64,000 nucleotides of DNA, taken from Pseudoflavonifractor phocaeensis (GTDB lineage: Bacteria > Bacillota > Clostridia > Oscillospirales > Oscillospiraceae). Positions 1 through 64,000 of the stretch are shown here, piece by piece. Both the position numbers and the translations under genes were made by a program. The DNA lies in assembly GCF_021531375.1 (NCBI RefSeq), contig NZ_JADYTU010000002.1, forward strand, positions 62,001 to 126,000. The letters are read 5' to 3'. The stretch's first letter is position 1. Each line of letters starts with the position of its first letter. The notes beneath the pieces are model-generated. The model was given only the letters and a program-made list of their open reading frames with translations. It did not search any database and was not told the origin of the DNA.

Positions 1-46
1 ATTGGATTCCCTGATGGATCGACATATAGAATCGAGGTAACATGAT

Positions 47-1312
47 ATGATTCAGAATGAAAAATACAACGTAAAAAGGGTGCTTGCCCTGATCCTGTCT
101 CTCGCCTGCGTGATAGGGATGCTGGCCGGGTGCGGCCGACAGAACACCGGTGAAGGAAAAGCTGACGGAAGCTCCTTGGAAGAACAAACATCCGACACCT
201 GGTATGAAATTGATCAGGAAGCAGGCATTCTGACCGTCCGCCTTCCCGCCGAAAAGGAAGGATTCATTTGGAACTTTACCATCAACGACACCACCCTGTT
301 GGAGCTGGTCACGCTGGAGGACAATGGCGGCACCTTTGTCGCCAGCTTCCGGGCGCTGGGAGACGGCGAGACAGTTGTGTCTTTCTCCTATGCCAGGGAT
401 GATGTGCTGGAGGAAATCCGAGTGCTGAATGTTACCTGTAAGGATGGAAAAGTGGCCGGTGTCTCCAACGCTTCCGTTATGCCCATCAGTGGACAGGATG
501 ATCCGGAAATCACAGACCTTCGAAACAGCAACAGTATCCCCATGATTATGAAGGAACACAGTGCGGTGACCTGCGTTTCCGAGACCTGGGACGGAGAAAA
601 CAACTGGCAGAATAAGACTGTCCGTCAATTCGTCAGTTCCGATGGCCGTCTGTGGTATGACTACGAACAGTACGATGATGCTGACCAGGTCGTATACTGC
701 GAGGCGGGATACATCAACGATGACGTTCCCGGTGCCCTGTATACCTGCGAAAAAGACGGCCTGAAAACGATGACGCTGTGCCCGGCGTCTGAGTATGAAG
801 CCATGGTGTCTGACCGCTGGCTGGCGCGTCAGCCGTATGACTATGAGACCGTGGCGGACAAGACCGACAGCACAGAGTATGGAACCACCACCCTGACCGC
901 CGCCAGGCAGAATGGTCTGACAGGGATCAACAGCGAGGTCATTTACTTTATCGACGATGCGACCGGCCTCATCACCGGCATGGAAGTGACGGAGTACAGC
1001 GCCGAGGACGACAGCGTAGTCTCCGTGACCCGCAGCAATATTCTCTACGATGAACCCCGGCTCATGGAGGAGCAGGCGGCTATGAATATTCTGTTCCCGG
1101 AGGATGCCTGCTATCTGAACGTGGTTATCAATCCCGGAAAAGAGAATTCCGAGGAACAGGCTTTCCAGGTGGATAAGTCCACGGAGGTGGAATTTGATGC
1201 CATGGAGGGCTATCAGCTGTATTTCGATTACGATTGCACCCAGCCCATGGATTGGATTGATGTGGGGCAAAACAAGCTGACTGTCTATATCACGGTTGAT
1301 CCTGCGAAATAA
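47..1312 (+). CDS. Putative lipoprotein of unknown function
   Basis: The 421-residue product starts with a basic stretch, a hydrophobic segment and a lipobox (LAGC, lipidated Cys near residue 29), so it should be exported and anchored to the outer face of the membrane. A GAGGT ribosome site precedes the ATG. The mature part is acidic and rich in Tyr and Asp, with no motif I can assign to a family. The C-terminal 80 residues look like a small beta-rich domain. No operon partner is visible because the window begins just upstream. It probably is host sequence flanking the mobilizable element to its right. The call as a lipoprotein is firm; the function is unknown. Confidence 0.8.
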   Translation: MIQNEKYNVKRVLALILSLACVIGMLAGCGRQNTGEGKADGSSLEEQTSDTWYEIDQEAGILTVRLPAEKEGFIWNFTINDTTLLELVTLEDNGGTFVASFRALGDGETVVSFSYARDDVLEEIRVLNVTCKDGKVAGVSNASVMPISGQDDPEITDLRNSNSIPMIMKEHSAVTCVSETWDGENNWQNKTVRQFVSSDGRLWYDYEQYDDADQVVYCEAGYINDDVPGALYTCEKDGLKTMTLCPASEYEAMVSDRWLARQPYDYETVADKTDSTEYGTTTLTAARQNGLTGINSEVIYFIDDATGLITGMEVTEYSAEDDSVVSVTRSNILYDEPRLMEEQAAMNILFPEDACYLNVVINPGKENSEEQAFQVDKSTEVEFDAMEGYQLYFDYDCTQPMDWIDVGQNKLTVYITVDPAK

Positions 1313-1494
1313 GCGGTCAAGTGATTCTTCTGTGATCGAACACAAACAGATTTTGCAAATCTAACGCCGTAAATGGCATAGGAAAATAACCATGAATCAA
1401 ATACAGACGAACAGTGGGACAGATGGACACTTCTTGTCACTTCGGATATTAAGCCCGCATCGGTGCAGACGACGATAAGTAGCGGTCGATTTTT

Positions 1495-1537
1495 CCATTG
1501 CTAATGGCGCACTTCTATACAGGGGCAAGCCATGTAT
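1495..1537 (-). other. Candidate MOBQ-type oriT
   Basis: Read on the minus strand, an imperfect inverted repeat (ATACATGGC ... GCCCCTGTAT) is followed directly by AGAAGTGCGCC. RSF1010 (IncQ) oriT has the same plan: an inverted repeat, then TAAGTGCG, with the nick before CC. By analogy the nick would fall between 1508 and 1507 on the minus strand. A second small hairpin (CCATT-GCT-AATGG) lies just past it. The MobA/MobL relaxase at 2124 belongs to the family that cuts this type of site, which supports the call. The nick position is inferred by analogy only. Confidence 0.6.
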
Positions 1538-1560
1538 CGTGCGTCCTGCGGAGCGAACAG

Positions 1561-1590
1561 CCCGGACATTCAAGTGTCCGGGCTGTTTTG
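1561..1590 (+). terminator. Hairpin CCCGGACA/TGTCCGGG
   Basis: An 8-bp perfect stem (CCCGGACA ... TGTCCGGG) around a short loop is followed by CTGTTTTG. It would stop transcription entering the element from the left, or could be part of the oriT region structure. Confidence 0.5.
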
Positions 1591-1728
1591 CGTCACTCCG
1601 TTCCGAACAAGGGGCTGCACCCCCTGCGCTGCTTACGCAGCTATCCCAGCGCACTTTGCAGCGGGAGCAATATGCTTTCAGCAGACCGTCCCCGACGCAA
1701 AGTCAGAAAATCCCATACCGTCAGCCAG

Positions 1729-1760
1729 ACCGTCTACTGAAAATGTAGGCGGTCTTTTTT
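1729..1760 (+). terminator. Hairpin with T run before the mob genes
   Basis: ACCGTCTAC and GTAGGCGGT pair around a short A-rich loop and are followed by CTTTTTTC. It is a standard intrinsic terminator shape placed about 45 bases before the first element gene, insulating it from upstream transcription. Confidence 0.6.
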
Positions 1761-1806
1761 CATCCCATCCATCCTATCCACCCCATCAAAAAGGAGGTCA
1801 TGTACC

Positions 1807-2121
1807 ATGTCCAAACAGAAAACCATCCCGGAACTGAAAGCCGAGATCGCTGACAATGAGCGTCAGCTTGCCCAGCTCCGGCACAAACAGCAGCAGCTTG
1901 AAAACCGCCGCAGCTACTATGAGAAAGGCGACCGCAGGAAACGGGCACACAGGCTGATCACCCGTGGGGCCGCTGTGGAGAGTGTAGCACCGTTGGCAAA
2001 GGTGTTGAGCGAAACCGAGTTTTACGCCTTTGCGGAAAAAGCCCTTGCCATCCCGGAGGTCAAGGGCTTGCTCATGGAAGCGGTCAACGAACACAACAAG
2101 AATGAGTTTGGAGGTGATTAA
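1807..2121 (+). CDS. DUF3847 family protein
   Basis: This 104-residue, highly charged protein starts with a coiled-coil-like stretch (roughly residues 5-45), then a short predicted helical tail. I recognise it as the DUF3847 type that regularly sits directly upstream of MobA/MobL relaxases in Tn4451-like and ICE-borne mobilizable elements. It has an AAAGGAGGT ribosome site. Its stop codon overlaps the ribosome site of the relaxase gene, so the two are translated as a pair. The likely role is accessory to mobilization (a MobC-like helper), but this is inferred from position. Confidence 0.8.
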   Translation: MSKQKTIPELKAEIADNERQLAQLRHKQQQLENRRSYYEKGDRRKRAHRLITRGAAVESVAPLAKVLSETEFYAFAEKALAIPEVKGLLMEAVNEHNKNEFGGD

Positions 2122-2123
2122 CT

Positions 2124-3599
2124 ATCGCACTGTATCATTTTCATGTGACCCAGATCAAGCGCAGCGCTGGTCAGTCTGCCGTGGCCGCTGCCGCCTATCG
2201 CTCCGGCGAAAAGCTGCACAGCGAGTATTACGGTGAGGACAGCGACTACACCTGCAAGGGCGGCGTGATCTGTTCGGAAATCCTGCTGCCGCCCCAAGCA
2301 CCGCCCTCTTTCTCTGACCGGGAAACACTCTGGAACGCCGTGGAGAAAGTGGAACGTGGAAAGAGAGCCCAGCTTGCATATAGTTTTGACATTGCCTTGC
2401 AGAACGAGTTTTCCATGGAGGAGAACATTGAGCTTGCAAGGCATTTTTTGTTGGAGCAGTGTGTGAGCCGGGGCATGGTGGCGGACTATGCCATTCATCA
2501 ACCGGATAAGAAGGACGGCGGCATCCAGAACCCGCATTTTCATGTCATGTGTCCCATCCGTCCTATCGAGCCGGACGGAAAATGGGGCAACAAGCAGCGG
2601 CGGGAATATGTGCTGGACGAACAGGGTGAGCGTATCCGGGATGAGGCCGGGAACTATGTGTTCAACGCCGTCCCCACCACCGATTGGGGCAAGCCGGAGA
2701 CATTGGAGTTTTGGCGTGAACAATGGGCGCAACTCTGCAATACCAGATTTGCTGAGAAAGGTTTGGATTGCCGCATCGACCACCGCAGCTATGAGCGTCA
2801 GGGTGTGGAGCAAATACCCACCCAGCACGAGGGGCCGACTGTCCGGGCGATGGAGGCCAAGGGTATCCGTACCAACAAGGGCGATCTCAACCGCTGGATC
2901 AGGAAAACCGACGCCATGTTCCGGGAGGCGAAACAGAAAATTGCCGCTCTGATCGACTGGCTGAAAGAAGTAAAAGCTGAGCTGTCCAAGCCCCAGCCGC
3001 CTACACTGGTGGAGCTGCTGTCCGCCTACTATGAGAACCGCAATAAGGGCGCATACAGCAGCAAGGCCAGGATCGCCAATCTGAAAAAGCTGTCTGAGGC
3101 AGTCAACTATCTGGAATCCAAGCATCTCTACACCGCTGATGATCTGGGCGCAGCCCTGCATACCATACAGGGCAAAATCGACACGCTGAAAAAGTCCGCT
3201 TCCGGGAAACAGGCCCGCATCAAGGAACTGGACGAGCTGCTGCGAATGGCGGACTGCTACAAGGACGGAAAACCCGTTGTCGACAAGCTGAAAACCATCC
3301 GCTTTGAGAAATCCTGCCAGAAGTACAAGGCAGAACATGACAATGCGCTTCGCCTATTCTATATGGCCGAGCGCAAGCTGAAAGGACAAGTGGTGGACGG
3401 CAAGCTGCCCACTGCTGCATGGCGTGCGGAAAAGGCCCGCCTGGAAACAGAGTACAGGGATTTGCAGCAGGAGCTTACACCCCTGTATGCCGACACAAAA
3501 AAGCTCTGGGCCATCCATTACAGCATCTATGAGGTACAGCATGCGCAGGAGCGCCAGAACGCTGCCACACGGCAGAAAAAGCCGGAAATCGAACACTAA
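2124..3599 (+). CDS. MobA/MobL family relaxase
   Basis: This relaxase would nick the oriT and lead strand transfer. The product carries the family N-terminus ALYHFHVTQIKRS, the AAAAYRSGE motif, and the metal-binding HFHV and PHFH motifs, followed by a long helical C-terminal part. The usual family start (M)ALYHFHVTQ falls on an ATC codon at 2124, nine bases after a perfect GGAGG. The first standard start is GTG at 2145, which would cut off the conserved strand including the first His motif. I therefore place the start at the ATC. The next gene follows after 26 bases. Function is secure; the non-canonical start is an inference. Confidence 0.88.
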   Translation: MALYHFHVTQIKRSAGQSAVAAAAYRSGEKLHSEYYGEDSDYTCKGGVICSEILLPPQAPPSFSDRETLWNAVEKVERGKRAQLAYSFDIALQNEFSMEENIELARHFLLEQCVSRGMVADYAIHQPDKKDGGIQNPHFHVMCPIRPIEPDGKWGNKQRREYVLDEQGERIRDEAGNYVFNAVPTTDWGKPETLEFWREQWAQLCNTRFAEKGLDCRIDHRSYERQGVEQIPTQHEGPTVRAMEAKGIRTNKGDLNRWIRKTDAMFREAKQKIAALIDWLKEVKAELSKPQPPTLVELLSAYYENRNKGAYSSKARIANLKKLSEAVNYLESKHLYTADDLGAALHTIQGKIDTLKKSASGKQARIKELDELLRMADCYKDGKPVVDKLKTIRFEKSCQKYKAEHDNALRLFYMAERKLKGQVVDGKLPTAAWRAEKARLETEYRDLQQELTPLYADTKKLWAIHYSIYEVQHAQERQNAATRQKKPEIEH

Positions 3600-3625
3600 T
3601 TCTTACACAAAATCAGGAGGTACTT

Positions 3626-5634
<2,009 letters not shown>

Positions 5635-5781
5635 CCGAAGTCACGCCGCACCCCTTGAAAACTCAAGGTTTTCACCATTTTTCATTTTACTGTTTTACGA
5701 CCACCCGGCTAAAGCGGATTCTTTTTCCCTTTCTGTACGGAGAAGAGATCGGGCGTGAAGGATAGAAGGCCGCGCGGCCCT

Positions 5782-8058
5782 TTATCCACCTGGGGTATCG
5801 TCGATTTTCACCATGGATCTGCGCAGATACTCCGCGGTGATTGTCTGTCCGTGGTCTATCATTTCCCGGGGCGTTCCGGCAAAGACGATCTCGCCGCCCT
5901 GGGTGCCGCCGTCCGGGCCGACGTCGATGAGATAGTCTGCCTGCTTCATCACATCCAGGTTGTGCTCAATGACGATGACGGTGTTGCCGCGCGTCACAAA
6001 GCCGTCCAGCAGCGCCATAATGTTCTTCACATCCGAGGCGTGCAGGCCGGTGGTGGGCTCGTCCAGCACATAGATGTTGCCCTTCTGGTCCAGATATTTT
6101 GCCAGCTTCACCCGCTGCCGCTCGCCGCCGGACAAGGTGGACAGCGGCTGCCCCAGCGACAGATAAGGCAGTCCCACCTCGATCATGGCCCGAAGAGCCT
6201 TGCTGATTTTCCGGTTTTCCCGGAAAAACTCATAGGCGTCCTCGGCGGACATAGCCAGGATCTCCACAATGTTCTTGCCGTGATACCGGAAGGACAGGGC
6301 CTGTTCGCTGTACCGCTTGCCGTCGCAGGCTTCGCAGACTGTGGTCACCGGGTCCATAAAGACCAGTTCCGTCACAATGGCGCCCCTGCCCTTGCACACC
6401 GGGCAGGCTCCCTTGCTGTTAAAGGAGAACAGAGCGGCGTCCACCCCGTTTTCCGCCCCCATGACCTTGCGGATCTCGTCGAAGAACCCCAGGAAAGTGG
6501 CGGGCGTGGAACGTCCGGTGGCCGTCACCGGGGACTGATCCACCAGTACCACCCGGTCCTCATATTGCTTGGCAAACACGTCCCGGATAAGCGAGCTTTT
6601 GCCGGAACCGGCCACGCCGGTGACCACCGTGAGCACGCCCAGCGGAATGTCCACCGACACGTTTTTCAGATTGTGAATCCGGGCGTTCCGAATGGGAAGA
6701 AATTCCCTGGGTGTTCTGGGGTGGGCTTTCACGGGGATCTTCTCCCCCATGGCTTTCCCCGTCAGGGTGCCGGAGCGGAGCAGCGCCTGGTAGCTGCCCT
6801 GGAACAGTATTTGTCCGCCGTTTTTACCCGCCAGAGGGCCTACGTCAATCACCTCGTCGGCAATGGAGATCACGTCCTTGTCGTGCTCCACCACCAAGAC
6901 GGTGTTGCCCCTGTCCCGGAGGTCCCGCAGCAGTTTGGTCATGCGGAAAACATCTCTGGGATGCATACCGGTGCTGGGTTCATCAAAGATGTAAGTCATC
7001 CCGGTGAGGGAACTGCCCATATAGCGCACCAGCTTCAGCCGCTGGGCCTCGCCGCCGGAAAGAGAGGCGGACTCCCGGTTCATGGAGAGATAGGGCAGAC
7101 CGATGTCGATCATCCGGGTCAGAGATGCCACCAGAGCGTCCACGATGGTTTGCGCCCGGGGGTCGTCGATGGTTTTCAGAACGCTGACCAGCTGGGTAAA
7201 CTCCATTTCGCACATCTGGTCGATGCTGTATCCCGCCACCTTGCAAGACAGGGCGGCGGCGTTCAGCCGCTTGCCCTTGCAGACGGGGCAGGGCCGCTCC
7301 TCCACCAGATACATCAGCCGCTTCACCGAGGCTTCCTTCAGGTTGGACGTGTCCCGGTTGATGAGCATCCGGTGGAGGTAGTGGGACACGCCGTCCACCT
7401 TTTTGTGGAGCCGGGGACCGTCAGGGGTGTCCGCGCCGTAGAGCAGGCGGTTCCGCTCCGTCTCGGTGAAATCCTTCCACTTCTTATCTAGGGGGAAAAT
7501 GCCCGCCTCGGCGTACTGTTTCCAGTACCAATTGCCCACATGGAAGGCGGGTAGATCCGCCATCCCCTCGTTCCATGTCTTTTCGGGATCAATGCGGCCC
7601 TCAATGTCGATGGTCATTACCTTGCCAATACCGGAGCACTCCGGGCACATGCCGTTGGGGTCATTGAAGGAGAAGTAGGAGGCGGTGCCCACATAGGGCG
7701 TTCCAATGCGGGAATAGAGCAGCCGCAGGGCGGCGTACAGGTCGCTGATGGTGCCAACCGTGGACCGGGCGTTGCCTCCCAGGCGGCTCTGGTCCACGAT
7801 GACCGAGGCGGACAGGTTGTCGATGCGCTCCACCCTAGGCTTTTCGTACTTGGGCAGCCGCCCCCGCATGAAGGCGGTGTAGGTCTCGTTCATCTGCCGC
7901 TGGCTCTCGGCGGCGATGGTGTCGAATACGATGCTGGATTTGCCTGAGCCGGAGACACCGGTGAATACCACAATCTTTCCTTTGGGGATCTCGAGAGATA
8001 CATTTTTCAGGTTGTTCTGCTTCAGACCCTGAATGATGATTTTGTCCTGTCCTGCCAT
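5782..8058 (-). CDS. UvrA-like ABC-F-type ATPase (UvrA2/DrrC class)
   Basis: The product has two UvrA-style ABC modules. Walker A motifs are GVSGSGKSS near residue 33 and GVAGSGKSS in the second half, each with its signature ([16 protein letters not shown]). Zinc-finger Cys pairs ([22 protein letters not shown] ... CEAC) are present. At 758 residues it is about 190 shorter than UvrA proper, as expected for the UvrA2/DrrC class linked to resistance to DNA-binding drugs rather than general excision repair. ATG 8058 is preferred over the TTG one codon upstream because AGGAGGAG is well spaced. No uvrB or uvrC is near. Confidence 0.85.
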
Positions 8059-8061
8059 CAA

Positions 8062-8285
8062 GCTCTCCTCCTGAATCCGTTTTCTCTTACTGATTATACC
8101 GGCGCGGGGAATGGATTTCTCGACTTTCCTTGCCGTGTATCCTCAGACGGTGACGCGCCGCAAAAAATACCACGCCGCTCCTCCGTGGGAAAGGGCGCAC
8201 TACCTGCCGGGGCGTATACCTAGTCTGAGCGCGTTGTGCCCGGCATTGCGTGCAGTCCTGTATTGCTGCAGTTTGTAATAAGTAC
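8062..8285. other. Intergenic gap, nothing recognised
   Basis: These 224 bases lie between the ICMT-like gene stop and the UvrA-like gene start, both on the minus strand. I see neither an ORF with a ribosome site nor a strong terminator. Confidence 0.4.
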
Positions 8286-8951
8286 TCACCAGAGACAGGG
8301 GATCAGCCGGTATTTTACTTTTTGCTGATACGCCCGGTAACCCGCGAGTCCTTCTTTGAGGATCGCCTCTTCGTTTCGGATGCGCAGGACGATGACTGCC
8401 GGGTAGGGCAGGAGCACGGCGAAGGAGATCCACGAGCCCAGCACCAGCGGCATCGACAGGTACAGCAGGATGGCGGCGGTGTACATGGGGTGGCGGACGA
8501 TGCCGTACAGCCCGGTGTCAATGACCTTCTGCCCCTCCTGAATCTCCACCGTACGGGAGAGGTAAGCGTTTTCCCGCATGACCTCGGCGTACAGGCCATA
8601 GGAGACCAGCAGCAGTCCCGAGGATGCGACGACCAGGGAATGAGGCACCGTCGTCCAGCCGAACCGAAAATCCAGTCCGGCCGCAAGGAAGGCCGCCACA
8701 AATAAAAACGCGGAAAGGGCGACGACGCGTTTCTGTTCAGGCTGCTTTTCCCTGCTGTTGAGCCGCTTCTTCAGCAGTTCCGGCGCTTTGCAGAAAAGAA
8801 TGATCCCGAAGACCGCCATGGGGAGAAAAAGATGAACCATTAATCGCCATCCATTTGGATAAAAGATCGTTCCGGCCGCCGGGAACAACAGCAGGCCCAC
8901 CAGCACCACGCCGGCAAGATATTTGGTCAAAGCATTCAGCATCAGTTTCAT
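8286..8951 (-). CDS. Isoprenylcysteine methyltransferase-like membrane protein
   Basis: The 221-residue product has about five hydrophobic segments. Its C-terminal half has the ICMT/PEMT-family signature GLYGIVRHPMYTAAILLYL, then R-x-RNEE and a YRAYQQKVKYRLIP ending. The family uses S-adenosylmethionine at the membrane, and in bacteria the substrate is usually unknown. A GGAGGG ribosome site precedes the ATG. It is co-directional with the UvrA-like gene but 220 bases away, so co-transcription is uncertain. Family assignment is good; the substrate cannot be told. Confidence 0.8.
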   Translation of the reverse strand: MKLMLNALTKYLAGVVLVGLLLFPAAGTIFYPNGWRLMVHLFLPMAVFGIILFCKAPELLKKRLNSREKQPEQKRVVALSAFLFVAAFLAAGLDFRFGWTTVPHSLVVASSGLLLVSYGLYAEVMRENAYLSRTVEIQEGQKVIDTGLYGIVRHPMYTAAILLYLSMPLVLGSWISFAVLLPYPAVIVLRIRNEEAILKEGLAGYRAYQQKVKYRLIPCLW

Positions 8952-9254
8952 GGCCGTGTGCCCTCCATTTCTCAGTATATATCATATTATAGTTCAGGTT
9001 CCCTTTGGCCGATAGGCAGATTTTGCAGGGAAAGGTGTCAATTTTATAGATGTGATACGGTGCGGTACGTTGAAAGAGGCAGAACCGACCTGTTTTTTTG
9101 AGCGGCGATTGGTGCCCGGGCCCGAATGTCCGGCATTGGGCGATCCGCGCCGGATGCGAATTTTGCCGCGTCTGCAAAAAACATCCGGAGGTCCTCGACG
9201 ACTTTACCATTCCGTGCTATACTGGTAAAACTACTACAGTAACGGAGAAGCCGC
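8952..9254. other. Intergenic region upstream of island
   Basis: About 300 bases between the ICMT-like gene and the interrupted phosphatase start. I see only the promoter listed separately (9195-9223); the ORFs here lack ribosome sites. Confidence 0.45.
9195..9223 (+). promoter_or_regulatory. Original promoter of the interrupted phosphatase gene
   Basis: TCGACG (-35-like), a 17-base spacer and TATACT (-10) precede a GGAGAAG ribosome site and the truncated MKKILFICHG reading frame. It now drives a 14-codon stub and reads into the island. Confidence 0.5.
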
Positions 9255-9299
9255 ATGAAGAAGATACTTTTTATTTGCCACGGCATGGTATTAACCTGA
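9255..9299 (+). pseudogene. 5' stub of low-molecular-weight phosphatase gene
   Basis: ATG at 9255 begins M-K-K-I-L-F-I-C-H-G, matching the first ten residues of the intact phosphatase at 26266 except I7 for V7. It then runs into unrelated codons and stops at 9297. It keeps its own ribosome site and promoter. It is the chromosomal 5' end left behind by insertion of the 17 kb island, whose right end supplies a new 5' end to the gene body. Confidence 0.8.
9261..9285 (+). repeat. Left attachment site (attL core)
   Basis: Twenty-five bases match 26272-26296 at 23 positions: AAGATACTTTT, then TA here (CG at the right end), then TTTGCCACGGCA. Strand exchange must occur inside one of the two identical arms, 11 or 12 bases long. 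The site lies in codons 3-11 of the phosphatase gene, over the catalytic P-loop. Confidence 0.8.
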
Positions 9300-9349
9300 G
9301 CCCGGAAACCCTTGATATATCAAGCTTTTTTCGATTTTGACCACCTGAT

Positions 9350-9370
9350 TTTACGACACTTTTACGACAC
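9350..9370 (+). repeat. Left TTTACGACAC tandem pair (integrase arm site)
   Basis: Two TTTACGACAC units separated by one base form a 21-base sequence identical, in the same orientation, to 26110-26130. A further GTCGTAAAA lies inverted at 9394-9402. Tn916-type integrases bind short arm repeats near the element ends, and this is the best candidate. Confidence 0.6.
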
Positions 9371-9415
9371 AAAAGCCGGGCTATGATGGAATTTGTCGTA
9401 AAAGGAGCAAAAAGC

Positions 9416-9796
9416 ATGCGAAAAATAATGATTGAAAACGGCTTGGAATACACTCTCGTCGGGGACTATTTTCTGCCCAATCTGGCTCTGCCCGAAGAGC
9501 ATCGGCCCATCGGGAAATGGGGCAGACTGCACCGGGAGTATCTGAAACAGGAGCACCCGATCCTGTTTGAAAGATTGATCCTCAATGGTCGACTCTGGAC
9601 ATATCTGGCGGACCTGAACGAGCAGGCACAGGAGCGTATACTCCTGATCACAGAGCAGATGAAGGCATCTGAGGGCGTAACAGAGGATTTGAAAGCATCT
9701 GACCCGATGGCTTGGGTTGGAGCCATGAACAGCATCCGTAACCGTGCGGAGGAAATTGTCCTCCACGAACTGATCTACGAGGAGGTTGCGGCATGA
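9416..9796 (+). CDS. TnpV family transposon-encoded protein
   Basis: This 126-residue protein matches the pattern of TnpV proteins of Tn4451-like and other clostridial elements: GDYFLPNLALPEEHRPIGKWGRLHREYLK, then LADLNEQAQE, then a C-terminal NSIRNRAEEIVLHELIYE. The function of TnpV is not established. ATG 9416 is chosen because AAAGGAG sits seven bases upstream; an upstream in-frame ATG has no ribosome site. It overlaps the next gene by four bases (ATGA), indicating coupled translation. It lies immediately inside the left end of the island. Confidence 0.8.
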   Translation: MRKIMIENGLEYTLVGDYFLPNLALPEEHRPIGKWGRLHREYLKQEHPILFERLILNGRLWTYLADLNEQAQERILLITEQMKASEGVTEDLKASDPMAWVGAMNSIRNRAEEIVLHELIYEEVAA

Positions 9797-10056
9797 GAAT
9801 CCTTGAAGAGTTTTGGTACGGCAATATCGAGCCGACAGAGTACGATACCTCTTCCTGCAAGGAATATCAGAAACTGCAGGAGCTGATCTGCAGGAACGAA
9901 GAAAAGCTCTGCGCCACCATGACGGATGAGCAGAAAGAGTTGTTTGAGAAGTACACGGATTGTGTACATGAGTCACAAACCATCACCGACTGTTTGATCT
10001 TCCAGAACAGCTTCAAGCTGGGGGTCAGAATGATGCTGGAAGTCATGGATGAATAA
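9793..10056 (+). CDS. DUF6809-like small protein
   Basis: The 87-residue acidic, helical protein (MRILEEFWYGNIEP ... QNSFKLGVRMMLEVMDE) resembles the DUF6809 proteins that commonly follow TnpV in Firmicutes elements. It has no catalytic motif. Translation is coupled to TnpV through the ATGA overlap. Function is unknown. Confidence 0.7.
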   Translation: MRILEEFWYGNIEPTEYDTSSCKEYQKLQELICRNEEKLCATMTDEQKELFEKYTDCVHESQTITDCLIFQNSFKLGVRMMLEVMDE

Positions 10057-10156
10057 CTGAACATATAGCGCTTTTTTGTTTTATCCGAGAAAAAGTGACG
10101 ATAAGAGTAGCGATACAAACGAAATCAAAAACCCGAAAATGCGATCTTAGTATTTT

Positions 10157-10193
10157 ATAATTTGCATTATGAGAAGTTCGCCGACGGCAGCGT
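10157..10193. repeat. 37-bp inverted repeat, left copy (TRD1 boundary)
   Basis: This 37-base stretch is identical to the reverse complement of 14435-14471 and encodes the same hsdS segment (LHYEKFADGS). It contains the ATTATGAGAAG core at 10166-10176. Beyond it the two copies stay similar for another 60 bases and then diverge into different target recognition domains. Confidence 0.9.
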
Positions 10194-11535
10194 GAAATGT
10201 ATCGAGGATAAGATACCGTTTGAGCTGCCGGAAGGCTGGGCGTGGGCGAGACTTGGTGCAGTTGCGGAAGCGATTAGTGACGGCGACCACCAACCTCCAC
10301 CCCAAACATCTTCAGGTATTCCATTTCTGGTGATTTCAAATGTATCTGGGGGCGTACTGTCTTTTGAAAACACACGTTTTGTAAGCGTTGAATATTTCAA
10401 TCAACTACCTGAGACACGTAAACCTCGAAACGGTGATTTGCTTTTTACTGTTACTGGCTCCTATGGGATTCCGGTGTTGGTAGATACAGATGATAATTTC
10501 TGTTTCCAGCGACATATCGCAATGGTTCGACCGTGTATTATTTCTAACCGCTACCTTTATATCATGCTTGGATCATCATATGTTAAATCTATCTGTGATA
10601 ATAAGGCCACTGGCATTGCACAAAAAACTGTTGGTCTCTCAACACTCAGAGAGCTGCTCGTTCCTATAGCACCGCTTAGTCAGCAAATAAAGATTTACGA
10701 GCAGGCGCAGTCGGCTTTGTGTGTTGTTGATGGAATATCCTCTGATAGAGAAGATTTACTAAAAACAATAAATAATGCAAAAGCCAAAATCCTTGACCTC
10801 GCTATCAGAGGTCAGCTTGTCCCGCAGGATCCTGCTGATGAGCCTGCTTCCGTTCTTCTGGAACGTATTCGGGCTGAGAAAGAAGAACTCATCAAACAGG
10901 GAAAAATCAAGCGGGATAAGAAGGAATCCGTCATCTTCCGTGGTGAGGATAACTCTTATTATGAGAAGATTGGCAGCAAGGTTGTGAATATCGATGATGA
11001 GATCACCTTTGAATTACCTAATAATTGGGCTTGGAGCAGGGGCTATTCGTGTTTTGAAGGCATGGAAAGCACAAAGCCCAAAGGTGAGTTTTTCGATTAC
11101 ATCGATATTGATGCCATTGATAATCGACTTCACCAAATTAAGGAGGCAAAACACCTACCTGTATCCGATGCCCCGAGCCGAGCCAGCAGAGCGGTAAAGA
11201 ACGGAAGTGTTTTGTTTTCTTTGGTTAGACCATACCTTGAAAATATTGCTCTGATTGAAGAAAAACATAGCCATTGCATAGCTTCTACCGGCTTTTATAT
11301 CTGTAATTCAAACGGAGCATTTTTGCCGAAGTTTATGTTCTATTTGATGATTTCCGGTTATGTGGTAGGCAGTCTGAACCAGTATATGAAGGGTGACAAT
11401 TCTCCGTCCATAAGCAAAGATAATATTGAAGGCTGGTTATATCCCATACCGCCGGTCGAGGAGCAGAAAAAGATATGTGACAAGCTGCAGGTTATATTTG
11501 CGTTAATTGAGAATGTGGAAAAGAGCCTCAGCTGA
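10162..11535 (+). CDS. Silent hsdS cassette (two TRDs, no N-terminus)
   Basis: The frame encodes a type I specificity subunit lacking the first 70 or so residues found in the expressed hsdS at 13060-14667. It starts abruptly inside the shared LHYEKFADGSVKCIED segment, and the apparent TTG start has no ribosome site. Two target recognition domains differ from those of the expressed gene and are separated by the conserved helical spacer (AKILDLAIRGQLVPQDPADEPASVLLERI...). It is inverted relative to the expressed gene and would be activated by inversion. Its stop lies in a 28-bp palindrome shared with the next cassette. Confidence 0.88.
   Translation: MHYEKFADGSVKCIEDKIPFELPEGWAWARLGAVAEAISDGDHQPPPQTSSGIPFLVISNVSGGVLSFENTRFVSVEYFNQLPETRKPRNGDLLFTVTGSYGIPVLVDTDDNFCFQRHIAMVRPCIISNRYLYIMLGSSYVKSICDNKATGIAQKTVGLSTLRELLVPIAPLSQQIKIYEQAQSALCVVDGISSDREDLLKTINNAKAKILDLAIRGQLVPQDPADEPASVLLERIRAEKEELIKQGKIKRDKKESVIFRGEDNSYYEKIGSKVVNIDDEITFELPNNWAWSRGYSCFEGMESTKPKGEFFDYIDIDAIDNRLHQIKEAKHLPVSDAPSRASRAVKNGSVLFSLVRPYLENIALIEEKHSHCIASTGFYICNSNGAFLPKFMFYLMISGYVVGSLNQYMKGDNSPSISKDNIEGWLYPIPPVEEQKKICDKLQVIFALIENVEKSLS
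10914..10962. repeat. 49-bp inverted repeat, left copy (TRD2 boundary)
   Basis: The 49 bases are identical to the reverse complement of 13648-13696 and lie in the conserved spacer of both hsdS genes, just before TRD2. They end at ...CTCTTATTAT; only the left copy continues into GAGAAG. Homologous or site-specific exchange here would swap the second TRD. Confidence 0.9.
10953..10973. repeat. 21-bp inverted repeat partner of 12123-12143
   Basis: These 21 bases (CTCTTATTATGAGAAG followed by ATTGG) are identical to the reverse complement of 12123-12143 at the start of the half cassette. The ATTATGAGAAG core is at 10958-10968 here and 12128-12138 (minus) there. Inversion between them would exchange TRD2 modules. 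Confidence 0.85.
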
Positions 11536-11545
11536 GGCTCTTTTC
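11518..11545. terminator. 28-bp perfect palindrome at convergent hsdS tails
   Basis: Fourteen bases (GAAAAGAGCCTCAG) are followed directly by their reverse complement. The two convergent cassettes both end within it, each using it to encode the closing E-K-S-L-S residues, so their stop codons overlap. Each direction ends in TTTTC, so it may act as a two-way terminator. It may also be a trace of an old inversion junction. Confidence 0.7.
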
Positions 11546-12151
11546 TATTGAAGCAATGAGGGAAAATGCTGCGGAAACAGCAGTTTCAATTCGTTTCTGT
11601 TCGGAAAGTGGTGGAATGGGTACAAGCATTTCTTTAAGCATAAGAGGCTTTAGTTCCTTTTGATTAGTTGAACCTTCGCCTTCCTTTTCAATCTTGCTCT
11701 GATTTGCTTTCATAAAAACATACAAATAAAAGGCTTGAATCCTGTTACCCCCACGAATGACTGTTACATGAGAATCAGGAACTATTGGAAGCCCAATGTG
11801 GTTATCTGATGTGCGGTAGAAACCTACACGCCCCAATGTACCAGTTCCCGTAGAGTTAACTACGACATCTCCATCCTGCATAAATTCGTCTGTCGGATAT
11901 TTACCCAGCGTGCTCTCGTCCAAATATAATGCTAAACCAATGTCGATACCGTTATACTTTGTGTTGCATTTCTGAGCAAAAACAAGAGTTCCACTTTCAT
12001 CGACATACTTAGGCGATTTTCCACGACGGATCTCCTTGCTGCAGCAGTTCTCCAACCGTACCCACTCCCATGCGTCAGGGATATCAAATGGGATTTCTTC
12101 GTCAATGCAACACACATCATTCCCAATCTTCTCATAATAAGAGGAAGTCAC
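11528..12151 (-). CDS. Silent hsdS half cassette (TRD2 only)
   Basis: The 207-residue frame encodes a single target recognition domain and the C-terminal helix of a type I S subunit, starting at the shared SYYEKIGN boundary (core ATTATGAGAAG at 12128-12138, minus). The apparent GTG start has no ribosome site, and no N-terminal TRD precedes it. The domain differs from both TRD2s of the other two hsdS frames. It is therefore a third storage copy rather than a working gene. It faces the first cassette and shares its palindromic end. Confidence 0.85.
   Translation of the reverse strand: MTSSYYEKIGNDVCCIDEEIPFDIPDAWEWVRLENCCSKEIRRGKSPKYVDESGTLVFAQKCNTKYNGIDIGLALYLDESTLGKYPTDEFMQDGDVVVNSTGTGTLGRVGFYRTSDNHIGLPIVPDSHVTVIRGGNRIQAFYLYVFMKANQSKIEKEGEGSTNQKELKPLMLKEMLVPIPPLSEQKRIETAVSAAFSLIASIEKSLS
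12123..12143. repeat. 21-bp inverted repeat partner of 10953-10973
   Basis: Reverse complement of the left copy over all 21 bases, located at the start of the half cassette and about 70 bases before the invertase gene. Confidence 0.85.
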
Positions 12152-12213
12152 AGATTTCCTTTATAATATTTGTGCGGAAAACCGCAGAAAATATTATAAG
12201 GAGGCCGCTTATT

Positions 12214-13023
12214 ATGAAACAGCAAGGCACATTTGAAGAACATCTACGAAAGAGTAATCTTTCCGAAAACACGATCACATCGTATTTGTGGACGGTGGAA
12301 TACTACCACGCCCATTACGATACGATCAGCAAAGAAAACCTATTGGCATACAAAGGGTATCTGATGGAGTTTTACAAGCCCAAGACAGTAAATCTCCGCA
12401 TTCAGGCTATCAACAAGTATCTGGTCTATCTGGGCAAGGACAAGCTGCAGCTCAAAGCTGTAAAGGTTCAACAGAAAAACTTCCTTGAAAATGTCATCAG
12501 TAATGCCGACTACATTTTTTTGAAGAAGCAACTCAAAAAGGACGGCAATATGGAATGGTACTTTGTGGTCTGGTATCTGGCCGCAACCGGTGCCCGTGTC
12601 AGTGAGCTCATTCAGATCAAAATTGAACATGTTGAACTGGGCTACTTCGACCTGTACACCAAAGGAGGAAAGCTGCGCAGGCTGTACATACCGAAAAAAT
12701 TAAGAACGGAGACCATTGAATGGCTGGAGGAAACAAACCGTTCCTCCGGCTATTTGTTTTTGAATCGTTATGACGAACGTATTACCACCCGTGGCATTTC
12801 GCAGCAGCTTAAAAACTATGCAGATAAATATGGCCTGGACAAAAAGGTTGTGTATCCACATTCTTTCCGACACCGATACGCCAAGAACTTTTTGGAGAAG
12901 TACAATGATATTGCTCTGTTGGCTGACCTAATGGGACACGAGAGCATCGAGACCACTCGAATATATCTCCGCAGAACTGCCAGCGAACAACAGGCGCTGG
13001 TGGATAAAATTGTTACATGGTAA
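12214..13023 (+). CDS. Tyrosine recombinase, hsdS invertase
   Basis: The 269-residue product has a SAM-like N-terminal core-binding domain and a catalytic domain with R in ATGARVSELI, the HSFRHRYAK box, the MGHESIETT box and the Tyr in TRIYLR. It is thus a complete XerC/D-type recombinase. A strong AAGGAGG precedes ATG 12214; the longer upstream frame runs back into the half cassette and is not real. Its place between inverted hsdS cassettes is the arrangement known for phase-variable type I RM loci (for example PsrA/CreX in pneumococcus). It most likely inverts at the ATTATGAGAAG sites. It is distinct from the island integrase at 24860. Confidence 0.92.
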   Translation: MKQQGTFEEHLRKSNLSENTITSYLWTVEYYHAHYDTISKENLLAYKGYLMEFYKPKTVNLRIQAINKYLVYLGKDKLQLKAVKVQQKNFLENVISNADYIFLKKQLKKDGNMEWYFVVWYLAATGARVSELIQIKIEHVELGYFDLYTKGGKLRRLYIPKKLRTETIEWLEETNRSSGYLFLNRYDERITTRGISQQLKNYADKYGLDKKVVYPHSFRHRYAKNFLEKYNDIALLADLMGHESIETTRIYLRRTASEQQALVDKIVTW

Positions 13024-13059
13024 AGGAAACAGCCGCCTTCTTCCGAGGGCGGCTGTTGG

Positions 13060-18849
<5,790 letters not shown>

Positions 18850-18920
18850 AAGTGTTGACCTCCTGTTTCCTGATAATAAGAATTATCGGAAGTTCGGTTG
18901 TAAAATGAGATGCTTTTGTG

Positions 18921-19751
18921 TTATTTGCGGAATAATTCATCCAAGGTTTTTCCGTCTTTATTTTTCCACTCAACCCATCCGTTTGTGCTGCCGCCAAGAA
19001 CGAACATGGCAGCAGAACTGGGAGAAGTAAAGGAAACAGAGACATTCAACTTATACTTGCCGCCGATGCCAGCAATATTACCATTTTGAATGGCGGTTTG
19101 CCGCTGCTTCTCAATATTATCGGAATGACATTTGCGGCTCATATCAATTTCTGAGCCTTCTAATACTTCAAACTTATCGCCGTCGTAAACGCCAAATGCC
19201 TGGACACCATTTCTGGTTGTATGCAACGTGTTGGCTTCGTTCAGCGTCAATTTGGAGTTATCCATTTTATATCCCTGCGTAGCCATGATGAATTTGATTT
19301 CTTCATACACTTCTTCAATCAGCGGCAAATCGTATTCATCAATTTCATATTTAGGATTGACTGTGTTTTCCACCTTGTACCGTTTGGATTCAGTAGCCTT
19401 ATTTATGGCATAAGCCTCAAGCCCACTGATCATATCCAACGAAAAGGTTTTGCTGTCTGCCAGAAACATGATTGCTTTGTTCCAAAAGTCTTTGGACCGA
19501 TTGTGATCATCCAGACGGGTGACACCATTCCGCGTCTGACCGATATAGATTTGAGCAATCTTGTTGTCGTCATTTTCGCTGATAAGATAGTAAATTCCGG
19601 GACGATTGATGCCGGTCAACTTCTTGGCCTCAGAGAGCAGTGGACGAGGTATGACGTAAGTAGTCATGGTGGACAGGTGACGACGGATTGAACGAATACC
19701 ATCCGGTTGCCCATTGTGGTATATGATTTCAAGCTTCTTGCTGATAGCCAT
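18921..19751 (-). CDS. GIY-YIG/DUF4357 protein
   Basis: The central part shows a GIY-YIG-like fold (GIYYLIS ... QIYIGQTRNGVTRLDDH) followed by a conserved E in GLEAYAIN, as in GIY-YIG nucleases. The C-terminal 70 residues (SPSSAAMFVLGGSTNGWVEWKNKDGKTLDELFRK) match the DUF4357 domain. Such proteins are often found beside type I RM and other defence genes; their role is not known to me. AGGAGGT precedes the ATG, and the start lies two bases from the AbiEii-like gene stop. The 71-base gap to hsdR suggests one operon: abiEi-abiEii-GIY-YIG-hsdRMS. Confidence 0.85.
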   Translation of the reverse strand: MAISKKLEIIYHNGQPDGIRSIRRHLSTMTTYVIPRPLLSEAKKLTGINRPGIYYLISENDDNKIAQIYIGQTRNGVTRLDDHNRSKDFWNKAIMFLADSKTFSLDMISGLEAYAINKATESKRYKVENTVNPKYEIDEYDLPLIEEVYEEIKFIMATQGYKMDNSKLTLNEANTLHTTRNGVQAFGVYDGDKFEVLEGSEIDMSRKCHSDNIEKQRQTAIQNGNIAGIGGKYKLNVSVSFTSPSSAAMFVLGGSTNGWVEWKNKDGKTLDELFRK

Positions 19752-19753
19752 AC

Positions 19754-20680
19754 CTAATTACCTCCTGTCGTGTGATGGTCTATCCACTGCGAAACCGCAG
19801 ATGACCAGGTATCAAATAATTCTTCTTCCCTGACAATCGCATCCCATACAGGTCGTAGGAAGCGGTCGAGGGATGCTACGACATCCTCAAGTGCCAAGTC
19901 ATCCATCTTCAACCGGCGCAGGTACTGACGCCAACGGATCTGGATGTCCTTATTCTCGGCCAGCGCGACCACCCGGTCGAAGCTGTCCTTCTCATAGGCC
20001 GTTCCGCGATTCTGCAGCGTTTCATACACAGCCTGCTGGAGTGCGCAACCATCAAAGTCAAACATGGAGGACAGGTAGTAAATATCGTAAATATCCTTCA
20101 TGCGGCTGGTCAGCTCCAGACGCTGGATGAGGGCGTCATATTTCTCTGCGATGGTACTCTCCAGAGAATAGGTCAGTACTTCCGGTACATCGAAGCCATC
20201 CAGTTGAACGGGAATTAGGCGCTTATGGGAGGTTGGCACAATCACATCACCCACGCCGAAGTCAACGTCAAAGGGTGTGCGGGTATTTTTGATATGCCCC
20301 ACCAGCTGGAAGCTGACGCCTTTATATTTCCGCTGGGGAGAGATGGTTTCAAAGCCCCGTGAGGTGAAGGTGATGAAATCATTTCCGCTATCTACGGCGA
20401 TGATCTCGTCCACCATCCGCTTGATATCTTCAACGGTTCCGTGGAACTGCCGCAGCAGGAAGTCGATGTCCACTGTAGCCCTGCTTTCAAAGTTGGTCAG
20501 AGTGTAGATGAACAGACCGCCCTTCAACACCAGATTCTCCGCATAACGGGAAGCTGCCAATCGCCGCAGAAACTCCTCCTGGCAGAAGAGCTGCAGGTGA
20601 AGCTGAAACGGCTTACCGGTTTCTTTTGCTTTGTTTTTCAGTCTTGCAATGACCGATGCGCCCATATCCATCAGAGCCAC
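19754..20680 (-). CDS. AbiEii-type nucleotidyltransferase toxin
   Basis: The 308-residue protein shows the AbiEii/AbiGii pattern: an LKGG motif (NLVLKGGLFIYTL), then the nucleotidyltransferase DIDF motif (ATVDIDFLL), then KYDALIQRLELTSRMKDIYDIYYL with the conserved R/K-D positions. AbiEii toxins of type IV systems block growth by modifying RNA (tRNA nucleotidyl transfer in characterised MenT/AbiEii relatives). The frame overlaps the antitoxin gene by 10 bases. Active-site residues appear intact. Confidence 0.9.
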   Translation of the reverse strand: MALMDMGASVIARLKNKAKETGKPFQLHLQLFCQEEFLRRLAASRYAENLVLKGGLFIYTLTNFESRATVDIDFLLRQFHGTVEDIKRMVDEIIAVDSGNDFITFTSRGFETISPQRKYKGVSFQLVGHIKNTRTPFDVDFGVGDVIVPTSHKRLIPVQLDGFDVPEVLTYSLESTIAEKYDALIQRLELTSRMKDIYDIYYLSSMFDFDGCALQQAVYETLQNRGTAYEKDSFDRVVALAENKDIQIRWRQYLRRLKMDDLALEDVVASLDRFLRPVWDAIVREEELFDTWSSAVSQWIDHHTTGGN

Positions 20681-21273
20681 ACTCCAATCCGATCCTTGAC
20701 TTTTTTCAGGATCCGTCTCTTTTCTGCATATTCCAGCAGCTTGGGGACATTCTTTTTGGTATCCGCTACATAGCCCTGGATAGCCTTGTTATAGGTCTCC
20801 CGATCCATTTTGTTTTCACAGAAAATGCATTCGCAGATCAGACGATCCCGATCAAAAATCTGCATGGTGCAGTCACCGTAATCCGCTGTGGTGACACCAA
20901 AGGAAAGAAGTTCCTTTTTCATGTAATAAGGCTGCACAAAGGGATAGTCAAGCTTGAAGCGGGACTTGGAAGTATCGCGATCCACGGCGATGTTCCACTC
21001 TAGCGGCGTACGATCGGAGTATCTGTAATAAAATAGCGCAGTGTACATGCACAGCACTCCGTCCGGGAACAGTTGGGCGATCTGAGCCGCCTCGGACAGT
21101 TCCTCTGCTGCTTCGCACAGCCGGTAGTAGCTGGGCTTGATGCGTTCTATCACATTTTCATTGATTAGTTTACGAATGGCATAGGTGTTGTACCCCAGAG
21201 CCGTAAGGTCTGAGGTTCTGAACACACCGCCGTTGGCTTGTGCCATTTTACTGATCGTTTCCTGATGGGTCAT
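20671..21273 (-). CDS. AbiEi-type antitoxin / autorepressor
   Basis: The 200-residue protein has an N-terminal winged helix (GGVFRTSDLTALGYNTYAIRKLINENVIERIKPSYYRL), as in AbiEi antitoxins that repress their own promoter, and a C-terminal domain needed to offset the toxin. ATG 21273 is preferred over a GTG seven codons upstream because GGAG is properly spaced from the ATG. A 19-bp inverted repeat about 155 bases upstream could be an operator, though distance argues against it. Confidence 0.88.
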   Translation of the reverse strand: MTHQETISKMAQANGGVFRTSDLTALGYNTYAIRKLINENVIERIKPSYYRLCEAAEELSEAAQIAQLFPDGVLCMYTALFYYRYSDRTPLEWNIAVDRDTSKSRFKLDYPFVQPYYMKKELLSFGVTTADYGDCTMQIFDRDRLICECIFCENKMDRETYNKAIQGYVADTKKNVPKLLEYAEKRRILKKVKDRIGVWL

Positions 21274-21426
21274 ATATTCACCAACTCTCCGCACAAATCG
21301 AATTCGAGAGGTAATTTCCTAAATATAGGATACTGCGAGAAGGCCCAAATGTCAATGAGATATTTTCCGCTCGTTCAATGTGCGTGCGGAAAATATGTAA
21401 AACACGCTTTCCAATTTTGACACGCA

Positions 21427-21470
21427 ATTTCCAATAAAAGTGTGAGCTGCATCACACTTTTATTGGAAAT
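21427..21470. repeat. Perfect 19-bp inverted repeat
   Basis: The arms ATTTCCAATAAAAGTGTGA and its exact reverse complement flank the 6-base loop GCTGCA. The AT-rich arms have no T run following, so it is less like a terminator than a protein-binding site or a structured RNA or DNA element. Confidence 0.8.
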
Positions 21471-21631
21471 ATGGTGAATTCCAAGCGAAGCTGCACACAT
21501 GTGCGTCAACGATCCTGCAACGTGTGATTCGAACCCACGTGTCATTTCATCCCGACACATTTCGAGTCTGGGTTGCTGTATTCGAACTGCGCCGGAAGCC
21601 TTTACTCGCATCAAAAGAATATTTCTATTTT

Positions 21632-21660
21632 GCACTTGTCGATTCGACAGGTGCTTTTTT
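21632..21660 (+). terminator. Rho-independent terminator without an obvious gene
   Basis: GCACTTGTCG and CGACAGGTGC pair (one G-T) around a 3-base loop, followed by a T run. It would end a rightward transcript, but no coding gene precedes it in the gap. Confidence 0.7.
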
Positions 21661-21840
21661 ATTTGGGTCCCCCCCAAAGGCCAAAAAAATGTCCGTCGTA
21701 AATTGAAGATATTTTCAACCAACTGAATTCAACGCAAAACCTCGCAACTTTTTCTTCGCCGACACCTGCGTTTTGGCAAAAAATTGTCCGTTGTAAAGTG
21801 AAAGGAACTACACTCAAAAAACATTTAGGAGGAAATTCAC

Positions 21841-22095
21841 ATGAGGAAAATCTACTACGACAGTCATCAGGTCATCGTCCCGAACAAAGTTCTCTGGGAC
21901 AACAGGCTGTATGCCGAAACAATAGCAGTCGCAACCGCCATCTGCGTTTTCGATCATCGCGGCTGTACCGTCGCCGAAGTTGCAGACTATCTGAACTGCA
22001 GCGAAGAGATGGTGAACAAGCATATTGATTATCTGCTCAAAGCAGGACACGGAGACGTTTTTAAGGTCATCGATGTCACCGATAATCAGAAATAA
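21841..22095 (+). CDS. Small HTH-like protein of replication module
   Basis: This 84-residue protein has an AGGAGG ribosome site. The stretch GCTVAEVADYLNCSEEMVNKHIDYLLKAG reads as a helix-turn-helix (winged) motif. I recognise no named family. It opens the rightward primase-VapE-Xis-Int gene series and may regulate it or bind the repeats around it. Confidence 0.7.
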   Translation: MRKIYYDSHQVIVPNKVLWDNRLYAETIAVATAICVFDHRGCTVAEVADYLNCSEEMVNKHIDYLLKAGHGDVFKVIDVTDNQK

Positions 22096-22182
22096 GCGAC
22101 GGAACGTTGCGCAGCCAATTTGAAAAATTGTTGGGAGGGCTTGGGACGCTTCCCAACAAGAAAATCGGAGATTTTGTATCGT

Positions 22183-22324
22183 GGGGACCTCGATGCATTG
22201 CTTGCCAAGTATGTTTTATCATCGAAGGCAAAAATGCGATGAGGGTACCTTGATGCCCAGCTTGCCAAGTATGTCTTGGCAAGTGACCGGGGCACCCCGA
22301 TACACCGCTTGCCAAGTATGTTTT
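22183..22324 (+). repeat. Three iteron-like repeats upstream of primase
   Basis: Three copies of a 35-base unit start with a GGGxACC-x-GATGC block and end in CTTGCCAAGTATGTTTT (22201-22217, 22261-22277, 22308-22324). The second copy forms a CTTGCCAAG/CTTGGCAAG hairpin, and the third a shorter one. They lie between the HTH gene and the primase gene, where an origin would be expected. A 74-codon ORF (22181-22405) with repeated L-P-S-M words reads through them and may be coincidental. Confidence 0.75.
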
Positions 22325-22401
22325 GACTGCTTGCAAGCGGACAAGCTCGACGATTTTTCTAAAGCAGATACCGCTGAAAAAAGAAAGGAGCAAGTTTATG
22401 A

Positions 22402-23022
22402 ATGACGTTATTTGAAATCGTGAAAAGCTCTGTCACCACAAGGCATGCGGCGGAATATTACGGTTTCCCGGTCAATCGTGCCGGTAAGATCGCCTGTCCT
22501 TTTCATGACGACCGGACGCCCAGCATGAAAGTGGACAAGCGGTTCCACTGCTTCGGCTGCGGAGCTGACGGGGACGTGATCGATTTTGTCGCCCGGCTCT
22601 ATGGCCTGGACGCAAAGGCGGCGGCAGAAAAGCTGGCGATGAATTTTCAAATATCCAGCGACCAGTCAGAGCCAACATCGCGACTCATCAAAACGCAGAA
22701 CGCCCTTGAGCAAGAGGAAAAGTATTTTCGGGTGCTGCTGGATTACCAACGGTTGCTTCGGGATTGGGAACGGGTATACGCTCCAAAGCCGGAAGATGAA
22801 AAGTGGCCTCCACAGTTCGTGGAAGCCTTACAGAAAAAAGACTACATCGAATATTTGCTGGACGTGCTGCTCTGCGGTACTGCAGCGGAACGGACAGCGC
22901 TGATCAAAGACATCGGAGAGGAAGTGACGAAACTTGAAAGACGATTATCAGAGCTTAGCGCTGAAGCTCCAGCCCTGTCAGACAGCGGAGGAAGTCAAGA
23001 CGCTTTTGGAAGTGAACGATAA
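22402..23022 (+). CDS. CHC2 zinc-finger DNA primase-like protein
   Basis: The 206-residue protein starts with a DnaG-type zinc finger: CPFHDDRTPSMKVDKRFHCFGCGADGDVIDFV gives C-x2-H ... C-x2-C. It continues into a helical region without the full TOPRIM catalytic domain, so it is the short primase-like protein typical of integrative elements. A GGAG site precedes the ATG. The downstream VapE-like gene starts inside it, overlapping by 89 bases. It probably works with the VapE protein in replication of the excised island. Confidence 0.85.
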   Translation: MTLFEIVKSSVTTRHAAEYYGFPVNRAGKIACPFHDDRTPSMKVDKRFHCFGCGADGDVIDFVARLYGLDAKAAAEKLAMNFQISSDQSEPTSRLIKTQNALEQEEKYFRVLLDYQRLLRDWERVYAPKPEDEKWPPQFVEALQKKDYIEYLLDVLLCGTAAERTALIKDIGEEVTKLERRLSELSAEAPALSDSGGSQDAFGSER

Positions 23023-24295
23023 AGGGCAGGTAAAAAACACCATGCAGAATGTATACACAGTCTTTGCCTGTGACCCGGTGCTGCATGGAGCCATCGGCTA
23101 CAACATTCTCACCGGGCGCATCGACATCTGTAAGCCCCTTTGGTGGGATCGGACGGCGTCCGCCATGAACGATACGGACTTCAATTACCTCATGCTGTAT
23201 TTGGAAAACCGGTATGGGCTGAACAACGAAAATCGCATCCGCAAGGCACTGACGGTGGCGGCGCACCAGAATCAGTACCACCCGATCCGCGACTATCTGA
23301 ACAGTCTGCAATGGGACGGCAGACCGCGCATCCCCTATGTACTGCATCACTTCCTCGGCGCGGAGATCAGCGAATACACCCACGAGGTCATGCGGCTATT
23401 TCTCATGGGAGCCGTCAGCCGGGTGTTCCGACCGGGCTGCAAATTTGAGCTGATGCTCTGCCTGGTGGGCGGACAGGGCGTGGGCAAGTCCTCCTTCTTC
23501 CGTTTGCTGGCCTGCAGGGATGAGTGGTTCTCCGATGATCTCAAGCGCATCGACGATGAGAATGTGTTTCGCAAAATGCAGGGGCACTGGATCATCGAAA
23601 TGTCGGAGATGATCGCAACCGCAAACGCCAAGAGCATCGAGGATATCAAATCCTTTCTAAGCCGCCAGAAGGAGACCTACAAAGTTCCCTACGCTACGGA
23701 GCCGGAGGACAGGCTGCGGCAATGTGTGTTCGGCGGTACTTCCAACGCACTGGACTTTCTTCCCCTTGACCGCAGCGGCAACCGCCGCTTCCTGCCGGTG
23801 ATGGTACATCCCGAACAGGCAGAGGTTCACATTCTGGAAGATGAAGCAGCATCCCGGCAGTATATGGATCAGCTGTGGGCGGAAGCCATGACCATTTACC
23901 GGCAAGGCAAGGTGCAGCTGAAGCTGACAAAGGACATGGATACGCAGTTGGTGCAGCTGCAAAAGCAGTTCATGCCGGAGGACACCAAGATGGGCGTGAT
24001 ACAGGCGTTTCTGGATGACTTTGATGGAAACATGGTCTGTTCCAAACTGCTCCATCACGAAGCTTTGGGCCGCTTTGACGAGCCGAAGGCGTGGGAGATC
24101 CGGGAGATCAATGAAATCATGAATCAGTCCGTGACGGGCTGGACACCTTACCCCAATCCCAGAAGCTACCGCAAGTACGGAAAGCAGCGGGGCTGGATGC
24201 GCGGAAACAAGATACCGGAAACGGGTACAGACTCCGTCACCGGTTTTCATGAGTTGACGGAAGATGAATGCCGGCAGGAGGAGATCCCGTTTTGA
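22934..24295 (+). CDS. VapE-like superfamily 3 helicase
   Basis: The 453-residue protein shows the VapE pattern: an N-terminal region with DRTASAMNDTDFNYLMLYLE, a Walker A GGQGVGKSSFFRLLA, a Walker B-like IIEMSEM, and FGGTSNALDFLPLDRSGNRRFLPV as the sensor region. Such proteins are found in phage satellites and genomic islands as replication helicases. The start is a TTG at 22934 inside the primase gene, preceded by GAGAGGAAG. The overlap indicates coupling. Confidence 0.9.
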   Translation: MKDDYQSLALKLQPCQTAEEVKTLLEVNDKGQVKNTMQNVYTVFACDPVLHGAIGYNILTGRIDICKPLWWDRTASAMNDTDFNYLMLYLENRYGLNNENRIRKALTVAAHQNQYHPIRDYLNSLQWDGRPRIPYVLHHFLGAEISEYTHEVMRLFLMGAVSRVFRPGCKFELMLCLVGGQGVGKSSFFRLLACRDEWFSDDLKRIDDENVFRKMQGHWIIEMSEMIATANAKSIEDIKSFLSRQKETYKVPYATEPEDRLRQCVFGGTSNALDFLPLDRSGNRRFLPVMVHPEQAEVHILEDEAASRQYMDQLWAEAMTIYRQGKVQLKLTKDMDTQLVQLQKQFMPEDTKMGVIQAFLDDFDGNMVCSKLLHHEALGRFDEPKAWEIREINEIMNQSVTGWTPYPNPRSYRKYGKQRGWMRGNKIPETGTDSVTGFHELTEDECRQEEIPF

Positions 24296-24538
24296 GAACG
24301 GTGCATGGTTTCCGGCTCTGCATCCGATCTGTTGCCGATGTTGTTTCCGAAGAAAAGGCCGATTTTCAAATCCTATTCCCTCTCTGGAAACGAAAGAAAC
24401 GAAAAATGATGAGAAAAGCAAAGACGATGAAGACACGTAACAAGGGGCAGAACCGCGGTTTGTGGGAGGCAGTTTCCGGTTTCCGTTGCCGGTTCGCCCT
24501 TCAGGTGATAAGGACAGATAGCAAGGAGGTAATTGCCT

Positions 24539-24763
24539 ATGATGCAGGAACAGAATTTTGACTGCTGCGAGATCCCCGTTTGGAGAAAGTACACCCTCAG
24601 CGTGCAGGAAGCCGCCAGATACTTCCGCATCGGTGATAAGAAGATGAGAAAGCTCATTGAAGAAAATCCCGGTGCCAACTACATTCTCTGGAACGGCACT
24701 CGGCCCCAGATCAAGCGCAGACTTTTCGAGCAGTATCTGGATGAATATATGACTGCCGTCTAA
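24539..24763 (+). CDS. xis: Tn916-type excisionase (Xis)
   Basis: The 74-residue protein has the winged-helix pattern of Tn916-family excisionases: YTLSVQEAARYFRIGDKKMRKLIEENPGANYILWNGTRPQIKRRLFEQYLDE. Xis bends DNA at the ends to favour excision by Int. AAGGAGGT is eight bases before ATG 24539. It is followed by a hairpin (24783-24820) and then the integrase gene, the same order as in Tn916. Confidence 0.88.
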   Translation: MMQEQNFDCCEIPVWRKYTLSVQEAARYFRIGDKKMRKLIEENPGANYILWNGTRPQIKRRLFEQYLDEYMTAV

Positions 24764-24782
24764 AACCCACGGTGGAAAATGC

Positions 24783-24820
24783 GCCGGGCATATGGTATAG
24801 TTAATTTATCATAGCCCGGC
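24783..24820 (+). terminator. GCCGGGC/GCCCGGC hairpin between xis and int
   Basis: Seven-base perfect GC arms are separated by a 24-base AT-rich loop and followed by TCTTTTC. It may attenuate read-through from xis into int. Confidence 0.5.
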
Positions 24821-24859
24821 TCTTTTCGACGGTTACCGTATTCCAAGAAAGGAGACGAT

Positions 24860-26098
24860 ATGTCCGAAACAAGAAAAGACCACAAAGGTCGGAAACTCTG
24901 GAACGGAGAGAGCCAGCGCAAAGATGGTAAATATGAATACAAGTATCAGGATGCTTGTGGAAAGCGGAAAACAGTTTACAGTTGGAAGCTGACGCCATCC
25001 GATACGATGCCAAAAGGCAGGCGGAACGATCTTTCTCTCAGAGAAAAGGAACAGCTGATCCAGAAGGAGCTGAACAGCAATCTTATCCCCGGCGGCGGAG
25101 ATCTGACGGTGCTGGAACTTGTGCAGCGATACCTCAGTTTGAAAAAAGGTGTGCGTCACAACACGCAGGCCAACTACAACTTTGTGGTGAACATCCTCAA
25201 GAAGGAGCCCTTCGGGCAGAGGAGAATCGACAAGATCAAGACCTATGATGCCAAAGCATGGCTCATCAAGCTGCAGGAGGACGGACGGGGCTACAGCAGT
25301 ATCCACTCCATTCGCGGCGTAGTGCGACCGGCCTTCCAGATGGCGGTGGAGAATGACCTGCTGCTGAGGAACCCTTTCGATTTTCAGCTGAATACGGTGG
25401 TGGTCAACGACAGCGTGACCAGAGAGGCCATCAGCCGTCAGCAGGAACGGGCCTTTCTGGAGTTCGTCAAAAATGATCCCCATTTCTGCAAATACTATGA
25501 GGGGATCTTCATTCTCTTCAAGACGGGACTTCGCATTTCGGAGTTCGTTGGGCTGACAGTTGACGACATTGACTTCGAAAACAACCGAATTATTGTCGAT
25601 CATCAGCTGCAGCGCACACGGGATATGAAGTATGTCATTGAGCCCACAAAGACCAGCTGCGGCACCCGAATGGTGCCCATGACACCGGAGGTGCGGGACT
25701 GCTTTGCGACCATTATTGCAAACCGAAAGAAGCAGAAAAAAGAGCCCTTCATCGGCGGAAAAAGCCGTTTCCTCTATCTGGACAAGAATGGGATGCCCAT
25801 GGTGGCACTGCATTGGGAGAAGTACTTTCAGCACATTTGCGACAAGTATAACAGCATTTACAGGGTGCAAATGCCCAAAATCACGCCCCATGTGTGCAGA
25901 CACACCTTCTGCTCCAATATGGCGAAATCCGGCATGAATCCCAAGACGCTGCAGTACATTATGGGACACAGCGACATCGGAGTCACGCTGAATACTTACA
26001 CCCATATCGGCTACGAAGATGCCCAAAATGAGATGCTGGAGATCGGTTCTCTGCCACAGGAGAATGTTCGTCTGCCGCACCAAAAAAGGGTGTCGTAA
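24860..26098 (+). CDS. int: Tn916-family tyrosine integrase of the island
   Basis: The 412-residue protein follows the Tn916 Int layout: an N-terminal arm-binding domain (GRKLWNGESQRKDGKYEYKYQD ... YSWKLTPSD), a core-binding domain, and a catalytic domain with R in KTGLRISEFVGL, HVCRHTF, MGHSDI and Tyr in NTYTHIGY. All catalytic residues are present. AGAAAGGAG precedes the ATG. The gene sits at the right end facing attR, as is usual. It should recombine the sites in the phosphatase gene. Confidence 0.95.
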   Translation: MSETRKDHKGRKLWNGESQRKDGKYEYKYQDACGKRKTVYSWKLTPSDTMPKGRRNDLSLREKEQLIQKELNSNLIPGGGDLTVLELVQRYLSLKKGVRHNTQANYNFVVNILKKEPFGQRRIDKIKTYDAKAWLIKLQEDGRGYSSIHSIRGVVRPAFQMAVENDLLLRNPFDFQLNTVVVNDSVTREAISRQQERAFLEFVKNDPHFCKYYEGIFILFKTGLRISEFVGLTVDDIDFENNRIIVDHQLQRTRDMKYVIEPTKTSCGTRMVPMTPEVRDCFATIIANRKKQKKEPFIGGKSRFLYLDKNGMPMVALHWEKYFQHICDKYNSIYRVQMPKITPHVCRHTFCSNMAKSGMNPKTLQYIMGHSDIGVTLNTYTHIGYEDAQNEMLEIGSLPQENVRLPHQKRVS

Positions 26099-26109
26099 AC
26101 TCTTTCGAA

Positions 26110-26130
26110 TTTACGACACTTTTACGACAC
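26110..26130 (+). repeat. Right TTTACGACAC tandem pair (integrase arm site)
   Basis: Identical in 21 bases and orientation to 9350-9370. A further inverted unit (GTGTCGTAAA) overlaps the integrase stop at 26090-26099, giving an inverted pair flanking CTCTTTCGAA. Confidence 0.6.
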
Positions 26131-26265
26131 TCGATGGAAAATCCATACCAAACGATACCAAATGAAGCAAAATTGCGGTGATCGGGGATGTGCAAACCAT
26201 CCAAAAGTATCGCGCATAATCAGGTATAAAGTTGTATAAATTGGTATATTTGAGGTTGAAAAACG

Positions 26266-26805
26266 ATGAAAAAGATACTTTTCGTTTGCCACGGCAACAT
26301 TTGCAGAAGCCCTATGGCCGAGTATGTTATGAAAGATATGGTGAAGAAGGCGGGGATGGAGGGGTTGTTCCAAATCGAATCTGCTGCCACCAGCACCGAG
26401 GAGATCGGCAACCCGGTCTACCCTCAGGTCCGCCGGCTGCTGGCCGCCCATGGGATCGACTGTTCGGGCAAGACCGCCCGCCAGCTGAAGAACAGCGACT
26501 ACGGCCATTACGACCTCCTGATCGGTATGGATCAGGCCAATCTCCGCAGCATGTACCACATCTGCGGCGGCCGTGGGGACAAGCTGCATCTCCTGATGGA
26601 GTACACTGACCGCCCCGGCGAGGTGGCCGACCCGTGGTATACCCGGGACTTTGAAGCCACCTGGCGGGATGTCAATGACGGCTGCCGGGGCCTGTTGACG
26701 CAGCTCAGGGAGCATATGGAAGGGACGCAGCCTTGCGGGCAGACGGATAAAATGCAGTTTTTTGAAAATAAGCCTATGCCGTGTCCCAGGATGGGAGAGA
26801 AATGA
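26266..26805 (+). CDS. Low-molecular-weight protein tyrosine phosphatase
   Basis: The N-terminus KKILFVCHGNICRSPMAEYV holds the C(X)5R P-loop (C8, R14), and the general-acid DPW motif is in EVADPWYTRDF, so the enzyme should be active. At 179 residues it has a tail about 20 residues longer than usual. The first codons and the ribosome site come from the right end of the island. Insertion has replaced the native 5' end, which remains as a stub at 9255. The AT-rich run just upstream (TATAAA, TATAAA, TATATT) may give a new promoter, so expression may differ from the empty-site state. Confidence 0.93.
   Translation: MKKILFVCHGNICRSPMAEYVMKDMVKKAGMEGLFQIESAATSTEEIGNPVYPQVRRLLAAHGIDCSGKTARQLKNSDYGHYDLLIGMDQANLRSMYHICGGRGDKLHLLMEYTDRPGEVADPWYTRDFEATWRDVNDGCRGLLTQLREHMEGTQPCGQTDKMQFFENKPMPCPRMGEK
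26272..26296 (+). repeat. Right attachment site (attR core)
   Basis: Pairs with 9261-9285 (23 of 25 identical). The two differing bases change codon 6 silently and codon 7 from Ile to Val. Confidence 0.8.
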
Positions 26806-26891
26806 TATAGCTCCATCTAGAGTTTAGGAAGGGTGTTCAACCTCGGGGGAAACACCGGTGACTTCTGATTCCGAGAAAACTTTGAAGCGAA

Positions 26892-26918
26892 AAGGCCGCT
26901 TGTGGGCGGCCTTTTTTG
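26892..26918 (+). terminator. Terminator after phosphatase gene
   Basis: AAGGCCGC and GCGGCCTT pair around a short loop and are followed by TTTTTG. A further hairpin (GGTGTT ... AACACC) lies about 40 bases upstream at 26832-26856. Confidence 0.8.
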
Positions 26919-27043
26919 TTCTGATAGGCAATAGGACCATCAGACAGAATCAATTTCAAGCCGTAAAAATGCACTAATATTGAACTGAAAATAGCGGCAT
27001 GAGGTTATGCTTTGTCTATCTGAAAGAAAGCGGGGCGAGGCAT

Positions 27044-27220
27044 ATGAGCGGCCGCAAGCATTTGAGTATCCGCATGGATGAGAGTCTGCACGATAAATTT
27101 CAGCATATTGCAGCTTATGAGGGGCGTTCCATGAGCGGACAGATCCTCTATCTGATCCAAAAATGTGTCCGGGAGTTCGAGAAAGAACACGGGCCCATTA
27201 CCGAGGATGATCTGAAATGA
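27044..27220 (+). CDS. Arc-like ribbon-helix-helix protein
   Basis: The 58-residue protein KHLSIRMDESLHDKFQHIAAYEGRSMSGQILYLIQKCVREFE has the beta-strand/helix/helix pattern of Arc/MetJ-type DNA-binding proteins. ATG 27044 has GGGGCGAGG upstream; the longer frame from 26999 lacks a site. Its stop overlaps the comF start (ATGA), so the two are translated together. The target is unknown and may be its own promoter. Confidence 0.8.
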   Translation: MSGRKHLSIRMDESLHDKFQHIAAYEGRSMSGQILYLIQKCVREFEKEHGPITEDDLK

Positions 27221-27894
27221 AGCTGTTGACCGGGGCCTTGGGCCTGCTCTTTCCGGTCAAGTGCCCCTTCTGTCAAACGATCCTGGAGGACCCGGAAGCG
27301 CCGCTGTGCCCGGAGTGCCAGACCAGACTGCCCTGGCTGCTTGGCCGGGAGGCGGAGCGGAAGGTGGATTTTGCCGACGGCTGCTTCTCGGCACTGGCCT
27401 ACCGGGACCGGGTGCCCGAGGCGGTCCGGCGCTACAAGTTCGCCCGGGTCCGGGCCTGCGGCAGACCCTTCGGTCTGCTGGCGGCTCAGTGCGCCCAGGA
27501 TCACCTGCCCCAGCGGCCCGACGCGTTGACCTGGGCTCCGCTGAGCGACCGCCGCCTGCGGGAGCGGGGCTTTGACCAGGCGGAACTGATGGCCCGGGCG
27601 GCAGGCGCGGCGATGGGCCTGCCGGTGATCCCCACCTTGAAGAAGCTCAAGCATACCAAAGCACAGTCGGATCTGACAGACCCGCGGAAGCGGCGGGCTA
27701 ATGTCCAAGGGGCCTATGCCCTGCTGCCGGGAGCGGAGGTGGCGGGCCGGCGGCTGCTCCTGGTGGACGACGTGGTGACCACTGGGGCCACCCTGGGGGA
27801 ATGCGCCAAGGTCCTGCTGATGGGCGGGGCGGACCGGATCTGGTGCGCCACCCTGGCCCAGGCCCGCGGGACCGGAGAAGAGGGGAAAAATTAA
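27217..27894 (+). CDS. comF: ComF family phosphoribosyltransferase-like protein
   Basis: The 225-residue protein has an N-terminal zinc ribbon (CPFC ... CPEC) and a C-terminal phosphoribosyltransferase fold with the PRPP loop LLLVDDVVTTGATL. ComF proteins act in natural DNA uptake in Bacillus and Gram-negatives, although the domain occurs widely. Here it is coupled to a small DNA-binding protein and followed by mreB with its own promoter. No other competence gene is in view. Confidence 0.9.
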   Translation: MKLLTGALGLLFPVKCPFCQTILEDPEAPLCPECQTRLPWLLGREAERKVDFADGCFSALAYRDRVPEAVRRYKFARVRACGRPFGLLAAQCAQDHLPQRPDALTWAPLSDRRLRERGFDQAELMARAAGAAMGLPVIPTLKKLKHTKAQSDLTDPRKRRANVQGAYALLPGAEVAGRRLLLVDDVVTTGATLGECAKVLLMGGADRIWCATLAQARGTGEEGKN

Positions 27895-27905
27895 GGAAAA
27901 AACGG

Positions 27906-27934
27906 TTGAAAAGCGGGACATGAACGGCTATAAT
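27906..27934 (+). promoter_or_regulatory. Promoter of mreB
   Basis: TTGAAA, a 17-base spacer and TATAAT lie about 85 bases before the mreB ATG. Confidence 0.7.
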
Positions 27935-28020
27935 ATTACATAATGCCAATCAGTCAATGAGACGTTTTGAAAGCGGTTATACTAACCGTCAAAATTAAAA
28001 TATAAGGTGGAGCATGCAAT

Positions 28021-29052
28021 ATGAGTCTGTTCAGTAAAGATATCGGTATCGACCTGGGTACCGCTTCTGTTTTGGTATATATCAAGGGCAAGGGCGTGGT
28101 GCTGCGCGAGCCCTCCGTGGTGGCCATGGACAAGAACACCGGCAAGCTGCTGAAGGTGGGCACTGAGGCCGAGGCCATGCTGGGCCGTACCCCCGGCAAC
28201 ATCGTGGCCATGCGTCCCCTCCGAGACGGCGTCATCTCTGACTACGATATGACAGAGCGGATGCTGAAGGAATTTATCAAGAAGGTCACCACCTTCTCCC
28301 TCTTCAAGCCCCGTCTGCTGATCTGCGTCCCCTCCGGCATCACCGAGGTGGAGGAGCGCGCCGTGGTGGATGCCGGTATTCAGGCGGGTGCCCGCCGGGC
28401 CTACCTGATCGAGGAGCCTGTGGCTGCCGCCATCGGCGCCGGCATCGACATCACCAAGCCCGACGGCCATATGGTGGTGGATATCGGCGGCGGTACTGCC
28501 GACATCGCCGTCATCTCTCTGGGCGGCGTGGTGGAGTCCGCCTCCATCAAGACCGCCGGCGACAAGTTCGACGAGGCGGTGGTCAAGTATATCCGCCGCA
28601 AGCACAACGTCCTCATCGGCGACCGCACTGCCGAGGAGCTGAAGAAGACCATCGGCTGCGTCTTCCCCCGGCCCGAGGAGGTCACCATGGAGATCAAGGG
28701 CCGCTGCCTGATGACCGGACTGCCCCGTGTGTTCTCCGTCTCCTCCAGCGAGATGATCGAGGCTTTCGAAGAGGTATCCAGCCGAATCCTGGAGGCCATC
28801 CACGCCGTTCTGGAGCGTACGCCCCCCGAGCTGGTGGCCGACATCTCCACAAACGGCATCGTGATGACCGGCGGCGGCTCTCTGGTCTGGGGCTTCGACA
28901 AGCTGATCGAGTCCCATACCGGCATCGAGACCCATGTGGCCGACGACGCCATCTCCTGCGTGGCCTTTGGCACCGGCAAGAGCCTGGACAGCCTGGACCA
29001 GATGCAGGACGGCACCATGAACCTGTCCCGCCGCAAGCAGATGAACTACTGA
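28021..29052 (+). CDS. mreB: Rod-shape actin-like protein MreB/Mbl
   Basis: The 343-residue protein has the actin-fold phosphate motifs DLGTAS near residue 11 and DIGGGTADIAV near 157, and the adenosine motif VMTGGGSLVWG. It forms membrane-bound filaments that guide side-wall peptidoglycan synthesis. mreC and mreD do not follow, so it is a stand-alone paralogue (Mbl-like arrangement). AAGGTGGAG precedes the ATG. Confidence 0.93.
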   Translation: MSLFSKDIGIDLGTASVLVYIKGKGVVLREPSVVAMDKNTGKLLKVGTEAEAMLGRTPGNIVAMRPLRDGVISDYDMTERMLKEFIKKVTTFSLFKPRLLICVPSGITEVEERAVVDAGIQAGARRAYLIEEPVAAAIGAGIDITKPDGHMVVDIGGGTADIAVISLGGVVESASIKTAGDKFDEAVVKYIRRKHNVLIGDRTAEELKKTIGCVFPRPEEVTMEIKGRCLMTGLPRVFSVSSSEMIEAFEEVSSRILEAIHAVLERTPPELVADISTNGIVMTGGGSLVWGFDKLIESHTGIETHVADDAISCVAFGTGKSLDSLDQMQDGTMNLSRRKQMNY

Positions 29053-29156
29053 GCCGCGGCGGCCCATCGTGTACAACAGCCGGCCGGCCCTGAAGGCGCT
29101 GGCCGGCTGTTCTGCTTGCTCTGTCTGGAGCGATTTTGGGAAAGGGGGCGGAGGCG

Positions 29157-29525
29157 ATGGCCCTGCACCAATCAGGCGAGGACTATTTGGAGGCTATCCT
29201 GGTGCTCAAGGAGCGGAAGGGCAGCGTCCGTTCCATCGACGTGGCCCAGTACCTGGGCTTTTCCAAGCCCTCCATCAGCCGGGCTGTGGCTATTCTGCGC
29301 TCCGGCGGCTATATCACCATGGAGCAGGATGGCCGTCTGGAGCTGACCCAGGCCGGAGAGCTGGTGGCGCGGGAGATCTACGAGCGGCATCAATTGCTCA
29401 CCGACTGGCTGATCCGGCTGGGAGTGTCCCCGGAGACAGCGGCGGAGGACGCCTGTAAGATCGAACACCACATCAGCCCGGAGACCTTCCGCTGTTTGAA
29501 GGAGCATGCGGAGAAGAGCCGGTAA
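29157..29525 (+). CDS. DtxR/MntR-like metal-responsive regulator
   Basis: The N-terminal winged helix (EDYLEAILVLKERKGSVRSIDVAQYLGFSKPSISRAVAILRSGGYI) and the metal-binding segment (ERHQLLTDWLIRLG ... EEDACKIEHHIS-type ending with E-x2-C-x2-E-H-H) match the DtxR/MntR family. At 122 residues it is the short form without an SH3 domain. ATG 29157 has GGAGGCG upstream. It stands alone between mreB and its terminator, so its targets cannot be told from context. Confidence 0.88.
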   Translation: MALHQSGEDYLEAILVLKERKGSVRSIDVAQYLGFSKPSISRAVAILRSGGYITMEQDGRLELTQAGELVAREIYERHQLLTDWLIRLGVSPETAAEDACKIEHHISPETFRCLKEHAEKSR

Positions 29526-29533
29526 ATACGAAA

Positions 29534-29562
29534 ACAGGAGCGGCTGGGCCGCTCCTGTTTTT
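29534..29562 (+). terminator. Terminator after DtxR-like gene
   Basis: AACAGGAGCGGC and GCCGCTCCTGTT pair around a tiny loop, followed by TTTG. Confidence 0.85.
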
Positions 29563-29579
29563 GTTCCATCCCCCGGCCC

Positions 29580-29608
29580 TTGCGCCGCGGAACAGAACCT
29601 GATATAAT
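29580..29608 (+). promoter_or_regulatory. Promoter of mscS-like gene
   Basis: TTGCGC, 17 bases, TATAAT. It lies too close to the GTG at 29611 for that codon to be used, which decides the start of the next gene. Confidence 0.65.
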
Positions 29609-29658
29609 ATGTGGCGTTATATTTTTTGAACAAAATTGTAAAGAAACGGGGAATATCA

Positions 29659-30480
29659 TTGAACGTACAGGAAGTTTTAGAAAGCGCCGAGATCAAGCTG
29701 GACCCCAGCGCCCTGACTCTGGCGGGCGTGCTGCGGATCGTGGTCCTGGTGCTGGTGGGGATCATTGTGGTCCGTATCCTGCTGAAGATGGTGGACCGGA
29801 TGCTGGAGCGGTCCAAGGCGCTGGCCTCCCTGCGGGTCTATATCCGTTCCGTGGCCAAGGTGCTGCTGTGGTTCCTGCTGGTGCTGATGGTGCTGGGGTC
29901 TTTGGGTGTGGAGACCACCTCCATCATCGCCCTGTTGAGCGTGGCCGGTCTGGCCGTCTCCCTGGCCCTCCAGAACACCCTTTCCAATCTGGCCGGCGGA
30001 ATTATGCTGCTGGTGGCCAAGCCCTTCCAGGTGGGGGACTATGTGGAGGCCGACGGCGTCAGCGGCACCGTCTCCGCCGTGGATCTGTCCTATACCACCT
30101 TCGTCACCGTGGACAACAAGGAAATCTTTGTTCCCAATAGCCAGCTGTCCGCCGCCAAGGTGGTCAATTACACCGCCCTGGGCAAGCGCCGGGTGGATCT
30201 GAGCTTTACCGCCTCCTATGAGGCGCCCACCGCCGCGGTGAAAGGGGCTATCCGGGAGGTACTGGACGGCATTCCCCAGATCATGGCCGATCCGGCTCCA
30301 GAGATCTGGCTGACCGAGTACCAGACCAGCAGCATCCAGTATACGGTCCGGGCCTGGACCGCCTCCGCCGACTATTGGCCGGTCTATTTCGCCATTCAGG
30401 AGGGGGTCCGGGAGTCCTTTGCCCGCCACGGGGTAGAGATGACCTACGACCACCTGAACGTCCACATCCTGGAGAAGTAA
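29659..30480 (+). CDS. mscS: MscS-family mechanosensitive channel
   Basis: The 273-residue protein has three hydrophobic segments, the pore-lining TM3 (IIALLSVAGLAVSLALQNTLSNLAGGIMLLV) with Ala/Gly packing, and the KPFQVGDYV turn into the beta domain. It opens under membrane tension to release solutes. I chose TTG 29659, which follows ACGGGGA, because the upstream GTG overlaps the promoter. The resulting N-terminus NVQEVLESAEIKL is plausible. Confidence 0.9.
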   Translation: MNVQEVLESAEIKLDPSALTLAGVLRIVVLVLVGIIVVRILLKMVDRMLERSKALASLRVYIRSVAKVLLWFLLVLMVLGSLGVETTSIIALLSVAGLAVSLALQNTLSNLAGGIMLLVAKPFQVGDYVEADGVSGTVSAVDLSYTTFVTVDNKEIFVPNSQLSAAKVVNYTALGKRRVDLSFTASYEAPTAAVKGAIREVLDGIPQIMADPAPEIWLTEYQTSSIQYTVRAWTASADYWPVYFAIQEGVRESFARHGVEMTYDHLNVHILEK

Positions 30481-30569
30481 AGGGGAAGGCCCTTGGAGAC
30501 GGGAGCGTTTGGGCGGCGGGGAGGCTTTTGCCCTCTGCGCGCCTGCCTGACGCCCAGCCCCCGGGGCCT

Positions 30570-31046
30570 TCAGGGTTTGGTCAGACCGTGGAGAAAGCCG
30601 TCCAGTTGTGGCGAGAGGACCTCGCCTGCGATGACGGTGTTTTTGTAGATGAGCAAATTGGCCTGAACGCCGGCCTCCCCGGTGGGGTAGTTGATGATCT
30701 CGTAGGTGTACCGCTTGGCCCGCTTGCCTGCGTATTTCTCCAGATCAAAGCCCTGCTCCTTTTGAAGTGCCAGATATTCGTCGTAGCTCTCGTCCATCTC
30801 CTCGGGGATGAGCAGCTCCTGGGTGGCGACAGGCTCCTCCGCCACCTCCCAGCCGTAAGCGCGCAGGTACTCTACCCGGTCTGCATTGGAGCGGACCCCC
30901 TTGGCGTCGGGGGCGGCGGAAGCGGCCGTCTCCCGGGCGGCGGTGCCGTTCAGATTCAGCGCCAGGGCACAGCAGCAGGCCAGCGAGGCCAGGGCTACCC
31001 CCAGAGCCAGCTTCCGCCGGGGGACTTTCGCGGTTATGATCAACAC
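30570..31046 (-). CDS. DUF4830 domain protein with N-terminal anchor
   Basis: The 158-residue protein has a single N-terminal hydrophobic segment (LALGVALASLACCCALAL) and an extracytoplasmic part whose YLRAYGWEV ... IPEEMDESYDEYLALQKEQGFDLEKYAGKRAKRYTYEI pattern matches DUF4830. The function is unknown. It is oriented against its neighbours and stands alone. Confidence 0.82.
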   Translation of the reverse strand: MLIITAKVPRRKLALGVALASLACCCALALNLNGTAARETAASAAPDAKGVRSNADRVEYLRAYGWEVAEEPVATQELLIPEEMDESYDEYLALQKEQGFDLEKYAGKRAKRYTYEIINYPTGEAGVQANLLIYKNTVIAGEVLSPQLDGFLHGLTKP

Positions 31047-31173
31047 AGCACATTTCTCCTTCCGTCGGCTGTTTTCCCTTCAAGGTATGCGCCGGCGGAA
31101 TGATTTATGAAGAGAAGTTTTCCGGCGGCTGCCGGGAAAACGGAGAATCCATCCCCACAAGGAGGCATCCCAT

Positions 31174-31899
31174 ATGGCGCGGGAACGACTGGACAAGCTG
31201 CTGTCCTCCACCGGACTCTGGTCCCGGAAAGAGGTGAAGGATCTGGTCCGCCAGGGCCGGGTCCTGGCGGAGGGCGTCCCGGTCCGTAGACCGGAGGAAA
31301 AATATGACCCCATGACGGACCGGATCCAGGTGGATGGAGAGACGGTGGACTGCGCCCCCTTCGTCTATGTCATGATGAATAAGCCGGCGGGGCTGCTGTC
31401 CGCCACTGAGGACAAAAACCAGAAGACGGTGCTGGACCTGCTGCCTCAGCATCTGCGCCGCCGGGGCCTGTTCCCGGTGGGGCGGCTGGACAAGGATACC
31501 ACCGGACTGCTCCTGCTCACCGACGACGGCTCCCTGGCCCATGAGCTTCTCTCCCCCAAAAAGCATGTGGACAAGGTGTATCTGGCCCGGGTGGAGGGCA
31601 GAGTGGACGCCTCCGATACGGCTGCACTTGGGGCGGGCATGGTGCTGGGGGACGGCCTGCACTGTCTGCCCGCCGGTCTGGAGCCGTTGGGCGACGGTTC
31701 CTCTTGTCTGGTCACCCTGCGGGAGGGAAAATACCACCAGGTCAAGCGGATGCTGGCGGCCCGGGGCAAGCCGGTCCTGGCGCTGAAACGGCTGTCCATG
31801 GGGCCGTTGGAGCTGGACCGGGAGCTGGAAGCCGGCGAGTGGAGAATGCTGGCGCCGGAGGAGCTTGAGGCTTTAAAAAGGGCTGTGGGCGCACAGTGA
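31174..31899 (+). CDS. rsuA: RsuA-family rRNA pseudouridine synthase
   Basis: An N-terminal S4 RNA-binding domain (residues 1-50) is followed by the catalytic domain with GRLDKDTTGLLLLTDDG, where the Asp is the nucleophile, and the EGKYHQVKRML motif. The family makes pseudouridine in 16S or 23S rRNA; the short form with this motif set fits RsuA (16S position 516) best. AAGGAGG precedes the ATG. Confidence 0.87.
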   Translation: MARERLDKLLSSTGLWSRKEVKDLVRQGRVLAEGVPVRRPEEKYDPMTDRIQVDGETVDCAPFVYVMMNKPAGLLSATEDKNQKTVLDLLPQHLRRRGLFPVGRLDKDTTGLLLLTDDGSLAHELLSPKKHVDKVYLARVEGRVDASDTAALGAGMVLGDGLHCLPAGLEPLGDGSSCLVTLREGKYHQVKRMLAARGKPVLALKRLSMGPLELDRELEAGEWRMLAPEELEALKRAVGAQ

Positions 31900-31938
31900 G
31901 AGTTTGGGCGTTTTCCACAAAAAATTAGCGAAAACCCC

Positions 31939-31968
31939 TTGCCAAAGGGGGGGAGAAGCCGTTATAAT
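31939..31968 (+). promoter_or_regulatory. Promoter of PucR/CdaR-like gene
   Basis: TTGCCA, 18 bases, TATAAT. Its position rules out translation from the upstream start of the long frame at 31904. Confidence 0.65.
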
Positions 31969-32005
31969 AGACACAGCGTTTAAAAGTGTATTAGGAGGGA
32001 TGGAC

Positions 32006-33097
32006 GTGTCAAGCAGGATGTTCCAAGGAGTCGTCCTTCAGATGAAGGAAAGCGTCAGCCGTATGGTGGGTGTCATTGATTCTGACGGGATCGTGGTGGC
32101 TTGCAGCGAGTTGACCTGCATTGGAGAGCACTGGTCCGGCGCCGTGGCCGCGGTCAACGCCGCGGATAACGGAACTGCTTATTTTGAGGGAAAGACCTTC
32201 AAGCCTCTGGCTGGCTGGGGGGCCCAGTTTGACTATGCCGCCTTCGTCAAGGGTGAGGACGATATGGCCTCGTCCCTGTGCGCCATGGCCGTGGTGGCCT
32301 TCAACGGAGCCAAGACCTACTATGAGGAGAAGCACGACAAAGCTACTTTTGTTAAGAATATCATTTCCGATAATATCCTTCTGGGAGATATCTATACCCA
32401 GGCCAAGGAGCTCCATTTCGTGTCTGAGGCTCCCCGGGCCGCCTTCCTGGTGCGCCAGCTGGGTCCTGCCGACGTGACCACCATCGACGTTATCCAGAAC
32501 CTGTTCCCCGATAAGCAGACGGACTTCGTCATCTCCATCAACGAAACCGACGTGGCTTTGATCAAGCAGCTGCCCGAGGGCGCGGACGCCAAGGAACTGC
32601 AGAAAATTGCCAAGCAGATCTCCACTGCCGTCACCCAGGAGCTGGGGATCAAGGTGGTCATCGGCATCGGCACCGTGGTCAACCATATCCGGGACCTGGC
32701 CCGGGCCTATAAGGAGGCCGGCGTGGCCATCGACGTGGGCAAGGTGTTTGAGACGGAGAAGACCGTCATCAACTATGAGAATCTGGGTATCGGCCGTCTG
32801 ATCTATCAGCTGCCCACCATCCTGTGCCAGATGTTCCTCCAGGAGGTCTTTAAGAAGAACCCCATTGACGCTCTGGATCAGGAGACCCTGCTCACCATCA
32901 ACAAGTTCTTTGAAAATAACCTGAATGTGTCCGAGACCGCCCGTAAGCTCTTTGTCCACCGGAATACTTTGGTGTACCGGCTGGAGAAGATCAAGAAGCT
33001 GACCGGACTTGACCTGCGGGAGTTTGACGATGCCATTACCTTCAAGGTGGCTCTGATGGTCAAGAAGTATCTGATTTCCCGGGGAATCGAATCCTGA
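32006..33097 (+). CDS. PucR/CdaR-like transcription regulator
   Basis: The 363-residue protein has a sensory N-terminal half, a GGDEF-like middle region and a C-terminal PucR helix-turn-helix (NNLNVSETARKLFVHRNTLVYRLEKIKKLTGLDLREFDDAITFKVALMV). Relatives control sugar-diacid, purine or proline catabolism, but nothing nearby hints at such a target. GTG 32006 has AGGAGG seven bases upstream; ATG 32000 is too close to that site. A good terminator follows. Confidence 0.87.
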   Translation: MSSRMFQGVVLQMKESVSRMVGVIDSDGIVVACSELTCIGEHWSGAVAAVNAADNGTAYFEGKTFKPLAGWGAQFDYAAFVKGEDDMASSLCAMAVVAFNGAKTYYEEKHDKATFVKNIISDNILLGDIYTQAKELHFVSEAPRAAFLVRQLGPADVTTIDVIQNLFPDKQTDFVISINETDVALIKQLPEGADAKELQKIAKQISTAVTQELGIKVVIGIGTVVNHIRDLARAYKEAGVAIDVGKVFETEKTVINYENLGIGRLIYQLPTILCQMFLQEVFKKNPIDALDQETLLTINKFFENNLNVSETARKLFVHRNTLVYRLEKIKKLTGLDLREFDDAITFKVALMVKKYLISRGIES

Positions 33098-33421
33098 ACC
33101 TTGGTTTGCTACACGCCGTCCATGATTGTATGGGCGGCGTGTTTTTTTGAGCGAAACGGAGAATTTCAGACTTGGCTCCTCTGTGGGAGCGGAGAATTTG
33201 CGGAGGAAATAATTACAAAATAGTTACAAAAGAAACAAAATAATTACAAATTGTAAGGGAGAGACGGTGCTGCAAAATTGACAAGAGAAAACGGAGCGCC
33301 GGATAAATTGTCATTTACATAACGCAGGAACTGTGATAAACTTGATTCAAACCGGCTTTTCGCCGCAACATTTCCCGGGAAAAAACGTCTGATTAAAAGA
33401 GAACATAATTCGGAGGAGCAC
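33098..33421. other. Intergenic gap before ftsE
   Basis: The gap holds the terminator at 33111-33148, an AT-rich stretch with several AATTACAAA words (about 33215-33250) and the presumed ftsE promoter region, where I could not settle on a clear -35/-10 pair. Confidence 0.5.
33111..33148 (+). terminator. Terminator after PucR/CdaR-like gene
   Basis: ACACGCCGTCCAT and ATGGGCGGCGTGT pair (one G-T) and are followed by seven T. Confidence 0.88.
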
Positions 33422-34111
33422 ATGATACGGCTCATTGATGTATATAAAGAGTACGACAACGGTACCAAGGCCCTGAAAGGGGTCAATATGCGGATCGACG
33501 ACGGGGAATTTGTCTTTTTAGTGGGCCCTTCCGGCTCAGGCAAATCCACCGTTATCAAGCTGATCACCGGCGAGATCGCCGCCACTGAGGGGCGGCTGAT
33601 GGTCAACGGCTACAATCTGAACAACATTGCCCCCAGGCAGATCCCCTATATGCGTCGGACCCTGGGCATTATCTTCCAGGACTTTCGGCTCATCGAAAAG
33701 AAAACAGTGTACGAGAACCTGGCCTTCGTCATGCGGGCCATCGGAGCCTCCAACCGGGAGCTGCGCCGTCGCATCCCTTATGTGCTCCAGCTGGTGGGTC
33801 TGGACCAGAAGGCGGACCGCTATCCCGGCCAGCTCTCCGGCGGCGAGCAGCAGCGCGTGGCGATTGCCCGGGCGCTGGTCAACAACCCCAGCATGATCAT
33901 CGCCGACGAGCCTACGGGCAACCTGGACCCCCAGCGGTCCTTGGAAATTATGATGCTGTTGGAGCGCATCAACGAGCTGGGCACCACCGTCTTGGTGGTC
34001 ACCCACGAGGAGGAACTGGTCAACAAATTTACCAAGCGGGTGGTAGCCATCCAGAACGGACGGATCATCAGCGACGAGACAGGTGGGTACTACAATGGCG
34101 AGAAAGTTTGA
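33422..34111 (+). CDS. ftsE: Cell-division ATPase FtsE
   Basis: The 229-residue ABC ATPase has Walker A GPSGSGKST, signature LSGGEQQR and Walker B MIIADEPTG. With FtsX it controls cell-wall hydrolases at the division site. CGGAGG precedes the ATG. It overlaps ftsX by 17 bases. Confidence 0.95.
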   Translation: MIRLIDVYKEYDNGTKALKGVNMRIDDGEFVFLVGPSGSGKSTVIKLITGEIAATEGRLMVNGYNLNNIAPRQIPYMRRTLGIIFQDFRLIEKKTVYENLAFVMRAIGASNRELRRRIPYVLQLVGLDQKADRYPGQLSGGEQQRVAIARALVNNPSMIIADEPTGNLDPQRSLEIMMLLERINELGTTVLVVTHEEELVNKFTKRVVAIQNGRIISDETGGYYNGEKV

Positions 34112-34985
34112 CGCGGGATATTATATCAGCGAGGGATTCCACTCCATTTTTACACATGGCTTTATGTCCTTTGCCGCTGTGTGTATGATCGTGGCCTGTC
34201 TGCTGATCATGGGATCGTTCAGCCTGCTGGCGGTAAACCTGGACCACATGCTGGGGGATCTGGAGGCGGAAAATGAATTCCTGGCTTACATAGAAGAGGA
34301 TTACACCGAGGAGCAGGCCAGAGCCTTACAGTCCAAAATTGAGGCTGTGCCCAATGTGTCCCAAGTGACCTTCGTCACCCGGCAGGAGGCGCTGGACGAT
34401 TTTTTGGAGGGCCGTGAGAGCAACGATCTGTTGGATTCTCTCCCCGCAGAGGTACTGCGGGACCGCTACCGCATCCATGTCGAAGATATTGAGCGGCTGA
34501 AAGAGACTTCGGAGGCGGTGCGGCAGGTGACCGGCGTGGCTAACGTGCGGGCGGCTGTGGAGATCGCCCAGGGTTTCGTTCTGGTCCGCAACATCGCCAC
34601 CGGCGTAGCCCTGGTCCTCATCGCCATTTTGGCGGTGGTCTCCTTGTTCATCATCGCCAATACCATCAAGCTTGCCACCTTCTACCGGCGGGAGGAGATC
34701 GCCATCATGAAGATGTGCGGCGCCACCAACGCCTTTATCCAGTGGCCCTTCGTGGTAGAGGGCATGATCTTAGGCCTTACCGGGGCTCTGGTGGCGTTCT
34801 TCGCCCAGTGGGGGTTGTACCAGCTGGTAGGCAAGCTGATCATCCAGGGCAACGGCTTGTCCCTGGTGACCATGATCAGTTACCGTTCCATGGTGAGGAA
34901 CATCCTGGCCACCTTCTGCGGGACGGGCGCCCTGATCGGCGTGGGCGGCTCCCTGCTGGCCATCCGGAAATTCCTTCAGGTATAA
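34095..34985 (+). CDS. ftsX: Cell-division permease-like FtsX
   Basis: The 296-residue protein has one N-terminal TM, an extracellular domain (about residues 45-165) and three C-terminal TM segments, the FtsX layout. ATG 34095 has CAGGTGGG upstream. It transmits FtsE ATP hydrolysis to the hydrolase encoded two genes downstream. Confidence 0.95.
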   Translation: MARKFDAGYYISEGFHSIFTHGFMSFAAVCMIVACLLIMGSFSLLAVNLDHMLGDLEAENEFLAYIEEDYTEEQARALQSKIEAVPNVSQVTFVTRQEALDDFLEGRESNDLLDSLPAEVLRDRYRIHVEDIERLKETSEAVRQVTGVANVRAAVEIAQGFVLVRNIATGVALVLIAILAVVSLFIIANTIKLATFYRREEIAIMKMCGATNAFIQWPFVVEGMILGLTGALVAFFAQWGLYQLVGKLIIQGNGLSLVTMISYRSMVRNILATFCGTGALIGVGGSLLAIRKFLQV

Positions 34986-35001
34986 AAGGAGGGACGAGCG
35001 C

Positions 35002-35103
35002 ATGAAACGTCAGAAAAGACAGCGCATTATGATGGCGGTTTTGGCTGGGGTGATGGTCATTGCCCTGCTGCTGCCCATCGTAGCCAATATCGTGATCCGA
35101 TGA
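35002..35103 (+). CDS. 33-residue single-TM peptide between ftsX and hydrolase gene
   Basis: ATG 35002 follows AAAGGAGG at good spacing. The peptide has a basic N-terminus (MKRQKRQR) and one hydrophobic helix (MAVLAGVMVIALLLPIVANIVI). It ends in TGA at 35101, about 20 bases before the hydrolase start, with no gap for another promoter. It is too short for most gene finders. It may be a membrane partner of FtsX or a leader; its function is unknown. Confidence 0.75.
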   Translation: MKRQKRQRIMMAVLAGVMVIALLLPIVANIVIR

Positions 35104-35124
35104 CGACGACCAAGAGGTATGCAA

Positions 35125-36360
35125 ATGAAAGAAAGACAAAATAGGGTGCGGCGGGTTCTGACCCTGGTGCTGGCTCTGGCGCTGGTGATTCCGCTGTCGG
35201 GTCCCACTGTGGTGATGGAGTCCGGCGCCGTTACCCAGCAGGAGATCGACGCCCTGAAATCGGACGCCAATCAGCTGAACCAGCAGAAGAAGGACATTCA
35301 GAATCAGCTGAAATCCGTCCGGGCGGATAAAAATGACGCATTAGGAAAGAAGGAACTGCTGGAGGAGCAGATCGACGTCATCCAGAATGAGATCAGTAAC
35401 CTGAACGCTCAGATCACCAAGTACAGCGAGTTGATCGGCCAGAAAGAGACGGAGCTGGCGGAAAACGAGGAGAAGCGTCAGGAGCAGTATGAGCTGTTCT
35501 GCCGGCGAGTCCGGGTGATGGAGGAGGATGGCCAGACCTCTTATTGGTCCATTCTGTTTGACTCCAGCGACTTTTCCGATCTGCTGGACAACTTCATGAT
35601 GATCGAGGAGTTTATCGAGTACGACAACGGCATCATGGAGAACCTGCTGGCCCTCCAAAAGCAGATCGAGGAGGAGAAAGCGGAACTGGAGACGGCCAAG
35701 GCCGAGCAGGAGACCGCCAAACAGGCCCAGGTGACGGCCCGGCAAGAGCTGAAATCCCAGGAGGCCGAGGTGGACAAGCTGATCGGCGAGATCAGCGCCA
35801 AGGAGGACCAGCTGGAGGCCATCGAGGCCAACCTGAAGGCCGCCGCCGCCGCCGCGGACGCGGAGATCAAGAAGAAAGAGAAAGAACTGGCGGCTCAGAT
35901 CAAAAATGTGCCCAGTGAATCGGGCTTCCTCTGGCCCCTGACCAACTATAACACCCTGTCCTCCCTGTACGGAAGCCGTATCCACCCCATCACCGGAAAG
36001 GCCAATAACCACACCGGTATCGACATCCCCGCACCCAAGGGGACGCCTATCCTGGCCGCAAAAAGTGGCGTGGTGGTCACTTCGGTGAAGAAGGGCTCCT
36101 ACGGCAACTATGTGGTGGTGTCCCACAGCGACGGCACCAGCACTCTTTACGCCCATATGAGCGTGCGGAGCGTCAAGGAGGGCCAGACCGTCAAGCAGGG
36201 CCAGAAGCTGGGGGAGGTGGGTACCACCGGCTCCTCCACTGGCAACCACCTCCACTTTGAGGTTCGAGTGAACGGGAGCCGGGTTGACCCGCTGAAGTAT
36301 TTTAAGGACAAGACCCTTTACGTCACCTATAAGGGGCAAAAACAGCGGCTAAAACTCTGA
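35125..36360 (+). CDS. Coiled-coil M23 peptidoglycan hydrolase (FtsEX partner)
   Basis: The 411-residue protein has a signal peptide, a long coiled coil (about residues 30-255) and a C-terminal LytM/M23 domain with SRIHPITGKANNHTGIDI and GNHLHFEV, holding the zinc ligands H-x3-D and H-x-H. The EnvC/PcsB-like coiled coil is what FtsX grips, but here the M23 site looks intact, so it may cut peptidoglycan directly. ATG 35125 is better spaced from AAGAGG than ATG 35119. Confidence 0.92.
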   Translation: MKERQNRVRRVLTLVLALALVIPLSGPTVVMESGAVTQQEIDALKSDANQLNQQKKDIQNQLKSVRADKNDALGKKELLEEQIDVIQNEISNLNAQITKYSELIGQKETELAENEEKRQEQYELFCRRVRVMEEDGQTSYWSILFDSSDFSDLLDNFMMIEEFIEYDNGIMENLLALQKQIEEEKAELETAKAEQETAKQAQVTARQELKSQEAEVDKLIGEISAKEDQLEAIEANLKAAAAAADAEIKKKEKELAAQIKNVPSESGFLWPLTNYNTLSSLYGSRIHPITGKANNHTGIDIPAPKGTPILAAKSGVVVTSVKKGSYGNYVVVSHSDGTSTLYAHMSVRSVKEGQTVKQGQKLGEVGTTGSSTGNHLHFEVRVNGSRVDPLKYFKDKTLYVTYKGQKQRLKL

Positions 36361-36370
36361 ATTTGTGGAA

Positions 36371-36402
36371 GGGGCGGCCCCAGAATGGGGCCGCCCTTTT
36401 TA
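36371..36402 (+). terminator. Terminator of the ftsEX operon
   Basis: GGGGCGGCCCC and GGGGCCGCCC pair around AGAAT and are followed by TTTTTA. A MITE-like repeat follows directly. Confidence 0.85.
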
Positions 36403-36409
36403 GGAAGGA

Positions 36410-36656
36410 ATAAATTTTAGTTTATCGTTTCATGTAGGGCGGGGGCTTATCCCTCCCCCTTTTGGCCTTCGGCCATTTCCCCCCGACGGGGGGAATCGTC
36501 CCCCGCCGTCCGACGGCTGCCATTTTGGCGGCGGCCCCAAGGGGCCGCCCTACAGGCGGGCGTCCAGAGGCCGCCCCCTACGATGCCATATTGTAAACCG
36601 TGCGTAGGGGGCGGCGTCCCCGACGCCCCATAATACATCCATAAACTAAAATTTAT
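36410..36656 (+). repeat. MITE-like repeat, copy A (247 bp)
   Basis: Bounded by the 16-base inverted repeat ATAAATTTTAGTTTAT / ATAAACTAAAATTTAT. Its GC-rich interior contains words such as GTAGGGGGCGGCGTCC and a CATAATACATCC end. Closely related to 41061-41207 (inverted, shorter) and 47245-47508. It has no coding capacity. Confidence 0.85.
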
Positions 36657-36714
36657 GCTTATACATAAAAAATCCGGCGGCACATCAGTGCCGCCGGATT
36701 CCATATCAAAACAG

Positions 36715-39030
36715 TTACATCGCCAGCAGCTGAATCTTATCCTCCTGAGCGATAGCCTTCAGCTGGGAGATGGGGTGGGCATAGCCCTCGATGAGCCGGA
36801 CGGCAATGGAGTCCTCCAGCTCCTTTTGGATGAGCCGGCGCAGGTTCCGGGCGCCGTAGGCGGCGGAATAGGACTTTTTCACCAGATATTCCAGCAGGGA
36901 GTCGTCCCAAGAGAAAGCGATGCCCTTGTCGGCCAGCGCCCCGGCCAGTTCCTTCAGCATCAGAACAGCAATACCCTTGAAGTTGTCCTCAGTAAGCTGG
37001 TTGAAGTAGACGAGTTCATCCACACGGTTGATGAACTCGGGGCGGAGGAAATCGTTGAGGGCTTTCAGGGCCCGGTCCTTTCCCTGTTCATTGGCGGTGC
37101 GGCCAAAGCCCACGGAGCCAACCTTGGTGTTGCTGCCGGCGTTGGTGGTCATGACAATAACGGTGTTCTCAAAGTTCACCGTCCGGCCATGGGCGTCGGT
37201 AATCCGGCCGTCGTCCAGGATCTGGAGCAGAATGTTCAGCACATCGGGGTGGGCCTTTTCAATCTCGTCGAAGAGGACCACGGAGTAGGGCTTCCGGCGG
37301 ATCTTTTCGGTCAGCTGGCCTGCCTCGTCATAGCCCACATAGCCCGGGGGAGAGCCGATGATCCGGGAGACGGCGTGCTTTTCCATGAACTCGGACATAT
37401 CTAGGCGGATGAGGGACTCGGGGGTGTCGAACAGGTCGGCGGCCAGCTGCTTCACCAGCTCGGTCTTGCCCACGCCGGTGGAGCCCACAAAAATGAAAGA
37501 AACAGGTTTGTGCTTGGGAGAGATGCCCACCCGGCCACGGCGGACGGCGGCAGCCACGGCGGCCACGGCCTCGTCCTGGCCGATGATGTGGCTCTTCAGG
37601 CGGTCCTCCAGCTGGGCCAGCCGCTGGAACTCCTGCTCCTGGATGCGGCTGGCAGGGATGTTGGTCCACAGCTCGATGACGTTGGCCAGATGCTCCTGGG
37701 TCAGAGCAGGTTGTTCCTTCTCCTCAAGGCCCTGTTGTTCCGCCTCCAGCCGCAGCTCCATGCTCCGGATCGAGGCCAGCCGCTGATAGGACTCGTCGGT
37801 GGCGGCGGCCATCATGACTTCTTTCTCCTTGGCCAGATCGGCTAGCTCCTTCTTCACCTCGGCCAGACGGGCCAGGTACTTGTTATTCAGATTCACGTTG
37901 GAGCAGGCCTCATCAATGAGGTCGATGGCCTTGTCCGGGAGGTAGCGGTCGGTGATATATCGCTCGCTCATGACCACGGCCTGGCGGCACATCTCCTGGG
38001 AAATGGTCACCTGATGGTAGGCCTCGTAATAGGGGGCGATGCCCTCCAGGATCTTCACGCTGTCCTCAATGGAGGGCTCCTCCACGATGACGGGCTGGAA
38101 CCGCCGCTCCAGAGCGGTGTCCTTTTCAATGTGCTTGCGGTATTCGTTCAGGGTGGTAGCGCCGATGACCTGGAGCTCGCCCCGGCTGAGGGCGGGCTTT
38201 AGGATGTTGGCGGCGTTCATGGAGCCCTCGGCGTCGCCGGCTCCCACGATGTTGTGGACCTCGTCGATGACCAGGATGATGTTGCCCAGCTTCCGGATCT
38301 CCTCAATGAGGCCCTTCATCCGGCTCTCAAACTGGCCGCGGAACTGGGTGCCCGCCACCAGGGCGGTCAGATCCAGCAGATAGACCTCCTTGTCCAGCAG
38401 CTTGTAGGGCACCTCGCCCAAGGCGATCTTCTGGGCCAGGCCCTCGGCGATAGCGGTCTTGCCCACGCCGGGCTCGCCAATCAGACAGGGATTGTTTTTC
38501 TGGCGGCGGTTCAGGATCTGGATGACCCGCAGCACCTCGCGGTCCCGGCCAACCAGCTTATCCAGCTTGCCCTCCTTGGCCTTTCGGGTCAGGGAGATGC
38601 AGTAGCTGTCCAGAAATTTACGTTTGGGCTGCTTGGAGGAGCCGTTTTTCTCCGACCGGGGCGGCGTGGCCCCGTCGCCGGAGGAGGGCTGCTGGGGCGC
38701 GGGGGTGTTGCCCCCGCCGAACAGCTGATTCAGGAAGGGGAAGGTGGCGGTGCGGCCGTCATCCTCTTCGTCGCCGTCGCCGCCGGGCTGGTTCATCAGC
38801 CCCTCCATGCCTTCGGCGCCGCCGAAGGCGGACATCATTTCGTTGGTCAGGTTGTCCAGGTCCTCGTCCGTGATGCCCATTTTCTTCATCATATCATCAA
38901 TGGGCTTGATGCCCAATTCTCTGGCACATTTCAGACACAACCCCTCGTTTTTCGAGACGCCGTTTTCAAGCTTGGTAATAAAGATGACAGCCACATTCTT
39001 TCCGCAGCGGCTGCACATGGTAGGCTGCAT
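36715..39030 (-). CDS. clpE: ClpE-like ATP-dependent unfoldase
   Basis: The 771-residue protein starts with a four-Cys zinc finger ([10 protein letters not shown] ... CLKCARELG), the hallmark of ClpE, then a Gly/Pro-rich linker and two AAA+ modules ([17 protein letters not shown]) split by a short middle domain. A VGF loop in [11 protein letters not shown] could dock to ClpP. ATG 39030 has GGAGCG upstream; the longer frame has no site. It stands alone with no CtsR gene in view. Confidence 0.9.
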
Positions 39031-39118
39031 AAGCTTACGCTCCTTTCCGGGAGAATTCCATTTTGGGAAGATGATACACCCCAATTATGAACTGGTCATG
39101 AATTGGAACTGTGAATTT

Positions 39119-39811
39119 TTAGGAGAGAAGGGTCATGGGACTGGCAGTGCAGAAAAAGTTCAGCAGGTAGCTGTTCTGGATAGCGTCTTGGGGGAGAAAA
39201 CTCCCTTTCAGCAGCCAGCAGGCGATGAACAGGAGCAGCCCGCCCCGGAGCAGGCCCAAGACGGCGCCGCTCCACCGGTTCAGGGTGGACAGGACAGGCA
39301 GGCGGAAGGCCAGATCCAGGGCGTGACTGATGAAGAACCACAGGATCAGGATCAGCAGGAAGGAAATCAGAAACAGGACCATCTGGGCCAGCTGCCTGGC
39401 AATATAGTCGGCAATGATCCGGGCGGCGTTGGCGGTGGCGGCCACCATGCCGTCGTTCACCGATTTCTGAACGGCGTCGGCGAAGCCCCTGTACAGCTTG
39501 GTGTCTTTCAGCATGTCCAGAGCTTCCTGGAGAGGGAGGGTGACGTGTTCCGCCGTCTGGCCGGCGGAGGAGAGGGCTTCAGAGGCCTGTTCGTCCAATA
39601 CCCGCTGGATGTGGTGCTCCACGATGGGGCGAATGGAGCGGGCCGCCGGTTCCGCCAGCACGTTAGATACCACGCTAGCTCCGATGAAGGCCACGAAGAT
39701 AGCCAGGAAACCGCACAGGGTCAGAATGAAGCCACGCCGATACCCCCGCCAGAGGGCCAGAAGCAGCAGCGCGGCGATGACGATGTCAAATGCCAGGTAA
39801 GTGTATGTCAT
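39119..39811 (-). CDS. CvpA family membrane protein
   Basis: The 230-residue protein has four or five TM helices with an early GYRRGFILTLCGFLAIFVAF motif and late SHALDLAFRLPVLSTLNRWSGAVLGLLRGG, the CvpA pattern. The family is linked to colicin V export and membrane stress, but its role in Firmicutes is unclear. ATG 39811 has GGAGGC. It follows the DUF5711 gene with a 29-base gap, as in many Oscillospiraceae. Confidence 0.85.
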   Translation of the reverse strand: MTYTYLAFDIVIAALLLLALWRGYRRGFILTLCGFLAIFVAFIGASVVSNVLAEPAARSIRPIVEHHIQRVLDEQASEALSSAGQTAEHVTLPLQEALDMLKDTKLYRGFADAVQKSVNDGMVAATANAARIIADYIARQLAQMVLFLISFLLILILWFFISHALDLAFRLPVLSTLNRWSGAVLGLLRGGLLLFIACWLLKGSFLPQDAIQNSYLLNFFCTASPMTLLS

Positions 39812-39840
39812 AGAGTGCCTCCAAATCGCGTAGGGGTAGG

Positions 39841-41010
39841 TCAATCAGGGATATAGAGCCAGGCCTGCTGGGCGTCGGCCAGCAGGGCGGAGCCGTTGGG
39901 GGACAGGGCGGTGTGCCGCGCCCCCTGGGTGTCGGCCAGGACCGCATAGGGCGTCAGGTCCCGGGTGCGGATGGTGAGCTCGCTTCCCGTCAGCAGGGCG
40001 CAGTAATTACCTGCGGAGTCGAAGGAGAGAACCTGACCGGACAGGTCCAAAGCAGCCTCCTCCGTGCCGTCGGGCAGGATGGTCAGAGCCTGGGTGGCGG
40101 AGCCCGCCCGGTAGCGGCCCAGGAGCAGCAGGGCAAAGCCGTCTCCCCCGAAGCTGCAGCCCTTCAGATAGGAACGGCCGAAGGAATAGGTCTGGAGAGC
40201 GCCGGTATCCGGGTCGGCTACCAGCAAGCGGTCCTCTCCCAAAACCCACAGGGCGCCATTCTCATAGTCAAGGTCCAAAACCGCGCAGCTGCCCAGCTCC
40301 AGCGTGGCCTTTGGCTCCTTCTGATTGACGGGGTAGAGGAGAACCCGGCTGCGGAAGGAGCCGTTGGACTGGTCCATGGTGACCACAGCCACGGTCTTGC
40401 AGTCAGGGGAGAGTGCGGCGTCCACCACAAAGGTGGAGGACAGGCTGACCTGGATGACCTTTTCCCCGTGGCTGTCATAGACGGTGACGGCCCCCTTGTA
40501 GCCGCTCTGCTGGGCGGTGACCGCCAGCCAGCCGCTGTCGTTGACCCGGGCGGATAGCAGATCCGCCTCGCCCTCCAGAGTCAGGTCAAAGACTTCCTCA
40601 GTGCCCCGGAACAGGAACAGGGACTGGCCTCCCGCATCGTATACCACCCCCGTTTTGGCGGAGGCGGACATGACGGGATTCTCCATGGCCAGCACCTCCT
40701 CGGCGTACTGCTCCCCGGAAAAGGAGTAGTAGTGGGCTCCGGCGGCGGAGGACAGGAGAATGCCGTTTTCCAGATAGGCCACCGACAGCTTGTCGCCGCC
40801 GGCATGGGTAAAGGGGGCGGCTTCGCCGGTTTCGCCTGTCTCCAGGTTCCGGTAGGACAGCCAGCGCTTCAACGCGTCCAGATTGAACCGGTCCCGGTAG
40901 ACCACCAGGGTCAACGCACCAAGGACCAGGGCCGCCGTCACCAGCAGCGCCAGCAGGCGGAAAAAGATATTCGGTTTTTTCGGCTTTTTGGCCGAAGTTT
41001 CGTTGCTCAT
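39841..41010 (-). CDS. DUF5711 family membrane-anchored beta-propeller-like protein
   Basis: The 389-residue protein has a Lys-rich N-terminus, one TM helix (LLALLVTAALVLGALTLVVY) and a large extracytoplasmic part made of repeated short beta units (for example NGALWVLGEDRLLVADPDTGALQTYSF), suggesting a beta-propeller. This matches DUF5711. Its function is unknown. AGAGGT precedes the ATG. A MITE-like repeat lies 50 bases upstream and may separate it from its native promoter. Confidence 0.8.
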   Translation of the reverse strand: MSNETSAKKPKKPNIFFRLLALLVTAALVLGALTLVVYRDRFNLDALKRWLSYRNLETGETGEAAPFTHAGGDKLSVAYLENGILLSSAAGAHYYSFSGEQYAEEVLAMENPVMSASAKTGVVYDAGGQSLFLFRGTEEVFDLTLEGEADLLSARVNDSGWLAVTAQQSGYKGAVTVYDSHGEKVIQVSLSSTFVVDAALSPDCKTVAVVTMDQSNGSFRSRVLLYPVNQKEPKATLELGSCAVLDLDYENGALWVLGEDRLLVADPDTGALQTYSFGRSYLKGCSFGGDGFALLLLGRYRAGSATQALTILPDGTEEAALDLSGQVLSFDSAGNYCALLTGSELTIRTRDLTPYAVLADTQGARHTALSPNGSALLADAQQAWLYIPD

Positions 41011-41060
41011 ATGGGATACCTCTGTGGGAGGATTTGAAAAAACGCAAGATTTTTTGTGAA

Positions 41061-41207
41061 ATAAATTTTAGTTTATGGATGTATTATGGGGCGTCGGGGA
41101 CGCCGCCCCCTACGCACGGTTTACAATATGACTTTGTAGGGGGCGTCCTCTGGACGCCCCGCCCTACCAAGCCCTCACCCTACATAAAACGATAAACTAA
41201 AATTTAT
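41061..41207 (-). repeat. MITE-like repeat, copy B (147 bp, inverted)
   Basis: It has perfect 16-base ends as in copy A. The interior is the reverse of copy A but lacks about 100 central bases. It sits between truA (downstream end) and the DUF5711 gene start. Confidence 0.85.
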
Positions 41208-41226
41208 TGAACAAAAGGACTAAAAT

Positions 41227-41979
41227 TTACAGCACATCCTCGTTATACCACAGCCGGGTCATATACAGTCCTCCGGGGGGAACTGTGGGTCCGGCCAGGG
41301 TCCGGTTGCCGGATTCCAGGATGGCGGGGATATCCTCCGGGGCCAGCTTGCCCTCGGCGGCATAGACGATGGTGCCCACCATGGCCCGGACCATGTTGTA
41401 CAAAAAGCCGTTGGCGCACACCTTACACTCTATCAGATCTCCCTGACGGGATACGTCGAAATAATAGACGGTGCGCACAGTGGTGCGGGTCTCAGTGCCC
41501 ACGGAGCGGACGGCCCGGAAATCGTGGGTGCCCACGAACTGGTCTGCCGCCCGCTGCATCACCGTCTCATCCAGGTGTTTGGGATAGAACCACGCCCGGT
41601 CCACATAGAAGGGGTTGCCCAGCCGGGAGTTGTAGATGCGGTAGGTGTACTCCTTTTTGTGGCAGGAGCCGATGGCGTTGAACTCCATGGGCACCTGGGT
41701 GGCCTTGACCACCACCACGTCGTTGGGCAGACGGGTATTGACGGCCAGGGGAATGCGGTCGCAGGGGATGGTGGAGGTGGTGCGGAAATTGGCGATGTAG
41801 GTCTCTGCGTGGACCCCGGCGTCGGTGCGGCCGGCGCCGGTACATTTCACCGGATGACATACCACGGTGGACAGGGCCTTTTCCAGAGTCTCCGCCACGG
41901 AGACGGCATTTTTCTGCACCTGCCAGCCGTGGTAGGCCGAGCCGTTATACATCAATTTTAAGGCAATGTTCCGTTCCAT
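41227..41979 (-). CDS. truA: tRNA pseudouridine synthase TruA
   Basis: The 250-residue protein has the family motif GRTDAGVHAETYIANF with the catalytic Asp, and KKEYTYRI and VRAMVGTI later. It makes pseudouridine at positions 38-40 of tRNA. ATG 41979 has GAGGTG upstream; the longer frame reads into ecfT. It is the last gene of the ecfA1-ecfA2-ecfT-truA operon, a common gene order in Firmicutes. Confidence 0.94.
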   Translation of the reverse strand: MERNIALKLMYNGSAYHGWQVQKNAVSVAETLEKALSTVVCHPVKCTGAGRTDAGVHAETYIANFRTTSTIPCDRIPLAVNTRLPNDVVVVKATQVPMEFNAIGSCHKKEYTYRIYNSRLGNPFYVDRAWFYPKHLDETVMQRAADQFVGTHDFRAVRSVGTETRTTVRTVYYFDVSRQGDLIECKVCANGFLYNMVRAMVGTIVYAAEGKLAPEDIPAILESGNRTLAGPTVPPGGLYMTRLWYNEDVL

Positions 41980-41987
41980 GGGGCACC

Positions 41988-42797
41988 TCAGAGACCGAAA
42001 TGAGCCAGAACTCCCACCGCCGCAGTCACGACCAGGAAGAAGACCAGGGTCAGATAGTCGATCCCCCGGTACTTCAGCTGCCGCAGGCGGGTGCGTCCCT
42101 CGCCGCCATGGTAGCAGCGGCACTCCATGGCCACCGCCAGCTCGTCGGCCCGGCGGAAGGCGGAGATGAACAGGGGCACCAGCAGAGGGATCAGAGCCTT
42201 GGCCCGCTGGATCAGATTGCCGCTTTCAAAATCAGCGCCCCGGGCCCGCTGAGCGGACATGATCTTGTCGGTCTCCTCAATCAGGGTGGGGATGAACCGC
42301 AGGGCGATGGACATCATCATAGCCAGCTCATGGACGGGGACCTTGATCTTTTTCAAGGGGTTCAGCAAGGATTCCAGTCCGTCGGTGAGCAGGATGGGGG
42401 AGGTGGTGTAGGTCAGCAGGAAGGTGCCGGCGATGAGCATCATGATGCGGATCACCATAAAGAAGGCCTGGAACACGCCCTCAAGGGTGAGGGTAAAGAT
42501 CCAAAGCTTCACTAGCACATGGGTGCCGGGGGTGTAGAACAGGTTGAGCACCGCCGTAAAGATGGCGATGAAGAGCACCGGCTTCAGCCCGTGGAGAATG
42601 GACTTCAGCGGAACCTTGGAGATGGCGATGGCCAGAGCCAGCACGCCGAACATGATGGCGTAGGTGAGGAAATATTTGGCCAGGAACAGGGCTACAATAT
42701 ACAGCACCACGGCGATGATCTTGGTACGGGGGTCCAGCCGGTGGACCATGGAATTTCCCGGGAAATACTGGCCCAGGGTGATGTCTTTCAGCGCCAT
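41988..42797 (-). CDS. ecfT: ECF transporter transmembrane subunit EcfT
   Basis: The 269-residue membrane protein has about six TM segments and the EcfT cytoplasmic motifs ARGADFESGNLIQRA (A-R-G) and AMECRCYHGGEGRTRLRQL. It couples the ATPases to exchangeable S components that bind vitamins. Its ATG follows the ecfA2 stop directly (TAAATG). Confidence 0.93.
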   Translation of the reverse strand: MALKDITLGQYFPGNSMVHRLDPRTKIIAVVLYIVALFLAKYFLTYAIMFGVLALAIAISKVPLKSILHGLKPVLFIAIFTAVLNLFYTPGTHVLVKLWIFTLTLEGVFQAFFMVIRIMMLIAGTFLLTYTTSPILLTDGLESLLNPLKKIKVPVHELAMMMSIALRFIPTLIEETDKIMSAQRARGADFESGNLIQRAKALIPLLVPLFISAFRRADELAVAMECRCYHGGEGRTRLRQLKYRGIDYLTLVFFLVVTAAVGVLAHFGL

Positions 42798-43661
42798 TTA
42801 CACCGCCCCCTTTCCCAATTTCGAGAGGATGACCGCCTTGGCCTGGTCAATGGTGTATACCGAGGGGTCGATGTCCACCCCCATGGCCCGCAGGCGGTGG
42901 AACACCCGGGTCATCTGGGGGACGCCCAGCCCCATCCGCTCCAGCTCGTCCCCGTGCTGGAATACCTCACGGGGGGTGCCCCGGAAGGGAATGCGGCCGT
43001 CGTTGACTACCACCAGACGGTCCACCGTCCGGGCCACCTCCTCCATGGAGTGGGAGACCAGGATGATGGTGGCGTTGTGGACCTGGTGATAGTCCCGGAT
43101 GTTGCCCAGAATGGACTCCACCCCCACCGGGTCCAGACCGGCGGTGGGCTCGTCCAGGATCAGTACCTTGGGCTCCATGGCGATGACGCCGGCGATGGCC
43201 ACCCGGCGCTTCTGGCCGCCGGACAGCTCGAAGGGGGAATTGTCCAGCTGGTCGTCCCGGAGACCCACGAAATAGGCGGCTTCCCGGACCCGGCGGTCGA
43301 TTTCCTTTTCGTCCAACCCCATGTTCCGGGGGCCGAAGGCGATGTCCTTATATACGGTCTCCTCAAAGAGCTGGTACTCGGGGTACTGGAACACCAGCCC
43401 CACCTGGAACCGGGTGAGGCGGGTCAGCTTGGGGTCGGACCAGATGTCCTGTCCTTGGAACAGTACCTGGCCGGAGGTGGGCTTAAGCAGGCCGTTGAGG
43501 TGCTGGATCAACGTGGACTTGCCTGAGCCGGTGTGGCCGATGATGCCCAGATACTCGCCCTTGTAGGCGGTGAAGTCCACGTCCAGCAGGGCCCCCCGCT
43601 CGAAGGGGGTGCCGGCGGAATAAATGTGGGAGAGCTGTTTGGTTTCAATGATCGCTTCCAT
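42798..43661 (-). CDS. ecfA2: ECF transporter ATPase EcfA2
   Basis: The 287-residue ABC ATPase has GHTGSGKST, LSGGQKRRVAIAG and LILDEPTAGLD, with the C-terminal extension typical of EcfA. Start at ATG 43661, since the longer frame reads back through the gap. It pairs with EcfA1 as a heterodimer. Confidence 0.93.
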   Translation of the reverse strand: MEAIIETKQLSHIYSAGTPFERGALLDVDFTAYKGEYLGIIGHTGSGKSTLIQHLNGLLKPTSGQVLFQGQDIWSDPKLTRLTRFQVGLVFQYPEYQLFEETVYKDIAFGPRNMGLDEKEIDRRVREAAYFVGLRDDQLDNSPFELSGGQKRRVAIAGVIAMEPKVLILDEPTAGLDPVGVESILGNIRDYHQVHNATIILVSHSMEEVARTVDRLVVVNDGRIPFRGTPREVFQHGDELERMGLGVPQMTRVFHRLRAMGVDIDPSVYTIDQAKAVILSKLGKGAV

Positions 43662-43733
43662 TGCAGACCGTCCTTGTTCAAAATGGTGTATGCCGCAGAG
43701 GGTCATACCCGAAGAATAGGAGAATGGGGTGCC

Positions 43734-44582
43734 TTATTGCTTCAGCAGGGTATACAGAGCGTGGGCGCACTCCTCGTCGCTGAGGGCGTCCAGGGGCACG
43801 TCGCAGCCTTCCTGGCGCAGCTCCCACAGCAGTTGGGTAGTGTGGGGAACAGTGAGGCCTACGGCCTTCAGCTCCTCCACCCGGGAAAAGACCTCCTTGG
43901 GGGCGCCGTCGGCCACCACCTTGCCCTTGGCCATGACGATGAGCCGGTCGGCCTGGGCGGCCTCGTCCATGTGGTGGGTGATAAGGACCACGGTGACGCC
44001 GCGCTCCCGGTTCAGAGTCTTGATGGTACGCAGTACGTCGAAGCGGCCGATGGGGTCCAGCATGGCGGTGGGCTCGTCCAGGACGATGCACCGGGGCTGC
44101 ATGGCAATGACGCCGGCGATGGCGATGCGCTGCTTCTGGCCGCCGGACAGAAGGTGAGGGGCGTGCTCCCGGAACTCGTACATGCCCACGGCCTTCAGCG
44201 CGTCGTCCACCCGCTGGCGGATCTCCGCAGGGGGAACGCCCAGATTCTCCGGGGCGAAGGCCACGTCTTCCTCCACCACGTTGGCCACGATCTGGTTGTC
44301 GGGGTTTTGGAACACCATGCCTACGGTGCGGCGGATGTTCAGCAGCTTTTCTTCCTCGGCGGTGTCCATGCCGTCCACATATACCGTGCCGCCGGAGGGC
44401 AGCAGAATGGCGTTCATATGCTTGGCCAGGGTGGACTTGCCGCTGCCGTTGTGGCCCAGAATAGCCACAAAGGCCCCCTCCTCAATGGCAATGTCCACGC
44501 CGTTGAGGACGGTGGGGGCCGTCCCCTCAACTGTGGTGTAAGAGAAATGGAGGTCCTGTGTCTGGATGATCTCGTTGCTCAT
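43734..44582 (-). CDS. ecfA1: ECF transporter ATPase EcfA1
   Basis: The 282-residue ABC ATPase has [22 protein letters not shown] and [15 protein letters not shown] 44582 has GAGGG upstream. It is the first gene of the leftward ECF-truA operon, a group II (shared) energizing module that serves S components elsewhere in the genome. Confidence 0.93.
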
Positions 44583-44660
44583 ATCAGTTTCCCTCATATT
44601 GTTTCGATTCAGTGAAAAATCAGAAGTCGGGCGCCGCACCCCGGCGGGGAGACAATGTTG

Positions 44661-45335
44661 TTACCGCGCGGGCTTGTGGATGACCAGATACAAGCTGGAC
44701 CCATCCACTTCGGTCACTTCGTAGGGGTAGCCGAACTTCCGGCCGATGGCATCGTAGTCCTCGGGCGTCTGGGTGGTGGCCCGGAAGCCGTCCTTGCAGA
44801 TGATGACGCCGTCCTTGGTCTGCTCCATGTCCAGTTCGCCCAGCAGGCCCTTGTCGGCCTGCTCCTGGAACCAGGCGATGCGGTGGTCCCAGAATCTAGC
44901 GCTGTAGGTGCTGAAGTAGGCGGTGCCGCCGGGAGCCAGGACGTCCAGGATCTTGGCGATCACCTGGTCGTCGGCCCGCATGGCGGACAGGCCGTTCTGC
45001 AGGCACAGGATCACGTCGAAGGGCCGGTCAAAGGCCATCTGGTGGACGTCCATGGCCACCATGCTGGCATTGGGGAAGTCCTTCAGATATTCCGTACCCA
45101 GCTTTACGCTGTCCTCGGAGATGTCCATGCCCACGATCTCGGCGCAGTTGGGGGCCAGCTCCCGGACGATGCGTCCGTAGCCGGCGCCCAGCTCCAGCAC
45201 CCGCTCCGTTCCCGTGAGGTGCTGCCGGACAAAGTCGATCTCGGCCTCGAAGTACTGCTTGATGCGGGGAAGGGCAGTGTCGTACACCTGGAAGAGCTTC
45301 TGGGAATTGAGGCTTTCCGCGTAGTAATTGCTCAC
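44661..45335 (-). CDS. Class I SAM-dependent methyltransferase
   Basis: The protein has the SAM-binding motif VLELGAGYGRIVRELAP and later VGMDISEDSV, typical of class I methyltransferases. The substrate cannot be deduced. I prefer the GTG at 45335, since AAAGG is about 10 bases upstream; the ATG at 45344 directly abuts the site. It may be co-transcribed with the next methyltransferase gene upstream. Confidence 0.82.
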   Translation of the reverse strand: MSNYYAESLNSQKLFQVYDTALPRIKQYFEAEIDFVRQHLTGTERVLELGAGYGRIVRELAPNCAEIVGMDISEDSVKLGTEYLKDFPNASMVAMDVHQMAFDRPFDVILCLQNGLSAMRADDQVIAKILDVLAPGGTAYFSTYSARFWDHRIAWFQEQADKGLLGELDMEQTKDGVIICKDGFRATTQTPEDYDAIGRKFGYPYEVTEVDGSSLYLVIHKPAR

Positions 45336-45411
45336 TGCTATCATCCTTTCTGATTGGTAGCCCATGGATTATGAAGAAAAGAGGACGCCCGACCTCTGAT
45401 TTCATAAAAGA

Positions 45412-46275
45412 TCATGTCCGGGTCCAGCGGCCTGTGGCTCCACAGGGGAGGGCCAGACCGCTCTCGGTGACGGGTAGGCCCAGTTCGTCGCTGACGGTGT
45501 GCCCGCCGAATCGTTTGGAGATCAGAGTTTCCAAAATATAGGTGACCACGCTGGGGGCCAGACCGGTGGTGTAGGAGTTGAGAATGATAAACAGGGGATC
45601 GTCGGACAACACGCCGGAGACCAGCTCCACAAAGGGATAAAGGTTCTCCTCCAGCTTCCACACCTCGCCGGTGGGTCCCCGGCCGTAGGAGGGGGGGTCC
45701 ATGATAATGGCGTCGTACTTCCGGCCCCGGCGGATCTCCCGCTCCACAAATTTGGCGCAGTCATCCACAATCCAGCGGATGGGGGCGTCCTCTAACCCGG
45801 AGGACTTGGCGTTTTCCCGGGCCCACTGGACCATGCCTCTTGCCGCGTCCACATGGCACACGGAGGCCCCCGCGGCGGCGCAGGCCACCGTGGCCCCGCC
45901 GGTATAGGCAAACAGATTCAGCACGCTGACGGGGCGGCCCGCGTTTTTGATCTGATCCCGGGCGAAGTCCCAGTTGGAGGCCTGCTCAGGGAACAGGCCG
46001 GTGTGCTTGAAATTCATAGGCTTGATGTTAAAGGTCAGATCCCGGTAGGAGACGGTCCAGCGCTCGGGCATGGACTTGTTCCGCCACTGTCCGCCCCCGG
46101 TGGAGGAGCGGGCGTACCGGCCGGAATTCACCTTCCAGCCCCGGTGGGTCCGGGGGGTATTCCAAATCGCCTGGGGGTCGGGCCGGACCAGCAGCTGGTC
46201 TCCCCAGCGCTCCAGCTTTTCTCCCCGTCCGCAATCAATCAGCTCATAGTCCTTCCATTGATCGGAAAGCCACAT
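45412..46275 (-). CDS. RlmI/RlmL-like class I rRNA methyltransferase
   Basis: The 287-residue protein has the SAM site VLNLFAYTGGATVACAAAGASVCHVDAA and a catalytic-type DPPSYGRGP motif, as in RlmI/RlmK-like RNA cytosine or guanine methyltransferases. No PUA domain is seen. ATG 46275 has GAGGTG upstream. The exact RNA target is not known. Confidence 0.82.
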   Translation of the reverse strand: MWLSDQWKDYELIDCGRGEKLERWGDQLLVRPDPQAIWNTPRTHRGWKVNSGRYARSSTGGGQWRNKSMPERWTVSYRDLTFNIKPMNFKHTGLFPEQASNWDFARDQIKNAGRPVSVLNLFAYTGGATVACAAAGASVCHVDAARGMVQWARENAKSSGLEDAPIRWIVDDCAKFVEREIRRGRKYDAIIMDPPSYGRGPTGEVWKLEENLYPFVELVSGVLSDDPLFIILNSYTTGLAPSVVTYILETLISKRFGGHTVSDELGLPVTESGLALPCGATGRWTRT

Positions 46276-46492
46276 AAAAGGCACACCTCATCCATCATAA
46301 TACAAATTAAAACTAAGATAGTATATCATTTTGGGGCATTTCCGTCAATGAATTTGGGGGAACTTCCTGGGAAAAACCGGGGTTTTCGGAGATCCTGCGG
46401 GAAAAGATTGTAATTGGCGGAAGCATGTGATAAAATACTAAAAAATCCGACAAAATCAGATGCCACAGGCATTTTCAGAGAGGTGCATACCC

Positions 46493-47188
46493 ATGGATCA
46501 TCCCTTCCGCAGCGCAATGTTCGGCGGCTTCAACCGCCAGGATGTTTTGACGTATCTGGAGACCACCGCCCAGGAGGCGGCAAAGCAGCAGGAGGAACTC
46601 CGGCAGCAGCTGGACGCGGCCCGGGAAACGGCGGACCGGCAGAATGCAGAACTGACGGAGCGGCAGGAGCGGCTGAACCGGCTGGGTCAGGAGAGCGAGG
46701 GCTTGCGCGCCCAGCTGGAGCAAGCCAATATCGCCCTGTCCTCCTGCCGGACGGAGTGCAGTCAGAAGACGGAAGAGCTGGAGACAGCACGGTGGGAGAT
46801 CAGTGAGCTGAAGGCCCGGGTCGCCGCCTTGGAGCCGGACGCCGCCGCCTATGCCGCCGTCAAGGAGCGGACCGCCGGGGTAGAACTGGAGGCCCACCGC
46901 CGTGCCCAGGCCATCCAGGAGGAGGCAGAGGGGCAGGCCCGCCAGCTGCGCCGGCAGATGGAGCAGTGGATCCAGAGGGTGGAAAGGGAGTACGACGCCC
47001 TGCGCTCCCAGGTGGAGTCCACCGTCTCCCACGCCGCTGACCAGCTGACTAAGGCGGAAAAGAGCCTGGAACAGGTCACCGCGCTGATGGAGGAGCGGGA
47101 GGTGACCCTGGAGTCCCTGGCCCAGGCTTATGCCGACACCGACCCGGCCAAAGTGACCGCGCCCATGCCTATCCCGGAGAAGGAGTGA
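46493..47188 (+). CDS. DivIVA-like coiled-coil protein
   Basis: The N-terminus FGGFNRQDVLTYLE resembles the DivIVA/GpsB membrane-binding motif, followed by a coiled coil of about 180 residues rich in Glu, Gln and Ala. Such proteins mark curved membrane or the division site. ATG 46493 has GAGAGGTG upstream. It stands alone with a strong terminator after it. Confidence 0.8.
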   Translation: MDHPFRSAMFGGFNRQDVLTYLETTAQEAAKQQEELRQQLDAARETADRQNAELTERQERLNRLGQESEGLRAQLEQANIALSSCRTECSQKTEELETARWEISELKARVAALEPDAAAYAAVKERTAGVELEAHRRAQAIQEEAEGQARQLRRQMEQWIQRVEREYDALRSQVESTVSHAADQLTKAEKSLEQVTALMEEREVTLESLAQAYADTDPAKVTAPMPIPEKE

Positions 47189-47196
47189 CCAATATA

Positions 47197-47234
47197 CAGC
47201 CCCTTGTCCGTAAAAGGACAGGGGGCTTTTTTAA
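47197..47234 (+). terminator. Terminator after DivIVA-like gene
   Basis: AGCCCCTTGTCC and GGACAGGGGGCT pair around a short loop, followed by six T. Confidence 0.88.
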
Positions 47235-47244
47235 GTTTTGAATT

Positions 47245-47508
47245 GTAAATTTTAGTTTATCGTTTCAAGTAGGGTGAGGGCTTAGTAGGGCTGGGGCTTA
47301 TCCCTCCCCCTTTTGGCCTTAGGCCATTTCCCCCCGACGGGGGGGATCGTCCCCCGCCGTCCGACGGCTGCCATTTTGGCGGCGGCCCCAAGGGGCCGCC
47401 CTACGGGCGGGGCGTCCAGAGGCCGCCCCCTACGAAGCCATATTGTAAACCGTGCGTAGGGGGCGGCGTCCTCAACGCCCCATAATACATCCATAAACTA
47501 ACATTTAT
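47245..47508 (+). repeat. MITE-like repeat, copy C (264 bp)
   Basis: It has the same orientation and layout as copy A, with the middle GCCATTTTGGCGGCGGCCCC block. Its terminal repeats are slightly decayed (ATAAACTAACATTTAT at the right). Confidence 0.85.
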
Positions 47509-47543
47509 TTTATGAGAAGCAAGGTTTACTCTTTCAAATGAAC

Positions 47544-47572
47544 GCGCCGCCGCCCAGTTCGGGCGGCGGCGC
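47544..47572 (-). terminator. GC-rich hairpin after stalk-domain gene
   Basis: GCGCCGCCGCCC and its exact complement flank GAACT on the minus strand. The T run is poor (GTTCATTTG), so it is a moderate terminator. Confidence 0.5.
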
Positions 47573-47616
47573 ATTGGCGCATTGTCTATAAAACTTGTAT
47601 AATGCTCGGTAATGGC

Positions 47617-49095
47617 TTACTCCAGACCGGGCAGCGCACCCATCATCTGGTTCAGGTCGATGACAACGGCACCGGCGGGGGGCGCGGTGACAGGCTTGGC
47701 GCTGGTGGACTGGTAAGTGCCGTCCATAGTCATGACCATCGTCATGTCGCTGGCATCCTCCAGGCTCATCTCGACGCTCATGCCCATCTGCATCTTGCTG
47801 CCCTTCATGGTGGCAGTCAACTCCATGGAGCCGAAAGAGGGGTCAAGAGCAGTCATCTCGATCTCATAGCCGGTGATCTTGGAGCCGTTGGTGTACAGGG
47901 TGAAGATCATGGCGGCGCCGTCCATTTCCAGCGTATTCACATAGGAAGAACCGGACTTTTCGAAAGCGCTGTCGGCGCATACGGCGTTGATCAAGGCCAG
48001 ATAGTCGGAGGTAGTAAGCTCGGCGCTGGTCAGGGGCATGATCTTCAGCATGGAGGTCAGGGACTCCTCAAAGCTGGTGTCAAGAGAGGCCATGGACAGC
48101 TCCATCAAGGCGGTATAATCCATGCCCAGCATATCGCTCATTTGGTCGAACATGGCGGCCAGGTCCATCTTGAACCAGGCATTGGCCAGGTCTGGCTGCC
48201 CCATCAGATCGGCCAGGGCGGCGGACTGGAAGTAGAAAACGCCGTCGGCCATGTCACCGCGCATCTCAAAGTCGATGTCCATGGGGAACTGGGGAGCGCC
48301 AGCAACGCCGGTCATGGAGGAGGTAACGTCCTGACCGTCCACAGTCATGCTCATATCCATGACCATGTCGGTGTTAAACTGGAGAGCGCTGGCGCCGGCG
48401 GTCACCATATTATAATCGCCGTCCACGGTAAAGCTCATATCCATGGAAGAACCTTCGACAGCCGTGTTCATGCCAACGTTTGCGGTGTAGCTGCCGGAAA
48501 CCTGCTGGTTCTTCTCGCTGAAGCTCTTGCTGTAAGCCAAGTATTTGTCCATCAGAGTGTAGGTCTCTTTGTTGGCGGCCATGATGGCATCCACGTCGTC
48601 AATGATGACGGTGCCCTGCTGGGCGTCCCATCCCACGGTGTAGCCCAGTGCGTCGGCTACCAGACCGAAGGGGATGTAGGTGCGGGAGAGAGAGGACTCA
48701 ATGTAGGGGGCTACATCGGTGTCAATGACCTTGGTCTGGCCGTCCTGGATCAGAATGATCTGGTTCTTGCCGATGGTGAGGGAGATGGTCAGATCGCCCT
48801 TGGTGGCGGTGACAGTGGAGGTATCGCCATCCCAGGTCATGTCCTTCTCAGCAAAGCCCAGCTGCTCAAAGACAGCCACAAAGGGCAGGCAGGAGCGGTC
48901 GTTCTTGATCTTGGGGGTAGCGTCGGTGAAGGTAACGTAGTCGTGATTGACCATCACATAGAAGTCGCCTTGCTTTTCGGGAACGGCGGTGGGGGCCGGG
49001 CTGATGACCAGGTCGCCCTCGGCGGCGAAGGCAGAAACGCTCAGAGACAGAGCCAGCACGGCGCCGCAGAGCAGAGTGCGAAACAGCTTTTTCAT
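47617..49095 (-). CDS. Secreted protein with copper-amine-oxidase-like stalk domain
   Basis: The 492-residue protein has a signal peptide ending in VSAFAAE. Its N-terminal region carries the stalk-domain pattern (FTDATPKIKNDRSCLPFVAVFEQLGF ... YIPFGLVADALGYTVGWD), and a long beta-rich region follows. The stalk domain (Cu_amine_oxidN1) binds surfaces in many Firmicutes secreted proteins. The remaining part is Met- and Asp-rich and unassigned. AGGAGT precedes the ATG. Confidence 0.82.
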   Translation of the reverse strand: MKKLFRTLLCGAVLALSLSVSAFAAEGDLVISPAPTAVPEKQGDFYVMVNHDYVTFTDATPKIKNDRSCLPFVAVFEQLGFAEKDMTWDGDTSTVTATKGDLTISLTIGKNQIILIQDGQTKVIDTDVAPYIESSLSRTYIPFGLVADALGYTVGWDAQQGTVIIDDVDAIMAANKETYTLMDKYLAYSKSFSEKNQQVSGSYTANVGMNTAVEGSSMDMSFTVDGDYNMVTAGASALQFNTDMVMDMSMTVDGQDVTSSMTGVAGAPQFPMDIDFEMRGDMADGVFYFQSAALADLMGQPDLANAWFKMDLAAMFDQMSDMLGMDYTALMELSMASLDTSFEESLTSMLKIMPLTSAELTTSDYLALINAVCADSAFEKSGSSYVNTLEMDGAAMIFTLYTNGSKITGYEIEMTALDPSFGSMELTATMKGSKMQMGMSVEMSLEDASDMTMVMTMDGTYQSTSAKPVTAPPAGAVVIDLNQMMGALPGLE

Positions 49096-49475
49096 ACATA
49101 CAACTCCTTTTCATTTTTCAAAATTCTCAAAATCCAACTGCGTATCGACCAGTGATTTGGTAAATTCATTATAAGGCGGGCGGAAATAGGGGTCAATCAT
49201 TTCACAAGAAGTTTAATCGAAATTTTAAAAATTGTTCGAGTGTGCAGGCGCGGCGGCGTCTGGCTGATAGATGCATGGTGATATACCCAGGAGGAAGGCG
49301 CTTTTCAAACAGGGAACCTGATTTGAGATACGGAAAAATGAGGCTCTTTTTTGAAAAACGGCCTCATTTTCTGTCCCAGCCCTTGCAATCAGAAGACCCT
49401 TCCGGTATAATATTACGGAATCATTTCAGATATGAGCCGGTTCCCGGCCAAACAATACAGAAAGCGTGATGAATT
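49096..49475. other. Intergenic region upstream of leuS
   Basis: A divergent gap with the leuS promoter (49383-49411) and, before it, a hairpin AAAATGAGGC ... GCCTCATTTT (49335-49374). The leader after the promoter is only about 60 bases, with no T-box motif, so leuS does not look tRNA-controlled here. Confidence 0.55.
49383..49411 (+). promoter_or_regulatory. Promoter of leuS
   Basis: TTGCAA, 17 bases, TATAAT, about 65 bases before the TTG start. Confidence 0.7.
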
Positions 49476-51905
49476 TTGAAGTACGATTTCACCGCCATTG
49501 AGAAAAAATGGCAGACCAAGTGGAAGGAAGAGAAGACCTTTGCCTGTAAGACCGGCGACACCAGCAAGCCCAAGTTTTACGGTCTGGTGGAGTTCCCCTA
49601 TCCCTCCGGAAACGGCCTGCATGTGGGCCACGCCCGGCCCTATACCGCCATGGATGTGGTGGCCCGGAAGAAGCGGATGGACGGCTATAACGTGCTGTTC
49701 CCCATCGGCTTCGACGCCTTCGGTCTGCCCACCGAGAACTTTGCCATCAAGAACCACATCCACCCTGCCAAGGTGACTCATGACAACATCGCCAACTTCA
49801 CCAAGCAGCTGGAGATGCTGGGCTACTCCTTCGATTGGGACCGCGTAGTCAATACCACCGACCCCAGTTACTACAAGTGGACCCAGTGGATCTTCCTCCA
49901 GCTGTGGAAGAAGGGTCTGGCCTATAAGACCACCATGCCCGTCAACTGGTGTACCTCCTGCAAGTGCGTCCTGGCCAACGAGGAAGTGGTGGAGGGCGTG
50001 TGCGAGCGCTGCGGCGCCCCTGTCATCCGCAAGGAGAAGAGCCAGTGGATGCTGAAGATCACCGCCTATGCCCAGCGCCTCATCGACGATCTGGACGATC
50101 TGGACTTTATCGAGCGGGTCAAGATCCAGCAGAAGAACTGGATCGGCCGCTCCACCGGCGCCGAGGTCACCTTCAAGGCCACCACCGGCGAGGACATCGT
50201 GGTGTACACCACCCGTCCCGACACCCTGTTTGGCGCCACCTACATGGTGTTGTCTCCCGAGCATGAGCTCATCAAGGGCTGGATGGAGGCCGGCAAGCTG
50301 GCCAACGCCGACGAGGTGGCAGCCTATCAGAAGGTGGCCGCCTCCAAGTCCGACCTGGAGCGCACCGAGCTGAACAAGGAAAAGACCGGCGTGAAGCTGG
50401 ACGGCGTACGGGGCGTCAACCCCGTCAACGGCAAGGAGATCCCCATCTTCATCTCCGACTACGTCCTGGCCACCTACGGAACCGGCGCCATCATGGCTGT
50501 TCCCGCCCACGACGACCGCGACTGGGAATTTGCCAAGAAGTTCGGCTGCGAGATCATTGAGGTGGTCTCCGGCGGCGAGGATGTGCAGCAGGCCGCCTTC
50601 ACCGCCAAAGACGATACCGGCATCATGGTCAACTCCAACTTCCTCAACGGTCTGACCGTCAAGGACGCCATCCCCGTCATCACCAAGTGGCTGGAGGAGA
50701 AGGGCATCGGCCATGCCCAGGTCAACTACAAGCTGCGCGATTGGGTATTCTCCCGTCAGCGCTACTGGGGCGAGCCCATCCCCATGGTGTGGTGCGACAA
50801 GTGCGGCTGGCAGCCCATCCCCGAGGACCAGCTGCCCTTGCTGCTGCCCGAGGTGGAGTCCTACGAGCCCACTGACGACGGCGAGTCCCCCATCTCCAAG
50901 ATGACCGACTGGGTCAATACCACCTGCCCCTGCTGCGGCGGTCCCGCTAAGCGTGAGACCGACACCATGCCCCAGTGGGCCGGTTCCTCCTGGTATTTCC
51001 TGCGGTATATGGACCCCCACAACGACAAGACTCTGGCCTCCAAGGAGGCTCTGGAGTACTGGTCCCCCGTGGACTGGTACAACGGCGGCATGGAGCATAC
51101 CACTCTCCACCTGCTGTACAGCCGGTTCTGGCACAAGTTCCTCTACGACATCGGCGTGGTGCCCACCAAGGAGCCCTACCAGAAGCGCACCTCCCACGGC
51201 ATGATCCTGGGCGAGGGCGGCGAGAAGATGTCCAAGAGCCGCGGCAATGTGGTCAACCCCAACGACATCATTGAGCAGTACGGCGCTGATACCATGCGCA
51301 CCTATATTATGTTTATCGGTGACTTCGAGAAGGCTGCCGCCTGGTCCGCCAACGCCGTCAAGGGCTGCAAGCGGTTCCTGGACCGGGTCTGGAACCTGGC
51401 CACCGAGCAGGAGCATGTGGGCGACGAGTACTCCAAGGCCAACGAGGCCGCCGTTCACAAGGCCATCAAGAAGGTGTCCGAGGACATCGAGGCCATGAAG
51501 TTCAACACCGCTATCGCTGCCCTCATGGCTCTGGTCAACGACTTCTACGCCAACGGCGCCAGCCGGGGCGACATGAAGGCCCTGCTGCTGATGCTGTCCC
51601 CCTTCGCCCCCCATATGTGCGAGGAGCTGTGGGAGATGGCGGGCTACGGCGGTCAGGTCTGCCTCCAGCCCTGGCCCGAGTATGACGCGTCCAAGACCGT
51701 GGCCGCCACCGTCCAGATGGCCGTCCAGGTCAGCGGCAAGGTGAAGGCCAACATCGTGGTACCCGCCGACGCCAGCGACGAGGACATTGTGGCCGCCGCC
51801 CTGGCCGATCCCAAGGTGGCCAAGCTGGCCGAGGGAATGAACCTGGTGAAGTCCATCGTGGTCAAGGGCAAGCTGGTAAGCCTGATTTTCAAGCCCCAGG
51901 CCTGA
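49476..51905 (+). CDS. leuS: Leucyl-tRNA synthetase
   Basis: The 809-residue class I enzyme joins leucine to its tRNA. It shows the HIGH-type motif ([16 protein letters not shown]), the editing domain with [19 protein letters not shown], and KMSKS ([14 protein letters not shown]). It starts with TTG at 49476; the family begins (M)[12 protein letters not shown], so this start is sound. The last 16 codons are duplicated 191 bases downstream as non-coding sequence. Confidence 0.97.
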
Positions 51906-52097
51906 TTTGCCCTTGAACACGACCACGCGACAGCGCGGCGCGCCGAGTGGCGCGTAAATTCGAAGCGAAGCGTAGAATTGCGCAGGGCGAATTCACTTCG
52001 CCCGAGCATTTGAAATCAATGGGGTCCCCGCGAAATTTATTTCGCGGGGCGGTCAAGGGCAAGCTGGTAAGCCTGATTTTCAAGCCCCAGGCCTGAT
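51860..52097 (+). repeat. 47-bp leuS-tail duplication flanking hairpin-rich insert
   Basis: Bases 51860-51906 (the leuS 3' end, from GGTCAAGGGC to CCTGAT) recur exactly at 52051-52097. Between them lie about 144 bases with three perfect hairpins (51939-51954, 51985-52003, 52026-52049). A further partial TTTAAGCCCCAGGC follows. The insert looks like a small non-coding repeat element. The reverse-strand ORF through it (with N-K-F-R-G-D-P-I-D-F) is one I recall as a recurrent spurious protein in related genomes. Confidence 0.85.
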
Positions 52098-52142
52098 CTT
52101 TAAGCCCCAGGCGCAATTTACACTGCGTTCATAAATCCCCTC

Positions 52143-52171
52143 TTGACAGAGGCGCGAAAAATGAATATAAT
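52143..52171 (+). promoter_or_regulatory. Consensus promoter of rpsU
   Basis: TTGACA, 17 bases, TATAAT: a perfect match to the housekeeping consensus, about 75 bases before rpsU. Confidence 0.85.
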
Positions 52172-52246
52172 ATCACTGTTAAAGCCATAAATATGGCCCT
52201 TACGTGGCAGGGGACGCCCCGCCGCGCCGGAGGGAGGGAAATATAA

Positions 52247-52429
52247 ATGTCTGAAGTCCGTGTCAGAGAGAACGAGTCTCTGGAGAGCGCTCTGAAGCGC
52301 TTTAAGCGCAGCTGCGCCAAGTCCGGCGTGCTGGCCGAGGTCCGTAAGCGCGAGCATTACGAGAGCCCCAGCGTCAAGCGCCGCAAGAAGTCCGAGGCTG
52401 CCCGCAAGAACCGCAAGAAGTTCTACTAA
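52247..52429 (+). CDS. rpsU: 30S ribosomal protein S21
   Basis: The 60-residue basic protein [58 protein letters not shown]-type sequence is typical S21 (seen here from residue 3 on). It binds the 16S 3' end during initiation. GGAGGGAGG precedes the ATG; a perfect consensus promoter and strong terminator make it a single-gene unit. Confidence 0.97.
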
Positions 52430-52435
52430 GCCGAA

Positions 52436-52468
52436 AACCGCCGCAGCATAGGCTGCGGCGGTTTTTAT
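52436..52468 (+). terminator. Terminator of rpsU
   Basis: AAACCGCCGCAGC and GCTGCGGCGGTTT pair around ATAG and are followed by TTA. Confidence 0.88.
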
Positions 52469-52529
52469 CTTCACAAAGGCCGGCGTGAGAAGGACCAAAC
52501 AGAAAAAATAAAAAATTTGAAATTAAGCA

Positions 52530-52558
52530 TTGACAAACTCGACAGTATCTGATAAGAT
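52530..52558 (+). promoter_or_regulatory. Promoter of first tRNA-Ala gene
   Basis: TTGACA, 17 bases, TAAGAT, about 45 bases before the tRNA. Confidence 0.7.
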
Positions 52559-52602
52559 ACTACTTGCGCTGAGCGTGACAGCGAGATCAGCGCGGTTCCG
52601 AT

Positions 52603-52678
<76 letters not shown>

Positions 52679-52716
52679 AAAAACCTGTAACTGAAAAGTT
52701 ACAGGTTTTTCTTTTT
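52679..52716 (+). terminator. Terminator after tRNA-Ala copy 1
   Basis: AAAAACCTGTAACT and AGTTACAGGTTTTT pair around GAAA and are followed by CTTTTT. Confidence 0.9.
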
Positions 52717-52782
52717 CTGTTAGAAAACCGGCTTCCGGGAAGAATACAGACTGTCCGCAGCGAAAGGAAGGGGAAGGACAAC

Positions 52783-53718
52783 GTGAAAAAATTTTTATGC
52801 GTCATCCTGGCTGTCAGCCTATTAGCCGGCTGCGGCTCCGGAAACAGGGATACGGTCCCGGAGGGGGAGGAAGGGATCACCTTTACCGACGACTTGGGCA
52901 GGACCGTGACGGTGGATCAGCCGGAGCGCGTGGCCGTGCTGATCGGCAGCTTTGCGGACATCTGGTGTCTGGCGGGAGGGAAGGATACCCTGGTGGCGGC
53001 GGCCCACGACAGCTGGACCAGCTTTGATTTGGGTCTGGAGGACTCCGTGGCGGACCTGGGGGCGGTGAAGGAGCCCAGCATAGAACTTCTTCTGGCGTCT
53101 GAGCCCGATCTGGTCCTGGCCAGCAGCAACACCGACGCCCAGGTGGACCTGCTGGAGGTGCTGGAGAGCAGCGGTCTCAATGTGGCCTATTTTAAGGTGG
53201 CCGATTTTGAGGATTATCTGCGGATGCTGAAGATCTGCACCCAGATCACCGGACGGGAAGAGAATTACCTCCAGTACGGCCAGGCGTTGGAGGAGCAGCG
53301 CCAAGCTGCCATAGACCGGGCGGACGGCAGCCGGCCCACGGTGCTCTATGTCCGGGCCACGGGGTCCAGCTGTAAGGTGAAGAACAGCCGGGACAGTGTG
53401 CTGGGCGAGATGCTGGCGGACCTGGACTGCGTCAATGTGGCGGACAGCAATACCGGACTGCTGGAGGAGCTCAGCATAGAGGCCATCCTGGAGGCCGACC
53501 CTCAGTTCATCTTTGTGGTCCTGCAGGGGGCCGATCCCACCGCCGCCCAGGAGACTTTGGACCGTACCCTCCTGTCCAACCCGGCCTGGAAGAGCCTTAC
53601 CGCGGTGAAGGAGGGGCGCTGCTATATGATGGACCACCAGTTGTATAACCTGAAGCCCAATGCCCGGTGGGGCGAGGCCTACGAAAATCTGGCGGATATC
53701 CTGTATCCTGTGTCTTAA
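52783..53718 (+). CDS. ABC transporter substrate-binding lipoprotein (FecB/BtuF-like)
   Basis: The 311-residue protein has a signal peptide with lipobox LLAGC and the TroA-like binding fold, starting with ITFTDDLGRTVTVDQPERVAVLIGSFADIWCLAG. This family binds siderophore, haem or cobalamin. GTG 52783 follows GGAAGGACAAC; the longer frame begins inside the tRNA and is not real. The matching FecCD permease and ATPase lie 4 kb away on the other strand (57158-58952), so they probably work together. Ligand is inferred only. Confidence 0.88.
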   Translation: MKKFLCVILAVSLLAGCGSGNRDTVPEGEEGITFTDDLGRTVTVDQPERVAVLIGSFADIWCLAGGKDTLVAAAHDSWTSFDLGLEDSVADLGAVKEPSIELLLASEPDLVLASSNTDAQVDLLEVLESSGLNVAYFKVADFEDYLRMLKICTQITGREENYLQYGQALEEQRQAAIDRADGSRPTVLYVRATGSSCKVKNSRDSVLGEMLADLDCVNVADSNTGLLEELSIEAILEADPQFIFVVLQGADPTAAQETLDRTLLSNPAWKSLTAVKEGRCYMMDHQLYNLKPNARWGEAYENLADILYPVS

Positions 53719-55202
53719 CGCGGGGACTGGCAGTCCGCCAGGATGGACTGGACCATCCCCTGGACGGAGGTGTCCGCCGGGACCAGGGGGGAGGGACCGC
53801 CCCGGTCCAGCAGGGCCTGGGCGGTGACCTCGCCGATGCAGACGCATCTGGCCCGAGAGGGCAGAGCGCCGTACTGCCGGAAAAACAGGTCCACTCCGCT
53901 GGCGCTGGAGAAGGTGAGGTAGTCCAGGCTGGGCAGCGCGTGGGCGGTCTGCCGGGCGATCTCCGGATCTGATTGCAAGTCATAGAGGGGGATCTCATGG
54001 ACGGTCAGCCCCCGCTCATGAAGCAGGGCGGGCAGCACCGGGGAGCCCTTCAGAGACCGGAGGAGGAAGATGTCCTCCTCCGGTTTTGCCATCTCCCGGA
54101 GGGCGAGCCCCAGCCCCCGGCTGGTGTACTGGGCCGGACACAGGTCCGCCCGGATGCCGTGCTGTGCCAGAGCTTCTCCGGTAGCTGCCCCGATCACGGC
54201 GAATTTGCAGGCGTGGAGCCTTCGCAGGTCGAGCCCCTGTTCCCGGAGCCGCCGGAAAAACAGCCGGACCCCGTTGGCGCTGGTAAAGACCAGCCAGTGG
54301 GGGGCTCCGTCCGCCAGCACGGAGAATTCCAGATCGGGCTCAAGCTCCAAAAGAAGGGAGCGCTCCGCTAAGGTGACCGAGGCGCCCAGCCCTGTCAGCG
54401 CCTCCTCCAGACGCCCGGCGACGGCTTCCGTGCCGGTGATCCCCACACGGACCCCGTCCAGGGGCCCGGAGAGGGTGGAAGAGAGGTCCATCCCGGCCAC
54501 CTGGCCCACCACGATGACGGCGGGAGGCTGTACCTCACGGGCCAGATCGGCGATGTCGGCCAGGGTGCCCCGCACCGTGGCAGGATGAGGGGCGTTCCCT
54601 CCGGAGATGACGGCCGCCGGTGTGTCCGGGTCCTTTCCCGCCGCCAGCAGCCGGGCGGCCAGCTGAGGAAGCTGGCTCAGTCCCATCAGAAAGACCAGCG
54701 TCCCCTCCAGCACGGCCAGCTTGTCCAGTTGGGAGGGCAGGGCGTCCGGCGTGTGGGCGGTGTGCCCGGTGACGATGTGGAGGCTTTGGCTGGCGCCCCG
54801 GTGAGTGACCGGGATGCCGACAAGAGCGGGGATAGCGATGGCGGAGGAGACGCCGGGGATCTCCTCATAGGGGATGCCGGCGGCCTGGAGGGCCAGGATC
54901 TCCTCACCGCCCCGGCCGAACACGAAGGGGTCCCCTCCTTTGAGACGGGCCACACCCTTGCCCTCCCGGGCAAGGGCCACCAGCTTGGCGCTGATGTCGG
55001 ACTGGGAGGCGGAGTGGCGGCCTTGCCGCTTGCCCATGTAGAGGCGCTCCGCTCCCTCCGGGACCAATTCCAGCAGCCGGGGGTCGATGAGGTCGTCATA
55101 GACCACGGCGTCGCAGCGCCGCAGCCGCTCCATCCCCCGCAGGGTGATCAGATCTGCCGGACCGCAGCCGGCGCCGATCAGGTAGACGCATCCGGTGTTC
55201 AT
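53715..55202 (-). CDS. Fused uroporphyrinogen-III methyltransferase / synthase (CobA-HemD)
   Basis: The 495-residue protein has an N-terminal SUMT domain (LIGAGCGPADLITLRG ... ARLKGGDPFVFGRGGEE) and, from about residue 250, a uroporphyrinogen-III synthase domain. It thus closes the tetrapyrrole ring and methylates it to precorrin-2, the branch point to sirohaem and cobalamin. It overlaps the precorrin-2 dehydrogenase gene by four bases (ATGA). The fusion is common in Clostridia. Confidence 0.93.
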   Translation of the reverse strand: MNTGCVYLIGAGCGPADLITLRGMERLRRCDAVVYDDLIDPRLLELVPEGAERLYMGKRQGRHSASQSDISAKLVALAREGKGVARLKGGDPFVFGRGGEEILALQAAGIPYEEIPGVSSAIAIPALVGIPVTHRGASQSLHIVTGHTAHTPDALPSQLDKLAVLEGTLVFLMGLSQLPQLAARLLAAGKDPDTPAAVISGGNAPHPATVRGTLADIADLAREVQPPAVIVVGQVAGMDLSSTLSGPLDGVRVGITGTEAVAGRLEEALTGLGASVTLAERSLLLELEPDLEFSVLADGAPHWLVFTSANGVRLFFRRLREQGLDLRRLHACKFAVIGAATGEALAQHGIRADLCPAQYTSRGLGLALREMAKPEEDIFLLRSLKGSPVLPALLHERGLTVHEIPLYDLQSDPEIARQTAHALPSLDYLTFSSASGVDLFFRQYGALPSRARCVCIGEVTAQALLDRGGPSPLVPADTSVQGMVQSILADCQSPR

Positions 55203-55819
55203 TGGAATGATTCCTCCCCCTGTAAGATGTTACGTATTTGTTCGTCAGTCAGCGGTCCGCCCTGATCCAGACAGGCGGCGAACAGCTGGGTGAAGAGCCG
55301 GGAGCGCTGACGCTCCAACGGGAAGGCCTCCTTCAGCCCGGAGCGCTGTCCCTCCAGCCATTCCAGGATCTCGTCGAAGCGCTCGGGCAAAAGACGTTCC
55401 ACCTGTTCCTTCAGCCAGATGGCGGCGGTGGGACTGGCGCCGCCGGTGGAGATGCCCACGGAGAGGTCCCCGTGCCGGACCAGCGCCGGGAACAGGAAGG
55501 AGCAGGCTTCCCGGTCGTCTACTACATTCACGGGAATGCGCCGCTCCCGGCAGAGGGCGGAGATCTCCCTGTTGAGATTCTGATCGTCGGTGGCCGCCAC
55601 CACGAAAAATACCTCCTCCAGATCCTGAGGGGAGAAGGCGCGCCGGAGAAGGGTGAGGCCGGGGATGGCCTCCAGCTCCGGCAGGAGGGCGGGGGAGACC
55701 ACCGTGAGGCGGGGGCCGTAGGGCAGGAGCTTCTCTACTTTCCGCAGGGCCACGGTCCCGCCGCCTACGATCAGACCGGGCTGACCGGCCAGCTCAACAA
55801 AAAACGGAAAATATCCCAT
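55199..55819 (-). CDS. Precorrin-2 dehydrogenase (sirohaem synthase N-domain)
   Basis: The 206-residue protein has a Rossmann NAD site (FVELAGQPGLIVGGGTVALRKVEKLLPYG) and the AATDDQNLNREISALC and STGGASPTAA motifs of the CysG-N/Met8 family, which oxidises precorrin-2 and inserts iron. ATG 55819 fits the family start. A perfect AGGAGG lies 27 bases upstream, separated from it by a GCCGG/CCGGC hairpin that would bring the two together. Confidence 0.9.
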   Translation of the reverse strand: MGYFPFFVELAGQPGLIVGGGTVALRKVEKLLPYGPRLTVVSPALLPELEAIPGLTLLRRAFSPQDLEEVFFVVAATDDQNLNREISALCRERRIPVNVVDDREACSFLFPALVRHGDLSVGISTGGASPTAAIWLKEQVERLLPERFDEILEWLEGQRSGLKEAFPLERQRSRLFTQLFAACLDQGGPLTDEQIRNILQGEESFQ

Positions 55820-55932
55820 AGATCTCTGCCGGACAGAGCCGGCACACCTCCTTGGATCAAAAGTTGCTTTTCCGGAAAAAATCTTGCCCGCCGGCGGCGG
55901 GACAGCGCGATTCATGCGCCGAATACAATAAT

Positions 55933-55944
55933 ATTATAGCACAA
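55933..55944 (-). promoter_or_regulatory. Extended -10 promoter for sirohaem genes
   Basis: On the minus strand TGCTATAAT gives an extended -10 about 110 bases upstream of the precorrin-2 dehydrogenase ATG. No good -35 is seen. Confidence 0.5.
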
Positions 55945-55965
55945 AAAGAAAACGAATTTTAGGGG

Positions 55966-55993
55966 TTGACAAGTCAGGGAAATATGGTATAAT
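55966..55993 (+). promoter_or_regulatory. Promoter of second tRNA-Ala gene
   Basis: TTGACA, 16 bases, TATAAT, about 53 bases before the tRNA. It is divergent from the sirohaem promoter. Confidence 0.8.
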
Positions 55994-56046
55994 AACACCC
56001 GGACTTGAGTGCGGGACCTGAAACGCATTTGAGTAAAAGTAAATAT

Positions 56047-56122
<76 letters not shown>

Positions 56123-56137
56123 ATTTCAAAAAGAGAT

Positions 56138-56176
56138 GCAAAGGACTCGTTTCCAAAAGGAAACGAGTCCTTTGCA
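56138..56176 (+). terminator. Terminator after tRNA-Ala copy 2
   Basis: AAAGGACTCGTTTCC and GGAAACGAGTCCTTT pair around four A; the T run is short. Confidence 0.8.
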
Positions 56177-56318
56177 TTTGCGTCAATGAAACCACCAGCC
56201 AGCAATGGACGCTCCAGATGGTCCCCTGCAAATTGTGTCAACCCCTTACCAGAGCGCATAGGATGAACTGTGCCAACCGGCACACAGGCACAATCATGAA
56301 CGAAGGGACGATTATTCT

Positions 56319-56636
56319 ATGGAAGCCATGCAAAGCTTACCTTTCCGTCACGATGACAGCCGCTGCAAAGCGATTACTGAGTTGATCGAAGCTGTCGCCA
56401 AGGAGCAGGAGACCCTGGCCCGCATTCTGGAGGCCGAGCACAAAAAGATCGAAAAGACCACCGAGCTGTGCGGCACCGATGTGGATGACTTGGTCAAGAT
56501 CGACAAGAGCGTCGAGCGTGTTCTGGCCGCGGTGACCCGCCTGGATCTGGCACTCCAGCTGAAGCTGGACCTGTTCCAGGACTGCCTCTGCCCGGATACA
56601 CCGTGCTCCGGCGACCACTCCCCCTGCCATAAATGA
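56319..56636 (+). CDS. Hypothetical helical protein with Cys-rich tail
   Basis: The 105-residue protein is mostly helical (ITELIEAVAKEQETLARILEAEHKKIEK ... LALQLKLDLFQDC) and ends in a Cys/Pro-rich tail (CLCPDTPCSGDHSPCHK). I do not recognise the family. GAAGGGA lies upstream of ATG 56319 at slightly long spacing. The next gene also encodes a Cys-cluster protein 61 bases downstream, so the two may be co-transcribed. Confidence 0.65.
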   Translation: MEAMQSLPFRHDDSRCKAITELIEAVAKEQETLARILEAEHKKIEKTTELCGTDVDDLVKIDKSVERVLAAVTRLDLALQLKLDLFQDCLCPDTPCSGDHSPCHK

Positions 56637-56697
56637 ACCGGACGCGGATCAGGAGCAAGCTCCCGATCCGCGCTGTATTGCTGAGGAGGACCATTTC

Positions 56698-57021
56698 ATG
56701 GGCTGCTTTCTTTCAGAACCCTTAGTCCCTAAGGACAGCGACAGCTTGCTCTGCGTATACTGTCAGAAGTGCCGATACCAGAAGAGGTGTCCTTATATTT
56801 ACGATCAGGCTTTGTACCGTGCGGCCCGCCAAGGATGTGCGGCGGCGCAGCTCCTGACAGCAGAAGCTGACCGGACCCTGAAGAGGCTTTCCCGTGCTGA
56901 CGACGTCCGCTGCCTGCGCAGCAGTGACGGGGCTGTCGAGTATGTGCTGTCCCATGCACTGAGCTTGGAAATGTCCTCGCTGGATGAACTGGGTGCCCAA
57001 ACGGTGAAAGGCGTCCTTTGA
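56698..57021 (+). CDS. Hypothetical protein with Cys cluster
   Basis: The 107-residue protein contains CVYCQKCRYQKRCPYIY, a close Cys cluster that could bind zinc or an iron-sulphur centre, followed by a helical region. The family is not recognised. GAGGAGG gives a good ribosome site. No similar neighbour other than 56319-56636. Confidence 0.65.
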   Translation: MGCFLSEPLVPKDSDSLLCVYCQKCRYQKRCPYIYDQALYRAARQGCAAAQLLTAEADRTLKRLSRADDVRCLRSSDGAVEYVLSHALSLEMSSLDELGAQTVKGVL

Positions 57022-57114
57022 GGAGCCACTGATTCAATAGTCTTTATGCAAATCAGGAAACATGGTTGTCGTAACGTTTGCTACTGCCGGGTGTTAAGAA
57101 ACGGGACGGGAACA

Positions 57115-57153
57115 AAAAGGCCTGTAACGGCAACGTTACAGGCCTTTTTAAAA
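57115..57153. terminator. Bidirectional terminator
   Basis: AAAAAGGCCTGTAACG and CGTTACAGGCCTTTTT pair around GCAA. The A and T runs on either side let it serve both the rightward hypothetical genes and the leftward ABC operon. Confidence 0.9.
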
Positions 57154-57157
57154 GGAT

Positions 57158-57943
57158 TCAGCCCTCTTTCCGGGTATCTCCCGGCGCAAACAGATAGGCG
57201 ACGCCGCCGGAAGGGGAGCGCACCTGCTCCGTACGGACGGAGAACACCCGGTCCAGTGCGCCGGAGCGGTAGACCGCCTCGGGCGGGGCCGCCATGACCA
57301 CCGTGCCCGCTCCGTCCATCAGACAGACCCGGTGGGACACGGTCAGGGCGTCGGACAGGTCGTGGAGCGTCATGACCACCGTTTTTCCGCTCTGGTTCAG
57401 CCGCCGGGCCAGCTCCATAACTGCCAGCCTGCTGCCCACGTCCAGGTAGGTGGCGGGCTCGTCCCACAGCAGCAGCGGCGTCTCCTGGGCCACCGTCATG
57501 GCCAGATACACCCGCTGGCGCTGACCGCCGGACAGCTGTCGCAGCTTTTTGTGCCGCCACTGGGTCACCTCCGTGATCTCCATGGCGCGGTCCACCTGTT
57601 CCCGGTCGTGGGCGGTCATCTGCCTGGAAAATCCCAGATAAGGGAAGCGGCCGTGGGCCACCAGAGCCCCTACGGTGATGTCCGGGGTCTCCCGGAGCTG
57701 GGGCAGATAGGCCCGGAACCGGGCCAGTTCCCGCTCGGACAGTTGGGCCAAGTCCCGGTCCTCTGCCTGGACGGAGCCAGCCTGAGGGGGGAGCAGTCCG
57801 GCCATGGTTCGGAGCAGGGTGGTCTTTCCGCAGCCGTTGGGCCCGATCAGGGAAAGGATTTCCCCCCTGCGGACGGTCAGGTCCACCTGCCGGGAGACGG
57901 GAACGCCGGCGTAGCCGGTGCCCAGGCGGATACACTCAATCAT
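57158..57943 (-). CDS. FecE/BtuD-like ABC transporter ATPase
   Basis: The 261-residue ATPase has GPNGCGKTT, LSGGQRQRVYLAM and LLLWDEPATYLD, the pattern of iron-chelate/cobalamin importers. ATG 57943 has GGAGGG; it overlaps the permease gene by 8 bases. It is the last gene of the leftward cluster. Confidence 0.92.
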   Translation of the reverse strand: MIECIRLGTGYAGVPVSRQVDLTVRRGEILSLIGPNGCGKTTLLRTMAGLLPPQAGSVQAEDRDLAQLSERELARFRAYLPQLRETPDITVGALVAHGRFPYLGFSRQMTAHDREQVDRAMEITEVTQWRHKKLRQLSGGQRQRVYLAMTVAQETPLLLWDEPATYLDVGSRLAVMELARRLNQSGKTVVMTLHDLSDALTVSHRVCLMDGAGTVVMAAPPEAVYRSGALDRVFSVRTEQVRSPSGGVAYLFAPGDTRKEG

Positions 57944-58952
57944 GCAGCTTCCCTCCTCTCCTGTGGAACAGCAGGACGATGAAGCAGCACCCGCCGACCA
58001 GGGACAGGACCACACCCACGGGGAGCTCGAAGGGGGCGAACAGCACCCGGCCCAGCAGATCGCACAGCAGCACGCTGCTGGCCCCCAGCAGGGCCGACCC
58101 TGCCACCACCGTCCGGCTGTCCGCGCCCAGGAGAATGCGGGCGGCATGGGGCACCAACAGCCCCACAAAGCCGATGAGCCCGGCAAAGCTCACCGAGGCC
58201 CCCGCCAGCACCGCCGCCGTCAGGATCAGCAGCAGCCGGCAGCGCTCCACCTTCAGCCCCAGGGAGTGGGCCATCTCCTCTCCCAGAGCGAGGATGTTCA
58301 TATCTCCGCTCAGAACCAGGGCGGCGGCCAGTCCCGCCGCCAGATAGGGCAGGGCTGCTTTCAGCTCTCCCATGGTGACGCCGTTGAGGGTGCCCACGGA
58401 AAAGCTGTTATAGGCCGCCAGAATGTCGGGGAACAGGAACCTAATGCAGGCGGAGGCCGCGTTGATGACGCTGGTCACCGCCACGCCGGCCAAAATCAGG
58501 GTCATCCGGGAGGCTCCGGTCCACCGGGCCACCCCGTAGATCAGCAGGGCGCAGGCCAGCGCGCCTACGAAGGCGGCAGCCGGCAGCAGGGCCACCGCCC
58601 TGGGAAACAGGGCCATCACCATCAGGGAGGCAAAACCCGCCCCGGCGTTTACACCGATGATGTTGGGTCCGGCCAGGGAGTTGTTCAGCACCACCTGGAG
58701 TACCGCCCCGGAGACTGCCAGACCGCAGCCGCACAGAACGCCGCCCAGGGTCCTGGGCAGGCGGGAATAGAGGAAGATCCGCAGGGCCGTATCCTCCCAG
58801 TCGCCGGCCAGGGCCGCACGAAGCGCCTGCCACAGGGACAGGCGGATGGAGCCCAGCAGAAGGGACAGGACCACCGATACCAGCAGCAGCGCCGCCAGCC
58901 CGGCCAGCCGCATCCCGGACCGCCGTCCGTCCATCCGCTTCCATTGGTCCAT
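57936..58952 (-). CDS. FecCD/BtuC-like ABC transporter permease
   Basis: The 338-residue protein has about ten TM helices and the family motifs RLPRTLGGVLCGCGLAVSGAVLQVVLNNSLAGPNIIGVNAGAGFA and LIGFVGLLVPHAARILLGAD. It imports an iron chelate, haem or corrinoid together with the ATPase that follows; the binding protein at 52783 is the likely partner. AAAGGGTG precedes the ATG. Confidence 0.92.
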   Translation of the reverse strand: MDQWKRMDGRRSGMRLAGLAALLLVSVVLSLLLGSIRLSLWQALRAALAGDWEDTALRIFLYSRLPRTLGGVLCGCGLAVSGAVLQVVLNNSLAGPNIIGVNAGAGFASLMVMALFPRAVALLPAAAFVGALACALLIYGVARWTGASRMTLILAGVAVTSVINAASACIRFLFPDILAAYNSFSVGTLNGVTMGELKAALPYLAAGLAAALVLSGDMNILALGEEMAHSLGLKVERCRLLLILTAAVLAGASVSFAGLIGFVGLLVPHAARILLGADSRTVVAGSALLGASSVLLCDLLGRVLFAPFELPVGVVLSLVGGCCFIVLLFHRRGGKLHD

Positions 58953-59039
58953 TGTTTCACACCCTTTCTTACCGGCTTGATCGCCCCCACGGTGGGAGCG
59001 GTGATACGCTTTTCAAAAAATTGGGAGAGCGTCCGATTC

Positions 59040-61685
59040 CTACTCCACCAGCCCATATTTGACCTGGATGCGGTCCAGCTTCTCCAGCATGGGTTCGGCC
59101 GCAAACCAGAGGAACAGCCATGTGGCGGCGGCATGAACGCAGTCCATGGGGAACCCGGTGATATAATAGGTCAAAAGGATCTTCCAATTGAGCTCGCTGG
59201 CCCACATCAGGGCGGAGGCCGGGTTCATGATGCCGCCGTAAATGAGGATGGCGGAGAGGGCTCCGAAGGAGCAGAGAGCTCCCCTGGTGCGGCGCAGCCA
59301 GCCCTTGCGGAACAAAACGCCCGCCAGAAAGCCGGTGATGCCCATGGCGAACATCTGCCAGGGCGTCCACGGACCCTGGGAGAACATCACATTGGAGGCC
59401 AGCATGGTCATAGCCCCCACCAGAAAGCCTGTCTCGCCTCCGAAAGCCACACCGGCGATGATGGTGATGGCCAGAGCGGGCTTGAACTGGGGCAGCATGA
59501 AGAAAACCGCCCGCCCGGCCACGGCGATGGCGCAGAGTACCGCGATGACCACCAGCTCTCTGGCCTGGGGCTTGCGCCCCTCAAAGATCAGGAAGAAGGG
59601 TAGCATGGTCTCCAACAGGATCAGCAGGGCAATGAAATAATATTTCCTGCTGTCCAGATAATACACGCCGAAAAACAGTGTCAGCGGGATCAGCAGCAGG
59701 ATCATGACCATTGCCGCCAGTGTGCGCTTGGCAAGCTTCCGCTTCTCCCGGGGAGGCTGCTCCAGGTAGTCCGGGCGGCGGTGCCTGCGGCTGACGCAGG
59801 CGGCGAACACAAGCAGCGCCGCAATGAAAATGCCGTACAGTCCCATTTGACCCGCAGCCTGCTCTGACAGGCCCTGCGTATTGACCAGAGCGGTCAGATC
59901 GGCGGTCCCCATGAAGCGCAGCAACAGCGTCAGGGACAACCCGCCGGACAGTACGGCCCCCAGCCTGCGCGGCCACGAAAGGGGTTGCGGCCTGTCTGCG
60001 CTGCTGCCGACGTCCGGCTCAGGCAGCGCCGGGGTGTCCCTGGGAAGCTCCGGCGCGGGGGGAAGCTCGCCGCCGCAGGCGGCAATGAGATCCTCCGCCG
60101 TCACCGCCTCGGGCAGCAGGGACCGGGCCATCCGGTTGGCGGAGGTGGTGTAGAAGCTGTTTCCGGAGAAGAAGGCGCGGGGCGGCGCCTCGGCGACGAT
60201 GTTCCCGTCAAAGAACAGAGCGCAGCGGTGGGCGTATTTGGCGCAGAACTCAATGTCATGGCTGACCATGAGCACCGCCGTGCCCCAGGCCAAAAGGGCC
60301 TGCAGGATCTCCCCGAATACCTGCTTGAACTGGGCGTCCAGGCCCTTGGTGGGCTCGTCCAGCAGGAGAATCTCGGGGTCGAGGAGCAGGACCTTGGCCA
60401 GGGCGGCGCGCTGCTGTTCGCCGCCGGACAGATCGTAGGGGTGCCGGTCCAGCAGCTCCTCCAGGCGGCACAGCCGTACCACGCGGGCTACCTTGGCGTC
60501 CCGGACGTCCTGGCTGAGCTTTTTGTCCCTGAGAATCTCCAGCAGGTCCTCACGGACGGTCTTTTTGAGAAACAGAGTCTGGGGGCTCTGGGGCAGCACG
60601 CCCACGGTGCCCTGGGCAGACACCTTGCCGCGGACGGGCTTCAGCAGCCCGGCCGCTAACTTGAGCGAGGTGGTCTTTCCGGTGCCGTTGCCGCCCAGCA
60701 GAGCCAGAAATTCTCCCCTCCTGACGGTGAGGGACAGGCCCTTCACCACGTCGGGCTGGTCCCGCTCATACCGGAACCACAGGCCGTCGGCCTGGACGGC
60801 GGCTGCGCCGTAGGGGATGTGCCCGGGCTCCGGAGGCAGATCGTTCCAAGTATGGCTCGCGCCAAAGCCGGCCAGCCACTCCCGGCCTTCCCGGACGGTA
60901 ATGGGGCATTGGGCGTTGTTCTCCACCGCCGCCCACACCCGCATAGGGGTAGGCATGGCCAGGAACATGGCGTGTCCACGGCTCTTCAGCTGTGCGCCCA
61001 CCTCCCTGGGAGTTCCGGCGCAAAGCAGCCTGCCCCCGTCCAGAACGGCGGCGCGGCTGGCCAATGGGAGCGCCTCCTCCAGACGGTGCTCCGTCAGAAG
61101 GATGGTGGTGCCCAGCTCCCGGTTGATCTTGCCCAGGGTGGCCAGAAAATCCGAGGCCGCGATGGGATCGAGCTGGGAGGTGGGCTCGTCCAGAAGCAGA
61201 AGATCGGGCTGCATGACCATGACGGAGGCAAGATTGAGCAGCTGCTTCTGCCCGCCGGACAGCTGGGCGACGTCCCGGTGGAACCAGGTCTGGATGCCGA
61301 AGAAGGAGGCCATCTCCGCCACCCGGCGGCGGATGGTGGGTGTATCCCAGCCCAGGCTCTCCGGCCCAAAGGCCAGCTCGTGCCACACCTTATCGGTGAC
61401 GATCTGGTTGTCCGGGGACTGCTGTACAAAGCCGATGCGCCGGGACTGGGTGCGCCGGTCCAGTTGGTCAAGGGGCGTCCCCTCGAAGAGGATCTGACCG
61501 CTCCGCCTCCCGTGGGGGACCAGAACAGTCTTCAACTGGCGGAGCAGGGTGCTTTTGCCGCAGCCGGAGGGGCCGCAGAGGACGAAGAACTCCCCCTGCC
61601 CCACCGAGAGGGTCAGGTCCTCCAGCGCGGGCTTTTCCTGCTCCGGATAGAAAAAGCTCAGGTTTCGGATCTCAAGTGTTTCCAT
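59040..61685 (-). CDS. Fused EcfA-EcfA-S component of ECF transporter
   Basis: The 881-residue protein has two ABC ATPase modules (GPSGCGKST with LSGGQKQLL; GGNGTGKTT with LSGGEQQRAA) and, from about residue 630, a membrane domain with about eight hydrophobic segments ending in an S-component-like region (AVAGRAVFFMLPQFKPALAITIIAGVAFGGETGFLVGAMTML). Both energizing ATPases and the substrate-binding subunit are thus one chain. ATG 61685 is taken because METLEIRNLSFFYP is the natural ABC start. It overlaps the ecfT stop by 28 bases. Confidence 0.9.
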   Translation of the reverse strand: METLEIRNLSFFYPEQEKPALEDLTLSVGQGEFFVLCGPSGCGKSTLLRQLKTVLVPHGRRSGQILFEGTPLDQLDRRTQSRRIGFVQQSPDNQIVTDKVWHELAFGPESLGWDTPTIRRRVAEMASFFGIQTWFHRDVAQLSGGQKQLLNLASVMVMQPDLLLLDEPTSQLDPIAASDFLATLGKINRELGTTILLTEHRLEEALPLASRAAVLDGGRLLCAGTPREVGAQLKSRGHAMFLAMPTPMRVWAAVENNAQCPITVREGREWLAGFGASHTWNDLPPEPGHIPYGAAAVQADGLWFRYERDQPDVVKGLSLTVRRGEFLALLGGNGTGKTTSLKLAAGLLKPVRGKVSAQGTVGVLPQSPQTLFLKKTVREDLLEILRDKKLSQDVRDAKVARVVRLCRLEELLDRHPYDLSGGEQQRAALAKVLLLDPEILLLDEPTKGLDAQFKQVFGEILQALLAWGTAVLMVSHDIEFCAKYAHRCALFFDGNIVAEAPPRAFFSGNSFYTTSANRMARSLLPEAVTAEDLIAACGGELPPAPELPRDTPALPEPDVGSSADRPQPLSWPRRLGAVLSGGLSLTLLLRFMGTADLTALVNTQGLSEQAAGQMGLYGIFIAALLVFAACVSRRHRRPDYLEQPPREKRKLAKRTLAAMVMILLLIPLTLFFGVYYLDSRKYYFIALLILLETMLPFFLIFEGRKPQARELVVIAVLCAIAVAGRAVFFMLPQFKPALAITIIAGVAFGGETGFLVGAMTMLASNVMFSQGPWTPWQMFAMGITGFLAGVLFRKGWLRRTRGALCSFGALSAILIYGGIMNPASALMWASELNWKILLTYYITGFPMDCVHAAATWLFLWFAAEPMLEKLDRIQVKYGLVE

Positions 61686-62596
61686 TTTCGATCCTCCGAT
61701 TTGTTCAAAAATACCGGCGTCAGACACAGTGCCAGATACACCAGCTGGAAGCTGACCGTCATGGGGGTGATGGGGGCGACCCGGACGGTGGGGTAATAGC
61801 GGCAGTACAGCCCGCCGGCCATCCACCCGGCCAGGATATAAAATCCGCAGAAGGACAGCCACGCCAGAGCGCCCTTGTCCCGGCTGTCCAGACGGTAGAT
61901 GGAAAAGGCGGTGCGGCCCGGCAGACCGTAACCCCGGCTCTTCATGCTGTCCGCCGTCTCAATGGCGTTTTCCAGCGCCCAGGTGACCAGGATGGAGAGG
62001 ACTGTTACGGCGCCGCGAAGCCGCCAGATCAAGGGTCCCTTGGACACGTCGCGCCCCACGTACCGCTGGGCTTCGCTGACCGCGTGGAGCTGCGCCTTGA
62101 AGCGGGGCACCAAGCGCAGGGTCATAGACAGCACCAGACTCAGGGCCGGAATGATGCGGCCGAACAGGTAAATGAACTTATCCGAGGTCATGACGGCGTG
62201 ATAGCAGGAGAACCAGGTGATGACGCTGGCCAGCATCACGGCCGCGGCAATGCCGTAGAGGATGCTCTCCGCGGTCAGTGGATTGCCGGAGGGGAGATAG
62301 ACCAGCAGCGTGGCCCCCTGATGGTTGAAAGCCGGATTGACTAGGGCCGCCATGAGTATCATGGGCAGCATATACAGCAGGGAGAACCGCGCGGCTCTCC
62401 GGCCGTTGAGGCAGAGCGCGTAGCAGAGGGACGACCCCAGGGAAATGGCCAGGCTGGCCGGGTGCATGAAAAACATGGTGAACACCAGCACCAGCCCGAA
62501 GTACAGAAAATTCACGATGGGGTGGTAGCCGGAAAAGGCGTCTCGGTTTTGAATAAGGCAACCCTCCTGTGGCGCGAAGGCGGCGCGCCCAAGCAT
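61658..62596 (-). CDS. EcfT-like transmembrane subunit (second ECF system)
   Basis: The 312-residue membrane protein has the EcfT motifs (ADSMKSRGYGLPGRTAFSIYRL: the A-x2-R-G type signature) and about six TM segments. The natural N-terminus of relatives begins near RDAFSGYHPIVNFLYF. ATG 62596 has AAAGGA upstream and is used here, but an ATT at 62554, eight bases after AGGAGG, gives a start closer to the family. It should pair with the fused A-A-S protein. Confidence 0.88.
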   Translation of the reverse strand: MLGRAAFAPQEGCLIQNRDAFSGYHPIVNFLYFGLVLVFTMFFMHPASLAISLGSSLCYALCLNGRRAARFSLLYMLPMILMAALVNPAFNHQGATLLVYLPSGNPLTAESILYGIAAAVMLASVITWFSCYHAVMTSDKFIYLFGRIIPALSLVLSMTLRLVPRFKAQLHAVSEAQRYVGRDVSKGPLIWRLRGAVTVLSILVTWALENAIETADSMKSRGYGLPGRTAFSIYRLDSRDKGALAWLSFCGFYILAGWMAGGLYCRYYPTVRVAPITPMTVSFQLVYLALCLTPVFLNKSEDRKWKHLRSET

Positions 62597-62621
62597 GTGT
62601 AAGATCCTTTGGGGGAAGGGT

Positions 62622-63449
62622 TCAACCCTCCACCGAATTGCGGCCGCCTACATCGGCGCCCTGGTCGCAGGTGTAGACCCAGCAGATAACATCGCCGTCC
62701 TTGAGCTGATAGCGGGAGCAGCCGTAGTTGGGGAACCACTCGTTGACCTTGTACATCCAGCCGGACAGTTCGCCGCAGTCAAACTCATACAGGTTGTGGA
62801 TGCCCTCGATATAGTCGCTGTCGTAGAGGGGGGTGTTGGTGTATTCCAGGTGGATCTTCTGTTCCCGGCAGGTGCGCCGGAGCACGTCGAACACGCTTTC
62901 CCCCTCTGTAAAGGTGACAGAAATGGGCTTCAGGACCCAGCCGTCCTCCGGCACCAGCTCCGCCTTCTCCGGGTCCAGCCAGTCCATATGGCTGAGGATG
63001 GAGGCGCAGGAAATGGACAGGGTGCAGGTGCGCTCCGTATCCGAGGGGGTTGCGTCCTGGGGGCCTGCCGGCAGGGGCGCGTCTTCGGACGCCGGGATAG
63101 TGGCCGTATTCTGCTGCCCGGAGCGGTCCGCGTCCACAGATTGGATGCCGGAGGAGGAACTGGCGTCCGGCCCGGCCTGCTCGTCAGACTGTCCGTTTTC
63201 GGAAGCGTCGGGGGGCGTTCCATCAGACTTCGCGGCCCCGTCCGGTCCGACCCCGGGGCCCGGAGTTTGGGAGGACTCTGCCGGGTCGGAGACGGAGGCC
63301 GGGACGCTGTTCTCTGGGGAGCTCCCGCCGTCCGACGCCGGAAAGCCTGATGTGCCGGGGGCGCTGCCGCCGTACCAGAAGGCCCCGGCCAGCACCGCCG
63401 CGATCAGGATCGGGAGTATGACCTTCCATTTGTTGTTCTTCCACCACAT
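62622..63449 (-). CDS. DUF4430 membrane-anchored protein (transcobalamin-like domain)
   Basis: The 275-residue protein has one N-terminal TM helix, a Ser/Pro/Asp/Gly-rich linker (about residues 28-135) and a C-terminal DUF4430 domain (VFDVLRRTCREQKIHLEY ... GIHNLYEFDCGELSGWMYKVNEWFPNYGCSRYQLKDGDVICWVY). DUF4430 is related to a domain of cobalamin carriers. It is the first gene of the ECF cluster and may capture the ligand at the cell surface. A hairpin-containing leader precedes it. Confidence 0.87.
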   Translation of the reverse strand: MWWKNNKWKVILPILIAAVLAGAFWYGGSAPGTSGFPASDGGSSPENSVPASVSDPAESSQTPGPGVGPDGAAKSDGTPPDASENGQSDEQAGPDASSSSGIQSVDADRSGQQNTATIPASEDAPLPAGPQDATPSDTERTCTLSISCASILSHMDWLDPEKAELVPEDGWVLKPISVTFTEGESVFDVLRRTCREQKIHLEYTNTPLYDSDYIEGIHNLYEFDCGELSGWMYKVNEWFPNYGCSRYQLKDGDVICWVYTCDQGADVGGRNSVEG

Positions 63450-63620
63450 ATTCTCTCGCTCCTCATCATCTCAGGTTTCGCGGCCTGCGGGCGGTTAGAA
63501 AAAGACAACAGGCCACCCTGCGAGCGGCCTGTTTCTCATGAATGGGCGGTAGGGACGGCCTCGTACGGACCGCTTCACAGGGACCGAAAGGTGCTGTTAT
63601 TTCAATGAAAAATATTATAA
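63450..63620 (-). promoter_or_regulatory. Leader of ECF cluster with terminator-like hairpin
   Basis: On the minus strand an extended -10 (TGTTATAAT, 63614-63622) starts a leader of about 155 bases. It contains GC-rich pairing segments and a hairpin AACAGGCC/GGCCTGTT (63507-63533) followed by GTCTTTTTC, which would terminate before the DUF4430 gene. This suggests attenuation. I could not match it to a known riboswitch class; the cobalamin box was not seen. Confidence 0.55.
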
Positions 63621-64000
63621 CACAGCTTCCATGGAGATAGGAAGTATATTGCTGAAGAAAATTCTCTGCGGCAAATTTTGGGAAAATGAAAAGAATAACA
63701 AGCTTTACTCAAGAATATCACATTTTATGGCCCAGGCGTTTGAACGGTGTCAGGAAATGCCGGAGACATCAAATAGGAAGCCTCTGACGTTGGAAAAGGG
63801 GAATGAGATACAATCCGCGACGACGTGGAACCCGCGGACACGTTCGATGCGCTGACATTCAAGCCTGCACCCTAGAACCAAATCACAACCCAGCGCAGCG
63901 GCTGTGATTTGGAAAAGAGGGACAAAGCGGACATTGTTCCGACGTGGTGCAGGTAGTGGAGACCGAACCTGCTGAATGAATGCGGAGAGCGGATCAATGA
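63621..64000. other. Right edge of window, no secure gene
   Basis: A 74-codon ORF at 63631-63855 (+) has a weak start context and no recognisable domain; I leave it uncalled. A hairpin CAAATCACA ... TGTGATTTG lies at about 63880-63914. Base composition is lower in GC than the genes to the left. Confidence 0.4.

Follow-up and report, generated by a model that had tools for sequence, protein, structure and literature searches.

Among the described systems closest to the locus studied here, ECF-CbrT of Lactobacillus delbrueckii (PDB ID: 6fnp; PMC5997447) has in common with it ECF ATPases, EcfT, and a proposed ligand, cobalamin/cobinamide. For DUF4430 proteins encoded with ECF genes, the accessible text of Burroughs et al. 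(2007; PMC1796856) predicted a role as B12 scavengers and noted that such genomes are usually without key enzymes of B12 synthesis. Which systems transport B12 in many gut genomes is described as an open problem in the accessible text of PMC6593275. Here, we describe a locus of Pseudoflavonifractor phocaeensis that is probably one uptake operon for vitamin B12 or cobinamide, in which an ECF corrinoid importer with a dedicated energizer and a tethered S component would be followed by an importer of the BtuCD type.

The window analyzed is a 64,000-nt stretch of contig NZ_JADYTU010000002.1. Five intact open reading frames, all on the minus strand, occupy positions 63449–57158 in the order DUF4430, EcfT, EcfA-EcfA-S fusion (A-A-S), FecCD, and FecE, which bears out the order and single direction given in a preliminary description of this DNA; the coordinates given there (59040–63449) enclose the ECF part and leave FecCD and FecE outside. 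Two modules meet at this locus, DUF4430-EcfT-A-A-S and FecCD-FecE.

The A-A-S protein (59040–61685; 881 aa) comprises two ECF ATPases at approximately residues 1–560, a linker with extra hydrophobic segments, and an S component at approximately residues 644–881 (59040–59756). The most likely start is the ATG at position 61685 behind GGAGG rather than the GTG at position 61862 of a 940-aa open reading frame. The protein scored 316.4 bits against TIGR04520 (cut-off, 315), and the Walker A, signature, Walker B, and H-loop motifs were intact in both ATPase domains. The same fusion was found in all 73 relatives with enough upstream sequence and is therefore not a frame accident, confirming the earlier claim that both ATPases are joined to the S component. 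EcfT (61658–62596; exact start uncertain), a transmembrane coupling protein of the CbiQ family (PF02361; 27.7 bits, cut-off 25; E-value, 2.6e-6), preceded A-A-S in 67 of the 68 relatives whose sequence extended far enough. The energizer had also been described as dedicated, unlike a shared ecfA1A2T module at 41988–44582. Its own EcfT and covalently attached S component fit this description and membership in the group I ECF transporters, and from the fusion and the operon we infer that the A-A-S/EcfT module may serve its own S component alone. The separate module (41988–44639) contained two ECF ATPases as stated, and its T protein had no NCBIfam match at the 1e-60 limit. Literature searches on an A-A-S fusion and on DUF4430, transcobalamin, or CbrT together with ECF, in a library without most subscription journals, returned no report of such a fusion.

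The FecCD-family permease (57936–58952; PF01032, 1.4e-79) is encoded 87 nt behind the ECF genes, and its stop is overlapped by the start of the FecE/BtuD-type ATPase (57158–57943; 261 aa). A minus-strand hairpin with a U tract follows FecE (57113–57150; −27.4 kcal/mol, z = −5.71) and is likely the end of the transcription unit. Between positions 59040 and 58952 on the minus strand, the consensus scan gave no terminator-like match and folding was unremarkable (z = 0.87), although the scan is weak evidence, since the hairpin after FecE escaped it as well; no promoter-like site was found by consensus scan in 56900–64000. FecCD and the ECF operon are not a conserved pair. Only one of 80 ECF loci contained FecCD (L175, a locus of another collection, with both kinds within 10 kb), with 43 of the 80 at least 13.7 kb long or L175 itself and many too short to judge FecCD. 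Among 13 family genomes with an S-domain match at E < 1e-20 and both positions listed (two further genomes with S and FecCD, G060 and G161, are outside this count), the two lay on different contigs in 12, which in fragmented assemblies gives no distance, and on the same contig in the present genome. Of the other genomes sampled, only G039 has this permease (86%), and there the permease and the ECF operon are on different contigs, the three pieces sitting at three separate places. Homology of the FecCD block begins at most 42 nt from the FecCD start. We interpret the adjacency as an operon merger specific to this lineage; because such a rearrangement would have placed FecCD-FecE 87 nt behind the ECF genes, the two modules are probably co-transcribed.

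We next consider the ligand of FecCD-FecE. The window permease was the sole FecCD found in the genome and grouped in the FecCD tree with cbi-operon-linked permeases (branch support 99/97): all six cbi-labelled loci fell on its side and all 20 siroheme-labelled loci on the other. NCBIfam named cbi genes at L077, L075, and L175; cbiL/cbiK-like genes were also present at one locus on the siroheme side, L086. The ATPase matched NF008409 (FecE; 4.9e-69) and NF007082 (corrinoid ATPase; 6.2e-57) without reaching the curated cut-off of either. The curated BtuC/BtuD models were likewise not reached (NF003001, 184.1 of 334 bits; NF002981, 142.7 of 281 bits), and among the matches listed no further equivalog model of the FecCD or FecE type attained its cut-off. 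The operon encodes no binding protein, and thus no cognate BtuF. The only Peripla_BP_2 (PF01497) match found in the genome is a lipoprotein (52783–53718, plus strand; lipobox LAGC) 3.4 kb beyond FecE on the opposite strand. The preliminary description, which called it BtuF-like, took its proximity and that of precorrin-2 genes as a clue to the ligand. This argument fails, since both are members of a different conserved cluster (binding protein-FecCD-FecE-MET8-CobA/HemD) and the lipoprotein grouped with siroheme-linked binding proteins (100/100), as the window FecCD does not; the trees reject it as an old partner of this permease, and it is possibly a present partner despite its siroheme-linked type.

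These data bear on a reading, which we consider unlikely, in which the modules are unrelated neighbors, the ECF part importing corrinoid and FecCD-FecE with the IsdE-like orphan lipoprotein importing heme or an iron chelate. The unconserved adjacency and the siroheme-type grouping of the lipoprotein are in its favor, as are the best NCBIfam match of the latter (IsdE, heme; 69.4 bits, cut-off 298.65), the absence of a cobalamin riboswitch in all seven FecCD loci scanned, and the location of FecCD in G039 near genes that resemble metal genes, judged by eye from their first residues. However, the binding protein in the riboswitch-preceded cbi operon of L175 also scored best against IsdE (66 bits), and riboswitch absence is non-discriminating because L077, one of the seven riboswitch-free loci, is a full cbi operon. 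The cbi-linked position of the permease and the junction of the two operons with no visible terminator also argue against this reading.

The DUF4430 protein (62622–63449; 275 aa; PF14478, 3.7e-18) consists of a hydrophobic N-terminal anchor, a low-complexity linker of approximately 110 residues, and a C-terminal transcobalamin-type beta domain; it does not resemble a lipoprotein, as the hydrophobic segment has no cysteine. Its fold was predicted because a sequence-profile search of the PDB retrieved neither transcobalamin nor any other match. The AlphaFold2 model (pLDDT, 92.9) matched transcobalamin, intrinsic factor, or haptocorrin in 17 of 19 Foldseek matches at E ≤ 0.001, and aligned by VIA with haptocorrin containing CNCbl at Z = 14.1 (102 aligned residues, 1.9 Å). 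As modeled, DUF4430 has the beta-domain fold of these carriers, a fold that by itself is insufficient to show cobalamin binding. The DUF4430-EcfT-A-A-S arrangement occurs widely in Clostridia, where transcobalamin-toroid-like genes often precede it, and toroid-like matches were present in neighboring genes of relatives.

Regulatory and biosynthetic contexts point to the same ligand. Among 20 related loci, a same-strand cobalamin riboswitch lay upstream of S, at a distance of up to 16 kb, in 11 (0.18 expected) and one on either strand in 13 (0.35 expected), with the 16-kb limit chosen after the positions were known and four matches scoring below the family cut-off excluded; the other seven had none within that distance on either strand. 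In 26 further loci, a same-strand upstream cobalamin riboswitch was found within the available locus sequence in 11, whereas 15 had none, three of them with one elsewhere in the locus. No RF00174 or other known riboswitch was found upstream of the window operon, which weighs against the corrinoid reading. The leader upstream of DUF4430 (63507–63600, minus strand) contains a terminator-like hairpin and a possible alternative pairing, matched no Rfam family, and folded only slightly better than shuffled sequences (z = −1.54; 17 of 200 shuffles as good); no convincing relative was present in the fetched loci, the best outside its own genome being at L139 (nhmmer E-value, 0.04). The single cobalamin riboswitch of the genome precedes its only other DUF4430 protein, which is SLH-anchored and encoded at a separate locus. 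The genome contains only two tetrapyrrole methylases (PF00590), CobA-HemD and the 16S rRNA methylase RsmI; corrin-ring methylases were therefore not found, and the host apparently cannot synthesize the ring of vitamin B12.

The S domain was recognized as an ECF S component by PF07155 (4.1e-10) and PF12822 (7.1e-8). A single-sequence search of the PDB gave CbrT (6fnp_A; 9.5e-8) as the sole match up to an E-value of 10, and its profile matched CbrT (7.2e-17) ahead of the other solved S components, RibU (3p5n; 7.7e-4) and 4hzu_S (5.3e-3). By sequence, the B12 S component CbrT is its closest solved relative. The AlphaFold2 model (pLDDT, 83.7) showed an S-component fold with two extra N-terminal helices before the core. 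Structure comparison against CbrT, proposed earlier as a check, did not single out CbrT and is non-discriminating as a ligand test: CbrT ranked 22nd by VIA-align (Z = 11.6, against 17.3 for 4hzu_S and mostly 12.6–17.3 for other S components) and was absent among the best 50 Foldseek matches. The accessible text of PMC11109136 describes a small-residue AxxxA motif in helix 1 of S components; at S positions 72–76, alanine occupied both places in 40 of 52 aligned rows and small residues did so in all 52. The domain was found in 151 of 400 sampled genomes of the source's family at E ≤ 1e-20 and in 171 at E ≤ 1e-3, the weak matches perhaps being other S components, and named species that carry it include Ruminococcus bromii and Fusibacter paucivorans.

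That the ECF part imports another ligand (a riboflavin-like vitamin, heme, or cobalt), the cobalamin link being indirect, seems improbable to us. The best Pfam name of S is a riboflavin S family, its predicted structure is closer to other S components than to CbrT, and EcfT belongs to the cobalt CbiQ family. A heme S component, LhaS, is described in the accessible text of PMC7299338; the comparisons of S made here covered other S components. Yet CbrT itself hits the same two Pfam families as S, although matching the riboflavin family weakly, and in the S profile search the E-value for CbrT was 13 orders of magnitude below that of the next-ranked solved S component; the transcobalamin-type fold of DUF4430 and the riboswitch linkage in relatives likewise argue for a corrinoid. 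The combination named in the preliminary description as contrary to its proposal, an S domain closest to a non-tetrapyrrole vitamin family and no cobalamin response, was not what we found. A corrinoid ligand of the ECF part is supported by the sequence relation to CbrT, the DUF4430 fold, and the riboswitches at related operons; the reasoning from nearness is not supported.

In the corrinoid uptake operon that we favor, the membrane-anchored DUF4430 protein and the separate SLH-anchored one would capture corrinoid outside the membrane, and EcfT and the A-A-S protein would constitute a CbrT-type ECF importer with a dedicated energizer. Joined covalently to the two ATPases, the S component could not leave by free diffusion and may topple within the importer. 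FecCD-FecE would be a BtuCD-type importer brought behind the ECF genes by rearrangement, with the orphan lipoprotein or another protein as its binding protein. As a special case, DUF4430 might replace the missing cognate BtuF and be shared between both importers: the sole binding protein found in this genome and in G039 is not beside FecCD, that of this genome is of another phylogenetic type, and both genomes with this permease hold DUF4430-EcfT-A-A-S, but these are two genomes only, the orphan lipoprotein is available, and G039 keeps the loci apart, which makes this special case doubtful. We know of no precedent for a DUF4430-like protein feeding a BtuCD-type pair. It is equally a long shot that one transcobalamin-like anchored receptor serves both the tethered A-A-S importer and a BtuCD-type importer devoid of its own BtuF, with S never released.

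The DUF4430-EcfT-A-A-S operon is a strong candidate B12 importer for a good part of Clostridia. The A-A-S protein provides a CbrT-like S component in naturally tethered form and makes it testable whether S must leave the motor; the wide occurrence and conservation of this joining of S to both ATPases suggest that S need not detach completely. Furthermore, the locus connects, through a common fold and in the setting of an importer, the B12 carriers of bacteria with those of animals.

Compared with ECF-CbrT, in which CbrT is a separate protein (a 182-residue chain in 6fnp) and, according to the accessible text of PMC12075633, uses a shared group II module, the S component here follows both ATPases in a single chain, is accompanied by an EcfT of its own, and bears two extra N-terminal helices. 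The SLBB/transcobalamin-like proteins with CbiO and CbiQ (PMC1796856) have in common the position of DUF4430 beside ECF ATPase and EcfT genes, whereas the S component, A-A-S fusion, riboswitch linkage, and FecCD-FecE neighbor found here are unmentioned in the accessible text of that study. With BtuCDF type II importers, the locus shares a FecCD-family permease, here of the cbi-operon-linked group, and an ATPase; it differs in having no adjacent binding protein, the only one in the genome being siroheme-linked and on the opposite strand. Finally, animal transcobalamin, intrinsic factor, and haptocorrin have the beta-domain fold predicted for DUF4430, whereas here separate proteins often carry the toroid-like and the beta domain, and DUF4430 is membrane-anchored and encoded beside an importer.

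The region from 63449 to 57158 on the minus strand contained five intact genes in the order DUF4430, EcfT, EcfA-EcfA-S (A-A-S), FecCD permease, and FecE-type ATPase, which bore out the gene order and the fusion given in the preliminary description. The A-A-S protein comprised 881 residues, its start most likely being at 61685 and overlapping the end of EcfT, and both of its ATPase domains retained Walker A, signature, Walker B, and H-loop. The FecE gene overlapped the FecCD gene, and a gap of 87 nt separated A-A-S from FecCD. A consensus scan found no terminator-like site on the minus strand of this gap, the fold of which was not unusual (z 0.87); because the scan overlooked a strong hairpin with a U tract 3′ of FecE (57113–57150; z −5.71), its negative result for the gap carries little weight. 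The same scan, with the same oversight, found no promoter-like site anywhere in the region. The window corresponded to C22:62001–126000 of an assembly of 2.28 Mb in 66 contigs, with completeness listed as 99.95%.

Within the operon leader (63507–63600, minus strand), a terminator-like hairpin and an alternative pairing that may compete with it were arranged as in an attenuator; the leader matched no Rfam family, and convincing relatives of it were not found. Immediately beyond the right end of the window lay a Fur-family regulator gene (C22:126087–126470 on the window's contig; L007:1087–1470 in the flanking sequence), divergent from the ECF operon and followed by a 6-pyruvoyl-tetrahydropterin-synthase-like gene. 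A 54-nt palindromic repeat recurred near tRNA genes on the minus strand (window 63867–63920, L007:4499–4552, L007:13136–13189, and C36:1462–1523). The window copy adjoined a 30-nt stretch (63940–63969) that resembled the 3′ end of a genuine tRNA gene (80%) and was perhaps left behind by an insertion beside the ECF operon.

When searched singly against the entire PDB with a limit of E 10, the S domain matched one solved chain, the cobalamin S component CbrT (9.5e-8), and a profile of 21 S sequences matched CbrT at 7.2e-17, RibU at 7.7e-4, and 4hzu_S at 5.3e-3. Its best Pfam name was the riboflavin S family, which counts against a CbrT-type reading; in a control, a CbrT fragment likewise matched both S-component Pfam families, in reverse order. 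For the structural comparison with CbrT proposed in the preliminary description, the predicted S structure (pLDDT 83.7) had an S-component fold plus two additional helices at its N terminus, but CbrT (Z 11.6) was not the nearest structure, being outranked by 4hzu_S (Z 17.3) and other S components, so the ligand cannot be read from structure.

Of the 19 structures that Foldseek matched to the DUF4430 domain model (pLDDT 92.9) at E ≤0.001, 17 were transcobalamin, intrinsic factor, or haptocorrin, and two were chains of one Ruminococcus gnavus protein. VIA-align gave Z 14.1 against haptocorrin with cyanocobalamin, whereas the best rows beyond B12 carriers and the R. gnavus protein scored <8. The genome encoded one other DUF4430 protein, left of the window and ~64 kb from the operon, with 1082 residues, SLH domains, and a toroid-type (terpene-cyclase-type) match below the Pfam cut-off. 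This candidate wall-bound transcobalamin-like receptor was directly preceded by the sole cobalamin riboswitch of the genome (C22:53228–53452; riboswitch and gene together C22:53228–56809, L009:11228–14809). No cobalamin riboswitch was found at the window operon itself. Corrin-ring-building methylases belong to the tetrapyrrole methylase family, the only two members of which in this genome were CobA-HemD and a 16S rRNA methylase; a search of that family thus found no corrin-ring methylase.

The ECF module was conserved, and cobalamin riboswitches recurred among relatives of the operon. Across 20 hand-picked loci, a riboswitch occurred within 16 kb upstream of S on the same strand in 11 (0.18 expected) and on either strand in 13 (0.35 expected); expectations were computed from riboswitch numbers and sizes of the 20 genomes, the 16-kb limit was fixed after the riboswitch places were seen, and four matches under the family cut-off were left out. 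These loci were chosen to cover both long and short reading frames, and the A-A-S fusion in 15 and an unfused S gene next to A-A in five therefore indicate the existence of both forms, not their frequency. Among 80 named loci, the best of at least 560 confirmed, the fusion was present in 73/73 with enough sequence, EcfT upstream in 67/68 testable loci, DUF4430 in 49/62, and, in 33/48, an additional gene that gave a transcobalamin-toroid-like match. An Rfam scan of 26 of these 80 placed a same-strand riboswitch upstream in 11, within the sequence covered, and elsewhere in the locus in three more. The S region matched 171 of 400 sampled same-family genomes (BLAST, E ≤1e-3), 151 of them at E ≤1e-20, and 9 of 64 same-genus genomes at E ≤1e-20; the ECF module is thus patchy among close relatives. 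Carriers included Ruminococcus bromii, Fusibacter paucivorans, and a Pelotomaculum bin, and the few loci from unlikely-named bins (an archaeon, an Alistipes, and a Paludibacteraceae) may be binning errors. One contig binned as a Nitrososphaerota archaeon (L174) carried a clostridial-type DUF4430-EcfT-A-A-S operon with 56–63% identity and is probably mis-binned.

No FecCD permease other than this one was found in the genome, and the lipoprotein at 52783–53718 was its only Peripla_BP_2 protein. When 36 related FecCD loci were sorted by neighbors within 9.5 kb, 20 had siroheme genes (MET8 and/or CobA-HemD), six had cobalamin-synthesis (cbi) genes without MET8, and 10 had neither. In the 20 siroheme-type loci (L078–L084, L086, L087, L090–L092, L183, L185, L186, L190–L192, L194, and L195; L086 additionally with cbiL/cbiK-like genes), genes for a binding protein, FecCD, and FecE recurred together as an importer tied to siroheme synthesis. 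A single branch of the permease tree (support 99/97) divided siroheme-linked from cbi-linked groups. The window permease fell on the cbi side, also in a tree with fewer rows, whereas the lipoprotein grouped with siroheme-linked binding proteins (100/100), so the two do not appear to be old partners. The earlier argument for a corrinoid or haem-precursor ligand from nearness to this BtuF-like lipoprotein is not supported. Cobalamin riboswitches were found at none of seven FecCD loci scanned, one of which was a full cbi operon.

Among sampled genomes, the only close relative of the permease (86%) was in a same-genus genome, G039; the next best reached 55% within the family and 53% within the genus. 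The G039 permease lay on contig C11, ~56 kb from the only binding protein of that genome and on a different contig from its ECF operon. G039 kept the window order from 49334 to about 56137 (lipoprotein, CobA/HemD, and MET8), whereas 57181–58910 and 59049–63449 matched two other, separate places, homology of the FecCD block starting ≤42 nt from the FecCD start. Copies of tRNA-Ala (GGC) at 52603–52678 and 56047–56122 flanked the lipoprotein, CobA/HemD, and MET8 genes, and both were present at the same places in G039. Five genus genomes had both S and FecCD hits, on one contig only in the window genome; in the family, the two shared a contig in 1 of 13 genomes (those with a strong S match and places of both listed). 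We infer that, in the lineage of the window, this is where the ECF operon became linked to FecCD-FecE; the direction of the change is read from their separation in the other genomes. In one distant, Tissierellia-labelled locus (L175:119–13918), DUF4430-EcfT-A-A-S stood ahead of a cobalamin riboswitch that preceded FecCD-FecE, a binding protein, and cbiK-cbiD; both importer kinds have thus come together close to B12 genes on at least one further occasion.

We infer a corrinoid as the ligand. The membrane-bound DUF4430 protein and the SLH-anchored protein of the wall would most likely capture it outside with their transcobalamin-type domains, and it would then pass to S. Hydrolysis of ATP by the two fused A domains would act via EcfT to topple S and release the corrinoid inside in a tethered cycle. 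FecCD-FecE may form a second corrinoid path with the orphan lipoprotein or another receptor.

The system resembles known ones in part. SLBB (transcobalamin C-terminal type) proteins encoded with CbiO-/CbiQ-like genes were predicted as B12 scavengers in 2007 (PMC1796856); we equated SLBB with DUF4430, a name absent from the available portion of that text. CbrT has been shown to support growth on cobalamin and cobinamide (PMC5997447), a gut-genome survey reported CbrT and BtuFCD homologues and regarded the identification of transport systems for B12 as still unsolved (PMC6593275), and two A domains fused in one chain have been described (PMC6828968). The literature searched, available in part, contained no report of an A-A-S fusion. 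As modelled, its DUF4430 partner would share the fold of animal transcobalamin, intrinsic factor, and haptocorrin. CbrT diffuses away from its module (PMC12075633), whereas the S domain of the window operon would be unable to, since a linker ties it to its ATPases.
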